DNA of 64,000 bases, taken from positions 558,001 through 622,000 of the forward strand of contig VUYT01000006.1 of assembly GCA_008802785.1 (NCBI GenBank). The letters run 5' to 3'. Positions 1 to 64,000 of the stretch are shown here, piece by piece. The position numbers were made by a program, and so were the translations under genes. Position 1 is the stretch's first letter. Each line of letters starts with the position of its first letter. The notes beneath the pieces are model-generated. The model saw nothing but the letters and a program-made list of their open reading frames with translations. It searched no databases and was not told the DNA's origin. The stretch comes from Symmetrospora coprosmae. Lineage: Eukaryota; Basidiomycota; Cystobasidiomycetes; Symmetrosporaceae.

Positions 1-201
1 GAAAGAGGAAGATTAGCTTGTCTACCAGCTGTCATGATGTTGTAGCAACAGCGCCAGATCGAGGTCATCGGCCGGCAGTGACACAATACAGGCAGGTCAT
101 CGCGTATTTTGCAGCGCAATTCTGGTATCTACAACAGCAGGGGCACATATATCTGCGTCTCCGACCTCTACGACATGGTCGAAACACGGCCTGCGGCCCC
201 A
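1..201. other. Window edge, no gene seen
   Basis: This stretch lies downstream of the minus-strand ICE2 gene. I see no coding signal or RNA gene in it. Confidence 0.5.
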
Positions 202-1663
202 TCAATCGCTCTTGAACCTGAAACCGCGCACGACATTGGCCTCATTCTCGCCCTTGCTCAGCAGCAGCTCTACCGCCCACAATGAGAGTGTAATTGCGAT
301 ATTGAGCCACGACCAGAACTGGTGCGCTCCTGCAAAGTTGATGAGGAGCAGGTGCGTGTATACCGACACGAGGATGCTGCAACGCGCCACCCATCAGCCT
401 TCGTAAAGCCAGATATGAGATAGAACACGCACAATCGGCTATAGCACACAATCAGCGTCATACCGCGCGGCCCGGCGCCCCGCTCGTCACTCAGCGCCGT
501 CTCGTACTCGTCGAAGCCCGTCTGGGAGCGCTTGAGCGCGACGAGGACTTGGCCGGCTGCGTACAGGATGGCTGTGTTGCGCTGGCCGGTCAGAAGATGA
601 GTGAATTTCGCAGCAAGAGGAAGAGACTACGCACCTATCCGGTACGCGAGCCCGACGATCACCGGCAGAGGCAGCGCGCCCCAGGCTGCGATGAGGAAGT
701 CCAGACTCGCGCCAAAGATATGGCTAAAGAATGAGATGATGGTCGAGATGCTGTGGGAATTCAAGATGGTCAGTCGTACCATACGAGTTTCTCGGCGTCT
801 GCACTTTTCAGCCCACCTCTGGATGATCTGGGGCGGGCTGCTCTGGCTGAGACTACCCAGGTAGACGATCGGATTCGGCCCTTCTGACAGGTAGAATATC
901 TGGAAGGCGAGGTAGGCGAGCATGAGGCTCGTCTCTACTACGTTTCCCTTCCGCAGGGCAAAGGCAATGCCCGTGAGGAAGATGACGCTCGTGAGGCTGA
1001 CGCCGATGAGGGTTGCCGAGTGCGGAGTGGCGGCTGCGAACTTGTACGAGTCGTAGAGGAAGAACGCGCTTGCCACGTAGGTCGCTGCCGACGAAATGAG
1101 GAATATGAACTGGTAGCTCTCTGACCGCTCCTCGATGAGATACTTCGAGACCTGGCCGAGGGCCTGAATGACGAGGAGCGTCGACACGCCTTCGAGCAAG
1201 GTGAAGAGCGGGGTGAGCGCCTTGAGGATGGTCTCCCACGCGCCTGGAACCGACGTGAGGAGGTAGCCGTACTTCTGGGCTGAGGTTGGCGGGGCGTGGT
1301 ACAGGTTGAGCGAGACGAGGAGGAGGGCGGGGACGGCGAGCACCTGGATGGGCGAGAGGAGGCGGCTGAGGCGATGGAGCCGGGTCGAGCGCAGCAGGAG
1401 GTCGAGTGTGCTCTGCAGGAAGTAGTACCCGGCCAGGGCGGCAGAGAGCGAGAGGAAGCATGACTTGCCCGCGACCTGCGAGCGGGACAACAAGCGACGC
1501 ATCACGAGCCGCATCAGCCCAATGCGCGGACACCAGCGGCAGCAACAGAGATGTGACGCACCTCGAGCGACAGCGGCAGGTAGATGAGGACCTGTGTGAA
1601 CGACAGCGAAGAGGCGAACAGGCTGTATGCCTTTGCCAGGCCCCTCAGGCCGCGTCGGGCCAT
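202..1663 (-). CDS. ICE2: ICE2-family ER membrane protein
   Basis: This is a polytopic membrane protein of the fungal ICE2 family, which in yeast acts in cortical ER inheritance and ER-membrane/lipid homeostasis. I join five exons: 1663-1562, 1475-817, 750-635, 556-433 and 376-202, giving about 391 residues in frame. The start at 1663 (MARRGLRGLAKAY) leads straight into a hydrophobic segment. Several further membrane segments follow, with a family-like stretch LLEGVSTLLVIQALGQVSKY in the second exon and a Trp-rich C-terminal membrane segment (HQFWSWLNIAI) near the end. All introns have GT-AG ends and are 56-88 nt. The weakest join is the one at 634/557. Its divergent neighbour is the ChaC gene, 208 bp away, so the two promoters are shared or abutting. 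Confidence 0.85.
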
Positions 1664-1871
1664 CTGCGGCGAGGCGAGGCGAGGAGCGTTTCGGGTGAGG
1701 TCGTCAACAGCACGTCGTCGTCGTCATCGTGGCCGTCATGGCGTCGACCTGTATGCAATTTGTATGCTGGATTGGCAGGAAGCAGCGAGCGGAAGACGTT
1801 GGTGGCGGAACAGAGGAGGATGCTCGTGCTTCTGGACGCGGTGACGGCCTCTCTTCATTGTGCAAACCACC
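1664..1871. promoter_or_regulatory. Divergent promoter between ICE2 and ChaC genes
   Basis: These 208 bp separate the two start codons and must carry both core promoters. I see no clear TATA box. The element content is inferred only from position. Confidence 0.4.
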
Positions 1872-2868
1872 ATGAGCGATAGCAAAGAGTACTGCATATT
1901 CGGGTGAGCTCAGTGTCAGGATGCCTTCACCGGGCTCGCTGGGCTCACCGCCGAGCTGACCCGACGCGCTGCGACCGGGCGGTCGTCCCTCTCCCGGCAG
2001 ATACGGCTGTGCGTGCGCGCCATCACCCAATTCTTGCTGAGTCCCAGTCAACCTGACGTCCTGATCACACTTCTCCGCTTCTCCTTCTCCAACAGCCCTC
2101 ATCTGGAAGCCGCCTCCGCACGCCATTGAGCGCATCCCGGGCTTCATTAAGGGCTTTTCAAGGCGATTTGCTCGTGAGCGGCCAGTCCTTCCCCTCCCTG
2201 CAAGCTCACTGCTCCACATAACCATATCTCACCTGCTCTTCGTTCTCAGAGAGCTCGCATGACCACCGCGGCACACCAGAAGCGCCCGGACGCGTCGTCA
2301 CCCTCGTCCGAGCGCAGGACTGGCACGCCCTCCCACACGCCGACACACTGGCCGACGGAGACAACGTCTGGGGCGTCGCATACCGGATAGACCCTGCACA
2401 CGCAGAAGAAGTGCGCGCGTACCTTGATCACCGGGAGAAAGACGGGTACAGCATACAGCAGGTCGACGTGTGCAATATACGCGACGGGCAAGAAGTGGTC
2501 GTGGCGGAAAAGGTGAGGGCTTGGAGTGTCTGCATTCGGAGTAAGTGGGAGCTGACATGGTACAATGTCTCAGGCCACGGTGTATGTCGGCCTGCGTGAG
2601 AACCCTTCGTTCATCGGGCCGGAGCCATTAGGCGAGCTTGCGGCAGTCATCGCCCGCAGCGAAGGGCGTAAGTCCGGATCTACCAGCCACCGTGCTGAAC
2701 AGCTCAAGCTGACTCGCCACGATGCGGCTCATCTGTGCAGCCTCAGGCAAGAACGCAGACTATCTCTTCGAGCTGCATCGCGCCGTCAAGCACCTCGACC
2801 CAGACTCGCAAGATGTGTACCTAGACGAGCTCGTCAAGGCGGTGCAGCAACGCTTGCATCAAGAATGA
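1872..2868 (+). CDS. ChaC-type gamma-glutamylcyclotransferase (glutathione-specific)
   Basis: Members of this family cleave glutathione to 5-oxoproline and Cys-Gly in the cytosol. I join exons 1872-1903, 2001-2008, 2096-2173, 2250-2512, 2574-2667 and 2741-2868, giving 200 residues, the usual family length. The substrate loop FGYGSLIW near residue 9-16 appears only if an 8-nt micro-exon (2001-2008) is included. Next come the RRF box, the QSSHDHRGTPEAPGRVVTL block, VWGVAYRI, and YLDHREKDGY. The Glu of REK matches the catalytic Glu of human CHAC2. All catalytic landmarks are present, so the enzyme should be active. The gene is head-to-head with ICE2. A close relative is yeast Gcg1. Confidence 0.93.
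2001..2008 (+). other. 8-nt micro-exon of the ChaC gene
   Basis: The eight bases ATACGGCT are preceded by CGGCAG and followed by GTGCGTGCG. Joined to the flanking exons they restore the codons for the G-Y-G-S loop; skipping them loses the Tyr-Gly and shifts the frame. Confidence 0.85.
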
Positions 2869-2920
2869 GCGACAGATACACCTTCAGGACGAGGCCGCGT
2901 ATGCAGCGACGGATATTCGT

Positions 2921-3125
2921 TGCTAATCGCTGCGATGCATCAGCTCCAACTCGGTTGGCCAGGGTTGCTCGCCCGTCACAGACAGACGCAGCTGGTGGCG
3001 GGAGACCCGCACAGGAGCCGAAGCAGCTGCTCTGTGCCAGACGAGCCAACGGCAGTAGCGCACAAAGACCACAAAGGCGGTTGCGGCGGTACCGTGCGAA
3101 ATCTCGGATGCTCCGAGCAGGCCAG
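2921..3125 (+). promoter_or_regulatory. Duplicated 5' block, copy 1 (upstream of paralogue A)
   Basis: About 200 bp here are clearly similar, with substitutions and small indels, to 4534-4745. Shared landmarks include GACAGACGCAGCT and GCCGAAGCAGCTGCTC. Each copy ends a short distance before the start codon of genes A and B. It is an ancient duplicated promoter or 5' leader. No TATA box was found. Confidence 0.7.
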
Positions 3126-3201
3126 CTCTCCCAGGCTAGCCTCTCCTTGGCTCTACTTCTGTTGCTTGCAATACCTGACATCGACAGCATCCTACCAAAG
3201 T

Positions 3202-4084
3202 ATGGTCCACAACCGTCGAGGCGTTCAACCTACTCTAGACAATCAGCATCGTGCGCAGGGACGGTACTCTGACGAACAGGAACGGAACCACGCGTTACGG
3301 CGTTTGGAGCACATCCGTCAGGAAGAAGTGGAGCGTTCTCGTCGCGGGCAGCAGGCAGCACAAGGACGCGCACCGGCGGCGCGCCATCAGTTCGTAGCAT
3401 ACAGGTCCAGTGGATTTCCGCGAACACCGCCTCCTCCTCAGTACAATCCGAGAGCTCCCTACCAACCGACAATGACTTCGCAGCCCATCCAATACGCTGG
3501 TCCCAACAACAGGGTCGGAGCTGACTCGGCCCATAGAAACGGAAGCCTCTACGAAGAGGATCAGGCACAGAAAATAGCGGCTGAGACTCGAGTGCGCATG
3601 GAGAATGTCCGATCCGAGGCTTATAAAGCAACACTGAGCAAGCTCGCCAAAGACTGGGCGAATGGAGTTGACCCGCCGGAATTACGCAGCAAGACGGCAT
3701 ACTTGTTCGAAAAGTATCACGGCCTGTTCTACCCTGGTAGCCCGTCGAACCAGCGCTCTCTGGTCAAACCTTACCAGCAGTCGGTGGAATGGTCGGGCGC
3801 CATCACCGCAATGAGCAACCTCGAGACTATCATCAAGGACAACCAATCGGACCTCGAGATCAAGGAGGCGTGGCGAGGTTTCAAACGGGAACTCCGGCAG
3901 GTGAGTCAGCAATAGTCACGATAAGTGTGGCTCATGAGCTTATCGCGTGGCATCCCGCAATGTGCAGACCTTCTCTAGAGACCGACACGTGCAGAACTGC
4001 ACAGAAGAGAAGGCGAGGCTCTTGGGCATAAGCGAAGCCTTGAAGACCACGCTCAAAGAGGCCCCCCTACGTTTGCGACGCTGA
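3202..4084 (+). CDS. Tandem-family paralogue A, unrecognised protein
   Basis: I do not recognise this family. Two exons, 3202-3900 and 3968-4084, give 271 residues. The N-terminal half is polar with a short charged helix (DEQERNHALRRLEHIRQEE), followed by a Pro/Gln-rich disordered stretch. The C-terminal region begins at SLYEEDQAQK, carries the family signature LFEKYHGLFY, and ends in the spliced tail with LLGISEALKTTL. The phase-0 intron falls immediately after LRQ, at the position used by all four paralogues. There is no signal peptide or membrane segment, so it is probably intracellular. It is the shortest of the four and has little coiled coil. The start at 3202 follows the duplicated 5' block. 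Confidence 0.7.
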
Positions 4085-4533
4085 GATCGAAGCGCTGCAG
4101 GCGCTGTGCCGACGAATACGTATCTCAGCTAAGGCTTCTCTCCTAAAATCCGGTTGAAAGTCAGGGAGGCGTCGCCGAGTCTGCTCTCGAGAGTCGCCCT
4201 AACAGATTTCTGTACTTGTAGAAGACTGATCTGCTGAACCCGCTACGCCGACGTTTGCGCGCCGGATGTCGAGCCCCTTCGAAGCTGTGTCCCGACGTTC
4301 AGCGTCGACGGACGCGACACGATCAGTGATAATCTCCGCCACCTTCAGTTGGCTGATGCAGGTCCGACAAGCATCTATCTCAGGCTTGCCCGTCGAGGCG
4401 CACTGCCATTGATATAACGATCCGACACCGACACCAGCACGCCGTAGGAAAGGAGCAGAGCGAGCCATCGGAAGGGGACAGCGCACATAGCGACGGGCAT
4501 CCATGACTCATGGCAAGATGCATCAGCTCGTTG

Positions 4534-4745
4534 GGCTAATCGCAGCGACGCATCGGCTCCAGGTCGTCTGGCCAGGGACGCTTGCCTATCGAAGACAGAC
4601 GCAGCTTGTGGCGGCAGATCCGCGTCGGGGCCGAAGCAGCTGCTCCATGCCCGACAATACAATGGCGGTCGTGCACGAACACTACAAAGGCGGTCGCGGC
4701 TGTGCCGTGTGAAAGTATCGGGTGCGCTCGGAGGGCGAGGCAGAG
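4534..4745 (+). promoter_or_regulatory. Duplicated 5' block, copy 2 (upstream of paralogue B)
   Basis: This is the second copy of the block at 2921-3125. It lies about 130 bp before the start codon of gene B. Similarity spreads over roughly 200 bp with scattered differences, so the duplication is not recent. Confidence 0.7.
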
Positions 4746-4872
4746 CGGGCAGCGGCTCCTCGGCTCGTTGCGAGCGGAGACTGCTCCTCCTGACTCCGCT
4801 CGCGCATCTCTACATCTTCCAAACAACGACATCATCGACAATCTCCATCGTCAAGTGCCAACTATTATTATC

Positions 4873-6406
4873 ATGGCAACGAATTACAACCCGCGCTTTG
4901 ACCCGAAACCCAACGAGCGCCGCCGTCAGTCATTCGCTGGCGGTCGTCCACCAATGTCGTCTTGGAACGGGCCAGCCACTGCAGCACCGCCCAGGCCAGC
5001 GTCCAGAGCAACCTCAGCAAGTTCGTCCAAGACAACTGCCTCAGCCGGAAAATCTGCTCAAGACTTGGTGGAAGAGATCAAGCGACTCAAATGCCTCATA
5101 GAGAGTGACGGCCTTCCCCTCGCGTGGGTGGAACAGAAAGTGAACCAATACGTCCAAGCGCAAGCCAAATCCCACGCGCGTATGGACGATTTTGAGAGGG
5201 CGCGATCCGACGTGGCTCTACAGATTCAAAAGGCACGAGCCGCAGTGGAATGGCACACTGCTAGGCAACTGCAGAGCACTCGTGATTACGGCGAAGCCTA
5301 TTACGTGCTCAAATCCTGGGAGAAGCAAGATGACCATCTACGGTCGCAGCAAGAAGAACTACAATTGCAAGCTGAAAGTGCACACTGCATATACCTTCCG
5401 TACCAACGGATGAAAGACCGGCACACAATGCTCGTCAAGCTGGAAGGGCAGCTGAAACGCGCTCAACAAGAGGAGAGCAAGCAAGCACAGGAGAAGGGCA
5501 AGGGCAAGAGCCCGAGCGCGGGCGAACAAAGGCGGTGGGCTGGGGGCTATCCCATAGTCCATGCGCCAATGCCACCAGGTTGGTCACCGAAGCCTTCTGT
5601 CGCTGGTAGCAGAACTCCAAGCCCAAGCACGGTTCGGCCTCCATCGCGATCTGGCGCACAGAGCGCTCATGCAAGCGCTATCCAAGCGCCTCCGCGCACG
5701 GCTCATTCCCCCTCCCCGGCCCCGCCTGTCAGACGGCAGACGGACCCAGCGGAACAAAGGCGAAAGCCTCCTCAGCAACCGCGACCTCGTCGTGCTTCTA
5801 CGTCAACGGCCGATGGCATGACACGCAACTTTGCAAGCGTGAATCTTTCCAAGGGACCCTCGGGAGACGAGCAGCCCCGCAAGAGCAGTCCTGGAGGTTC
5901 TGCGCGAGGACCAAAAACCAATCACTACGGCAGTCTCTATGACGCGGACATCAAACGAGTGACCGCAGATACAAAGCTGGCACTCAACGGGTGGGAGGAA
6001 AAGACCATCGATTACCTGATAAACTACCTCTTCAAGCACTACTACAGCGTCTTTCATCAGGCGGGCCCCGATGCTTGGAAGCGGGCCCGAATTGATTTTA
6101 ACAACAACTATGTGCCGAGTAAGGAACTACGCCGGGCTCAAGTACAGCAGCTCCTCAATGGTTTGCAGAGCGTGAGTCTGAGACCAATCCGGCGCAGTAT
6201 GCTTCTTCAACGGCCCGCTGACCACCGCATGCCCATTCTGGGCCGCATAATGCCAGATCTTCACCATCTCTACCATCTCACCCGAACTCGCCGCACAGAC
6301 GAAGGCAGGTCCCACTGAGATCGGGACCAGCATTGCTTTGCAAGAAGTGCTTACGAAGGCGCAGACCCGCTGGTGCACGCCGAAAGGTTCCGCAAAAAAG
6401 AAGTAG
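4873..6406 (+). CDS. Tandem-family paralogue B, coiled-coil protein
   Basis: Unrecognised family. Exons 4873-6171 and 6257-6406 give 482 residues. The order is: a short disordered N terminus; a long charged helical, probably coiled-coil, region at about residues 60-215; a Ser/Pro/Arg-rich disordered linker; and a C-terminal domain with SLYDADIKRVTADT and the signature LFKHYYSVFH. The spliced tail IFTISTISPEL...EIGTSIALQEVL aligns with those of the other paralogues. The frame stays open past the donor into the intron (to 6318), but the spliced ending is preferred because it matches C. The last residues are Lys-rich (AKKK). An upstream in-frame extension exists, but the ATG at 4873 fits the position of the starts in the other copies. 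Confidence 0.72.
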
Positions 6407-6620
6407 CGAGGAAGTGATCGGCTCCGCGGTCGCGTGTCGAGTGCCTGTACACCGGTATAGCTTACATTACCGAGTTATTACGAACACGAACCACGCACAG
6501 CATGGTCACCAACCGTCGCCGCGATGGTCGCTGGAGGTCGGGATGAGCGATGCGATCCAAGCCATTTCGAGACAGTACCGCTAGTGCTTGTACCTTGCCA
6601 TCGAATGGGATGTATTGCCT
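6407..6620. other. Spacer between paralogues B and C
   Basis: I see no gene here. The spacer ends where the second type of duplicated promoter block begins. Confidence 0.4.
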
Positions 6621-6980
6621 GCGTATCAGGCAAGTGCACATACTCGACTCCGTTCCTCGCCCAGTATCAGGCAGCTGACACGCCATCCTCAAATCCCTGA
6701 CGACTCCTCCCTTTCGTCGCGCTCAGGCAAACGGTCCGATAGCGCGATGCAGATCACACCAGCTCCAGGCAAGGACAGGTGCCGCATCCACTGCACGCTC
6801 GAGCCAACTCACACGCAATCACGTCATCTCTGGCTTGACTCGTTCTAGACCGCCGCTCAGCACAAGCGCTGTGCATCTATAGGTGGCCCTGCCGCAACGG
6901 TAGAAATGCCGGACAAGGGCAACACGTGGGAGTATCCAGCTCTGTTCAAGGTGGTTCCGGGGATTTGGGGTATAAAACCG
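6621..6980 (+). promoter_or_regulatory. Duplicated TATA-containing promoter, copy 1 (paralogue C)
   Basis: About 360 bp are strongly similar to 8411-8779. The two copies share an identical core CGGTAGAAATGCCGGACAAG (about 6898-6917) and end at a TATAAAA box (6971-6977), 92 bp before the ATG of gene C. The conservation of a block that codes for nothing, placed at the same spot before two paralogues, marks it as a promoter duplicated with its gene. Confidence 0.8.
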
Positions 6981-7062
6981 GCCTGTCAGGGTCCCCTGCC
7001 TCTCTTGCTTTGGCTGCAAGCGCAGCTCAAGCCGGAAACGACTGCACTGCCGCAAAGCAACC

Positions 7063-8310
7063 ATGTCACCCAACCGATCTGCTTCATCGTCCGGCCGCTC
7101 TGTCTCCTTGAACTCCTCGTCGCCCGAATCCCGGTCGGCACGACCATCTAAACGACCTGCTTCATCGTCTTCCGTCCGCTCTGTCTCTCCGAGCTCCATG
7201 GAGTCTGGCTTCCGGTCGGAACGATCCCCCAGCCCGTTGAGACCCATGAGCCCTTCGGAATTACATTACGACATCAAGGCTATCAAGGTAGATCTAGTGG
7301 ATGATGAAGCCGCTCTGAACACCGCCATATCGGCCCTCGCGAGGTACAGCGCAGCCGTCCGGACAGCTGAGCTCTCGCTCTTGGCAGAGCGGGCAGCTAT
7401 GCGCGGATTCCACCAGGCTCGTTCTGCTGCTGAACAAGGACTCTCACGTCAAGGTCAGGGATGCGGTAAAACCGGCAGAGCCACACCCAGCTACGAGGAC
7501 GCCCAAAGGAGACTAGATGCAGCAAACCGCGACATTCTTGCCTCAAAGCAAAAGCAGGTTCAGCTCATGGAGGCTCTACGCCGCAAGAGCAAACGCCGTC
7601 GCTTAGCTCAAAGCGACGTTCAGAGCCGCGAGTTACGCAAACGCGCTGACCTGAAGCTTCTCCAAGACCTGCAAAGCACCCTTAAGTATCAAGCTGATCA
7701 GACATCCCGACGTGCAAGAGCTCAGCCCGAAGGTCAGACGCGCCATGCAAAGGAAAGGTCCGAGTCAACGTCCTCGACCGAATCTTCTCGTTCACGGCAG
7801 AGCCGGCAATCGCTCTCGTACACGGATGCAGTGGAGAAGGCACGGATCAGGGCGCAAATGCGTATGAGATCTTGGACTGGCAAAACGCTCCCGGCTCTCA
7901 GCGATGCGCTCTTCGATGCGTATTACGGCCTCTTTTACATGAACTCTGGCTCTCTCGCAAGCACCCTAAAAGGCTGGGGCGGCCCGGACGGCTTCAGATC
8001 CCCGTGGGATGAGGTCACAGGCAGCCTGGACGTTTTCTACAAAATGAAGGGCGATTGGCGGGAAATGCAAGCTAAGAGGCGCGAAATCGTCAACAAGCTG
8101 CAGAAAGTAGGTCTGCAAAGATGAGTAGTCCCTAAGCCTTCGGCAGCCCTGCTGACGAGCTTGCCCGTGCCATGCTTCTCTCAACAGATCTTCACGACGC
8201 GCCTAGATCTAGAGCGTATCGCTTCGCAAGAGCAAGCAGAGGAGGTCGGTACAAGCCAGGCTATAAGGGACTTTCTGAATCAATATGTGATGCCTCGAAG
8301 GATCCGCTAG
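7063..8310 (+). CDS. Tandem-family paralogue C, coiled-coil protein
   Basis: Unrecognised family. Exons 7063-8106 and 8188-8310 give 388 residues. The first 60 residues are Ser/Arg-rich with two related SxSSGRSVS-like and SSSSVRSVS-like stretches. A charged helical region with coiled-coil character spans about residues 65-215, followed by a Ser-rich linker (ESTSSTESSRS). The C-terminal domain carries LFDAYYGLFY. The reading frame ends soon after the donor at 8107 if unspliced; splicing adds a 40-residue tail whose IFTT...EVGTSQAIRDFL matches paralogue B. The promoter is a duplicated TATA block. No targeting signal is visible. Confidence 0.74.
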
Positions 8311-8337
8311 GAAAAGACGTTAGTGTCGGTCCGTAAC

Positions 8338-8388
8338 TAAATGAGATGCTTCCTTAGATGAAATGACCTCTTAAATGAGATGATTCCT
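8338..8388. repeat. 17-bp tandem repeat, 3 units
   Basis: Three imperfect units of the type TAGATGAGATGACTCCT run head to tail, starting 28 bp after the stop of gene C. The same unit recurs five times downstream of gene D (10416-10500). Confidence 0.85.
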
Positions 8389-8410
8389 TATAAGCAGCAC
8401 TACTTTGCTT

Positions 8411-8779
8411 GCGAACCAGGTATGTGCACATACTCGACTCCGTTCCTCGCCCAGTATCAAGCAGCTGATGCGCCATCCTCTGGTCCCCCTGACGGCTCCT
8501 CCCTTTCGTTGCGCTCAGGCAAAGGGTCCGATAGCGCGATGCAGCTCACACTAGCTCCAGGCTAGGGACAGCTGCCGCATCATCTGCACACTCCAGCCAA
8601 CTCACACGCGATCACGTCACCTCTGGATTGACTCGGGTCCAGATCGCCTCTAGAGCAGCACAAACGCTGTGCTGCCATGAGCCGCACTGCCGCAACGGTA
8701 GAAATGCCGGACAAGGGCGAGACGTGGGAATGACCAACTCTGCTCAAGTTGAGTCGGGGGATCTGGGCTATAAAAAGGC
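8411..8779 (+). promoter_or_regulatory. Duplicated TATA-containing promoter, copy 2 (paralogue D)
   Basis: This is the second copy of the 6621-6980 block, with the same core motif (about 8696-8715) and a TATAAAAA box at 8769-8776. The ATG of gene D is 169 bp after the TATA box. In between lies a pyrimidine-rich leader with CTCAC and CCTCA-type short repeats not present before gene C. Confidence 0.8.
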
Positions 8780-8937
8780 GACTCGGCGCCAGATTGTCCC
8801 TGCTTTCGTTCATCCTCATCCATCCTCACACTCACCCATATATACTCACACTCAAACACACGTTCATATCCTCATCCTGATCTTGATCCTCGACCTCACC
8901 CTCACCCCCACCCTTATCCTCTGCCTCATCCTCCAGG

Positions 8938-10247
8938 ATGTCCAGCTCTCGAGCATTGGCCCGGCGGCAGGACGGACAGCTCGAGAGAGTTCGCTCGAAG
9001 TCGCCGCAATCGTCGTACACCGCCTCTCAAGCTACGTATGCTTCGAGGGGCCGCCGCGCGAACCTGGACTATTCGTATTATGACAGTGCGGGTGGATCCT
9101 CCGGCGAGGAGACATCGATCTCTGAGCATGACGAGAATGTCCGCGACGCCAGAGCCGAGGTAGCTGCCACGAAAGCCCGGTGGGAACGCAAGAAAGTAGA
9201 GCTCAGGAATGCAGATCAGGCCGTAACCAAGCTAAAGAGCAGATTGAGCAACCCTCGTCAGGCAGAGTATCACTCCCAAGCCTACAGCGCCGCTCTGGGC
9301 ACACGGGAAACGGCTTCTGAGGCCGTGAAGGATCTCAAGCGGGACTTAGAGTATGCCGAAGCTCACCTGCGACAAGCGGAAGCTGAGAGGCAGAGGGCAT
9401 CCGCAGCTCCACCGGCCCGGTCTCCGTCACCACCAGAGCGGCGAGCTTCCCGAGACTATTCGCCTTCGGCGCAACAGGAGCGTATTCGATATGCGTCCTC
9501 TCGTAGACTGTACGGAGCAGGAGGAAGGAGCACGCGGCAGTCACCGCCGCAAAGCTCGTATGAGGGAGCACGAAGCAGGACGTCCGAAGAACGACAAGCC
9601 CCTCTGCAGCTTCCGTACCGTCAACCCTCTCTGACGCAGCCTTCCCTCTACGCCCAGTCCGACCATGGGAGCATGCGGGCCCCTTCTTCGCGTTCGTATG
9701 CTGGCAGAGACGCAGCAGCCAGTGCAGGTGGATACGGCTCAGACCGGTCGACAACTCCGACCCAAGGCGGGGTTTCTGGACGCTCGAAGGGCAAGGCACC
9801 TATCCGACGAAACTCTGCAACCACTCAGGATACACTGGAAGACACCTCGACTCGAGCCTACTATGTCTCCTGGGGCGCAATTCATGTCTATTCGGAATCG
9901 CGGCTCGCAGACGTTGCTGGGGCGGTTTTCAAGAAGTACTACGAGGACTTCTATGGATCCTCGCAGTCATATAAAAAATCACGACAATGGAGGAGACTCA
10001 GCGCACTACTTGACTCGTACCAATACGCCGGAAAATACGACAAAGACGAGCCCCGGACCAATGTTATCGATAGCCTGCGAAAGGCAAGTCCGGACATCGC
10101 AGTTGCGCTCGGAGAGGGTAGCTGACTCGCCCAACCGCCGTTACCATTCAGACTTTTGCTGCATCCGAAGACTACACGACGTCTGGAGAGGCTACCAGAT
10201 ACGGCATTGCGTGCGCGATCAGGCGCCTGCTGGATTCTATCGAGTGA
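8938..10247 (+). CDS. Tandem-family paralogue D, coiled-coil protein with GC-AG intron
   Basis: Unrecognised family. Exons 8938-10083 and 10152-10247 give 413 residues. A basic Ser-rich N terminus is followed by a strongly charged helical region (about residues 60-155, with RAEVAATKARWERKKVEL and LKRDLEYAEAHLRQAEAER). Then comes a Ser/Pro/Gln/Tyr-rich disordered region, and a C-terminal domain with VFKKYYEDFY. Read unspliced, the frame ends at 10125. A phase-0 intron with a GCAAGT donor (10084) and CATTCAG acceptor gives instead the tail TFAASEDY...YGIACAIRRLL, which aligns with the tails of A-C at the same intron position. The intron is therefore accepted although its donor is GC. Confidence 0.74.
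10084..10151 (+). other. GC-AG intron in paralogue D
   Basis: The donor reads AAG|GCAAGT and the acceptor CATTCAG. Position and phase equal the GT-AG introns at 3901, 6172 and 8107 in the paralogues. GC-AG introns are a known minor class of U2 introns. Confidence 0.65.
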
Positions 10248-11429
10248 GGGAGGGGACCCTGGAGGGAAACCGCCCATAAGCAGTCTTGGCTGTCGCCTTC
10301 GGTTGCCTCAAGAGCGATTGCGATTCAGCGGCGATTGTCGATCCTTACGTTCACGTTTGAGGACGGGAATGTGATGGCTCGAAGGGTCAGCCAGGACATA
10401 ATAGACTCGGTTCAATAGATGAGATGCTTCCTTAGATGAGATTACTTCTTAGACGAGATGACTGCTTAGATGAGATGACTCCTTAGATGAGATGGCCTGC
10501 AATTTCTGCCTCTGTTCCGTCCAGGCAGTAGCAGCCGACCCGAGCTTGGTCCCACATAAGCGGCGACACGACCAGAACGAGCAGGCGCCTTGTGCCATCG
10601 CCGAGTTGACATATTGAGGTAGCCACAGCGAGACCAACGCGAGGATTCGAATAGACGCGTGTGAGAGCCGACAGCATCTTGTGGCATCTGTGTGCGCGTA
10701 TCCGGCGGGCCTGCGCCCTTTGCTTGGTGGAGAAGCACGAGACGGTGCCGAGCATCAGTGCAGTCCGAATCAACATCGAGGTACAGCTGCTGGTGCAAAT
10801 GGCGAGAGGGCGGAACTAGATGTCAAGGGGCGTAAGTGAGCGCGACGGGCCTTCCGGGGCTGATGGTAGGAAGGGGAGCTGTATACGATGACGGCGGATT
10901 CAGCGGGACCAAGCGATCGTGCCGCGCTCTCGAGGTGGTTTCATGAGAATGTCGGAGTAAGCAGTCACTGCCGTGGCCGCTTCATCCATGCTTGAGCAGG
11001 ATCCCTTGAAGTGGCGGCTGCATCTGGTAGAAAATCATCGACGACGAGACTGCGAGCGATCCCTTGAAGCACGCCATGTCAGTGCAGTATTATCGTTTAA
11101 TCCGCTGATATCATCGATGTCTGCGTTGGTTGGCGAGAGAACAAAGGTGACCATCATCTTGCCCTCGCCTGCCTGCCCTTGCCCGCGCCGAGGAGGATGT
11201 TCCTCTCTTTCTCCCTCCATCCGTTGAAAGCAAGCACAGATAGGCGCTGCTGTACGCTGCACAGGATAGGATAGCACAGCTCAGCGCGCGCACTCGGCGA
11301 CGCCAAGCTTGGCTTTCCATCTTCCGACACGGGCCAGGGAGCTGTTAGCCGCCAGCGAGCAAGCGGGCGAGCATCTCATCTGCGACCGGGAAGCGCCTAT
11401 CTCAGTAGGAGCAAGCACACAGGACAGAG
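10248..11429. other. Gene-poor interval between paralogue D and SPT5
   Basis: Apart from the 17-bp repeat array at 10416-10500, I cannot support any gene here. A minus-strand open frame at about 10483-10776 has hydrophobic patches but no start context, splice logic or family match that I can recognise. Confidence 0.4.
10416..10500. repeat. 17-bp tandem repeat, 5 units
   Basis: Five imperfect units of TAGATGAGATGACTCCT run with exact 17-bp spacing. They are the same family as the three-unit array behind gene C and lie 168 bp after the stop of gene D. Confidence 0.88.
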
Positions 11430-14400
11430 ATGTCCACAGCTGCAGACTACGTCGAGGATCTGGGCGAGATGCCCATGGACGCGCCGCTGCAGGGTGCTGG
11501 CATTGGCGAAGGGCCCACCTCGGACGCGGCCGACAATGGCAGAGTCCCCGAAGGGATGCAGGTCAGGCATGAGGACGACGAGGAGGGAGGCGAAGGACAG
11601 AATGGGAACAGCAACGACGAGCACGACGACAGGGACGAGGATAGAGCCAGCAGGAACAACGCCAACAACAGCAAGGACGCAGGGACGGCTCGCGGCGGCA
11701 GGGACGGAGCAGGCGATGAGGATGAGGATGAGGATGAGGACGAGGAAGACGAGGAAGGGGAAGAAGAGGATGAAGACGACGAGGAGGATGAGGACGACGA
11801 AGAGGACGACGCAGAAGGCGGCCAGGAGCGAGCAAGGCCACGGAAGAAGGTGGGTCTGGTTGCGCAGCTCCACCCGGCAGCCACGCGGGCCCGCAAAAGC
11901 ACCTGGAGTGTCTCACTGACGCATGCCGCTCTGATGGCATACACTTCGTGTTCCCTCGACATGCTACTGCGCTCTTCATTGTGGGCCTCCTCGCTCTATC
12001 TGGTCTTACCACTTCGTCCGCTTTCCAGAAGCGCCGCCTCCGCACCAACAAGTACGTCGACCTCGAAGTAGAAGTCGACGAGTCTGAGGACGAAGAGGAT
12101 GAGGAAGCTGGAGAAGCCGGCTTCGAAGTTGCAGGTGGGTCATCCGCACTAGCTCCTGTTCTCACTGCTTCCCGCAACCTGCTGACCGCCCCGCATAGAC
12201 GACTATCTCGAGCGTCCCGGCCGGCGCAACGTCATGATTGCCGACTCGTTCGACGGCGACGAGGAGGACCTCGCCGACAACGACCGCGACCACCGACAGC
12301 TCGAGCGCCGTGCGCGCGACAAGGAGGAAGCAGAGGCACTCAGGCAGGCCGCAGAGTACAAGGAGCGGCACAGGCAGCGCAGGCAGGGGATGGGCATTGC
12401 GAGCATGCAGGACTTTGCGCCGCGGAGCGTGCTCATGCCGGGCGTGAACGATCCGAGCATCTGGTGCATCAAGTGCAAGGTGCGTCTCTCTCGCCTCTGC
12501 CCTTGAACACCGGAATCTTGCACAGCAGCTGACAATGTCGGCTCATGACACAGATTGGACGCGAACGCGAGCTCATCATGTCCATCTCGCGCAAAGCCAT
12601 CGTTCAGAACCTGAGCATTACGTCCGCCTTCCAGCGCGACTCCTTCCACGGTTACCTGTACCTCGAAGCGCGGTCCGAGGCGCACGTCCGCGAAGCCGTG
12701 CACGGCCTGATTGGCGTGTACGTGAGTAGCACTCCGATGCTCGTCCCCATTGAGGAGATGCCCGACCTGCTCAAGAGCAGGAAGAAGGAGACGCCCATTG
12801 CGATCGGCGGCTGGGTCCGCATCAAGCGCGGCACGTACAAAGGCGACCTTGCACAGGTCGACGATGTGCCGGAGACGACCGACTATGTCACGCTCAAGCT
12901 CGTTCCGAGAATCGACCTGCATCCGAAGGAGGAGAAGGATGCGGGGGTCAGCTAGCGTTTTCCTGTCGCGTCGCTTCTCGCTGTCCCTTACTGACTGCGA
13001 CACTTCCCGCCTGTGCAGGATGCTGGCAACAAGAAGCGCCGAAGGCAGGATCTCTCCCTGTTCCGCGCGCCGCCCAAGTTCTTCAATGCCGAAGAGGTCC
13101 GAGGCGCCTATGCGGGCAAGGCGAAAGTGCACAAGGACGCCGAAGGGTGGCACTTTGCAGGCGAGCTGTACGCAAATGGATACCTCATCAAGGACTTCAA
13201 GATGCACATGGTCGAGCGCGAGAACGTCAACCCGACCATCGACGAGATTACACGCTTTGTAGGAGAGACGGCCGCTGCGTCCTCGGCGGCGGGCAGCGCT
13301 GGCGCCGACGGTGTAGGGCTCGGTGACAACCGGCTCGACCTGGGCCTGATCGCCGACGCGGCCAAAGCGCAGACGGTGCTGCAGCCGGGAGACAGCGTCG
13401 AAATCTTTGAGGGGTCGCAGAAGGGCATTATCGGCATCATCGAGAGCATTGCCAACAACGTGCTCATCCTGTCGCCGAGCGATCCCGTCGATCTCGTCGG
13501 CACGAGCATCGAGGTCCTCGCGCACCAGGTCCGCAAGCGCTTCAAGGCGGGCGACCACGTCAAAGTCCTCCGGGGTAAGAACAAGAACGAGTCTGGTCTG
13601 GTTCTCAAGATCAACAAGGACCTCGTCACGTTCCTGAGCGACCTCAGCGTGCAGGAAGTCACCGTATTCAGCAAGGACATCCGAGAAGCTGCAGAAGTCG
13701 GAACGGGCATTTCAGCGAATGCGGCATATGATCTACATGATCTCATCCAGCTAGAGTGAGTCCGTCCTTGTAGGGTCATATACTACATCATGCTCGATGA
13801 GCTGACCTTCTCTTGTTACTCGCTCACAGCACGGAGACAGTCGGTGTCATCTACAAGGTTGAACCGGGAGCATTCCGCGTTATGGATCAAAACGCCAATC
13901 CACGCGTGCTCAAACCTTCGCAAATGGGCACAAAGATCGACACCCGCCGTGCCGTTGCTACCGACGCTGAGGGCGGCGAGCTTCGCCCGGGAGATCTCGT
14001 CAAGGAGATGCAGCGCGGCGCCATGTCGTCTGCGCAGGAGCCGCGCCAGGGCCGAGTGCTCCACGTCTTCCGCAACGCCGTTGCCTTCCTGCACAACCGG
14101 GACATTGCGGAGAACGGAGGTGTCTTTGTTGCTCGCCCGAAACAGCTTGGATCGGTGGCTCCCAAAACGGGCATGGGCATGGACACGACTCGGATGAACC
14201 CGGAGCGCTCGGCGGGGTTGGGCGCCTTCTCGCCTGCGGGACAGAGCGGCTTGCTCGGCGCCATGGGTCAGCAGCAGGCTCCGATGGCGCGTGTGCGTGA
14301 GGTGGCCGTCGGCGCGCATGTCACGATCGTCAAGGGGCCCCATAAGGGCCTCAAGGGCATCTGCAAAGACATGAACGGCCCACTGGCGCGCATCGAGCTG

Positions 14401-15462
14401 CACACGCGCAACAGGACCATCACAATCGAGCGCACCAAGCTCGGCGTGGAGTGGGACGGAAACCTCATCTCGCTTGAGGAGTGGGAGCGCGAGAAGCAGA
14501 GGTTCAGAGGCGGGGCGGGGCAGCAGCCCAGCGGCTTCCGGCCGCAGACGAGCTCGTACGGCGGCAGCAGTGGCTACACGCCGCACAGCATGCCGCACAC
14601 GCCCAGCATGTACACGCAGTCGCCGAGCTCGGCGATCGGCGGAAGGACGCCCATGTACGCGTCGGGCAAGACCCCGCTGTACCAGGGCGGCAAGACGCCC
14701 ATGTACGGCGCGGGTGGTAGGACCCCTTATGGAGGCGCGACCCCATTCGGAGGTGGCGCAACGCCTTTCGGAGCCGGGAATGCAACGCCTTACGCTGCCG
14801 GGCGGACGTATGGTTCGGGGGATGCCTTCGCTGTGAGTTGCGCTTGGTCGGTACATGCTCGAGACGGGTTCTCGTATCCTGAACTGTCTTCCCATCCTTC
14901 TCATCTGCTTCAGGCAGGATCTAGAACGCCGTACCAGAGCTCATCCCGCACGCCATATGGCGGTGCAGCAGGAGCGAGCAACGCAGCCTGGGGCAGCACG
15001 TCCCCAGCTTACAATGCGGCGACAGCATCGGGGTCGGGAGGTGCAGCGGCAGTCTGGGGTTCCGCATCTCCGGCATACACAAGTGGCGCGCCGGCGTCGA
15101 ATGGCGGTGCTGCCTGGGGCAGTCAATCGCCAGCGTACAACGGAAGTGCCAGCGCCAACAAGTACAGCGGTGGCTCATCAGTCGCGGCCGCCAACACCGC
15201 ATGGGGCTCCACCTCGCCCGCGTATCAGCAAAACGCTTCGTCAGCCGCCGGAAGATCGGCATGGGACTCGGAGCAGCCTGTCAACACGCCATATGCCTCT
15301 GCGCCTACGCCGGCTGCGCAAACTCCGTACCCGTCTGCGCCGACGCCCGCCGCTGTCGGTAATGCCTGGGACAGCTACGACTCTGCACCGACGCCCGCTG
15401 CTGCTCCGACGCCGTATGCGGCTGCGGCGACCCCTGCTGCAGGAGATGACAGCTGGGACTGA
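11430..15462 (+). CDS. SPT5: Transcription elongation factor Spt5
   Basis: Spt5 is the large subunit of DSIF (Spt4-Spt5), which clamps RNA polymerase II and promotes processive elongation. Seven exons (11430-11849, 12029-12134, 12199-12479, 12554-12946, 13019-13755, 13830-14832, 14914-15462) give 1162 residues. The order is: a very acidic N terminus (runs of Asp/Glu); the NGN domain around PSIWCIKCKIGRERE and GLIGVYV; several KOW domains (GGWVRIKRGTYKGDLA, FKAGDHVKVLRGKNKNE, VGAHVTIVKGPHKGLKG); then a C-terminal repeat region. That region holds GKTPMY/GRTPYG-type repeats and a second set of AWGSxSPAYN repeats, ending in GDDSWD. The intron donor at 12947 (GTCAGC) is the least usual. A pyrimidine-poor 77 bp separates it from the convergent folate gene. 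Confidence 0.95.
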
Positions 15463-15539
15463 TTGACGCTGTTCGATAGCGATAGTGCTGTGCTCCACGA
15501 AAGAGCTGTACGATGCAACGTGGTTCTCTATTGCTGCTA

Positions 15540-17669
15540 TCACAATGCAAACTCTAACTGGGCTACCTCGAAGACGCCCCCGATGAGATGCAGACTCCCG
15601 CTAACAAGGACGTCGACACCAGCACTTGCGCTGTCCCCTGGGCTCGTGCTTTCATTCTGACCCTGCACGAATCGAACGGCGTGCTGGATAGACGGCATGA
15701 CCTGCACTTCGGTCTGCGGACTGATTGGTGAGTTTGGCGCTCGCGACAGCGTCTGCCACGCTGCAGCCAGCTCGTACTGCACCGTAAGCGCTTTGACATC
15801 GTTCGGATCAATCATGTGCGATGTCAAATCTGCAGAAGCGTGCTCATATATCAGTCAGTCAGGCTCATGCTCTCCATATAGCATGAGGGCGAAAACTGAC
15901 CGGCTTTAGAGCTGCCTTCGGCATAGGTAGCGTTGGTGCAGAAGATGACGTGGTCGAAGAGGGGATCTTGCTCCGGCTGGAGTCGCATCTTCTTGTTTTG
16001 TTGGCTCATGGTGTCTGTCAAGCTTCGGAGGAGGGCTTCTGCCGACCTGCCAGAGGTACAGTTGAAGACCAGGACGCGTTTCCGAGGTCTGTAGCACGGC
16101 AGAAGAACGCCATTTCAGCTCACGAAACTTTCCCTCAGAATCAGAAGCGGTATCACCTTTCCTGCCTGAAAGCCGCCTCGACGAACCACTCGGCACAGCA
16201 TACAAGGCTCTCGACCGTGTGGGCACCATCAAGATACCACGTCACACCCTGCCGTTCTGGCTGGCGGTCCTCCACAACCTGGCAACGACCCGGCCATCGA
16301 GCGTTCTGCAGGCCCTCTACGACCTGCTCGGGAAGCATGCCTGTTTGCGTCGAGTTTAACATGCTCGAGTGAGCTGAGAACGCTGCAGGAAGGGATCGGG
16401 ACTCGAGGAAGTCTTGCACAAGTGCCACTGCCAGGGACGCGTTCGAGCGCTGGTGTACGCCAGCGAGACCTAGAGAGAAATAGAGAGCGTGTCAAGCTGT
16501 GTCTGGACCGATCGTGAGACGGGCGGTCGCGGCTCACCTAGCTTGATGTCCGGGATTTGTGCATGCTGCTTCACGACAGCAAAATGGGATGCCTTGAGCT
16601 CTTCTGATCGCCGCTTCAGGACAGCAAGGGCGCCCTCAGGCTGCTCGACGGAGAGAGCCGGACATCCATCCTATGGGCCAGGGAGAGACTCCGCTTAGCG
16701 TTGCGTCCATGCTACATTTCAACATCCCTCACCAGCTTACTTTGAAGATGCCGGCCTTCTGGTGCGCAATCTCCTCCAGAGTCCTGCCGAGAAGTGGTAC
16801 ATGGTCCAGACCGAGAGCTGTCACGCCAGTCGCGAGAGGCTTCGGGACGATGTTGGTCGAGTCGTAGGTCCCGCCAATGCCGACTTCGAGCACGGTAGCA
16901 TCGACCTGCTCTTGCAGGAAGACATGGAAGGCCATGGTAGTCACGTAGCGGAAGTAGGCAGGCTTGTTTGCGCTGCCAGGATAGAAGGTCTGCGCGTGAC
17001 GAAGTGTGTGCGTTCGGCATCAGCGCAGCAAGTAGCGACAGTACGGCAACGGGGCAGCCCACCTGGCGGTTCTCCTCGAATCTGTCCCAAACATCGAAGA
17101 AATACTTTGCGAACTTGTCTTCGGACAGTGGCTTGCCGTTAATGCGAATGCGCTCTCGTACGGCGACCATGTGAGGGGAAGTGTAGAGCCCAACTTTTGC
17201 GGAAGGCGCAAGCGTTGTGAGTATTGATGAACAGAAGGCGGACGTTGAGCCCTGCAGATGCACTCATCAGATAAGATTCCGTCAAGAGGAGCTCGAGTAT
17301 GACTCACCTTGCCCTTCGTGCCGGTGATGTGAATCACGTTCAGCTTGTTGAGGTCGTCCGCCTTGAGGGACGGACACAGAGAGCCAAGATGTTACGCGAT
17401 GCCTTCGAATGACAACTGTCGCCGACGCAGCTCACAGTATACCCTATGCGCTTCAGATAGTCGAGTGACTCTGGCATGATCCGGTCATTGTAGATACCTC
17501 CGGAGGCTTTCGTCGCCTCAAGAGTGGCAGCATTGGACTGAAAGGCGGCAAGAAGTTAGAGGCGGCCTCCAGGCCCCAAGAGAGAGTGCATCCGTACCTG
17601 CAGCGAGTTGAGGCATTGGATCGCTTCTGCATACGACCGTTGCGATCCGGATGCGACCGATGTAGACAT
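15540..17669 (-). CDS. MET7: Folylpolyglutamate synthase
   Basis: This Mur-ligase-like enzyme adds gamma-linked glutamates to folates with ATP, keeping folate cofactors in the cell. Nine exons (17669-17598, 17537-17436, 17361-17308, 17251-17063, 16989-16741, 16670-16538, 16469-16157, 16088-15901, 15829-15540) join in frame to 529 residues, a normal length. Visible landmarks are the P-loop HITGTKGKGSTSAF split by an intron, GLYTSPHMVAVRERIRING, LEVGIGGTYDSTNIV, LGLDHVPLLGRTLEEIAHQK, the YLDGAHTVES motif of the second domain, and the C-terminal SGSLHLIGGV. Because the N terminus is short, no clear mitochondrial presequence is seen. It is convergent with SPT5 and divergent from the ArfGAP gene. 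Confidence 0.95.
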
Positions 17670-18135
17670 GTTGCTCTTTTTTCCGAGGAAACTGCTGCGG
17701 CCGCGCGGAGCTCCCGAAAAGGCTCGCAAATGGGGTAAAACGATGGATAGGGTCTCTAAAGCACTAAGTCTGCCCTTGAGCATCTAACGCGGAGCGCGAG
17801 ACGATGTTCGGAATGGTGAAAGGCGAAAGCGGCCGGAGCAAGGCCGAGGCGCTCTCACAGAGGTCCAAGCGGACGAAGCGGCCCATCCTTTCTCTCTCTT
17901 TGTCTCCAACATCATCGGAGGGCTGGATATCTAGGCGGAGCCTGCCTATCACACGCGCACTTCTTCTTCACTCATCGTTCCGACCGCGTATCGCGTCTGA
18001 TCCACTTTGCACCTCTTCCGACGCCGTGCACGGACACATCCCCCTGTCCCGTCAATAGCGCAGTCCGAACTATCGCAGAGCGAGGAGGGTATCCGTTTCC
18101 CTTTTCGACACACACTTCTCCGACTGGCTCAAGTG
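17670..18135. promoter_or_regulatory. Divergent promoter region, folate synthase / ArfGAP
   Basis: These 466 bp between two divergent start codons hold no gene that I can support. An open frame continues upstream of the ArfGAP ATG but has no conserved content. Confidence 0.4.
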
Positions 18136-19623
18136 ATGTCAAAAGCCAGTCAGCAGCGGAATGAGAAGACGCTCGCGGAACTCCGGACCACAGTCGCCGG
18201 CAACAACGAATGCGCGGACTGCGGAACTTCACGCCCAGGCTGGGCGAGCTGGAACCTGGGCATCTTCCTATGCGTGCGCTGCGCTCAGCTGCACCGCTCG
18301 CTCGGGACGGACGTGTCAAAGGTCAAGAGCCTGACGCTCGACTCTTGGGAGCGGCACCAGGTCGAATCGATGCGCGTGAACGGCAATACTCGCAGCAATG
18401 CTCGCTTCGTCCCCGACCCACGAGCGAACCCTCCACCTCTTGACCTGGATCCATCCGACCGCAACTCGCAGATGCATCGGTATCTGGTGCAGAAGTACCG
18501 GAACCAGGCGTTTGTCAAGCGAGAGCGCTGCGCGGAGGCAAAGGTACAGGACAAGAGGGAGAAACAGACGGCCCGAGGCGAGCAGGAACCGGTGTCTGGG
18601 AGCTCTGACCGAGCTAGGCAGCGTGAATCGCCTTTGCCTACGCCGACAGTCTCGGTGTCCACGGCGCCGCGCGAAGGCCTGGGCAGGAGCTCTTCGCCGT
18701 CTGGGATGCTGGCCGGCGCTTCCAGCATCTCACGATCAGCAACCGCGCCATTGCCAGATGCTGCGCGGCAAGCTCACCGAGATCGCCTTGAGTCGGCTAG
18801 GAAGTCTACGGTGCTGCCCACTTCGCCGCATACAGGGGTAGGAGGATATAACCCGTTCAATCGGCAAATGACGGCTTCAGCGCAAATACCCTCATCTTCA
18901 AGCAGTACGCAGTACCAAACAGCGACTCCGTCTATCGCTGCTGCACCTGGTCATCTGGCTCCTGCACGGGCTTTCTCAGCTTCGCCTTCGGCTTTTTCCG
19001 CCACGCCTTACGGAGCGCCCCTGGCCAGTGGAAGCCTCTCGACATCATTGTCACCGTACGCAATTCCCCAATCTTCAGCTAGCGCCTATCAACCGTCGAA
19101 AGCGGTCACACCAGCTCGGACTGGTGGCGTTTGGGACGACCTTGCCGGTCTGTCCCTTTCCTCAGCATCTGCTCAACCAGCTCACCCGGCATACGGACAA
19201 TCTCCAGCATTCACGCCTTTGACTCCTTCATACATGCCCGCGCCGCCCTCTTTGCCATTCGCAAGCCAAAGCACCCAGACGAACCCCTTTCTTCGAGCGA
19301 TGTCTCCTCAACAGCAGCAACCCCAACCGCAGCGGTCTTCTTTCCCGTCCTCAGCTCCGAGTCAACAGCAACAATTCAGCCCGCCTTTGCAAGCATTTGC
19401 ACAACAGCCGCAGTATCAAGCCTTTGGTCAGCCTGCAATTGCAGCGGGACTTCCGGCGGCAGGACAAGGAGCGTACACACCGGCGCAGGAGTTCGCTTCC
19501 CGGAACCCATTCCTCGCCGCGCAAGGATTGTCGCCATGCTCGACTGCACTGGGAGGCGGGTCCTTCCAGTCGGCGCAGCCAGCCTTTCAGCAACATGCCC
19601 CTCATAGCTTTGGCAGCTTCTGA
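18136..19623 (+). CDS. ArfGAP-domain protein with NPF motifs
   Basis: This protein should stimulate GTP hydrolysis on Arf-family GTPases during vesicle traffic. It is a single exon of 495 residues. The ArfGAP zinc finger starts near residue 28: ECADC, 16 residues, then CVRCAQLHRSLG, a C-x2-C-x16-C-x2-C pattern, followed by the conserved Arg finger region in HRSLGTDVSKVKSLTLDSW. The remainder is a Ser/Pro/Gln/Ala-rich disordered tail with three NPF tripeptides (YNPFN, TNPFL, RNPFL), the known ligand of EH domains, which suggests an endocytic link. The start at 18136 is chosen because it precedes the domain at the distance seen in relatives. It could be the counterpart of yeast Age2/Gts1-like proteins. 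Confidence 0.9.
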   Translation: MSKASQQRNEKTLAELRTTVAGNNECADCGTSRPGWASWNLGIFLCVRCAQLHRSLGTDVSKVKSLTLDSWERHQVESMRVNGNTRSNARFVPDPRANPPPLDLDPSDRNSQMHRYLVQKYRNQAFVKRERCAEAKVQDKREKQTARGEQEPVSGSSDRARQRESPLPTPTVSVSTAPREGLGRSSSPSGMLAGASSISRSATAPLPDAARQAHRDRLESARKSTVLPTSPHTGVGGYNPFNRQMTASAQIPSSSSSTQYQTATPSIAAAPGHLAPARAFSASPSAFSATPYGAPLASGSLSTSLSPYAIPQSSASAYQPSKAVTPARTGGVWDDLAGLSLSSASAQPAHPAYGQSPAFTPLTPSYMPAPPSLPFASQSTQTNPFLRAMSPQQQQPQPQRSSFPSSAPSQQQQFSPPLQAFAQQPQYQAFGQPAIAAGLPAAGQGAYTPAQEFASRNPFLAAQGLSPCSTALGGGSFQSAQPAFQQHAPHSFGSF

Positions 19624-19851
19624 GGGTGGAGTGTAAGTCAAGTCTATCCAGCGCAAACTGTCCAGAAAGGGTAGCTAAGAGGAGATGCATTACGCACCCT
19701 TCCTCCATGACAGGCCTGTACACACGACAATAACTTCATGCTCTCTCCCTTTACGTTGCGTAATGATCGATCCACGCTCCGTATACCTCTGCCTTCGAGT
19801 CCTTGTGCCGTTGTTGTCTGCCGTAGCGTATTCAGCATTGTCGTCGCCCGA

Positions 19852-22800
19852 CTAGGTCTTCTTCTTGATGGCGCTCTCCGCAGTTGCCGGCCTGCCTTCG
19901 CCCTCCGCCGACATAGCCTCCTTCTCCTCGTCGTCCTCCCGCTTCGTCTTCGCCTTCTGTAGGACCTCAGAGCTTGCCAGAAGCTGGGTCACGAGCTGTA
20001 AAATCGCAGAGTGCAACGAGCACAGTCAGGATCTCTCGTCACCTCCGCGTCGTGCAAAGTGAGGCCCACTCACGAATGTGGCCAGCCTCAAGTCATGCCA
20101 GTAACCCGCGTGGCTCAGGATCATGTCCCAGTACTGGCTGAAGCCCTCTCCAGACAAATAGAAGTCGATCGATCCTTGCGGGTTGAGGGCAAGCATCCTC
20201 GCCTCTGCGCGCTGGAAGCGCTTGAGTCCAGCCAGGTCGAGCTCAGACGTGAACTGGCGCTTGGTCTTCGGTCTTTGCAGGGCTGGGCGCTTTGCCGGCA
20301 CTTCGTCTTCCTCCTTGTTAGCCGGGTGCCCTTCGTCTGCCTGTGTCGCTTTCTTCTTGTCGCCCGAGTTCGCACCGATGAGCGGCATGCCAGCCGCCAG
20401 AGCCGCACTCGGCGCAGCGCCAAATGAGGGGACGAGACTGCTGAAAAAGCTGCTCGCTTTGGAGGCGTAGTCCGAGAGCAGCGACGATGTAACGGAGTTG
20501 ATACCGACAGGCTTGACAACCTTGGCGTATTCGGCGTCAACGACGGCGTTGAGCGCGACCGCGACCGGGTCGAGTACGTTGTATACGTTGTATAGGGAAT
20601 CGATGGCCATGCAGCCGTCTGTGTGTGCGTAGGATTTGTCTGAGAGTGGTGGACACTGCCGACGGAGACAAGTGACGAGATACCCACAGCGACCTTGCTT
20701 ATCTAGCGCTATGCTCGAGGGAACGTTCTTTGTCCGCTCACGGCCCGCCCGCGCTATTAGCTGACCACGGTTCAGGTAGAACTGGAGAAGCAGGACTGTC
20801 GGATGAGCTGCCTGTGCGGGATTGTATCGCAAGACTCCAGGCCATCCTCACCATGTATCCGACCGGACTGCCAAGGAAGAAGAGGCTGGATACATTGAAC
20901 CTGTAGGTGCGGTTATACAGTGCGTTAGCTGCCATCTTGATTCTGCTAGATTGGTGAGGCTCACTCGAAGGTGGTTGAGCTGATGGCCGAATCAGCAGCG
21001 GGATCCGGTACCCATGTCGGTTGGTTGGACAGGATGTCCGTAGCAAGGGCTGTCCCAAGCGAGTGTGCTGATAGGACAAGGATAGATGTCTGCATCGTTA
21101 TTACTATGAAGAGACTGATGAAGGCTGCACCTACCAATGAGCGAAACTTTGCCCCTGAAGCTCGGGTTGCGGTGGCGGAAGAGGCGATAGATGCGGTTGG
21201 CATCGCGAATTACGGTAGCCACCATTGCCTCGCGGTGATGTCTGCGGGCAGAGATTGAAACCCTCAGTAAGTCTCTCGATTGCGAGAGAATCGAAATGCG
21301 CACGACAGGTAAAAGCACAGGTCGAGACCGACACCTGTGACGAGTGAGCTGACGAACGGAATGGCTTGCACGGGAATTCGTAGGTCAGGAACGCTACCCC
21401 AAGCATTCACATTGATGTAAAACCAATTCAACTCACATCCCTCGACCTGCAGATCCTCGAGACTGAAGCGATTGTCAAGCCCGTCCTCAGCCTCCTTTTC
21501 TTCACGAGATAGCTCATCAAATTGCAGCGAGCTGCGCCACTGGAGCGGTATGAACTGCAGCCGCTGGTTGCCGACCACTTTCCGGACCGTCTCGTCTCGT
21601 GCCTGCTTGTTGCACAGCTTGCGCAGCGAGTTGATGGCGTGCACGATATTGAAGCTGTCGTACGTCGAGGCGAGCTGCCAGTAGATTACAGCAATGTCAA
21701 GCTTTGCTCACGGCAGAGTGCTATGAGATGGAAGCTAGCTCACCTTCTGACCGATGCCGTGAATGACGAGCACGAGCTCTGCAAGCTCCGTCTCGTCCGC
21801 TGATGCAGCACTCTTCGCCTTGTCCTGCGGCCCGGCCGCAGTGGCGGGCTGCTCAGGCTGAGTGCGCTCCTGCTGCTCATCGTCATCAGGGTATTCCGGT
21901 TCTGTTGGCCGAGTCGAGTCCAGCGCGTCCGCCGTCGAGGTGCTATCTGCTTGCTCGGCGGGCTCGCTGACGGTTCCAGAGGCGCTGGCTGCCTTCCCAG
22001 CTGATGTCGAATAACCGAACGAGAAGAGGCTGCCCAGCTTCGATGTAGCCGACGGCGCGCCTTTAGCAGTAGGTGGAGCCTTGCCGTCCTTCTGACTGCT
22101 CTCCGCATAGTCAGCTGCAGTCGTGGCCGGCGACGCGTCTGGCTTCTTGAGGCTAGCTGACGATGGCTTGCTTTTCAAGAGCGCATCCTTTTTGTCCTTT
22201 GCCTTGGCTTCTACGTCCTTCGCCTTTGCCTCGGCCTTGCCAGCCTTTGTTTTTGGGGCGAGCTGGCGCAGGACAGTGTCGTAGCCGCGGTAGACGAGGG
22301 TCCCTCCTGCAGACTGTGCCTTGTCGCGGACCCAGCTGGTGAGGAAGCTCTTGCTCAGGCGTGCGGGTAGGTTCTTTGCGTAGATGCGGGCGGAGCCGCT
22401 GTCCTGGAAGATGACGTCCACGCCGTCCTCGTACAGCCGGTGCTTGAGCTTTGCCTCGCCTTCGGGCCCAATGTCGAGCGCGCTGCGCAGCTCGTCGGCA
22501 TATGATGGGAGCCATGGCTGAATTTCGGCGTACGCTTCCTCAAGATGCTCTGCGAGTGGGCCGTCGACGGGGTAGTACTTCTGCCTGGTCGAGGAGGGGT
22601 AGAACCAGGTCGCACGCTGGATCCCTATGCGGGCTCCCTTCCAAAACGCCGGATAAAGGGAGAGGGCTGGTAGAAAGTGGGCAGCAGGTTCAGCATATCG
22701 AGATTGTCGCAGAGAAGCTGCTTCTGCTGCGGTATTGGAGACCCACAGATGAGGTCACACGAGAAGAGGTTGTCGGTGCTCACGTGGACAATGTGCGGCT

Positions 22801-23411
22801 GCGACTCTCGCTCAATATCGGCGATGTAGCCCTGCCGCTCCTGCTCTTCCTCTGTAGGTTCGTCGTCCTCGTCGCTGTCGAAGACGTCCTCTGCCTCGTC
22901 GGGCTTCGCTGTCGACGGTGGCTTACTGCTGGCGTTGCTCGCTGTCCGCACCCTCTGCGTGCGAGGCTGTGACGTCCCTGCCGCGGACGCGGCCTCGCTG
23001 TTGCGCCTGCTCGATGCGACGCTGCTCTTGCCCGAGCGGGACTTGCTCGTCCCCGCTGCCGTCGTCGCTGCTGACTGGCGCCGCTGTCGTATCCGTCTGC
23101 GCCATGCACGTTCTCGCGTGCGCTCGTCCAGCGCGTTCCACGCCGCCTCGAGCCGGTCATTCTCGTCGTCGTGGAAGGAGCGCCATACGGATGGAGGCGC
23201 CGATGCGTCTGCTTTCGTCGACTGTGCCAGTGGGATGCTCGTCAGGTCGTCCAGCTCGGGTCCGCCTGCATGTCGACATCGACGACGACGACGACGACGT
23301 CATCAGCACGCTGGACTGCGCAACTGGGAAGCTGACGCGCGCACCGTGCAGCCAGCGGCAGACCAGCGGAGGACGAGGAGCAGACGCTGCTTCATCCATA
23401 TCCATTGCCAT
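19852..23411 (-). CDS. DDHD-domain phospholipase (PA-PLA1 family)
   Basis: Members are intracellular phospholipase A1-like lipases acting on phosphatidic acid and related lipids. About nine exons join in frame. N-terminal landmarks are WLHGGPELDD across the first intron, then VWRSFHDDENDRLE and SLYPAFWKGARIGIQRATWF. A Lys/Ala-rich insert and a low-complexity stretch precede LVLVIHGIGQK. After it come AINSLRKLCNK, MVATVIRDANRIYRLFRHRNP, the nucleophile region SLIAHSLGTALATDIL, FFLGSPVGYMVR, and the DDHD domain ending IDFYLSGEGFSQYWDMILSH...YWHDLRLATF. The last exon adds a Lys/Glu-rich tail ending AIKKKT. The nucleophile elbow reads A-H-S-L-G instead of the usual G-H-S-L-G, split by an intron. 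The start at 23411 allows MAMDMDEAAS. Confidence 0.88.
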
Positions 23412-23558
23412 GTCCCTATTGGAGAGGATCCAAGGGTGGATCTGGCCATGGACGCGACTGGTTTCCCGTTCTCTCTCTCACTCTGGCTTCCTCGAGATCT
23501 CATCTTCGTCGAGATAGAGAGACCATACGGACACATGCAGACTCTCCTCCCCTTCGAC
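23412..23558. promoter_or_regulatory. Compact divergent promoter, DDHD lipase / fructosamine kinase
   Basis: Only 147 bp separate the two start codons (123 bp if the kinase starts at its upstream ATG at 23535). Both promoters must fit here or overlap the first exons. Confidence 0.4.
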
Positions 23559-24896
23559 ATGCCTGCTGGACGCGCTGACCACCATCTCCTGCTCGACGCG
23601 GCTGTCCGGGCTGGCCTGGCATCCACCGTCAAAGAGCTGGATCTGCGAGGAGAACGGCTCGCAAACACCGCTACGGGTGCGCAATTCATCGCCAAGATAG
23701 GCGGCGCACAGGTCTACGGCGAGGGACTGGGCCTCGAGCGGATGCAGCAGGCCTGTCCGGGCATTGCGCCCAAGCTCCGTGTACTGGAACAGCTCGACGA
23801 GCCCGAGGGCGATCCAAGGACACTCTTCATCTCCGACTATGAGGAGCGAGGCAGCGCGTCCAGTGATGCACGTAGCACACTTGCGGAAAGACTCGCGGGC
23901 GAGCTGCACAACCCGGACAACCCCGCCTACAAGGACATTGAACGCTTTGGGTTTGACGTGACCACTCAGTGCGGCCAGCGAAAGTCTGCGCACTCGATAT
24001 CGCACAGACCCTGTTGACGCACGATACCATGAACGTAGCTGCGGCGTTACGCCCCAAGACAACACTTGGGAGTGAGTCGGCCGCAAGCTCGCGCTCCAGG
24101 GCAGCACGGGGGACCCCGCCCGCACAGGAACAGATGCGATGTCGCACGAACACACACAGAGACGACTGGATGGTCTTCTACCGCGACCGCCGGCTCGGCT
24201 TTCTCCTCGAGCGCATCGCAGCCCGGCGGCCCGGTTCAAGCTCATCGGAGATCCTCTCGCTCGGTCAGGAGGTGCGGGAGCGCGTCTGCCCCGCCCTGCT
24301 CGGCATGGGCAGGATGGACCCGTCTCCCCGGCCCGTCCTGCTGCATGGCGACCTCTGGAGCGGGAATGTCGCACAGCGCCGCTCGAGATCGAGATCGGGA
24401 GAGCCAGTCATCTTTGACGGGTCCGTGTATTACGGCCACGGAGAGGCGGACTTTGGCATCAGTCAGATGTTCAGTAGTCAGTGGGATCCACCGGGCCGGT
24501 CCAGCGAGGCTAGTGCATCGCCGACTGACGATCCGAGTGCCATCAGCCTTTAGTAGCGATCTCTACAACGCGTATCACCGCATCCGCCCGAAGAGCCAGC
24601 CGCAACACGACCAGCGGATGAAGCTGTACGAGCTGTATCACCACCTGAATCATTACTGGTGAGCCTGCGCGCCTCTTCGAGATTATATCTTGGCAGGTCA
24701 TTGGCTGAAGACTTGAGGGCCGATGACGCTGTCGTTTAGCATGTTTGGCGTGCGTTATCCATCGTGGAGGCGTAATACTGCTTGACTGATTTGACCATCA
24801 CTCTCTCCCTCCTCCGTTTAGTCCGGATATGCTGCGGGAGCGATTAGAATCATGAAGGCTTTGCTGAGCTGGGAGGCATCCCTCAAGCCAACCTAG
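23559..24896 (+). CDS. Fructosamine/ketosamine-3-kinase family protein
   Basis: Family members phosphorylate ketoamines on glycated proteins, which then detach (deglycation). Six exons (23559-23968, 24039-24071, 24160-24473, 24547-24658, 24740-24749, 24822-24896) give 317 residues, close to the usual 300. Landmarks are the N-lobe QFIAKIGG, the ERFGFDVTT box, the PQDNTWEDDW block completed by splicing, DDWMVFYRDRRLGFLLER, the catalytic loop HGDLWSGN, and the metal-binding IFDGSVYYGHGEADFG followed by DLYNAYHRIRPK. The family motif after the loop usually reads D-P; here it is D-G. A 10-nt micro-exon is needed to join the C-terminal helix. An alternative in-frame ATG at 23535 would add eight residues. 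Confidence 0.88.
24740..24749 (+). other. 10-nt micro-exon of the fructosamine-kinase gene
   Basis: The bases CATGTTTGGC sit between TCGTTTAG and GTGCGTTATC. Included, they give C-M-F-G followed by SGYAAGAIRIMKAL, matching the C-terminal helix of the family; excluded, the frame is lost. Confidence 0.75.
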
Positions 24897-25148
24897 TATT
24901 ATGCGCGGGGTGTCAGTGCGGAAGACGGCGCACCATTGCCTACTTCGGAGGGTATCCATGTAGCAATTAGCCATACTATCAGAGTGAGCGGCGCGAAGTG
25001 CCTCAAGACATTGCATCGGCATTGAAGCGGCGAAGTGCGTGGCAGTGTGGCTCGCAATTTGCGAGCGGACGCTCTGTGTGCGAGTGTGCGAAGTGCAGGG
25101 TTGCAGATGTAGGGATACAACGGAACTCAATCACGCTGCATGGCCCGT
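24897..25148. other. Convergent intergenic spacer
   Basis: The spacer lies between the 3' ends of the fructosamine-kinase and RPL9 genes. Nothing further is recognised. Confidence 0.4.
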
Positions 25149-26831
25149 CTACTCCTCGTCGTTGACGATGTTCGCCTTCTCCGAGACCTGCAGGCGAGCA
25201 ATCAGCAAGCCGAGCGGGGGGGGGGAGACCGGGTCAGCCACGCGCGCTCGAGTGCAGCCAAGGTGGCGAGAGCAGATCAAGAGAAAGGGCAAGGACGCAC
25301 GTAGATACCGTCGAGGAACTTTCGGATATCCTTGTTCCTGACGAGGCACGCGCCGTGGATGGACGCTGCGCTCTGCGACACGTTCTGGATGTCGCTGCCC
25401 TCAACCCAGTACTCGTCCTTGGCACCCTTTGCGTCCGTGACGGTGACACCCTCGAGCATGTGGACGTGGCGTGCGAGCTGCGCGAAGTGTATAAGCGGGT
25501 GGAGTCAGCCTTTCGTCCGAAGTACCGCGAGTGCGTACGAGCGGCGAGCTGAGCGAGAGCGAGCGAGCGACGGCGAGCTTGCGATGGCGATCTTGTGGAG
25601 TCGTGGGCTGCGAAAGTGGCTGAGGTCAGGGCTGGGTGAAATGACGAGTGCCCGACAGGCGGAGTGACCCGTTGGCCGGCGTTTGCGATGACGGCGTCGG
25701 CAAGAATTGGTTTGCCCGACGTCCCCGCTACGGGTGATTGGAGGTGGCAGCAGGCGGAGATTCGCGGTTCCTTGCTAATAGGACAGTCGACTGCTGCATC
25801 CTTCTCTGCCTGTTGCGCCTCAGTACTAATTGCTACGGAGGCGTCATTTGGGCGTGCCGATGCACGGGCGGTGGCGGCTCTCGGCGGTTGGACAGTCGCC
25901 GGCACGTACAGCTCCGCCGCGTGTTGTCCTTGTTGGTTGGTGTCTGCACTCGCCGTCGCTAACTCTCGCTCGCACGCACGCTCGCTCTCTCTAGCTCGCC
26001 TGCTGCTGCTAGCAGATTTATGGTGCCTCACCTTCTCTCCCAAGAAGTTGCGGATCTCGACGCTCTTTCCGCCGTCGTTGATGATGATGTTGACTGGGAA
26101 ATGGGCGTAGACGGCCTTCATCTTGTACCGGAATCCCTTTGTGACGCCGGTGATCATGTTTTCGATGAGCGACTTGACGGTGCGCAGGCACGCAACGTGC
26201 TTGCGCCCGCCGTGCCAGACGACGAGCGAGACCTTCTTGCTGCGGCCCTCGGCTTTTGGGTTGACCATGCGCAGGTCCATGTTGATGTGCTGGACGCTCT
26301 GTGGAGGATGGGAAGGAGGAGCAGCGGTCGTCAGAACCTGCCTGATCTGCTCGGGGGTGCGTGCTACGATTTTGGCTGCATTCGCGACAGGCGTGGATGC
26401 GGGAGCTGCGGGTGATGCAGCAGGAGGTGGGACAGGCTGCCGTCTCGGCGAATAGCCTGTATCGACGCAGCACCTATCTCTCCCACGCTGCCCATCCTTC
26501 GATGCCAAACTCATCCCGTGCTGTCTGTCCTGCAGGTTCCGGCCGGCCAGCCAGCAGCGGTTCTGCAGCTGCTGCTCGAGCGAGCAGCAATGGCCGGCCG
26601 GACAGCTGCAGGACCAGCTGGGACAGCAGCAGCAGAGCATCCTCCTTCTCCTGCAGCTGTGTGACTGCTCAATCCTCCGCCCGTGCCGCCTGTCTAGATG
26701 TCGCTTTGCCGTCTTGAACCAACCTTCTTGAGCGTGCCTCTGGGCCCAGTGACGGTGATTGCCCTGGCCTTGATGTCGACCGTGACCCCCTCGGGGATGA
26801 TGACCTCCTCTCCCTTGGAAATGTCCTTCAT
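25149..26831 (-). CDS. RPL9: 60S ribosomal protein L9 (uL6)
   Basis: uL6 is a core protein of the large ribosomal subunit. Four exons (26831-26724, 26298-26032, 25477-25301, 25187-25149) give 196 residues, against about 191 in yeast. It starts [18 protein letters not shown], continues with [36 protein letters not shown] and [14 protein letters not shown], and ends [12 protein letters not shown]. The sequence is strongly conserved and clearly functional. Introns 1 (425 nt) and 2 (554 nt) are the longest I found in the window, where 45-100 nt is normal. Long introns in ribosomal protein genes often carry small nucleolar RNAs, but I found no convincing C/D or H/ACA boxes. Intron 3 holds a run of ten G on the plus strand near 25214. 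Confidence 0.96.
26529..26612 (-). repeat. 84-nt inverted repeat inside RPL9 intron 1
   Basis: The outer arms, CCTGCAGGTTCCGGCCGGCCA and its near-complement ending in GCTGCAGG, pair over about 20 bases with one small bulge. They enclose an inner GCTGCTCGAGCGAGCAGC palindrome. The transcript would fold into a long GC-rich hairpin. Confidence 0.75.
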
Positions 26832-27423
26832 TGCTGCGTGGTGTGGTCGGGTCGGTGGTGGATGGGGCTGCTCGTCTCGTCTCGTCCGGTCAGATGCGGC
26901 CAGGCCAGGCGAAGTCCCCCTGCGTTTCCCTGGGCTCGAGGTCGATCGGGTTTTCGGCGGCTAGGGGGAAAAGAGGGAAGGCGGCCAGAGGAGCAGGAGC
27001 AATGCACGGACATATATAGAGGGTCGCGCAAGAGCTGTAACAGTATGTGCTGCATGGGAGTAGCAACCATACACACAGTAGATAGACAGCTATTCCCTCC
27101 CTCTCTCTCTTCCTGGCTCGACTTTGAGTGATAGCAGCTTCGCGCCTTCCCTGCCGAGGCGGCAGAGGACATGCTTGCGGGCAGCGCATTCACCAGATAG
27201 AAACAATCGCCAGCACCGAGCTGCATGCAGACTGACACGGCACACGCTTCCACACCCGCGCTGACCTGGCATGTACTGGAAAGAATCGTCATCATTGCAT
27301 TGCAAGCATATCGTCACTTGGGGCACCTCGCGCAAACTCTACCAAAGATATGAAATTCGTCCACATGCACAAGCAGCCATAACGTCTTTCCTCCTCCTAC
27401 GACTTAAGCACTCGCCAATTGGC
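26832..27423. other. Intergenic region upstream of RPL9
   Basis: It contains the RPL9 promoter (minus strand), with a TATATA-like stretch near 27012. No gene is seen. Confidence 0.4.
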
Positions 27424-29543
27424 CTACATCTCCGGGTCGTACCTCTCGAGCAGCGGCAGCTCGGCCTCGTACGCCGCCTTGACGGCCTCTGCGAGTCGGG
27501 GCGTCCTGGGCTTGATGTCGACCTCGAACGGCAGGGGGGCAGCGAGGGTGCCGCGCTGGACGTAGGCCGCCCAGGACGTGTCGAGCTTCTTGCCAGGCAG
27601 CTGGGTGAATGTAAAGGCGTGCAGGAGCTTGGGAACCACGACGGCCAGCTCGGCGTCGGCGAACTGCAGGCCAGGGCAGATGCGCCGCCCCGCCCCGAAT
27701 GTGTACGTGTGTCGCCAGTATGGAGCGTCAGTCCCCGCCTTAAGCCCAAACTCGTGAGAGAGGTAGCGCTCGGGCTTGAAGAGCTCCGGGCTGTCGTAAA
27801 AGATCGGATCGTGCATGATGCCCCTGGGGAAGAGCGACGTCTCGGAGTCAGCCGCCGTCGTCGACTTCCCGACAGAAAAAAAGAGTCCGCCGCGGACGCA
27901 CCAAGTGTTGCCGACAATGTAGCTGCCAGCCGGGATCCTGTAGCCCTTGTAGTACTCGTCCTTGGTCGCAACGTGCGGACTGCCACCTGCGGACGGACAA
28001 TCGACCGATACAACCGACAGGTTTAGTCAGAGGACATACCCCAAGTCAACATAGGAACGAAACACACCAGGAGCGGTCGGGCGCCATCGCATGACCTCCT
28101 TGATGAAGGCCTTGACATAGGGGAGCTGCTCGACATCGGCGTACTCCGGCAGGCGGTCCTGTCCAACAACGCGGTCGAGCTCCTCTTGAGCCTTTGCGAC
28201 CTTGTCCGGATGCGTAGCCGCAGCAAGGGTGAGGGTGAGGAGAGTGTTGGCTCTGCGGACGGTCACAGTACACGACCAGGTCAGTCACTGCCTGAGGACA
28301 GGGATCATGGGTCGATGCTCACGCAGTGGACGACGCGCCAGACAGCATGATGCCCGCCTGCCACGAGAGCATGTCCTCGTCGAGGTCGTCCGTGTTCTGC
28401 GTGATAATGTCCTCGAGCCAGCTGCCCTCCTTGCTGCGCAGTCCGGCGTCCGTGCGCGCCTTTACGACAGAGTACTGCTTCCAGAAGAACTCGTCCGTCT
28501 CGGTTTTGAGGCGCAGCGCGTCCTTCTTGACGACATTCCAAGGGCCGGGGAGATACTTGATGATGGGAACCATGTCAAACATCGGCACGGCACCGACCTC
28601 GAGCAGCTCTGTAATACATCAATGAATGTCAGCGTGAGCAGATTCGGCTGCATTGCACTAACTGAAGCAGCGGAGATCACGCACTGAGGAAGTCCTCGTC
28701 GAGCCTGTAGAACTCCATCGCGCTGAACCCGGTCTTGTCAACACCGCGGAAGGTGGGTGCGCGCTTGCCGTAGCTGACGCATGTGGCGACCGAGCACGAG
28801 TAACGCTGCAGCTCCTCGTAGAAGTCCTTGGGATCCTTGAGTAGATTGTACACCGTCGCGACAGCCTCGGCGTGCTGAATGGGCAGGTGCTTTGAGATGA
28901 CTGTAGGCGCAAGCGTGCGGAACCAGAGGCGGCGCAGGGTGGCGTTCTTCTTGCCGTTCGTCAAGACAATGTGCTTGCCTGGGGGCGCGCGGCGCCAGGA
29001 CAGCCTCAGCGGATGAGGCTTAGTCTCGCCGGTACAGGCTCGCGCGACTCACCTTGGGCAATGTGGCCGTCTAGGATGTAGGTGTCGGGTCGGTCTGCGG
29101 CGGGTGAAGCTGGGTCAGACGGTACGTCCGCGCACGGCCTGAGCAGCACACTCACCGTTGAAAGAGGCGCTCCTCTGGTCAAGAAGGTCGTAGGTGGCTT
29201 TTGCCGAGTTGACGACGATCATGGTCTGGTACCAGTGACGGAGACGGGTCAGCCGTCCGCTCCGCCTGGCGTGCATGACCGAGATAATTATGCCCACCTT
29301 GTTGAAGATCTTCAGTGCGATGAGCTCGCTGTTGTGCTCTCTCGCGAGCTTGTCGTAGTAGACGTGCTTGTCCTGGGGCACGGTCGGGATGAGGTGTGCA
29401 TTGCCGAGCAGAGGGATGGTCTTGGGCCCAGGTGGTAGGCCCTTGCTGCGGGAGCCGAGCGAGAGGAACCTGTAGAGGAGCCACGCCAGGACGAGAGTGG
29501 GGAGTGCGAGCTGAGTAGAGGGGAGCGAGATGGACTGGCCCAT
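27424..29543 (-). CDS. Cytochrome P450 monooxygenase
   Basis: This is a haem-thiolate oxygenase, likely anchored in the ER by the N-terminal segment LALPTLVLAWLLYRFLSL (about residues 11-28), followed by the proline hinge LPPGPKTIPLLGN. At least seven exons are joined (first ones 29543-29298, 29225-29156 and 29094-29053). Landmarks are the C-helix ATLRRLWFR, the I-helix LSGASSTAANTLL rebuilt across an intron, the ExxR motif KEVMRWRP, the FKPERYL region, and the haem loop FGAGRRICPG with its Cys ligand. Total length is about 560 residues. The I-helix lacks the usual acidic-Thr-Thr triad and has S-S-T instead. The substrate and CYP family cannot be assigned; no biosynthetic cluster surrounds it. 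Confidence 0.92.
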
Positions 29544-30966
29544 GGTGTTCGCAGGGTGGTCCCTGCTGTGAGAGTATGGTGCGATGAGCAGGCCAAGCGG
29601 AGCAGAGGGGAAAGCAAGATAGGAGGAGCCGCCGCCAGACACGCAGCTGACGATTGGACAGGGCAGAAGAGAAGGGGAGAGGTAAATGCAGAGGCAGGAA
29701 GTGCAGACCTTGCTCCGGCCGCTTCACGCCTGAGCTCTTCAAGGGGGAAGTTGCGAGTGGACCCTCCGAATTCCTCGACCACCAATGCGCACTTTGCGAA
29801 TGCCGAGCGCAGCTGCGGAAGGAGGTCAATGTCACTGACACTAACAGCATATTGTCCGTCGTCAAGGCAACCCCAGGTAGCTCGCGCTTCTTCGTGGTCG
29901 AGTGCGGTCAGTCAAAGGGGGCGGAGGAGGAGGGCCGGACGGACGCGACGGGTCGGGTCGGATCGGGACAGCAACTGCAGAATCACGAATAGGCACTCTG
30001 GATGGCGCTAAAGTGTACGGTCACAGATGAGGGATGTGATGGATGGCGTCCGTCGACGGTATCGTGTTGTGTCGGTTGGCCCGAAGTTGTCCCATCATGC
30101 ACCGCATGCTTGACCTCTCCGTCCCCAAAAGTCATGTCAACCGCGGACATCCGCCCTTCCGACTTAGCGCACCGTCAGGTCAGAAGGAGTCGCGCTTATA
30201 TTATCACGGAGCACTGCCAGAGCTGCTCCGTCCTGACGTCTGCGGGTCGGCGGACACCTTGTCGATTCGGCGTCGCCTCGCATTGCGGAATGTTGGGACT
30301 AACTGCCCGTGTGCGCGCGCCTTGTTTCGCTATGAGCAGCCTTACGCGGCACGTCTCTGCCGGCTGAGCGGATGCTGCATACTCGCTCATTATAATAGGA
30401 CTTCCAGCATCTGCATGTCGGTGAAAGCAGGAAAGCCCGCCAGGTGAATGTGTGCCTGAGTGGCAAAAAGCGTGGTGTCTCCAGGCTCCTCCAGCCGGAG
30501 AAGGCACACTCGAGGCTTGCATTCGCTCCGAAATGTCGAAAGTGCACATCTGACCGAAGCAATGCAGGATGTAGAGCCTGTGGACTTGATGTCCGTCCGC
30601 AGAGAAGTGCCTGACTCACATTCTTCATCGCTTCAAGCTTCCGAGATGCCGGGCCGGGCCTCCTGGGCCGCCTTCACAGCAAAGGGGTCCGTAAACATCG
30701 ACAGGAAAGCTCGCCCAATTCTCCTCTCCTCTGCTTTGTTCTGACCCGCCTTGCAACGCCTCGCCTGTTGCCTGCTCCTTGCACAAGGTTTCTCTCCAGA
30801 ACTGCTCCTCACACCACATCCTGCGCTCTCACCCCGACTTCCGCTCGCTCACACCCTATCTGGACGACTGCGCCCTCAATCTCATACCGGATCCCTCTTC
30901 GAACTGCCTGCCGCAGGCTCGTCCCTCGTCCCACCCAGTCCTCTTCCGCTCACTCAGCCGCACGAC
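29544..30966. other. Long divergent intergenic region
   Basis: About 1.4 kb lie between the start codons of the P450 (minus) and the DUF6534 gene (plus). Several open frames exist, but none shows family features or splice logic that I trust. Confidence 0.4.
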
Positions 30967-30969
30967 ATG
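30967..30969 (+). other. Start-codon-only coding exon of the DUF6534 gene
   Basis: ATG is followed directly by GTGAGC. The next usable exon begins at 31035 after CTGACCTCCACGCGGCAG. Continuing unspliced gives a stop after eight codons. An alternative is an upstream in-frame ATG at 30768, which would add an unusual basic N terminus. Confidence 0.6.
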
Positions 30970-32723
30970 GTGAGCCTGCAAGCACCTGCGTAGAGTGCAC
31001 GTCCGAGGCCCCGCTGCTGACCTCCACGCGGCAGGCCTTGCTGGACGAGATCATTGGTGCGCTCGTCATTGGAGCATGGTCAGTCCCACTTGCTGCCTCA
31101 GGCATTCGCGCACGACTTGCTCACTCTCGCTACTCCCTTCCACCAGGATCAACTGCTTCCTCTATGCCCTGGAACTCGTCTGCTTCTGGCAGTACGTCAA
31201 CAAGCCGAACCGAGACCAGTGAGGACCTCCTGATATTCAAGCCCTGCTGTCAGCATCGGCTCACTATCTTGCTCTTGCCTTCGCCCACAGCCTCTTCCTC
31301 AAGATCACCCTCGTCTTCATGCTCCTGCTCGACACGTCCAACACCATTCTGCAGTGCATGACCGTGTACAGAATGACCGTTGATCACTTCGGAGACATGG
31401 CGTACCTGGCTCAGGGCACCGTCTTCTTCGCCCTCCAGTGTGCCCTGCCATCGTCCACGGCGTGACTCCCTTTCTCTGATTGTATCCAGCTATCATCCAT
31501 GCCAGCAGGATCAGCTGATCTGAGACTGTTCCCGCAGCCTCATCTGCCAGCTCTTCCTCGTCTGGCGCTTCTGGAAGGTCAGCGGCAATCACGCAGCCGC
31601 GGCGTTCCCCTGCCTCGCCCCTCTCGGAGCTGTGAGTGCATTGTCTGGAAACCCAGATTCAACGGTCAGCCCGCAGCTTACACACCTCTGTGTGCCCTAC
31701 CGGCAGTGGATCTCCGCCATCTATGCGACAGTTGCGCTGGTCGTGTACACGTCGCTCGAGGACCGGCTCCGTGTCGTCCAGATTGGCTCGGCGTGGCTCT
31801 CGCTCGAGGCTGCTTCGGACATCCTGATCGCCGCTGCGCTCGTCATCGTCCTCGCCCGCTACAAGCGCAAGACCAACTTCACCCAGACTAAAGGGCTGCT
31901 CGTCAAGCTCATGCTCGACGCTACTCGGACCGGATCAATCACGGCTTCCATCGCGTTCGGCATGCTGTTGGCCTTTTTATTCAGCAAGACTACCAATATC
32001 AACACTGGTGAGCGTCGCCAGACAAGCGAGGAGTGACTGCGTCCGTCTGACTCACTTGTCATCCCGCAGGCTTCAGCTACATCCTTGGTCGAGCATATGC
32101 TTTGACTCTTATGGCTAAGTGAGTATGATCGTCAGGGTCCTATACAGTTGCGCTGACAACGCGCACGCCCACGCCCACTCCATCCTCGCCGCAGCCTGCT
32201 TTCGAGACCGAGCTCGGAGACACGATCACCCACCGGCTTCGCTTCGTCCGAGGAGGGGCACGCGGGCTCTCGCAGCGGTGCTCGATCTGGTCGCTTCGGC
32301 GGACACGCGGTTGGCCACTTCAAAGTCGGCGACGGCAATGCCACCTCACCTGGCAGCTCGCCCGCTTTGCGCAACGGGCAGTTCGAGAACCGGGTCGATG
32401 TGCGTCTCACGCTCCGCAATGTCGGTGTAGCTGGGCTTCAGGCTGATGCTGGCTTCGTGTGTCCGCTCCAAAAGGTCGCCCACGAGGTCACGGTCCACAT
32501 CTCCGACGCCGAGGATGGCGACATTGTCGATGAAAAGGGCGACTACAGCCACACTTCGAGCCAGACTGGCGGCCTTCACACTGCAGCAACCCGAAGAGAC
32601 TCGTCGGGCGACGTGTACGAGCTGGCCCGGATCCCTCCGGCGGGAGCGGGAGGCACGGCCCAGCCTGTCATTGTTGTCGGCTCGGTCATGCCGAGTAAGG
32701 AGCAGGTCAGGGGCGACTGGTGA
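30967..32723 (+). CDS. DUF6534-type seven-helix membrane protein
   Basis: Function unknown; the family is common in basidiomycetes and is predicted to be an integral membrane protein. The coding region seems to begin with an exon holding only ATG (30967-30969) followed by a 65-nt intron with a CTGAC branch site. Exons then follow from 31035, 31147, 31291, 31538 and 31707, with two more to the stop at 32723, about 415 residues. Helices are visible in IIGALVIGAW, LYALELVCFWQYV, ITLVFMLLLDTSN, VTVFFALHLICQLFLVW-like, ISAIYATVALVVY, ILIAAALVIVLARYK and IAFGMLLAFLF. The C-terminal signature FSYILGRAYALTLMANLLSR is typical. The last 200 residues are a soluble Ser/Gly-rich tail. Confidence 0.82.
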
Positions 32724-33060
32724 GCTTCTGGCTGTCATTCGCTCTGACACAGCGACGTTGCCATCATGCGCCTCCTATATATCTCGGCCCGGTCGTGCGA
32801 TCTTCTCACCGCGCTTTCTTGTTCATGGGTCACAGGGGAAGCGGGCGCTTGTACGAGTAGATGCTCAACACATTCATTCAGCTGCTTCTTGTGCGTGCTC
32901 TTTTGGTCAAATGAGATGATGCAAGATCTTTCATTGCGCTTGCGATGAGCGGCCGCCATCCGAAGGTCGTGGATCCGAGCGCTCTTCCGCATCTGCGCTC
33001 GTCGCCGTCTTGCTAACTGACTCGCGGACATGAGGCTTCTCCTCGCGACGACGCATCGTA
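32724..33060. other. Intergenic spacer
   Basis: No gene or RNA is recognised between the DUF6534 gene and the next plus-strand gene. Confidence 0.4.
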
Positions 33061-34031
33061 ATGGCTGAATCGAATGCTGGAGTCGACGCGCTGCGAAATG
33101 GTATCGAGACTGGCCTTGCCCTAAAGAGCGAGGGCGCTGGTGACGCAGCACTCACGCCGACAGCGGCACCGACCGCTGAGAATGCGCAACCGAGCGGAGG
33201 CGGCGGAGCCTGGAAGCCTCGATGGAGGTCCAATCCGGATGCTGTGCCGACGACGTACTCTGAGCCAAAGTGCGTCGACACCAAGGCCTGTCAGCTAGCG
33301 CTCGCCTGCGTGTTTACGAGAAGGAGCAATGCCCTCCGTACTGACGCCTACAACCTCTTTGCAGGAAAGGGCCAAGGCTGCTTCAAGGCCAGTACAGGAC
33401 GAGCGACATCGGAGAGTTCTATGGCGGGGCGAGCAACCACAGCTTTGTCACTCTGGGTCGCCATCTCGCCGGCGGGATGGCATCTACCGGTACCGCTGCT
33501 GCCGACGCAGAAGGGTCATCTCCGACAGACGCGACTATGCAGCTGAGCGGAACCGCAGCAAGCAACTCAGACGAGCCTGTGGAGGCCATGTGAGGCAGGC
33601 AGCATCGGGTGAGGCGAGCATATCAACCCTGACATGCTCTACCGTCCAGCGCCTGCATTGTCTACCACCGAGGCGCGAACCCTGTCCCGGCTCAGGCCGG
33701 AACATACGAGATACACACGCGGAACCACATCCGCTCCATCCTCGCGCACCATGCCGCAGACAACGCTCCGCTGCCCTTGTTCAAGCAGCTCAACCTGCCG
33801 TACGCAGCGTACAGCTTCAACGGGATGTACGAGATCGCGGCGACCGAGATTCTCCCAGGCGGCTCCGCTGCAGTCCGCGAGTTTGTCATGCGCAGGGACG
33901 AGTCGCAGAAGAACAAGTCGGCTGCTGTCTGGAAGGATAAGCTCAGCTCGGACTGGCTGCGGGTGGAGGTGAGAAGATGCGACGAGAGCAAGCAGACGAA
34001 GGATCCGCTGGCGGGCCTGCGGCCGCGATAG
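33061..34031 (+). CDS. Unrecognised conserved-looking protein, three exons
   Basis: I do not recognise this protein. Exons 33061-33269, 33365-33589 and 33650-34031 join in frame to 271 residues. The first part is Ala/Glu/Gly-rich and disordered. A folded-looking region then runs from RLLQGQYRTSDIGEFYGG through SFVTLGRHL. A low-complexity Ala/Ser stretch is followed by a C-terminal domain: CIVYHRGANPVPAQAGTYEI, PLFKQLNLPYAAYSFNGMYE and TEILPGGSAAVREFVMRRDE, closing with Lys/Arg-rich residues. There is no signal peptide or membrane helix. The continuous frame through two introns with good splice sites supports a real gene. The FNGMYEI core recalls the F-x-G-x-Y cores of some fungal domains of unknown function, but this is only an impression. 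Confidence 0.65.
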
Positions 34032-34435
34032 GGAGGAGTGGACGCTGTATTGCGCAGACTTACAAGCCGTATGGCAGGCTCCCATTGAGGCGGGCTGCTT
34101 TGACATCCTCCGGTGGAGATGTAGCGCACGTCTTCTGAACGTTTTGGCCATGTCGCCATTGTCAGCCCGCTCGATTATCGAATCGCTGCGGAAATGCTCG
34201 CAACAATACTGCTTCTGCAACGCCGAGAGGGGTCAGACTGTACGCGCTTCTCTCTCCAGGTGTCCCGACCTGATTTCGAGGACGTCAGCAGACCTCGAAG
34301 GCTCGCGAACATTCGGGTCCGGCGAAAGGGTCATATCCGCTCCAACCGCATCCACTTTCAGTGCAGCTCAGCTCCTACCATGCTTGCACACGATCCACAA
34401 CGCTACAGTCACAGCGCGCGCCGTCGCCTAACAGC
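34032..34435. other. Intergenic spacer
   Basis: It holds the presumed promoter of the next gene; nothing specific was seen. Confidence 0.35.
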
Positions 34436-35548
34436 ATGATGCAGATGCAGAGCAACGCGTATCCCGGCGCCTTCGCACGTGGAGACGGCACTGGCAGAAG
34501 GAAGCATCGGCTTGAAGAAGATGAAAGAGACGCAGGAGTAGGAGGAGGAGCAACGTCACGAGCAGGCGGACATGTCCACTTTGCCGTCTCTGGCAATGAC
34601 GGCAACGAAGGGGACTCGCGCGCGTCGCGGCAGCAGGTCCCGACGGCCATCAAGCGGCGCAAGGTCTCACAGCTCGGCTTTGAGCCAGTCTTCGAGAGCC
34701 TCTCCTTAGGTAGCAGTGGTATTGGCAGTGGGGTGCAGGCAGCTCGGTCGTTCCCGCTCGCCGAGCAAGTCGACGGCAGCCGTCCCACGACGCCTGATGG
34801 CGGCACACCCGAAAACGCGGCGACTGGCAGCCGCGGACGAGGCCGACAACGGCAAAGCACGCCCTTCCCGACTACAGCAAGCGACGACGACGAAGGAGGA
34901 GCAGCTTATGGCTCTGCACCTGCCGTCCCTTTCGCTGCGCATGCACCACATCCATCCGCAACCGCCAGCAGCCAGCATCGGAAGCGCAGCAGCAGCCGGA
35001 ACCGCGCACGCCATCAGCAGGGACGCGACGCGGCTATGGTGAGGGCGCCAGACCCATCGCGCCCACACGTCGTCTTCATCGACTCGCTCTCCGACAGCAG
35101 CGGCGACGAGGCTGAGGAGGAGCACGACGATGATGATGACACTCTCTCTCGGCATTCATCAACGACGGCAACTCCGGGAAACTCACCCCCTTCGGAAGGA
35201 GATGAAGGACCCTCGGGAGGCAGCGAGCGGCCTGTCATCATCAACAAGCGTCTGCGCGAACATCTCCGCCGGCAGAAGACGCCGCTGCTGCCTGAGCTGC
35301 TGGCGCGGGGCATCGCAGGAGGTGCCAGCGGCGTGCAGGAGCGCGGCTTGGTCCTCTACCGCCCGCTACCGAGCTGGGGCGTTGTCGAGGAGCCAGACGA
35401 GGAAGAGGAGCGGTACGATGACGATGGTATCGATGTGCAGGAGATTCCGGAGCGAGGGTCCGCGTACGGCGAGGGTATGGGCAGCATGGCACCGGCAGCG
35501 ATGCAGGATGAGCCTATCCATGATGACGATGGCATGGATGTCGATTGA
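34436..35548 (+). CDS. Unrecognised acidic, low-complexity nuclear-type protein
   Basis: This is a single exon of 370 residues whose family I cannot name. Two islands look conserved: AIKRRKVSQLGFEPVFESLS at about residues 69-88, with a basic KRRK that could act as nuclear signal, and IINKRLREHLRRQKTPLLPE followed by GLVLYRPLPSWGVVEE. The remainder is Gly/Ala/Ser-rich and disordered, with an Asp/Glu cluster (DEAEEEHDDDDD) and an acidic C terminus ending DDGMDVD. No membrane or secretion signal is visible. The start at 34436 is the first ATG after a region without coding character; a nearby second ATG follows directly. A nuclear role is inference from composition. Confidence 0.65.
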   Translation: MMQMQSNAYPGAFARGDGTGRRKHRLEEDERDAGVGGGATSRAGGHVHFAVSGNDGNEGDSRASRQQVPTAIKRRKVSQLGFEPVFESLSLGSSGIGSGVQAARSFPLAEQVDGSRPTTPDGGTPENAATGSRGRGRQRQSTPFPTTASDDDEGGAAYGSAPAVPFAAHAPHPSATASSQHRKRSSSRNRARHQQGRDAAMVRAPDPSRPHVVFIDSLSDSSGDEAEEEHDDDDDTLSRHSSTTATPGNSPPSEGDEGPSGGSERPVIINKRLREHLRRQKTPLLPELLARGIAGGASGVQERGLVLYRPLPSWGVVEEPDEEEERYDDDGIDVQEIPERGSAYGEGMGSMAPAAMQDEPIHDDDGMDVD

Positions 35549-35768
35549 GGTCGCATGAGATATGCGTAGCTGCTGTCCGTATAGCAATGTTGTCTGTAGA
35601 GTAGCGTTCTCCAGCAATGTACGAGTGTATGTATGTCGATCCCTTCGGATCTTGGCCGAGCGCAGGCGATCTTCAGATGGCATCCCTTTGCTTTCCGCCC
35701 ACCTTCATCTCGGATACCCATCTGCCTCTTGCTGATCTGCTTCAGGACACTGACTCCTTACGCTCCCA

Positions 35769-37431
35769 ATGTCTGAACCCGTCTCCAGGAAGAACGGTGA
35801 TGCGAGCTCCACGTCGGCTGGACCGGCTTTCCGGGTCAACTCGGATCTCGTCGCGACCACGTCTGCGCCTATACCGACGGCCGGCGCATGGGCGGCTACC
35901 TACAAGGGCGAGCACGGTCCGCTGATCAAGCTCACCCAGGTCCGTCCCGCTTCGTGCTTAGCGGTCTCGCAGGGTCAACCTCATCTGACTGCGAAGGAGC
36001 GTCTCCGCACCCCTCTTCCAGGGCGTGCCCAGCACACCGCCCAATGCGGCCTTCTTGCAGCGCCTAGCAGAAGCAAGCTCGGATCCTGCAAACACTGGCT
36101 ATGGCTCTCTGCTCGGCGAGGACGGGCTGCGGGATGCGCTGGCCAGGGACGTCTCCCAGACTTACGGGACTGAACGCGTCTCGAGCGAGGTGAGCTCTCG
36201 CAGAGGACAGGCGTCCAAGGCGCAGGAGCTGATGCCTGTCTTGTACGATTTCCAGAATATCACCATCACGGCGGGCTGCAACATGGCTGCACAGGTCGTC
36301 CTGCAGATCCTGGCTCGGGCGGGAGACGAGGTCATGTACGTCTATGCTTGTGCTTGGCCTCATTTCTGCCGCAGCCGCCCGCTCTGACACTCTCGCGTTC
36401 GACAGTCTACCTTCACCGTGGTACTTTGACCACGAGATGGCACTCGACATGCTCGGCATCGGCCTGGTCCCATTGCCGTGTCACCCAGACCCGGAAGAGG
36501 GAGGGTACGTACCAAAAGTGGAGGAAGCCGAGGCACTCATCACGTCACGGACGCGAGCCATCATAATCGTCACGCCAAACAACCGTGAGTGCGCCTTTGG
36601 GCGGAAACACACTTCCCCGCGAGCCATACTGACGGTTGGTCCTGCTCGCCGCCTGTACGAAAAGCCACCGGCGCCATCTACTCGCCGAACTTAGTCCGCG
36701 CGTTCTTCGATCTCTGCCAATCCCGCCGTATCGCGCTGATCATCGACGAGACGTACCGCGATTTCCTCAACCCATCCCGCGTGCCGAACCACGATCTGTT
36801 CAGCCTGCCTCATTGGGAGAGCACGCTGATCTCGCTGTACTCGTTCAGCAAGTCGTACGCCATCCCCGGGCATCGCGTCGGCGCCATCATTGCCTCGTCG
36901 ACACTTATCGAGCAGCAAGTCGTCAAGGTGCTTGACGCACTGCTGGTGTGCGCACCCGTGCCTCCGCAGAAGGTGCTGGAGTGGGCCATCCACGATCCGC
37001 ACCAGCGGGAGTGGCGCGCTGCGAGGCGCGACGAGCTCGTAGGGCGGGGAAAGCTTTTCACGCAGGTCATGAACGCCGTCAACGCGCGGATCGTCGAAGA
37101 GCGCGGGCACGAGCAGGCTGCCATCTGGCCCGGGTGGCAGATCGATGGGCTCGGCGCGTACTATGCGTACCTGCGCCAGCCGTACGCGCGCGAGGGCGCA
37201 AACGCAGAGAGCGTGGCAAGGGTGCTCGGGCAGCGTGTGGGCGTCTCGGTCCTGCCTGCGTCCTTCTTTGGGGAAGGGCAGGTGCTGAATGGGCGGAATG
37301 AGACACGAGTAAGCCGGACAAAGACGGAGCCAGATCATCAGCACCTGCGCGTCAGCATTGCAAACGTCTTTGACGATAGCATACGTGCGCTTGAAGAGCG
37401 CTTCGTCATCCTTGACCGGATGATGCGGTGA
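35769..37431 (+). CDS. PLP-dependent aminotransferase, class I/II
   Basis: A fold-type I pyridoxal-phosphate enzyme that probably transfers amino groups between amino acids and keto acids. Five exons join with introns near 35940, 36190, 36339 and 36584. Landmarks in order are NTGYGSLLGEDGLRDALARD, the ITAGCNMA cofactor loop, WYFDHEMALDMLGI, VTPNNPTGAIY completed by splicing, IIDETYRDF with the PLP-pyridine Asp, and YSFSKSYAIPGHRVGAI with the Schiff-base Lys. The C-terminal Arg site region includes HLRVSIAN. Length is about 460 residues. One intron near 36190 is only about 36 nt. The exact substrate cannot be told; the insert before HLRVSIAN (ETRVSRTKTEPD) is unusual. It is convergent with eIF3k, 61 bp away. 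Confidence 0.9.
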
Positions 37432-37492
37432 CGTCTGATGTGGAAAGGGGCAGGTGGGAAGCCCCACTTTTGATTGCAGAGAACGACTACAG

Positions 37493-38513
37493 CTATACGG
37501 AGACGGACTGAGCGAGAGTGCGAATGAGACCTGTGTGGATGTCAAAAGTGACAGTTAGCCATGTAGCCTGTAGCCACAACTGAGAAATCGCAGGACTCAC
37601 GTGAGAGATCGACCGTCTCGCTCTGCACCGTCGACTTTGGGTCGTTCGCCTCGTTGCTCGCAATCTGGATGCTATCGCCCTGCAACTCCCACCCTTCGAC
37701 GCCCTGGACAAACTTGTCGACCGTCTCTCCCTTCTGTACCTCCTCGGCGGTGAAGCCAAACCAGCTCTCTGCGCGGGCTTTGCTGATGGTCTTGAACGTC
37801 TCGCCGACGGCTTTTGCGATGCTCTTGCGGACGAGGGCGGCAAAGGACGGGAGGCTCTCAAGCGCGGGCGAGAAGGGCGACTGGTAGATGTCCTCTGAGC
37901 GGAGGAGCGCCCAGAACGCGGGGAAGTCGCGCTGCTTGAGCAGAACGCTCAGCCGTGTCGCCGCGTCGAAGGCGGCAATCTGGTCCGCTGTTGAGATGGT
38001 CGTGCTCGTCCGGTCGCTCAGCAGCGCCATGCACAGACCAAAGTCAGGGCCAAAGGGAGCGTGCGCCAGGGCTTTTGCGAGGACAAGCGTGATGGTGTCG
38101 GGCGAGTCGGGGTCGTCGCTGGCCTGCACGAGGTCCGGGTTGAATTGGATGCTGGAGGTGAAGAGCCAAGCCGGTCAGCCCGTGACACACGAGGAGTAGC
38201 GAGTACGCTCCGCGACGCACAGCTTCAATAGTGCCAGGTTTGCCATGCTGTCGTATTCATCGTTCCTGATCTGCTCTGACAGGTATTCTTCGAGGATGGA
38301 CGCGGACGCAGGGTCACTGCAGGACGGGCCACGAGGCAGATCAGCGCACGTTCAGAAACGTTGCAGCATCAATCTGCATGTATGCCGACATTGTGTCGGC
38401 CTTGCTGTGCCATTTCCGCCGACTCACTATCTTTGCACGCCGTTCACGAGCGTCTCGCTAGAAAAAGGCGGTCGGCACTTCAGCCCAGCTCTAACATCAA
38501 TGGTAACAGGCAT
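37493..38513 (-). CDS. Translation initiation factor eIF3 subunit k
   Basis: eIF3k is a small subunit of the eIF3 complex, with a HAM/winged-helix (CSN8/PSMD8/EIF3K-type) fold. Exons 38513-38428, 38316-38221, 38151-37601 and 37530-37493 join in frame to 256 residues. Landmarks are VNGVQRYDP across intron 1, EEYLSEQIRNDEYDSMANLA, LIQFNP, TLVLAKALAHAPFGPDFGL, and FGFTAEEVQK in the winged-helix part, plus VEGWELQGDSI. It is complete with no missing key block. The gene is lost from Saccharomyces-type yeasts but kept in basidiomycetes, which fits the window. Its start lies 229 bp from the start of the decayed BTB-like copy. Confidence 0.92.
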
Positions 38514-38742
38514 TGAAAGGCTCACATCTCATCCGGACGCGAAGAAGGTCGCTGGAATGTGCTCGCCATGGGTGCTGCTGTTACTGACTGAGAATACTTG
38601 GAATTGCACGGAAGCTGACGCTGAACAGTGGCTGAGCACCGCGCTGAGCCTCCCCGACCCAGGAACGACAGACATCTCCCTTGCCTCCGCGCCGATAGCA
38701 TGCCCACGGAGCAAAGAACACAAACTCATCTGCGTGACCGCA

Positions 38743-39640
38743 ATGGCGAGGTCTAGCAACCGCCCCATCACGGACCTCGTCTCGGACCACTTCCCACTGA
38801 CACCCTCGGCCGAGCTCATCCTTCGCGTCCCGACCCAAGTGCCCTCCAACCGCCTTCTCTGCTACGTCAGCAAAGATTTCCTCTCCCGCGTGTCCGTCGT
38901 CTTCCGCGACATGCTCTAACTCGGCAGGGGCCAGGAGGATGTCGCTGGACCCGCCAAGGCCAAACGACCGAGATTATCGGCGTCAGAGGACGTCTCGGAG
39001 AGCGCTGCGGTCGCAGTTTCCGGCAGATTCAATAGCAAGGACAACCAGAAAAGACCGCAGGGCGATCTTCCTGTGATAGACCTGCCCGAGATGTCCTATG
39101 CCGTCAGCCCTTTCCTGAGGCTTTACACCGACGATCCTGCAAACATGCCCGCACTCGAGGCCCCGGGCCACTTCGATTACGAGACTCTCTCGAGATCTTC
39201 GATGTCGCTGCCAAATATGAAGCCCATCTGGCTTTGCAGCTCATCGATGTTGTACTCAGGTGAGGCGCGGCGTCGCATCAGCTTCCGGCTGCCGACCAAA
39301 GTAAAGAGAACGGTCTTACCGACTGAGTGCTTGGCCTATCCGCCCCCAGGACAAGATTGTCCGAAGCAACGCTGGCGCATACAATCTACTTCTTTTCTCG
39401 CGCTCGGCTCTCCAACAAACAGGCCTCTGCCGACCTTTGCATGGACAAGTTGGTGAAACACGACCCTAACGATTGGCCGGCTGAAGAGGTGGATCGGCTG
39501 ACGAAGGAGGATCTGCTGCTGCTGGTATGTGCCTGCTCTGGTCAGACGTTCGTACATCATCGGACTGCTAACATTGCTGCGATTCTGGTACCCTTCGCCA
39601 CTTCAAGAGATACGCCAAGGATAAGCGGGCGTCCTCGTAG
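38743..39640 (+). pseudogene. Decayed BTB/POZ-like gene
   Basis: The reading frame SAELILRVPT...CYVSKDFLSRVSVVFRDML matches the BTB-type core of the two minus-strand copies (VFRDMLDLG, VFSDMLDLG). Here the codon after DML is TAA (38918-38920) in place of Asp, and the frame then continues with LG. Further on, FDYETL must shift by one base near 39190 to continue as EIFDVAAKYEAHLALQLIDVVL. A later segment, NKQASADLCMDKLVKHDPNDWPAEE, corresponds to the C-terminal helices, with a good intron before it. Two disruptions plus a conserved remainder suggest a recent pseudogene. Assembly error is the alternative. No unusual neighbour explains it. Confidence 0.6.
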
Positions 39641-40194
39641 ACAGGTAATCTGTTGTGACACGCCCCTTCCGCTCACCATCCATCAAGTTCTCGAACTCGA
39701 GCGTATGCCCTTGCATCAGTGCATCTGTTGTTTTGACCATAGTGCCGCTTCTTCCTGTACTTAGACGCTTCCGCGCCCTCCATCACGACACGTAGACCAG
39801 GCGACCTGCCCTATGTCATTGTATCCGATGCGGCAAGCCCCTCGGCACTTTTCCCGCGATGTACGGCAATGTTCTGGACGCGTTGCCAGATCGAGAGCAC
39901 CACTGGCTACAGCTTCCGATACAGGAGCGGACACGCTTCCGTAGGCTAGTCGGACGCAAAACACGCTGATGCTCGGCCCCCTCACTTTCAGGGTGAATGA
40001 ATAAATTACCAAGAAGCTCCTGTAGCTGATGGAATCCAGAAGAAGCTCCTGTAATGGCATCCAGAACGTTGCCCTGAACCTATTTAGCCGTGCCCGAACG
40101 CGCGGTACGGATTTGCAACCGGGCTCTGGTGCGACTCCAGCGCCTTTATTCGTCCAGGCCAGTCAAGGATGTCAGCTGCATTCCTAGCTTTGCA
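39641..40194. other. Spacer within the BTB-like cluster
   Basis: No gene is seen. A short direct repeat around 40010-40068 has two copies of AAGAAGCTCCTGTA followed by ATGG-type and CATCCAG-type sequence. Confidence 0.45.
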
Positions 40195-40866
40195 TCAAGA
40201 AGTGGCCCTCACTAAGCGATAGACATCCTCTCCGCTCAAGCGAGCCATGTGCGTGGCCGGCCACGAAGAGGGCTTCCACTTGCGAGTGTAGCGCGCGAGC
40301 TCTGCCACAAGTTTGGAAGATCCGCCTTCCTGGCAGGCCAGAACGTAAAGTGTTAGAGCGTCTCGACAGGGACCTCCGTCTTCATAAGCAGCCTGTATGG
40401 AGCGACGTGTTATCTATCTCATGCAGAAAACACAGTCGCGGATCCATTGACCGGCTCACATGCGTCGTACATGCTCTTGTAGCAGAGCCTGCGCTAAACC
40501 CATCCCGTACTTCATGCTGGCTTCCCAGAGAGGTACGAATTGTGCCCACGACAGAGCGCAGAGGTCGTGGAGACGGGACAGATTGGGATAGCAGTACGGC
40601 AGCAGGGAGTCCAGCACCTCGGACGAGTCCGGAAGCTGGACAACGGGTAGTCCACAATAGTGCGGATCGGCGTCTGCATCCGAGCATCCCAAATCGAGCA
40701 TGTCGGAGAAGACTGGTGATGCCGCGCCTAGGTGACGCTTGTGGAGCTTGTAGATGGTTGGGGTCTCGCCAGACGAGAGAAAGACAATGTCCGCATCGTC
40801 TGCTTCGAAGTCGAAGCTGACTTCGGCGACCGCGAGGTCCTTGTCAATCTGGGTAGGGGGGCTCAT
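40195..40866 (-). CDS. BTB/POZ-like protein, copy 1
   Basis: A short protein with a BTB-like fold, a class that usually mediates dimerisation or Cullin-3 adaptor binding. Exon 1 runs from 40866 with MSPPTQIDKDL, then DADIVFLSSGETPTIYKLHK, SPVFSDMLDLG and GLPVVQLPDSSEVLDSLLPYCY. The donor GTACGA after LLQEH and an acceptor near 40397 lead to AAYEDGGPCRDALTLYVLAC and MARLSGEDVYRLV. The stop is placed at 40195, but a further intron after YRL is possible. Length is about 190-210 residues. It is paralogous to copy 2 and to the decayed copy; no other domain is attached. Function beyond the fold is unknown. Confidence 0.75.
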
Positions 40867-41545
40867 GCTGCAGCCTGAAGCGGAGATGGATGTTGGCCGC
40901 GGAGGTGGGAAAAAAGGGGAGGAAAGGCAACATCGTGAGCTCAGGGAGGAAGCTGTAAGGAAGAGATAATCTCGTACTGTCCGGACTGTCCAAGACTCGC
41001 CGCTGTCGTGTCTTCGGGGCACTTTTGGGAAGAAGAGTACCGAACCGCTCATCGTCGCCGCCGGCGTTGGAGATCAAAATTTCCTCTTGTTTGGCCGGCA
41101 GGAGGAGGCGATCCGTTACTCCGCTCGAGCGATGGTTGCGCGGTCGCGGACCGCAGTGGTCTCCTGCCGGCGGACCAGTTCTATGAACTTGCCTACATTT
41201 GCAAGCTTGACCACTTCGTGCGCAGGTGATCCATCGCCGACTTGTCCGCGCTCGGACCGGCCCGCTCGGTTGTCATTGAGCGATCAAGCATCAGATCGCA
41301 TATGTGCACAGAGGCACATTGTAGCAGTGTCTGCGATGCCTGCGGTTGAACGTATGTCCTGAGCTTGGTCGTAGGACGAGGAGCGGGGATGATCGTGCGC
41401 TAAAAAGACAATTAACGGGTACCAACATTGGCAGCTGCCTCTCATCCTGCGCTAGCACACGTATTGATGGGTACTCGCGTCCCCTTTGCCGCATAACGCG
41501 CGCATTAAACGCTTCCTTCCGGTATGGATCTATGCGTCGCGGACC
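40867..41545. other. Spacer between BTB-like copies
   Basis: I can support no gene here. A plus-strand stretch ending LPADQFYELAYICKLDHFVRR is faintly reminiscent of a BTB-protein helix but has no context. Confidence 0.35.
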
Positions 41546-42336
41546 CTATTGGCTTCGTATACCTCCAACGTCTGTGCCGGAAAGCGCAGTCAGGGTCTGA
41601 CCCAGTAGCCACGCCTGCTGCGTGCTGATTGGCGTAACGCGGCCACTCACAAGTCGAAAGAGATCTTCCCCGCTCAGGGCCATAGCCATTGCTCCGGGCC
41701 AATCCCGCGGATCATAGCCTCCGATCAGCTTCGACATCTTCTCGATGAGACTGTGCCTTTGGGCTCGACAGGCGATGGTATACAGCTTGAAGGCCTGCTC
41801 GATGGTGAAGCTTGCAGACATGCACACCTTGGCGGCTCTGTAAGGACCAAGGCCATTTCGGATGAGACGAATTCGCTGGCTTCAAAGCGATACTCTCTGC
41901 CAACCTACATGTCACTAGAGATCTGTGACTTGAGCAGTGCCTGAGCCAACGCGATGTCGTATCTGATGCATGCTTCCCAGACATCAATGGTCAGATCCCA
42001 GTTCATCTGGGCGGCATCAGGAAAGGAGTCGACATTGTTGGAAGAGTAGTCCAGAAAGTACAACAGCGTGCGAGTCGTCTCTGCCAGCTGAACCACCGGC
42101 AGGCCACAGAAGGGCTCGTCCGGAGGGATCGTATCGCTCGAGGTAGCGCCCAGGTCGAGCATGTCTCGGAAAACAGTGAAAACGCCAGCGAGCTGATTTT
42201 TGTAGACCTTGAAGAGCTGCGGGCTGTCCCCGCTCGACAGAAGAACGAGGTCGGCGTCGAAAGCGTCGTAGAACGAGTTCTGCTTTGCAGCGGCAATGTT
42301 CTTGGCGAGTTGAGATGGCTGGGCCATTGAAGTCAT
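41546..42336 (-). CDS. BTB/POZ-like protein, copy 2
   Basis: A paralogue of copy 1. Exon 1 starts at 42336 (MTSMAQPSQLAKN; a second ATG follows nine bases later) and includes FDADLVLLSSGDSPQLFKVY, VFRDMLDLGATSSD, GLPVVQLAETTRTLLYFLDY and IRYDIALAQALLKSQ. An intron with donor GTAGGT near 41910 is removed, and exon 2 continues IAAKVCMSASFTIEQAFKLY, GGYDPRDWPGAMAMALSGED and LFRLV, ending at 41546. It is about 235 residues and intact in both exons. The helical C-terminal half aligns with copy 1 and the decayed copy, so the three arose by local duplication. Expression and partners are unknown. Confidence 0.78.
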
Positions 42337-42661
42337 GTTCTGTCCAATGAGAAGATGCCGGGGTCTGAGGCTGTCATCCCGCTCTCTGCGGTCACAAGAG
42401 GCCTACTACAGCACCCGGGTGTATTCGTGTTGTTCCTGCATAGTTGTCCGAGATTGCAGCGTGGCGCCGAGCCAAGGGCTGACCAGGGGAGAAGGCTTCC
42501 ATCGGACCTGCCGCTCTGAACCAGGGCGGAGTTCCGCGTTTGTTTGGTCCGCTTGAGCCTTCTTATATCCTTGAGCAACGCCAGTGGCACCGTACTAGCA
42601 GCTGATTGGGCAAAGCAGGCGATGCTGCAGGAGGCCCGCTATGGCATACCACGAATTGAAT
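42337..42661. other. Intergenic spacer
   Basis: It holds the presumed promoter of BTB-like copy 2 and the 3' side of the hydrolase/SnoaL gene; nothing else was recognised. Confidence 0.35.
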
Positions 42662-44368
42662 CTAGCGGACGTCCGTCAATCGTGCATCTTCCTTCCATGC
42701 CGGCTCGAGCATCTCATTGCTCGGCCTATTCTCGCTTAGTAGCTTCTCTGCCCCTTCCGCTCCTGCAATAGGCAGTCTCATCATCTTGCCCATGTCTGGC
42801 CTCTCTGACGCATCGGGCGGGACGTGGCTGGGTAGCGCGCCGCACTGCTTGAGTGCGGAAGCGTGGTCCCACCAGATGTGCTCGTGGTAGAGCCGGTCGC
42901 CGCGGATGCACACGACGGCGATGAAGGGAACGCGCAGCTGGCGGTTGCTGGGCGGGATGCCGGGAAGACTGTGCGGGGTCCGCGAGCGGGGCGCATCAGC
43001 CACTGCCTCTCCCGAAGTTCGGGGACGCACGAGAGATGGGGGGGAAGACACTTACAACCAGCTCCACTCGGTCGAGTGCGTGCACGAGAAGATGAACTCG
43101 TCGACGATCCGGTCGATCCCCACTGTCCGAGACACGACGCTCAGGGTCGCGTCGGGCGGGTTCGAGAAGATGAAGTGGTCCCGGTAGAAGGCGGTGAGTT
43201 CTGCACGGCCTACGCCGCCGATCATGGTGGGGATGTGATTGACGTAGGGCTCGTCGACCATGGTCTGCGATGCGGTCGTGCGCGCGGTTGTCGGGGGAGA
43301 AGCGGGGGCACGGAAGGACAGCCTGGTTGTTAGCGGGCAGCCGATACTTTCGAGCAAGCTCGAAGCACTCACGCCCATTGTCTTGGCTACGCTGCGTCCT
43401 ACGAACTCGTACCAAGTGTGCTGATCCCATATCTATCGGGGTCACAGTCGACAGCATCAGCCGCGGCCGCCATCAGCACAATCGACAGACCCAACACTGG
43501 CACTTGGCGCGAACGCACCCGCTCCAGATCAAACCACGGTCCACCAATTCTAGGCTTGAGGAAGCCGAGCGTGCGTGTGTGTGCCAAGCTCGCCGCAGAG
43601 TGGTCGTACACGTTGTCGCCATACTCCGGCAGTACAGCAAACGCGGAAGCTGGCACGCCGTCTGACCGGAGATACTCATACGAGCGGCGTCGCTCGGTGT
43701 ATGGGTCGTAGTCATCGTCTGGGACAGGGCAGGCGAGGTCTGGCGCGGTTGTTGCGCTAGCAGCAGAAGGGAAGGTGTGCTCGATCGTGGGGATCGCGCA
43801 GCCTGATGGAACAAGGCTGCCGTAGGATGCCAATATGCAGATCTGTTGCAGAAGATCCGGCGAGGCAGACAAGCACTGGCAGAGCGGCTCGACGGTTGCT
43901 GGATCGTAAACTGCGGAGCGGGTCGGCAGCTCGAGGTCAGCTAGCACCCGAGGCAGCCTTTCGGTCCGGAGGTATGGGGCACTGGCACACACCAAACACG
44001 GCGAACTTGTCCTTGGTCGTGCAATCACTTGCCCCCTTGAGGGCCTCGACAGCGGACTGGACAGTCTGTCTCAGAGTGTCTGCCGATGCGGCGCGGGCCG
44101 GAATGCCGACTACGGTGAACCCCTCCTCTGCCCACTTGTGGACTGGGTCCGGGTCCAGGGTGCGAGCTCGCGCTGTACCAGGTGGTGCTGTAGGAGGAAG
44201 GAACATGATGATCCCTGGCCCGCGCCCGCGTCTGCTGAGGGGCGGCTGAAGGAAGAGGCCTGCAGCATCGGCTGCGACTGAGCGGCGGGGAGCTGAAGGG
44301 AGTGGGACGGGAGCTTCATCAGGATGGCTGGGGTCATAGGAGGTAGGAAAAGGAGATGAGGAGGTCAT
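42662..44368 (-). CDS. Dienelactone-hydrolase-like protein with C-terminal SnoaL-like domain
   Basis: Fungal proteins annotated as carboxymethylenebutenolidase often have this layout. The N-terminal half resembles an alpha/beta-hydrolase: GRGPGIIMFLPPTAPPG, WAEEGFTVVGI, LLQQICILASYGS. After splicing, IWDQHTWYEF and VGRSVAKTMG lead to a SnoaL-like cone: TMVDEPYVNHIPTMIGGVG, LTAFYRDHFIFSNPPDATL, SRTVGIDRIVDEFIFSCTHS, FLPGIPPSNRQLRVPFIAV and LYHEHIWWDHASALKQCGAL. Five exons, about 470 residues, start at 44368. The usual hydrolase nucleophile G-x-C-x-G is not evident; around it I see LASYGSLVPSG only. Whether it retains hydrolase activity is doubtful. No aromatic-degradation genes lie nearby. Confidence 0.8.
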
Positions 44369-44776
44369 TGTGCAGGCTCAGCGTCAGATGCGAACGGTCA
44401 GTGCGGACGAAGAAAAGGGAGCGCATGAAGCCGTCACGTGTAACGAGAGGATCTCTCGACGGGAGGAGCTCTTGTCGCTGATGCATGTACGGCAGCAGCA
44501 ATATTATTGTGATGTACTCGCGCACAGTGGATGGACACCCACAATACGTAACACGAGCACAGGGAAGGGCCCGACCGCAGTAACACATCTCGGTCTCCGT
44601 TCTCCCCCGCCCAGCCTCGAACGCGACGTCAGTGGCGGCCCAGTGAAGGCTCCGAGACCTTCGCGAGGTCTGACGTGGTGAAAAGGGACGGATACGCACA
44701 CACGCACGCAGGTTTGCACTGCTCTGCTCTGTTCTGCTACCATCCATCCACCACCTCCATCTCAGGCATCGCAGGA
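44369..44776. other. Divergent intergenic region
   Basis: It lies between the starts of the hydrolase/SnoaL gene and the next small gene. No gene is seen. Confidence 0.4.
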
Positions 44777-45573
44777 ATGGACCAGCTCAAGGGCGCCCTC
44801 GGTCTCGGCGGGGACGACGCGAACGTCAGCGACCAACAGGGCACCGCCAATGCTGCAGAGACGGCACAGCAACAGCAACAGCAGGGAGAAGGTCAGGAAG
44901 GCGGCAGCTGGTTCTCAAACAAGCTCAATTCAAGCCTTGGTGGAGGCAAGGAGTCCGAGAAGAAGGAGGGTGCGTTCGTCCTGCGTTGACGCGTTGTCTG
45001 TATGCTGCCGGCCACACAGATAGCGGAGATGGGAGCACGCCCGAGGCGTCATAGGCACCCTAGACAGGATACTTGGGGCTGACGCATGGTCTCATTGCGG
45101 TCTGACAGACTACCTTGACAAGGCGTAGGTTCCGCTTGAGAGTGCCGAGCAGGATTGAGATCGACGGTGCCGGAGACTGACGCGCGCGCGCGTTCTTGCC
45201 CTGGCCGACACAGCATTGACGCCTACCAGCAATGTGCGTTCTGCGTCTTGAGATCGGCCTCGCCGCACTCCCTGGCGAACGCTACATGCACATGCGACTC
45301 TGCAACTGATGCTCCGCATCTTTCGTCAAACAGACGTCCAAGGCGGCGGCGACCAGTCCAACGAGACGTGGCAGGAGCAGCAGAAGGACGAGTTCCTGAG
45401 CGACAGCATCAGACAGGTGAGTCTCCTCGCACCTCCCATCTTGTTCCGTTGCCGTGCGCGTGTCGATGTCGGCTTTTGCTGAACCATAACGTCCTCTCCG
45501 TCGGCGCTGATGCCGACAGGGCTACAAGCAGGCCACAGGCCAGGAGTTCTTTGTCAAGGACAAGGAGCACTGA
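44777..45573 (+). CDS. Small conserved fungal hydrophilic protein, five exons
   Basis: Exons 44777-44969, 45109-45124, 45212-45231, 45334-45416 and 45520-45573 join in frame to 121 residues. The N terminus MDQLKGALGLGG is followed by a Gln/Gly-rich linker, WFSNKLNSSLGGG, then a helical core DYLDKAIDAYQQYVQGGG and SIRQGYKQATGQEFFVKDKE at the end. This architecture (MDxLKxA start, DYLDKxID helix, YKxATGxxF end) recalls small fungal stress- or DNA-damage-annotated proteins, whose molecular role is not established. The second and third exons are only 16 and 20 nt, yet both are needed to build the conserved helix. There is no signal peptide; cytosolic or peripheral membrane location is likely. Confidence 0.78.
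45109..45124 (+). other. 16-nt micro-exon (small protein gene)
   Basis: ACTACCTTGACAAGGC lies between a CTGACAG acceptor and a GTAGGT donor and encodes part of DYLDKA. Confidence 0.7.
45212..45231 (+). other. 20-nt micro-exon (small protein gene)
   Basis: This 20-nt exon (CATTGACG...CAGCAAT) lies between GACACAG and GTGCGTTC and completes IDAYQQY. Without it the reading frame of exon 4 cannot be entered. Confidence 0.7.
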
Positions 45574-46048
45574 GTGCGGACATTGCCGACGAGTTGTCAT
45601 TTTGTCGAGGCCAGGTGCCCGGAGCCCGCGAGATATATATACGAGTATCGCTAGACGCGCATACATGCGGGGCTGCTCGTAGCAATGCAGACGTGCTTTC
45701 GCTACTGCGCATGCATGCGCGGCAGGGTGAGAACCCAGTGTTGCCGCTCGCTTGTTTCCATTCATCGCGCGCAGTCTGTCCGCTTGTGCATATTGGTAGC
45801 TGTCCGGGTCGACCTGCTCCAGCGACTGCACCTCTGAGCGCTATGAGAGGCCTCTCTGACCACGACCAACCTCGGCCGACCGACCATTTCCGACAAAGGG
45901 AGGCTGCTCCACACAGGCACGGTACTCGTACGCCAGAGCGGATCCGACACTCTGGCTTGCTTGCTGGCGACGCAACGAGCGCGCTCGTCCTGCTCTTGCA
46001 CAGAGGGTTAGCAGCGGCAGCACCGCGAGCCCATCCCTCGTCACCACC
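45574..46048. other. Intergenic region upstream of the MFS gene
   Basis: A TATATATA stretch lies near 45633. No gene is recognised. Confidence 0.4.
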
Positions 46049-48918
46049 ATGGCGCCCAAGAAGCAGCTGCCAAAGCCGCCGGCCATTGTGAAGGGTCGCC
46101 TCGTCGGGCAGCCCCTCCTCTATGCCGTATCGTGCTTTGCCTCGCTGGGCGTCTTCCTCTTCGGCTACGAGTGCGTGCAAGTCCAGTCTCGTCGCGCGCG
46201 CGGACTTGGCCAGATGAGACGGGTCCGACAAGGCTGATATCTGCGCTGCGTGGTCGTGCTCGCCAACAGCCAAGGAGTCATGAGCGGGATCATCACCACG
46301 GTGTGTGCTCTCTTCTGTCTATTCGTCTCCCTGCCTGGCTTTCATCGGATGCGCGCAGAGCGCACCCGTGCTGAGACGCCCCACGACCACCGAAACCCAC
46401 CGCTTCGCTGTGAACAGCCCTACTTCAAAGCCGCCTTCCACAATCCTACGCGCTACGAGCTCGGGACAATGGTTGCCATCCTCGAGATTGGCGCGTTCAG
46501 TGCGTGCTGCCCTCCTACCTGCCGTGCACTTGGGTTTACCGACTGACACGCCCATAACCCCCATCACACGCGACAGTGACGTCTCTGGCGGCCGGGCGTG
46601 TGGGCGACCTGTTCGGGCGTCGCAGGACCCTATTCTGGGGCGCAATCATCTTCTCCATCGGAGGTGCCATCCAGACGTTTGCGTCCACCTTTGAAGTCAT
46701 GGTCTTGTAGGTACTGGCCCTGGTCGGATCGCTCTCACGGCTTGCTGTCTCTAATTCCCATTGTGCCCCTTCGACTTCACTTCTCCCAGCGGTCGCATTA
46801 TCAGCGGCTTTGGCGTGGGCTTCTTGTCGTAAGTGTCCACCTCTACGTGCATACTGGTTCCCTGCGCACTGGAAGCTGACCGCCTGTCTCACATTTCGGC
46901 CACACTAGGATGATCGTGGTAAGCACTTACGAACTTGACAGCCGGTCTCCTGATGAGTATTCTAAGCGTATTGCGCTCCCTACAGCCTGTCTATCAATCC
47001 GAGATTTCCGAGGCAGACAACGTGAGTTCCCTAGCATCACGGCGCTGTTCACACGACCCGATTCTTACTCTCGAGCCCTCTGCTACCTGATCTCCAGCGT
47101 GGGAAGCTGGCCTGCATCGAATTTACTGGCAACATTGCCGGGTACGCCTCGTCCGTGTGGATTGACTACGTGTGCTCGTTCTTCGAGAGCGACCTCAGCT
47201 GGCGCCTGCCGCTTGGCATCCAGTTTGTGATTGGGACCATCCTCGCGTGCGGCTCGCTGCTCATCCCAGAGTCGCCGCGCTGGCTCCTCGACACGGACCA
47301 GGACAAGGAAGGCATGCGCGTCATTGCGGACCTTTACGGCGCCGGCGACCCGAACAACAAGCATGCACGGAGAGAGTTCCGAGAGATCAAGGAGGGCGTT
47401 CTGGCGGATGTGCGTTGACTGCACTCACTGCAATGCTGTGCAGGGCCGGACTTGCGGCAAACTTGCTGAAACCCGCTTTGTCCGGCTTCCCTAGCGCTCA
47501 AAGGGCTCCCGAGGCTACATTGACATGTTCAGGCAGTATCCCTACCGCGTCTTCATCGCCATGTCGGCGCAGGCATTCGCCCAGCTGAACGGCATCAACG
47601 GTGAGCCCCATCGACAAGCCAGCCCTACTCGAGAGCCTTCGGCTAACTCGCTCGTTGCGCATTCCGCAGTCATCTCGTACTACGCGCCGCTTGTGTTCGA
47701 GCAAGCCGGATGGATCGGGCGCGACGCCATCCTGATGACGGGCCTGAACTCGCTCGTCTACATCGCCTCGACCATACCGCCTTGGTACCTGGTCGACATC
47801 TGGGGACGCCGCTTCATGCTCATGTCCGGCGCGCTCATCATGGCCGTCTTTCTCTTCCTCATCGGGTTCTGGATGTACCTCGATGCGAGCTATACGCCAA
47901 CCGCCGTCGTCGCATGCGTCGTGGCGTACAATGCTGCATTCGGCTTCTCGTGGGTCGAGCTTCCGCATTGGCAATTGCATGTGCCGCTGCTGGAGTCTGG
48001 ATGGCTCGAGCTAACGATGCTGTTGCAACCCTCTCTGCGCACGCTGGCACCAGATGGGGACCGTGAGTCAGCCTGTTCCGCTTCCGCTCTCGATCCGAAG
48101 CTGACATTTACCCATTCGACAGTATCCCATGGCTATACGTGAGCACATATCACAGAGTATCGCCTCAAGACAGGAGGTTGATCACCGTTCGCATCCGCAG
48201 CCGCCCGAGATCATGCCTCTGACTGTCCGAGTCAAGGGAGTCTCCCTCTCCACGGCTACGAACTGGGCCTTCAACTGGTTGGTTGGCGAAGGCACACCGA
48301 TCCTCCAGGAGAAGATCAAGTGGATGCTCTATCCTGTGCGTCCGACCTGCCTTGGGGTGGTGAACAGGCGTTGAAGCTGACCCGGACGCTACGCTACCCT
48401 GTTTTCCAGATGCATGGCTGCTTCTGCTGCCTGTCGTTCTTGCTGGTCTACTTTCGTACGTGTGCAGACATCCACGCGAGTCGCATAGCTGTTCCTGCTG
48501 ACCGCGGTCCCTCTCTTGCGCCTGAACAAGTCTTCCCGGAAACAAAGGGCATTCCACTCGGTACATTCGCAGTCCTTGGCGGCGTGCAAGGTGCCCGTTC
48601 GGCTAGCTGACACTGCCACCGCATCTGTGAACAGAGGAGATGGATGACATCTTCAAGGACGCGGGCTCGCAAGAAGACGTGGAGGAGCGGGCTCCTCTGC
48701 GCATGTCCGCCGCAGATCGCGCGCGTACAGAGCCACCGCGGCTCACAGACGACGCCGACCCGACGGAGGGCGACGCGTCGAAAGCCGGTCTGCTCGGCCG
48801 GCTGTTTGGCGGCTCACGGACATCGGTCGACGAAGAAGGGCGGCCGGGCGCTCCCCCTGCAACGACGGCGGGAAATGGCACTTCGAGTACGCACAGGTAC
48901 CGCAGCACGGATCAATAG
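46049..48918 (+). CDS. Sugar-porter family MFS transporter
   Basis: A plasma-membrane sugar/H+ symporter of the major facilitator superfamily. More than a dozen small exons join. Landmarks in order are LFGYDQGVMSGI, LEIGAFMTSLAAGRVGDLFGRRRT (motif A), GRIISGFGVGFLS, PVYQSEISEAD, RGKLACIEFTGNIAGYAS, PESPRWLLD, AQAFAQLNGIN, VISYYAPLVFEQAG, DIWGRRFML, AAFGFSWGPIPWLYPPEIMP rebuilt from four exons, and FPETKGIPLEEMDDIF. Twelve membrane helices are expected. Micro-exons at 46909-46918, 48054-48062 and 48123-48138 are needed. The stop at 48916 (TAG) is followed by a long open continuation in the same frame, so the C-terminal tail may be longer. The substrate cannot be set from sequence alone. Confidence 0.9.
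46909..46918 (+). other. 10-nt micro-exon of the MFS gene
   Basis: GATGATCGTG lies between CACACTAG and GTAAGC. It gives S-M-I-V before PVYQSEI, the expected sugar-porter order. Confidence 0.7.
48054..48062 (+). other. 9-nt micro-exon of the MFS gene
   Basis: ATGGGGACC lies between GGCACCAG and GTGAGT. It encodes the W-G-P of the conserved FSWGPIPW motif. Confidence 0.78.
48123..48138 (+). other. 16-nt micro-exon of the MFS gene
   Basis: TATCCCATGGCTATAC lies between TTCGACAG and GTGAGC. It encodes IPWLY of the same motif. Confidence 0.78.
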
Positions 48919-49884
48919 GAACTCGCGGGAGAGGAAGAGCACTTTATCCTGGACGATAGTGATGATGCCGACGACCACGGCGATGCGGCGCGCAGGAAAG
49001 GCAACGAGGATGCACAGCATGGGCATGGCAAGGGTAGCGGGAAGGGGATAGAGCAGAGGATCGAGCATGCGCGAAAGGAGCAGCGCGGTGACACCGAGGG
49101 GGAGGAGATTCCACTCCAGATCCTTCGATGACGGGTGCTCTGCTCCGCGCGGTCAATGCGGGAAGACGCGTCTCGGCTCGCTGCTTTCTTCCCTCTTCTT
49201 TCTCTGCTTCACTGCTCTCCCATTTTCCTCATCCCGCACCACATAGCCGCATCGTTCCGACCATCGTCTTTCAGCAGCACATCATCGTCTTCCAGACCGC
49301 TCTTCTCCTCCCACAGCGCATACCACCGATAGGGTGACTTACGGCGGTCCACACACTCCGGTCCAGATGCTGTTCCCCCGGTCTCGCAAGCACGTGTATC
49401 ACTCACTCTTCCTTCGTCCTACCGCTCAAATTGGCTTGCGAATGCTGCCGCTGGCATCGATATTCACCCAAGTGTAACGTACGTATATCCGCAGTCGCTG
49501 GTAGACCAACATGGTATAGAGATCAGCCAAAGCATCACATCACTGCTGCGGTTGCGTGTAGCGGTCGCGGTTGCATCGCTGGCAGCGGACGGCACGATGG
49601 AGGTGGCGACTTTGGCACCGGTCAGAGTCGGCCGTTGACAGCTTCAGGCTGCCTTGACAACCGTTCCAGCTGCTGCATGACGACCGTGTTTCTGGAAGCT
49701 GCTCGTGACACCTTCAGATTCTCCTTCTCCTTCTCCTCTCCACCCTTCCTCTTTCCTTTTCCCTCCATCCTCTGTCCTCCATACCGAATCCTCACTCCCT
49801 CGATCTGCAACCTTCCTCTCGTCGCTGGCCGACCACTTTACTATTCGTTTCCTCCCACTCCACTCTCATCCACACACACAGAAG
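48919..49884. other. Region between MFS gene and small secreted protein gene
   Basis: The first 213 bp (to 49131) stay open in the MFS frame after its TAG stop. The rest is presumed 5' region, with a CT-rich tract at about 49715-49775. Confidence 0.45.
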
Positions 49885-50340
49885 ATGCGATACTCCGTGG
49901 CCGTCCTCCTCGGCGCGCTCTGCGTTATCCTCCTCTCGGGCTTGCCGGCCACTGCCCGGATCACTGGCAATGGCAATGGCCAGGCCAAGCGGTGCGGCCT
50001 CCTCTACAAAGAGTGCTATCTGCGACGAGCTGTGACTGATACGCAGGCCTCGGACTCATGCGGAGCAGTGCGCCTTCCGTGGCTCCCGACAAAGAGCGAC
50101 GGTGGTGGTGGGTCTTGTTCTCTTGGGCGTACTCGTGCTCGCACTCGCATGCGCATCTGCAGCACGCCTGCACCCATCAGACTGCCCGGGGAAGAGCTGA
50201 ACTGACGTGTGATGCCTGCCTTCCTCTCAGACGGAATTGTGCCCTTCGTGGCCGGCGACGCTGCCAAGATCAAGAAGCGCGACTTTGAGCTCACCAAGGC
50301 TGCTAACGAGCGCAGTAGGCAGGCGCGTGCAAGGAAGTAA
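49885..50340 (+). CDS. Small secreted protein candidate
   Basis: The ATG at 49885 opens a classic signal peptide, MRYSVAVLLGALCVILLSG followed by LPATA, with likely cleavage after Ala-24 or so. The mature part starts RITGNGNGQAKRCG with two Cys close by (KRCGLLYKEC). An intron ending near 50231 leads to DGIVPFVAGDAAKIKKRDF and a Lys/Arg-rich end at 50340. The exact donor is uncertain because several GT sites in GGTGGTGGTGGG fit. A perfect GTAAGT at the stop codon could also splice to a further exon at about 50381. Length is roughly 100-110 residues. I do not recognise a family; effector or wall-associated roles would be guesswork. Confidence 0.55.
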
Positions 50341-50669
50341 GTAGGCAGGCAGGCCTTCCCCTCACCTGCTGCTTGTCCAGACGAGCGGATCTCAAGCCCA
50401 CCAAATGGCAACGGGCAGAATGGAACGAAGGCAGCCGGATCATCGCCGCCGCGCAGGAAGGGATGCTGGACATTCTCTCTCTCTCGAGCCGTGTAGACTA
50501 CCCGCTCGCTGTAGCTGCTCCTGCTCGTACTCTACTCGAACAGATCCGTAGCGCGTGCAATGGCCGTCCTCCGTCACGTGGAGCCTTACTGTATCCTGCG
50601 GATTGTCGCCCATCAGGCTCTCTTGCTTCTACCAATCAGTATTGCACACACAGAGACAGAGAAGCCATC
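50341..50669. other. Spacer, possible extra exon
   Basis: An open stretch after an acceptor near 50380 (ADLKPTKWQRAEWNEG) could belong to the small secreted protein gene. Otherwise it is the 5' region of the BEM46-like gene. Confidence 0.35.
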
Positions 50670-52385
50670 ATGGAAGAGGCCATCCGACTGCAGCGCATCG
50701 CCCAGGTCGCGTCCCAGACGTTCAGCAGCCACCTCCCCGGCCCGCTCTTGCTCGCAAAGCTAGCCGGAGGCGCATTCGTCGCCCTCGGTGCAGCTCTGTG
50801 CGTCCTTGCTATGCTGAAGCAGCTCCTCGATTGGCTTGTTCCTCTTCTGACGTCTCCTCCTCGTCCTCTGCTGCTGTCGCTGTCTGTGCTGTGCCTGCCT
50901 GCGACTGCCCGCCACTCATCGGGAATCCCTCCAGCTTCTTGTGCGTGCAGGTCCCAGGATAGCCAGGACACAAGATATTAGCGGCTGAATGGCTTCATAT
51001 GCACACTTCTACAGCGGACAGACATACATCATCTACCCTTCATACGCCCCGTCCGGCTCGCGCACAAATGTGCCCACCCCAGCGCAGCACCACATGCCCC
51101 ACTACGAGGATCTCACCCTCGAGACGCCAGACAACCTGAAGATCAAAGCCTACCTCATCCTCCAGGGCGCCACTGCGTCCAATGTCGGGAAACCCAAGCT
51201 CAACACCGAGGCCGCGAGCAGGCCCACCATCCTCTTCCTCCACGCGAATGCCGGAAACATGGTGCGTGAGAGTGGCCAGCCTGCACGTATGGCAGCTCAT
51301 GGTGTCCGAGACTACTTCTTTCACCTACTTGAACGCATCAGATGCTGACGCTCTCGACCTTCTGGCCGTTCCCGAAATTGCATCTCGCTCCTCTGCCATT
51401 CCATTTGGCATTCGCTGGACAAAGGGACATCGACTGCCCTTTGCACACATCTTCTACTCGAGGCTGAAGTGCAATGTCATGATGCTCTCATACCGCGGGT
51501 GCGCATTCCTCCCGCCAGTCAGGTTCATTGTCGACCAGCGATACTGACTCGCTCATTCTCTGTTTCCGCCGGCTATTCGTCTCACTTTTCGCTCCTGGCA
51601 GGTACGGTCTTTCCGAAGGCCGGCCGAACGAAGCTGGTATCCGGCTCGATGCACAGCTCGCCCTCGACTACATCTCGTCCCACCCTCTGCTCGAGAAGAC
51701 GAAAGTGATTCTGTACGGCCAGAGCATCGGTGGAGCGGTAGCAATCGATCTCGCAGCGACCAACCCAGATCGGATCGCGGGCGTCGTGCTCGAGAACACG
51801 TTCCTGACCCTCCGCCAGGTCGCAATGGAAAGCCTACCGATTGCTACGCCGTACATCATGGCCGGCCTCCTCCGCGAAAAATGGTGCGTCTCCCCAATCC
51901 CGCTTCTGGTCAGCCTGCACAAGGCCGGCGCTGATGCTTTGACCCGGATACCTGTGACGACTTACAGGGACAGCGCCACAGCCATCAAGAAGTTCCCCTC
52001 TACGCTTCCCACGCTCTTCCTCTCCGGCAGCATGGACGAGATCGTGCCCCCGAGCCATTTCCTCGCACTGCACGAGATGTGCCCCTCTGAGCGCAAGACG
52101 CTCAAAGAGTTCCCCTACGGCACGCACAACGACACTTGCGTTGCGCCGGGGTACTGGCAGGAGATCCAGCGCTTCTTGAAGAATGTCGTCAGCGTCGACG
52201 TGCCGGAGATACGCACTGCGCAGGAGCAGGAGAAGGAGAAGGCGCAGCTCACACCGGGTGCCCAGGGACTTGGTGCTAGAGAAGGGCAGCACCCTCTCCG
52301 GCAGCGGACATTTGACGAGCGAAGGATGGATGGCGCAGAGAAGGAGCTCGAGGGGACTATTGGAGCAGGAAGTATTGCACCGTGA
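50670..52385 (+). CDS. BEM46/ABHD13-like alpha/beta hydrolase
   Basis: A membrane-anchored serine hydrolase of the BEM46 family; the substrate is unknown. The N terminus MEEAIRLQRIAQ is followed by a membrane anchor (LLLAKLAGGAFVALGAAL). After an intron near 50803 come YIIYPSYAPSGSR, DLTLETPDNLKIKAYLI, TILFLHANAGNM, MMLSYRGYGLSEG joined across an intron, ILYGQSIGGAVAIDLAA with the nucleophile Ser, VLENTFLTL, WDSATAIKKF joined by splicing, FLSGSMDEIVPPSH with the acidic residue, and GTHNDTCVAPGYW with the catalytic His. The triad is complete. A Glu/Gln-rich tail follows. The junction between exons 1 and 2 is the least certain. Confidence 0.88.
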
Positions 52386-52774
52386 AGTTGGTTAGTAGTC
52401 AAAATGGCGTTGTTTGCCTGCGCAAGCGTAAATCCGCTGTATGCCGTGCTCCGATTGCCGTCTCCGCCGGTCACCGGCCGCATCGGCGATCATCTCCGCC
52501 CTCTCGCCGGCCTTTCCCTTCCTTCCTTTTCCTTCCACCTCCTTCCTTCCGCTTTCCGCTTTCTGCCTCTTCCCTCTTGCTTTCCTCCTTGCCTTTTCCT
52601 GCCTGCTCCCTTCTCCCCTTTCCTTCCCTTTTCCTCATCCACTCCTTCTCATCCTGTCGCCCTGGCCCTCTCCCACGCCAACTGACACAGTAATAACAGA
52701 GAGGTCCCATAGCAAGATCCGGCAGCCTAACCATCTGTAGGTGAGTGGACTGACGTGATCAAGTACATGTCTGC
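52386..52774. repeat. Intergenic region with long polypyrimidine tract
   Basis: From about 52510 to 52680 the plus strand is almost purely C/T, with CCTTCC and CCTTTTCC repeats. It lies in front of the F-box-like gene. Such tracts are common in fungal 5' regions and can adopt triplex structures. Confidence 0.6.
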
Positions 52775-54415
52775 TTGTCTGGTGCGTCTGCTAATAATGG
52801 ATCAAATTCGACAATGCACATCGACAACAAGCCGTGTGTCAAAGACCAGCGTGTATCGTCCGCTTCTCCCGCCGTCCGGTCCAATCCCCAAAGACCTCTC
52901 TCCTTCCCTTCCACTTTCTCGCCTTTACAGCAAGCCACGCCCTCAATCGATTCCTCCGACATGCCATCAGCGGTACGACGCGTCTTCGCGATTAGAGAAC
53001 TTCGTGACATCATCGTCGGACAACTCGGAACCTGCAGAGACTCGGAGACTTCGCGCTACATGCTAGTAGATCGCGAGTGGCGCAAGTATTTCGCCGCGGT
53101 GCTCTACGCCAACGTCTGCCTTGCGGAAGACCCTGTCCAGTCAAGCCTGCTTTTACGTACTCTCATCACATCGCCTCACATCGCCATACTAGCCGATCGT
53201 TTAACGGTAGACCGATGCTTACCGGTCGACCGCCTGGTGCAGCTGCTGGCCAGCTGCACTCAGGCTCATACTGCAGTCATCATGATGCCACACTGCGACC
53301 AGAGACATCTCAGTCAAAGCGCCCTTCACACGACTAGCGCAATCAAAGCCCTTCCTCCGGTCATAGTGCCAGACCCTGAGCTCCCCGTCAGCTACGCCCT
53401 TCGAGAGCTCAACGTGCGCGTGAAGATACACACAGATGGCTGCGACAACCTCTACTTGCTTCTCGGCCAGGTGAAGCAGTTGCGGATTCTTCGGCTCATC
53501 CACCTTGCGACCTCAAAACACCCCCAACGCTGGCCCTTGGATGCAGCATGCTCAATCGCTGAAGCCGTCGGCGAGCATCTCAGGGAACTGGACTTCACGA
53601 CCCCCTTCTGCGTTCGCTATCTCTGCGGAACGTTCGCAGCTGGCGATACTCGCGAAGAATGGTCTCGCCTCCTCTCATTCCTGCCAACACTGGAAACTCT
53701 GACTGTCCGCGGTACAGCTCATGGCCTAGCTCTCGCCGGGAGCGAAGCTCCATCTATACGGAGGCTTACACTATCAGGCGCAACCCTTTCAGACTACGAG
53801 GGATTCCTGACGAGACTCGGCGACCCATCCTGGTTCGCGGGACTCTGTAGCCTGCCACGAATCAGGCTCCTCCCCATATACAGCAATACACTCCGAGACT
53901 CGTACAACGCCTTTCCAAATTACGATGGCCAGGAGGTATTGTCTGATGCGGAAGAAACCATGACGCAGGGGTCACTGGTGGGCACACTGCAGAGGGATGT
54001 ACCGGCCTTCAAGAGCAGAAGCACAGTAGTTTGCAGTGCGAAAGACGAAGCCGATCTTCTGAAACTTCCGCACAAGGGATGGAATCTGATGAGGGCCATG
54101 GTATTGAGGACGGGGGACAGACACGCTATCCATGCCTTCAAGCAAAGATACGGCTGGTTCGCTGTGCCTCACGAGCTGGACTGGCTGACTGACAGCGAGG
54201 ACAATGCGTCAGATGATCAGCAGTCTGAAAGCGGTAGCGAGGAGGAAGGGGAGAGCGAGAGTGGAAGCAGCACCGCAGGCGCGTGTGGTGCGCCAGATGA
54301 TAACGAGCGCGTAGGCGGCGATGGACATCTCGTCAAAGTTGCGAGCGAAAGCGAAGAAAACGCGTACGGAGACGATCAGTGGCACTTCAAAGCAAGCCCA
54401 AGCCCGGAACTTTGA
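52775..54415 (+). CDS. F-box-like protein, single exon
   Basis: The frame is uninterrupted for 546 codons. After a disordered N terminus, a region at about residues 67-115 resembles a fungal F-box: VRRVFAIRELRDIIVGQL, SRYMLVDREWRKYFAAVLYA. F-box proteins are substrate receptors of SCF ubiquitin ligases through Skp1. The middle part has repeating Leu-rich helices (LNVRVKIHTDGCDNLYLLLG, LRELDFTT, LETLTVRG, IRRLTLSGATL) that suggest leucine-rich repeats. The C terminus is acidic and Ser-rich (SDDQQSESGSEEEGESES). Starts at 52775, 52814 or 52961 are all possible; the last directly precedes the F-box. It could have regulatory targets but none are inferable. Confidence 0.75.
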   Translation: MSGASANNGSNSTMHIDNKPCVKDQRVSSASPAVRSNPQRPLSFPSTFSPLQQATPSIDSSDMPSAVRRVFAIRELRDIIVGQLGTCRDSETSRYMLVDREWRKYFAAVLYANVCLAEDPVQSSLLLRTLITSPHIAILADRLTVDRCLPVDRLVQLLASCTQAHTAVIMMPHCDQRHLSQSALHTTSAIKALPPVIVPDPELPVSYALRELNVRVKIHTDGCDNLYLLLGQVKQLRILRLIHLATSKHPQRWPLDAACSIAEAVGEHLRELDFTTPFCVRYLCGTFAAGDTREEWSRLLSFLPTLETLTVRGTAHGLALAGSEAPSIRRLTLSGATLSDYEGFLTRLGDPSWFAGLCSLPRIRLLPIYSNTLRDSYNAFPNYDGQEVLSDAEETMTQGSLVGTLQRDVPAFKSRSTVVCSAKDEADLLKLPHKGWNLMRAMVLRTGDRHAIHAFKQRYGWFAVPHELDWLTDSEDNASDDQQSESGSEEEGESESGSSTAGACGAPDDNERVGGDGHLVKVASESEENAYGDDQWHFKASPSPEL

Positions 54416-55397
54416 GACGACGAGAATAACACGACAACACACGGACGTTAGAGCAGATCTAGAGGCCTAGGTCCTAAGGAAGCTAGCACAGGTCAGGTGA
54501 GAGCCACGATAACGCAGAAAGCACGAAAGGCGATTCAGGAGGCTGACATCGAGCTCAGAAACGTGACAGACAAGATCCACACTCTGGTAAGAAAACCGCG
54601 AAGCAGGCGACCACATCAGGGAGAGTGACAGTTGAGAGGGAAGCAACGACGTACAGACAGAAAGGGCAATCAATCGAAGTTTAGGAGATGAGCTGCACAC
54701 GCGACGAGAGAGCAGGGGCAAGGATGGCAACGAAAAGACCGGCAGAGACAACGGCATCTGCCAGCAGAGGATGTGAGGCAGTGCGGAGCGCTCTAGCTAT
54801 AGGTCTACTTCTCGCTAAAACAGACATGGGAAAGTGAACAAGCATGACTGAACCCCGCATGTCAGGCAGCGGGAGCGCCTTGCTAGCAGCGGTAGATGAG
54901 ATCCGGATACTGTAGCCAAAGTGACAAGATCCACACAAGGCGTTTTGGGGTACGACAGAGGCCGAGCCTAGCTCGTCCGAAAGGAACATAGTCGTGCGAG
55001 CGCGATAACGCAGCAGCTCGCCAAGGGAGCGCGCCAGGAGAGCGAAATATGCTATAGTAGGTGTCGTAAAGGCTGTCGTAGCGATTTCTTGTAGAACAGC
55101 CGGCGCGAAGCACGGCCGAGATAGTCGCCGGCCGGCGATGCAGGTCAACGGGTACCAGGGCGATGTCTGCGTAGGCACGCTGCGCTGTCGTGCACAAAGC
55201 GCCACTGGCTGCAGGTGGACCCCCATCTCCACTGTGCGTGAGCTTCCTCCACTTTCGCACTGCGAGAGAGCCCTCCATCTCCCATGTGCACGCGGGCGGC
55301 GATGACTGCACACCTCGGACCCGGCCATATTGTCCTGCCAGACGGGCTACGGGAAGGGCCATCGAGGGGAGCGGGCGGGTCGAGCCGATCGGATCCT
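54416..55397. other. Convergent intergenic region
   Basis: About 980 bp lie between the F-box-like gene and the Anp1-family gene. A minus-strand open frame (54681-55328) has no recognisable features and is not called. Confidence 0.4.
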
Positions 55398-57753
55398 TCA
55401 GCTCTTATGAAGTACGAAGAGATTGGGCAGCCCGACAATCCTGGCGCCAAGTTTCTTGGCGAGCACGCCAAATGCCTCGGTCTCGAGCTGGTTCTCGAAT
55501 ATCCAAGCGGGGAAGGTCGCGCCCATCCTGTGGACCTCTGCGCGGACGAGGGCTGCGACACCTCCGATGCCGTCGAGGGGCATCTGCGCACCAATGTAGG
55601 CTGGGTGCGACGCGTTCATGCGCGGGTCGTGCGGTGGGGGCGGGAAGGCTGACGAGAAGATCTGCGGACCGAGCGCGGGCGCCTCCGCCTCTTCTGCGTC
55701 TGTAGCAAGAGCGACAGCGGCATCCGCATCCGGCGCTGTCGACTCGGTGCGAATCACATCGCCGGTAGAGCCGGGAGCGTAGGGTGAGCCGTCGGCGGGG
55801 AGGTACGACGTGTAGAAGTCTGCCAGGTGCTGCCGGTGCATGTGCTGCCAGATGTTGCCCTCGATGAGGAGGTCGCTCGGGTCGAGCGTCCGGCGCAGCG
55901 CGAGCGACTCGGGCGTCTCTGCCCAGTTGTTCATGTCAAAGCCGAGGAGCGAGCCGTCCGGGCGGCGCTTCATGGCGTTGGGGACGATAATGTCGTTCCA
56001 GCCCGCATCTGGGCCCGCGTTCGCGTCGACTTCCGCGACTGAAGGCTCCCCGCGCTGGCTATTGCTGTTGCTGTTGCTGTTGCCGAGAGGCGCGGGTGCA
56101 GGCGCATTGGCAACGCCCGCGCTGCCATAGATGAGCAGGTCCTGGAAGAGCGAGGGCGAGAACTCGGAGATGTCGCTGTCAAGCCAGAGGACCCAGTCGA
56201 CGGTGGGCTCGAGCGTGGCCGTGAGGAGGTACGTGCGCGCTCGGGCCATGACGGTTCTGTTAAGGTGGGAAGAGTGGTGAATGCAGGAGTGTCAGCGTGA
56301 GTTCAGAGCCAGGCATAGAGCCGGAGTGCTGTGACAGCCGTCTTGGTCGAGGAATGCTCCCGCGGACCCACCTGCGCTGCGTCTGGAGAACATACGAGTG
56401 CCTGTTGCTGCCGCTGGGCATCTCGACCTTGAAGTCGCGGTGGAGCAGGCTGACGTGCCTGTACCTCTTCAAAGGGTCGGGCTGGTCCTCCATGCGGGCG
56501 CGGACGAGCGAGTGGAGGACGTTGCCCGTGTCGTCGTCCTCGTCCCCGACGAGGAAGCCAAGGCTCGTGTTGCTGACGGGGTGCATGAGCGTGTCGAGGA
56601 GGCGGAAGAAGTGGGCGAGGTCGCCCGCGGCGTTCCGGAGCGGGCACAGGATGAGCAGGTGCAGCTCGTTCGACGGGACGCGGTCCGCCGGCGTGTGCGA
56701 CGAGACGGCGGCGCCGCTTGGTCCTGGGCGGGTGCCGTTGCCGTTGCTGGGGAGGGCGTTGCGGGGGAATGAGGGCGTAAAGTCGTGGATGGTGACGCCG
56801 CTCGACGGGGTGCCTAGGATGCGCTGCTGGGACTGGGACTGGGATTGAGGCTGTCCTGCTTGCCGCGAATGCTCGGGCTCTGCACTGTCCTCTTTATCGG
56901 GAAGTGCTGCAGGGGCCGCAATGGTGATGGGCCTCCGCGTCCACCCAGAGTCCTGCAGCGCCTTTTCCGAGTAGACGTGCGTCTTTTGGATGAGGCCTGT
57001 TGCGAAAGCGACAATGCAGCCGAGGCCGACAATGGCGAGGGCGAGGACGGCGAGGCATAGGAGGTGGATGAAGACTTTCCGCGGGGTGCAGGCGCTGCTG
57101 CTGCGACTGCTGCTGCTGCTGCTGCTGCCGCCCGAGGAGCGTGTGTCGTTGGATCTCCCTGAGCCTGTCGACGCTGCAACTGCTGCCGCTGCTGCTGCTG
57201 TGGCCGGCTGCTGATGTGCCTGGCCCTGGCGTTGGCTGCTGGACCGTGGGATGAGGGACGCCAAGGAGGCGATGAGGGCACACAGTGGGGGCTGCGGGTG
57301 GGGGTGCGGCCTGGCTGGCTGCGACTGCGGGTAGGCGGCCCCAGTGTACCCGTAGATGAATGCGCCTTTCTCGCTCTTTATGAGCCTGTCCATCTCGTCC
57401 TCCTCGTCGTGCTCGTGCTCGTTCGTGTTGCTGTCCCCGTCCGCATCCACGTCCACCGCGTGCTCCGTGCACCCCGCAGTGCCAGTGCGATGCAGGGGCA
57501 GATAGGCTGGCGATGGCGATGGCGATGGACTCCTGCGTGTCATTGTTGTCGCAGCAGCTGCCGACAGCGACAGTCCGCTGTACAGCGTGTCGAGCAGGCC
57601 ATTGCCGTTGCCATTGCTGTTGCTATGGCTGTATCCCAATCCCTGTTGTTGGGGGCCCTGCTGCTGCTGCTGCTGCTGCTGCTCAACACCGCCATCCGAG
57701 CTGGACGACGACGACGACGACGAGACGGACGACGACATGTAGCTGTATGCCAT
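55398..57753 (-). CDS. Anp1/Van1/Mnn9-family mannosyltransferase
   Basis: Family members form Golgi mannan polymerase complexes that extend N-glycan mannose backbones. The protein is type II. A Ser- and Gln-rich cytosolic tail of unusual length (about 220 residues, with polySer, polyGln and polyHis/Pro stretches) precedes the anchor VFIHLLCLAVLALAIVGLGC. The luminal catalytic part has HLLILCPLRNAAGDLAHFF, LGFLVGDEDDDT, an intron near 56371-56256 (donor GTGGGT), TVMARARTYLL, VDWVLWLDSDISEF with the D-x-D metal site, FDMNNWAETPES, LLIEGNIWQHM, and AKKLGARIVGLPNLFVLH at the end. Length is about 750 residues. A start at 57774 is also possible. It contains CAG/CTG-type repeats. Confidence 0.9.
57660..57730 (-). 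repeat. Trinucleotide repeats (polyGln and polySer coding)
   Basis: CTG-type repeats near 57660-57684 and GAC-type repeats near 57704-57735 encode polyGln and polySer near the N terminus of the Anp1-family protein. Such tracts are prone to length change. Confidence 0.7.
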
Positions 57754-58069
57754 TGTGTCGCTGTGTGTATACATATGTCAATTGTCGTCGTTGTTGAGAG
57801 GGACACAGAGGCCCCATGGCCAGCTATAGGGGGATGGATGAAGGGGGGAAATACAGAACAACAATACTGTAGAGGCAGTGCAATGCAGAAGGGAAAATGC
57901 AGAGTGGATGCAGAGTGCATCCTACATGGCGGCACACTCTGTGCAGAGTCGGGTCCCATGGCGCTTCCCGATGGACTGACTGCTGCAATGCCCCGCTCGA
58001 CTCCGACCATCTTCGCATATCTTCTGATGGAGCAGATGGCTGCGCTACGCTACATGCAGCCAGTCAGAG
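57754..58069. other. Intergenic spacer
   Basis: It lies between the start of the Anp1-family gene and the stop of the NAD kinase, both minus strand. Nothing was recognised. Confidence 0.4.
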
Positions 58070-58239
58070 TCAGAAATCATCCTCGCTCGCACTCGTATCC
58101 GCATCGCTCGAGTCGGCCCCAAACACGACAAACGCCTTGACACGCTCGCGCTCGCGCTCGTTGCTCTTTGTCCGACTGCGCGACGCTCTGCCGTGCGCGT
58201 GCGCTGAAGAGCGGGGAGCGGCCTGACCCTGACCCTGAC

Positions 58240-58288
<49 letters not shown>

Positions 58289-61200
58289 ATGGTCGTGGTC
58301 TGCCGCTCGGGGCGTGCGCGCATCCGCCGAGCGGGGCGACCTCCCGCCGTCTGGACCGGCACCCGCGCCCGCACCCGCCCGTCCGGCCGTCATCAGAGTG
58401 GGAGGAACAGTCGCGTACTGGCGCAGGTGCGGCGAGTCAGGCTGGCTCTGACCAAGGCCATGCTCCTGCCCCTGCCCGTCCTGCCCGTTCCTGGCCTCCA
58501 GCTTGACGCCGGCATCTGTGCCGCTCGGAGCTGGCTGCGGGCTGGCGGGGATGTCGTCAATGTCAAACGTCCCGTCATCGTCGTCGTCCGTCGCAGGAGG
58601 CGCCTTGCCCATGGCCGTCCCTCCACCCGCACCGCTGCCCGGCCCTTCGCTCGCCGGCGGGTACCCTGCCTCGGCTCTGGCTTTCGACGCGTCAGGTCCA
58701 AGGGCTTCTCGATGACTTGCAGGCTGCGACTGCGACTGCGGTTGCGATTGCAGCTGCGGCTGCTCGCGGTCGTGTTCGACGACGACAAATGACTTCTGCC
58801 GCTGCCGCTCGTTCCACTTGAGCGTGCGCTGGATCGCCTGGAACCAGTCCGTGCTCTGCTTGTCGGCGCACACCGTCGGGAAGGGATACTGCGACGCGGC
58901 GACCTTGATGTGGTCGCCCTCTGCCAAAGCCCATCCCAACCGCAATCGCAATCGAAAGCAATGTCAGCCCTATGCGCAAAGTGTGCAGGCTCAAGCAGGA
59001 GAGCGCGCATGCGCGAGCGGAACGAAAGAAAGGAAGAGAAAAACCCACGCCGCAGCTCGACCCGTCCTCGCCCATCAAAGGACGCCCACGCCGTGCTGCG
59101 CGAGTTGTACGGCACGCAGATGCGCAGCTCCATGCTGTCCGGGAGCAGCATGGGCCGGAACGATAGTGTGTGCGGGCAGATCGGCGTAATGAGGAGCGCG
59201 GGGATCTCCGGGTGCACGAGGCTGCCCCCGGCAGAGAGCGAGTACGCCGTGCTGCCCGTGGGTGTCGCGACGCACAGCCCGTCGGCTTGCACCGTCGTCA
59301 TGTGGTGCTCGTCGCCTGCGGACGCCCCATGACGGCAATGCAGAGGGAAGCAATGCAGAGCAGAGCAAAACAGTTCCGAGTGAAAGAGTCGTCCCCGTGT
59401 GTCAGCTTAACAGCCGACAGCGCGTAGAGATAGCGAAATGCAGCGTGCCACGCACCGAACAGCTCCAGTAGCGAGACGTACGGGCTCGGGCCGCGATCGA
59501 CGACGAGATCATTGAGCACCTCAAAGCTCTCGACGGGCCGCGTGACGGAGCACCGGAGTTCCTTGTCCTTGTGACACCGACTGGCGTTCTGCGGCCCACC
59601 GCCGCCGCCTCCCTGTGCCGATGACGATGTCTGCGCATCCTGCTGCGCCGCAGCAGCCCCAGGCGCCTCGATGGCGTCCCACCCGCCGCTGCGCAGCTTC
59701 TCCATGAAGACTTGGCCCGTCTCGCCGCTGCGGACGACCCTCCTTCTCTGCATCTGCACGTCGCTGCCCTGCGCAGCGTCGCCGTCAAAATCGACGGCGC
59801 GGTACACGGTCGCCGTGAAGCGCATGCGGAGGTTCACGCGCACCCCTTCGCGGATCGCAGAGTCCATCACCCGCACGTAGTTGCTGTAGTCAAAGTTGGT
59901 CAGAAAGCCGAGCGAGCCGAGCGCAAAGGGGATCACGGGAGGCACGACGTGCTGGAACAGCCATGATGTGAACAGGACCGTTCCGTCGCCACCCAGCTGC
60001 AGCGCGACCGAGAAGGGTATTGCACCGGTCAGTCCTGCACGGGGGTGGCCGCATTCCGCGCTCGGCGAGACGCGCCGCATCGCGAAACTCACCGTCACGA
60101 CGAGATCGAAAAGGTGGGGGCTCTTGGAGCACATTTCGGCAGTCCAATACCTCAACTGCCCCTGCTGCTCGTCTCCATCTCTGTCCTTATCTCTGTCCTT
60201 CTCCCTCTCTCTGTCCGCTCGACCATTGCCATTGCCATTGCTCTCCCCCGCGCCCGCGCTGCCAGGGCTCATAGGGGTCTGCGAGCCGCTCGCAATCCCC
60301 GCGCCATTGGTGAAGAGACCACCCTTCTCTGCAGACGTTGATCCAGCGAGCGTGCCCGCGATCGTCGGAGCCGACGCCGAAGCCGCGAGCTGCTGGCGGC
60401 GCGCATTCTCGCGTTCAATCTGGCGGTCCAGCTGCCGGTTCACGAGCGCCTCTGCGAGCTTTGTCAATGGTTTTCCGTTGCTCGCATTCGTCAGGCCCGA
60501 GGTCGTTGGCGTATTTGCGCCGGACGTGGCGCCGGACGTGAGGCGACTCGAGCTTGAGGTCGAGGTAGAGGCCCACGCTGCGCCCGAACCGTCGTGCGAA
60601 TAGCTGTGACTGTGACTGTGTTGAGGGTGATGATGATGGGACGTGTGGCTGCCATCGCGATGCAGCACAGACGAGGCAGTGTCGCTGCTGGCGGAAGAGG
60701 GACCGCTCGGCGTCAGCTGACCGGGACTCGGGGCGACGCTGGACGTCATGCCGAGGAGGTTGAGCGACGACGAGGCGTTGGAAGAGCTACGTCGCGCCGA
60801 GCTGCGTCGCGCCAGATTGGTCGACGACCCTTCCCGACTGTGATGGTGATGGTGGTGGGTGTGCGACGACGAGAACTGGGCAGATGCGGAATTGCTCCCC
60901 GGACGCTGGAAGAACTCGGGATAGTCGCGCTCGATGCCCGCCGCGTCGAAGCGCTTGCTCTTCTTCAGCTGCGCGTCGACATAGACGTTGAGGCCCTTGC
61001 CCGGTCCTGGTACTCCAGCGGCGCCGCTGATGTGCGTGCTGCTGCTGCTGCTGCTGCTGGTCCCGTTGCCATTCCCGGAGGGGCCATTGCTGTACGTGCC
61101 CCCGCTCCTGGGTGTCTTCATGAGGTGGATGGCAAGCTCGCGCGTGAGTTTGATGAGCTGGTTGTCTCTGGCCTTTGTGACGATGAGGACGGACTGGATG

Positions 61201-62258
61201 TTGCTCTTTACGCGGGCGCGCCCGAGCTCCCTGCTCATCTCGCGCACGCTCACGGCCGTCTCTGCGAGCTGGCGTGTCAGAGAGCGGCCCTCGCCGTCGT
61301 CGTCCTCGAAATCCGAGTCATAGAAGTCGCCAGAGCTCCCTCTGCCGCTGTCGCCCGTGTCATCGTCGGACCCGCCAGCACCAGAGCCGTGCGAGCTGCC
61401 GGACGATGCAGACGAGGGGGACGCGACAGCATTGTGATCGTTGATGTGCGTTACCGGCACTGAGGCGGACGCCGAGGCTGCATGGTCGCGCTCGTCCTCT
61501 TCGGCGATAGCGGAGCCCGAGACGAGAAGGAGAGCACCCGGCTCGCCGCCAACCTCCTTTGCCTGCCTAACAACGCCGCCGCCAGTCCCAGTGCCGAGCC
61601 GGTGCGACGTCGATGCTGGCCGCTTGGCCAGTCTGCGCTCCCTCCGCCGCGCTTCTCGCCGTTCAGCAGATCGGCGCAGACGACCCTCCTCGCCTTTTCG
61701 GAGGGACTCCTCGAGGGACTGGTTGATGTGCACTGCGGACGGCGATGGCAGCGGCAGGGGAAGCGTGCCCTTGTGCGGGCTGGCTCCTGCTGCTGTCCCT
61801 GTCCCTAGCCCGGCTGCGTTGACGGTCGCCGCGTCATCCTGCGACTGCTGCTGCCTCGAACGTGATGCGCCTGGTGCGAGCGCCGGCCGGGGTGCAGCTC
61901 CAGCTCCAGCTGCAGTCGATGCCGGACCAACAGCATCCTGATCCTGGAAGGTGACCGTCTTGCCTGCAGCAGTGGATGGAGGGTCTCCCATCCCAACAGG
62001 TGCAGCGGCAGCGGCGGAACCGCTCGAGCTCGTCGTCGTCATTATCGTCAGAGCGGGATCCGCATCTGCAGCTGCCTGAGCACGCCGGCAGTCCTCGCAA
62101 TCTTGGTAGTCGCTCGACAGCGGGTGCACCAGCAGAAGAGGTGTGCCGTTCTCGCTGTGTATAGAAGCGGATGAGGTTGTCCTGCGGAGAGGTGGAGGGC
62201 GATGAGATGGACGCGCTTGCGCCTGCGCAAGGTGGCGGATGTCGTCCATGGCCTGCAT
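58070..62258 (-). CDS. NAD kinase with very long N-terminal and C-terminal extensions
   Basis: NAD kinase makes NADP from NAD and ATP. Four or more exons join. The core holds [39 protein letters not shown], the [18 protein letters not shown] site completed by splicing, [48 protein letters not shown] across an intron, [20 protein letters not shown], and [16 protein letters not shown] with [10 protein letters not shown]. The core is complete. Around it the protein has a roughly 300-residue Ser/Gly/Ala-rich N terminus, long disordered inserts, and an acidic/Gln-rich tail including an AQ/GQ repeat. The total is near 1,250-1,300 residues, more than twice the usual fungal length. The start at 62258 ([12 protein letters not shown]) is the first ATG. 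Confidence 0.9.
58222..58287 (-). repeat. Hexanucleotide minisatellite in NAD kinase tail
   Basis: On the plus strand CCTGAC units (three or four) are followed by about ten CCTGAG units. In the coding strand they read Ala-Gln and Gly-Gln dipeptides. The exact 6-bp periodicity keeps the frame whatever the copy number. Confidence 0.88.
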
Positions 62259-63925
62259 GGACTCGGTATCGGCTGCAATAGTGATGAAGCTGGAGCAGAG
62301 CAGAGCAGAGCTGCAACAGACCAGATCAGCAACGGCACAAGTGTATCCGCAGCTGTGTGCCGTCTACAAGGCTACAGTACGAGTACTTTACAACCCGGTT
62401 CGGAGCTTCGGCATACAAGGCACGTGCGCATCGCGGCAGGCTGCGACCACCCGGAAGCGCAGCACTTCTGGTCAAACAGCCCCATATCATAACAGCGGCA
62501 GCTACTCGTACGTATCTGGGCTACTACGCTAAGGTAGCTTAATCCCATCATCCTCTCGCCTTCTCCCGCAGCACTCAGTGCATGAGCGTATGCTGAGGGC
62601 CTGTGCCGCGTTCGCCGGGCAATGTATGTAGCCGGAACCACAAAGCTGTGTAGACAAGCTCCCTCGGAGCCGCACCACTGGCATACCTGCACGTACATAA
62701 AAGCTCGCACTTGCGGTTTGCGCCTCACTACTTGTCAGAGCATTCAAGCGCTGTGTAGCCTCGTTCAGGAGAAAAGAGCGCGACGGTCTTATCCCTCGGG
62801 CCTAATACCAAGTCGCGGAGAGGCAAAGGCCGCCACTCAATCGTCGCCGACGCATCGCATTCGTTTGCCAAGACGAACAGCGTGATCCGAATCACTCCTC
62901 GGCGGAGGGTCAGCGTCCCAGCACCTCGTGCGTCAGATGAAACCAACCCAGAGCCAGACCAACGGGTGCGTCAAGCTTCGAAGCCGAATGCCGCAGCCGA
63001 GAAGCAGGGGGGCCAGGGGGTCCAGGGTGCACGGCCTTTCGCCTACTCCGACTTCGAGAGCAGCGTGCAGTGTCTGGTGCCTTGTCGTGCAGCTTTGTCT
63101 GGGATGGGCGCGATGCTGCACGGCCCAATGGGGGTTCCGCCCTAGGGCAGATGCAGCTGTTGCGATCTGTCGGAGTACGGCTGCCAGCCGCTCTGGGCGC
63201 ACTGCGCGGTGCATAGAGATGCACAAAGAAGCCCAAGTCAACCCTTCGTTTATGTCTTAGTCCACCTGCCGAGCGTAACGCGGCGTGGAGCCATGAGATA
63301 GCTCATTCAGCTCGATGCAGTGCCAGCGCATCCGTCGGTGTTAATGACAAGACTTCTTTCTGTATGGGGTGAGCGGAAGGAGTCGATCGTTAGCGCATCG
63401 AACTGTCAGTCCACAATGTCAGTCAGTGCAAGTCGCTCCGGAAAGCCGTGAATTAGTAACAGAGGCCCTCGCAGTTTTTTGGCGCGAACGAGGAGCAGGA
63501 GGCAGATCCGCAGTACAACGGAAGGGCGGTCTGAGAGGCAAGCATGCGGAGGTTTTATCAGTGTGCGTGCGTGCGTGCATGCGCTTCCTCTCAGTCATTG
63601 GGCGTTGTCAAGCAGCTTGCACTCTAGAGGACCTGCCTGCGGCCTTCCCCCCTATTTTGGAATCTTCCTCGCCTTGCCCCGCCGCCGGAGGGAGAGCAGG
63701 GCCTTCTTCTCTTCCTTCAGCGCCCTGGAAAACCCCCATCGCCCACCCAACCCCCATCCAACCACAGGTGAGCGCCAGCAGCGGCATCCCATCGCACAGC
63801 AGGGCAGGGCAGAGCTGTGCATGCCCCGTGCGGATGGCAGACGCTGACGCCCGTCTGTGCTGCTGTCTGTCCTCCTTCGTGCGGCCTCGACCGACCCGAT
63901 CGACCGCAGTCTCTCCCTGCTCACA
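62259..63925. other. Long intergenic region
   Basis: About 1.7 kb lie between the NAD kinase start and the last gene. I find no supported gene. A short AGAGC repeat occurs near 62292-62310. Confidence 0.4.
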
Positions 63926-63967
63926 ATGGCCCGAGGCGACAAGAAGCAGCAGAAGACGCAGCGATCT
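63926..63967 (+). CDS. First exon of a gene cut by the window edge
   Basis: ATG at 63926 opens MARGDKKQQKTQRS, followed by a GTTAGT donor. The window ends in the putative intron. The basic start suggests a small nucleic-acid-binding protein, but this is inference and no family can be named. Confidence 0.35.
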
Positions 63968-64000
63968 GTTAGTGTGCACCGTCTGCTCTGGAGAGAGCGC

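Follow-up and report, generated by a model that had tools for sequence, protein, structure and literature searches.

Do four neighbouring genes whose proteins resemble each other so little form a single family, and are the genes and the DNA in front of them of the same age? These questions are raised by an array in the window, the whole 64-kb stretch of DNA analysed here, which corresponds to bases 558001-622000 of contig C65 (819,728 bases) in a genome of 20,053,935 bases, 77 contigs and GC 0.60. A sequence-only reading had described four same-strand genes, A to D, within 7 kb, and models rebuilt from the DNA placed all four where it had put them (Table 1). That reading overlooked near-identical blocks upstream of the genes, which are new here.

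Table 1. Positions of the array genes, their upstream blocks and annotated neighbours in the window
Feature	Position	Strand	Remarks
ICE2 (Pfam)	630-1703	-	left of array
ChaC (Pfam)	2222-2596		left of array
Upstream block of A	2917-3111	+	pairs with B block; 198 columns
Gene A	exons 3202-3900 and 3968-4084	+	271 aa; short form, long helical part absent; ENA copy P0002
Upstream block of B	4528-4725	+	pairs with A block
Gene B	exons 4873-6171 and 6257-6406	+	482 aa; ENA copy P0004
Upstream block of C	6615-6977	+	ends at TATA box 6971-6977; pairs with D block
Gene C	exons 7063-8106 and 8188-8310	+	388 aa; ENA copy P0001
Upstream block of D	8405-8775	+	ends at TATA box 8769-8775; pairs with C block
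Gene D	exons 8938-10083 and 10152-10247	+	413 aa; GC-AG intron
SPT5 KOW domains (Pfam)	12995-13756		right of array
ArfGAP (Pfam)	18136-19620		right of array

Kinship of the four genes

Each gene is interrupted by one intron of 67-85 bases, and the proposal that the last intron falls at a common place was borne out: it is in phase 0 in 4/4 genes and lies at the same aligned position, directly 5' of [IT]F. Short introns are typical of genes in the window. The donor is GT in A, B and C and GC in D (intron 10084-10151); a CTGAC branch-like site is present in the introns of B, C and D, and the A intron has no site matching CT[AG]A[CT]. Against a codon-usage model derived from 82 open frames in the 200 kb of flanks, the modelled frame came top of six in all four genes (0.026-0.051 bits per codon), the remaining frames all being negative. 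ENA sequences carry A, B and C with their reading frames intact. The frames of A and B also stay open well 5' of the modelled ATG (2869-3201 and 4540-4872), and ENA protein P0002 begins in the open stretch 5' of the modelled ATG of A. At the N terminus of C there is an internal Ser-rich repeat (7072-7143 and 7150-7224, 73% identical).

All four proteins carry the two motifs noted earlier, an aromatic signature and a tail motif. The domain signature reads F-x2-Y-[YH]-x2-F-[YH], followed 3' of the intron by G-x3-A-[LI]-x3-L; position 9, previously given as [FV], is F throughout, so the original pattern was too wide. The exact signature has 4 matches in the whole genome (20.05 Mb), all inside A to D. 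A backward control pattern likewise yields 4 matches (3 forward, 1 reverse), so that the count does not rise above the control; the placing, with 4/4 in array genes, does.

Direct comparison of the proteins, with these four alone as the blastp database, linked B to C at 3.5e-8, A to C and C to D at 1e-3 each and B to D at 0.44, and the A-B (3e-5) and A-D (0.014) alignments fall outside the C-terminal domain. Leave-one-out profiles were run against 264 kb containing 5,815 open frames of at least 25 aa. Every held-out exon-1 piece ranked first among the non-training frames, with whole-sequence E-values of 1.7e-6 (C), 0.017 (A), 0.043 (B) and 0.19 (D) and best single-stretch values of 0.018, 0.19, 0.19 and 0.4, respectively. 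For exon 2, C ranked first (0.049), A and B second (0.73 and 0.76), and D fell outside the best 8 rows. No further member of the family was found by profile search at E<=1 within 100 kb on either side of the window. Since A, B and D reach only weak E-values, and exon 2 by itself still weaker ones, relatedness rests on the ranks together with the motifs, the place and phase of the intron and the tandem setting. Taken together, these sequence features argue that A to D form a genuine family of tandem paralogs sharing the C-terminal domain and the intron; D, judged by its leave-one-out value, is its weakest member.

Known families and predicted fold

Does the shared domain belong to a fold that is already described? 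The earlier view that the array matches no named family held: nothing was above the cut-off in Pfam, and neither the PDB sequence search nor, among the rows shown, the fold search gave a match. Against Pfam, the full proteins returned merely sub-threshold coil matches (D to Filament at E 0.0065 with a score of 16.6 bits, the cut-off being 40), and neither the four domains, searched at E 10, nor the four proteins returned a LEDGF integrase-binding or TFIIS N-terminal-like row. A PDB profile search with the whole proteins reached a best E of 1.6, which is no match. The model of the domain (exon-1 part, pLDDT 69) is all-helical, the signature helix being the second of four and lying early in the domain; among the fold-library rows shown for this model, no natural family is prominent and the LEDGF/TFIIS type is not listed. 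The model of C consists of a helical hairpin (66 + 77 residues), then a Ser/Arg-rich linker and then a small helical domain, a fold that is predicted, with low to middling confidence, for C alone. The two models have pLDDT values of 69 and 57, and one of low confidence covers 287 residues. The common layout ascribed to the four proteins stands with respect to Ser/Pro-rich stretches, which occur in B, C and D and are shorter in A; the long helical part is missing from A.

It is possible, if somewhat unlikely, that the C-terminal domain is a known helical interaction fold, such as the TFIIS N-terminal or LEDGF integrase-binding type, that has diverged past sequence detection, and that the genes are fast-evolving members of that group. 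The LEDGF/PSIP1 integrase-binding domain, which is TFIIS N-terminal-like, is a helical protein-binding module. When the PDB was searched with the domain profile, the top row was a fusion of this domain, 5yi9, making it the nearest PDB sequence, and the alignment covers the signature helix of the A-D domain, whose model is helical throughout. However, the E-value of 0.22 is not significant, and no fold match appears among the rows shown for the exon-1 model.

The hydropathy scan found no hydrophobic N terminus of the kind that would mark a secreted effector, and no membrane-like stretch, in A to D. The first 30 residues are strongly hydrophilic in all four (mean hydropathy -1.15 to -2.00) and the highest 19-residue hydropathy is 0.42-0.89, in line with the intracellular location suggested earlier. 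In the protein database the family profile matched 2 proteins among the 7,993 scored from a larger set of candidates, and a region search with B matched 1 among 56; the matches to the family are confined to ENA sequences nearly identical to A, B or C. For the neighbouring ArfGAP, the top named match among the 120 of 521 listed is 59% identical across 26% of the query, so there is no annotated close relative there with which to check lineage restriction.

Paired upstream blocks and the age of the genes

Identity between the blocks upstream of A and B is 78% across 198 alignment columns, or 79.5% across the 195 ungapped ones (blastn 1.85e-39); for the blocks upstream of C and D it is 84% across 371 columns, or 86% across the 363 ungapped ones (blastn 4.95e-110). 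Both pairs stop 5' of the coding parts, and a genome search that skipped simple repeats placed each at exactly two sites at E<=1 and found no further copy. The A/B and C/D blocks have no mutual blastn match, and no TATA[AT]A[AT] lies within 250 bases upstream of A and B. With the whole 64-kb window as blastn query at E 1e-4, self-matches are limited to the A/B block, that of C/D and a short repeat-bearing stretch 3' of C and D; a 12-kb query adds the internal repeat of C. The coding stretches of the array genes gave no blastn match between genes at 1e-4 within the window. A 17-base minisatellite (TAGATGAGATGACTCCT) is located 3' of C (8338-8390) and of D (10416-10494), and the 76% match of the C and D 3' flanks is mostly due to it. 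Other identities for the blocks were considered and set aside. As coding sequence they fail on mismatches that are unbiased modulo 3 (14/16/10 for A/B, 20/16/15 for C/D) and on a frame broken by gaps of 1, 2 and 4 bases; as RNA genes, on fold z-scores between -0.81 and 0.58; and as RIP-mutated repeats, on the absence of RIP-like signs in A/B or C/D.

How old are the blocks in comparison with the genes that they precede? Where aligned residues are identical, their codons coincide in 51 of 158 cases over all pairs against 55.2 expected from codon usage, and in 10 of 30 against 10.7 expected for C and D; in no pair does the excess over expectation go beyond 1.0, the counts being taken from 25%-identity alignments and the expected values from the codon usage of the same four genes. 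Synonymous sites between the paralogs thus look saturated. This favours the first half of the proposal that low identity makes the array either old or fast-evolving, and not adaptive speed. At 84% and 78% identity, the blocks are more alike than the synonymous sites of the genes, as would be expected after promoter homogenization by gene conversion. Had the coding parts been diverging for no longer than the blocks, most synonymous codons would be expected to agree, which is not seen. The blocks thus seem to be of more recent origin than the genes, which suggests conversion or other local copying, with full constraint as the rival. On this sequence evidence, the proteins probably diverged first and the promoters were homogenized later, gene conversion being the simplest route.

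Instead of conversion, strong selection acting over the full length of the blocks could have kept them alike. The mismatches between C and D are scattered along a block whose end is the TATA box, and none of the 89 read-through codons upstream of A differs from the ENA copy. Yet near-complete constraint would be needed to keep 371 and 198 bases despite synonymous sites that look saturated, and the A/B and C/D blocks are unlike each other. Moreover, the low allelic change may merely reflect a stretch that varies little between isolates, as none of the 48 read-through codons in the B intron stretch differs either. We therefore consider selection on the entire blocks unlikely.

The comparison with the ENA copies also bears on the diversifying change that had been proposed for the family. 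In exon 1, 2/233 residues differ in A, 3/433 in B and 7/287 in C, which is below the rate in the neighbouring ArfGAP (21/495); for the array as a whole 12/953 stand against 21/495 (Fisher p 6e-4), a contrast between copies that possibly do not all come from one isolate. The read-through non-coding codons, unchanged upstream of A and in the B intron stretch, suggest that the array stretch simply varies little. The comparison therefore demonstrates neither purifying nor diversifying selection. We did not adopt diversifying selection, given the few allelic differences and the synonymous sites of the paralogs, which look saturated and so indicate age.

Proposed mechanism and genomic setting

What are the implications of the probable promoter copying for the function of the array? 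Our preferred reading is that A to D are intracellular orphans under joint regulation, built from a helical region and a small helical domain at the C terminus, and that they are probably scaffolds. Their position, and the TATA boxes of C and D, suggest that the upstream blocks act as promoters. Gene conversion between neighbours would have homogenized these blocks, and the homogenized promoters would cause both genes of a pair to be expressed together. The helical part may oligomerize, and partner binding may fall to the flexible linkers together with the helical domain at the C terminus, so that the four paralogs would be subunits or variants of one scaffold-like assembly; of these steps, the oligomeric scaffold has the least support. 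As a whole, the explanation, which combines an old tandem orphan family, converted promoters, paired switching and scaffold-like assembly, has in our estimation slightly less than an even chance of being correct. A bolder version, which we regard as a long shot, is that promoters are copied by recombination between neighbours while the proteins drift, possibly in a self-recognition or assembly set for which timing outweighs sequence.

Concerted evolution of a tandem paralog family is reported for the CEACAM genes (PMC7042247). In families of this kind neighbouring paralogs carry stretches too alike for their age, which are ascribed to gene conversion. In A to D the likeness is confined to the upstream blocks, to the exclusion of the coding parts. 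If our explanation is true, the array is a compact natural case of control sequence and product evolving apart in gene copies, and it provides a fungal domain as yet undescribed, recognizable by a clear signature that can be sought in new genomes. Should the blocks turn out to be constrained and no more, the array would be an orphan tandem family of the ordinary kind.

Tandem intracellular orphan genes with signs of conversion could also represent a selfish or self-recognition (killer/antidote-like) cluster kept up by conversion, and fungal drive genes such as Podospora Spok have similar traits. We judge this very improbable, as Pfam and hydropathy reveal no toxin-like, membrane or nuclease feature in A to D and allelic differences are few. 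Functionless open frames or decaying copies, which low identity and the weak E-values of D might suggest, are just as doubtful in view of the best-of-six coding frame and the aligned intron in 4/4 genes and, for A, B and C, the reading frames kept open in ENA sequences.

No Rfam family was matched and no tRNA gene was found in the 64-kb window. A tandem gene pair is located on the minus strand at 40180-40870 and 41560-42340. One piece lacks a Pfam match and the other resembles BTB at an E of 0.0079, below the cut-off; the proteins of this BTB-like pair are 39% identical over 137 residues, with no common DNA block within the window. The named rows among the 120 of 521 ArfGAP matches listed are from fungi only. 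In an ArfGAP tree of 15 rows, from which P0082 was left out, the window sequence groups with its ENA copy and P0006; their branch is long and falls somewhere on the ascomycete side of a split that has support.
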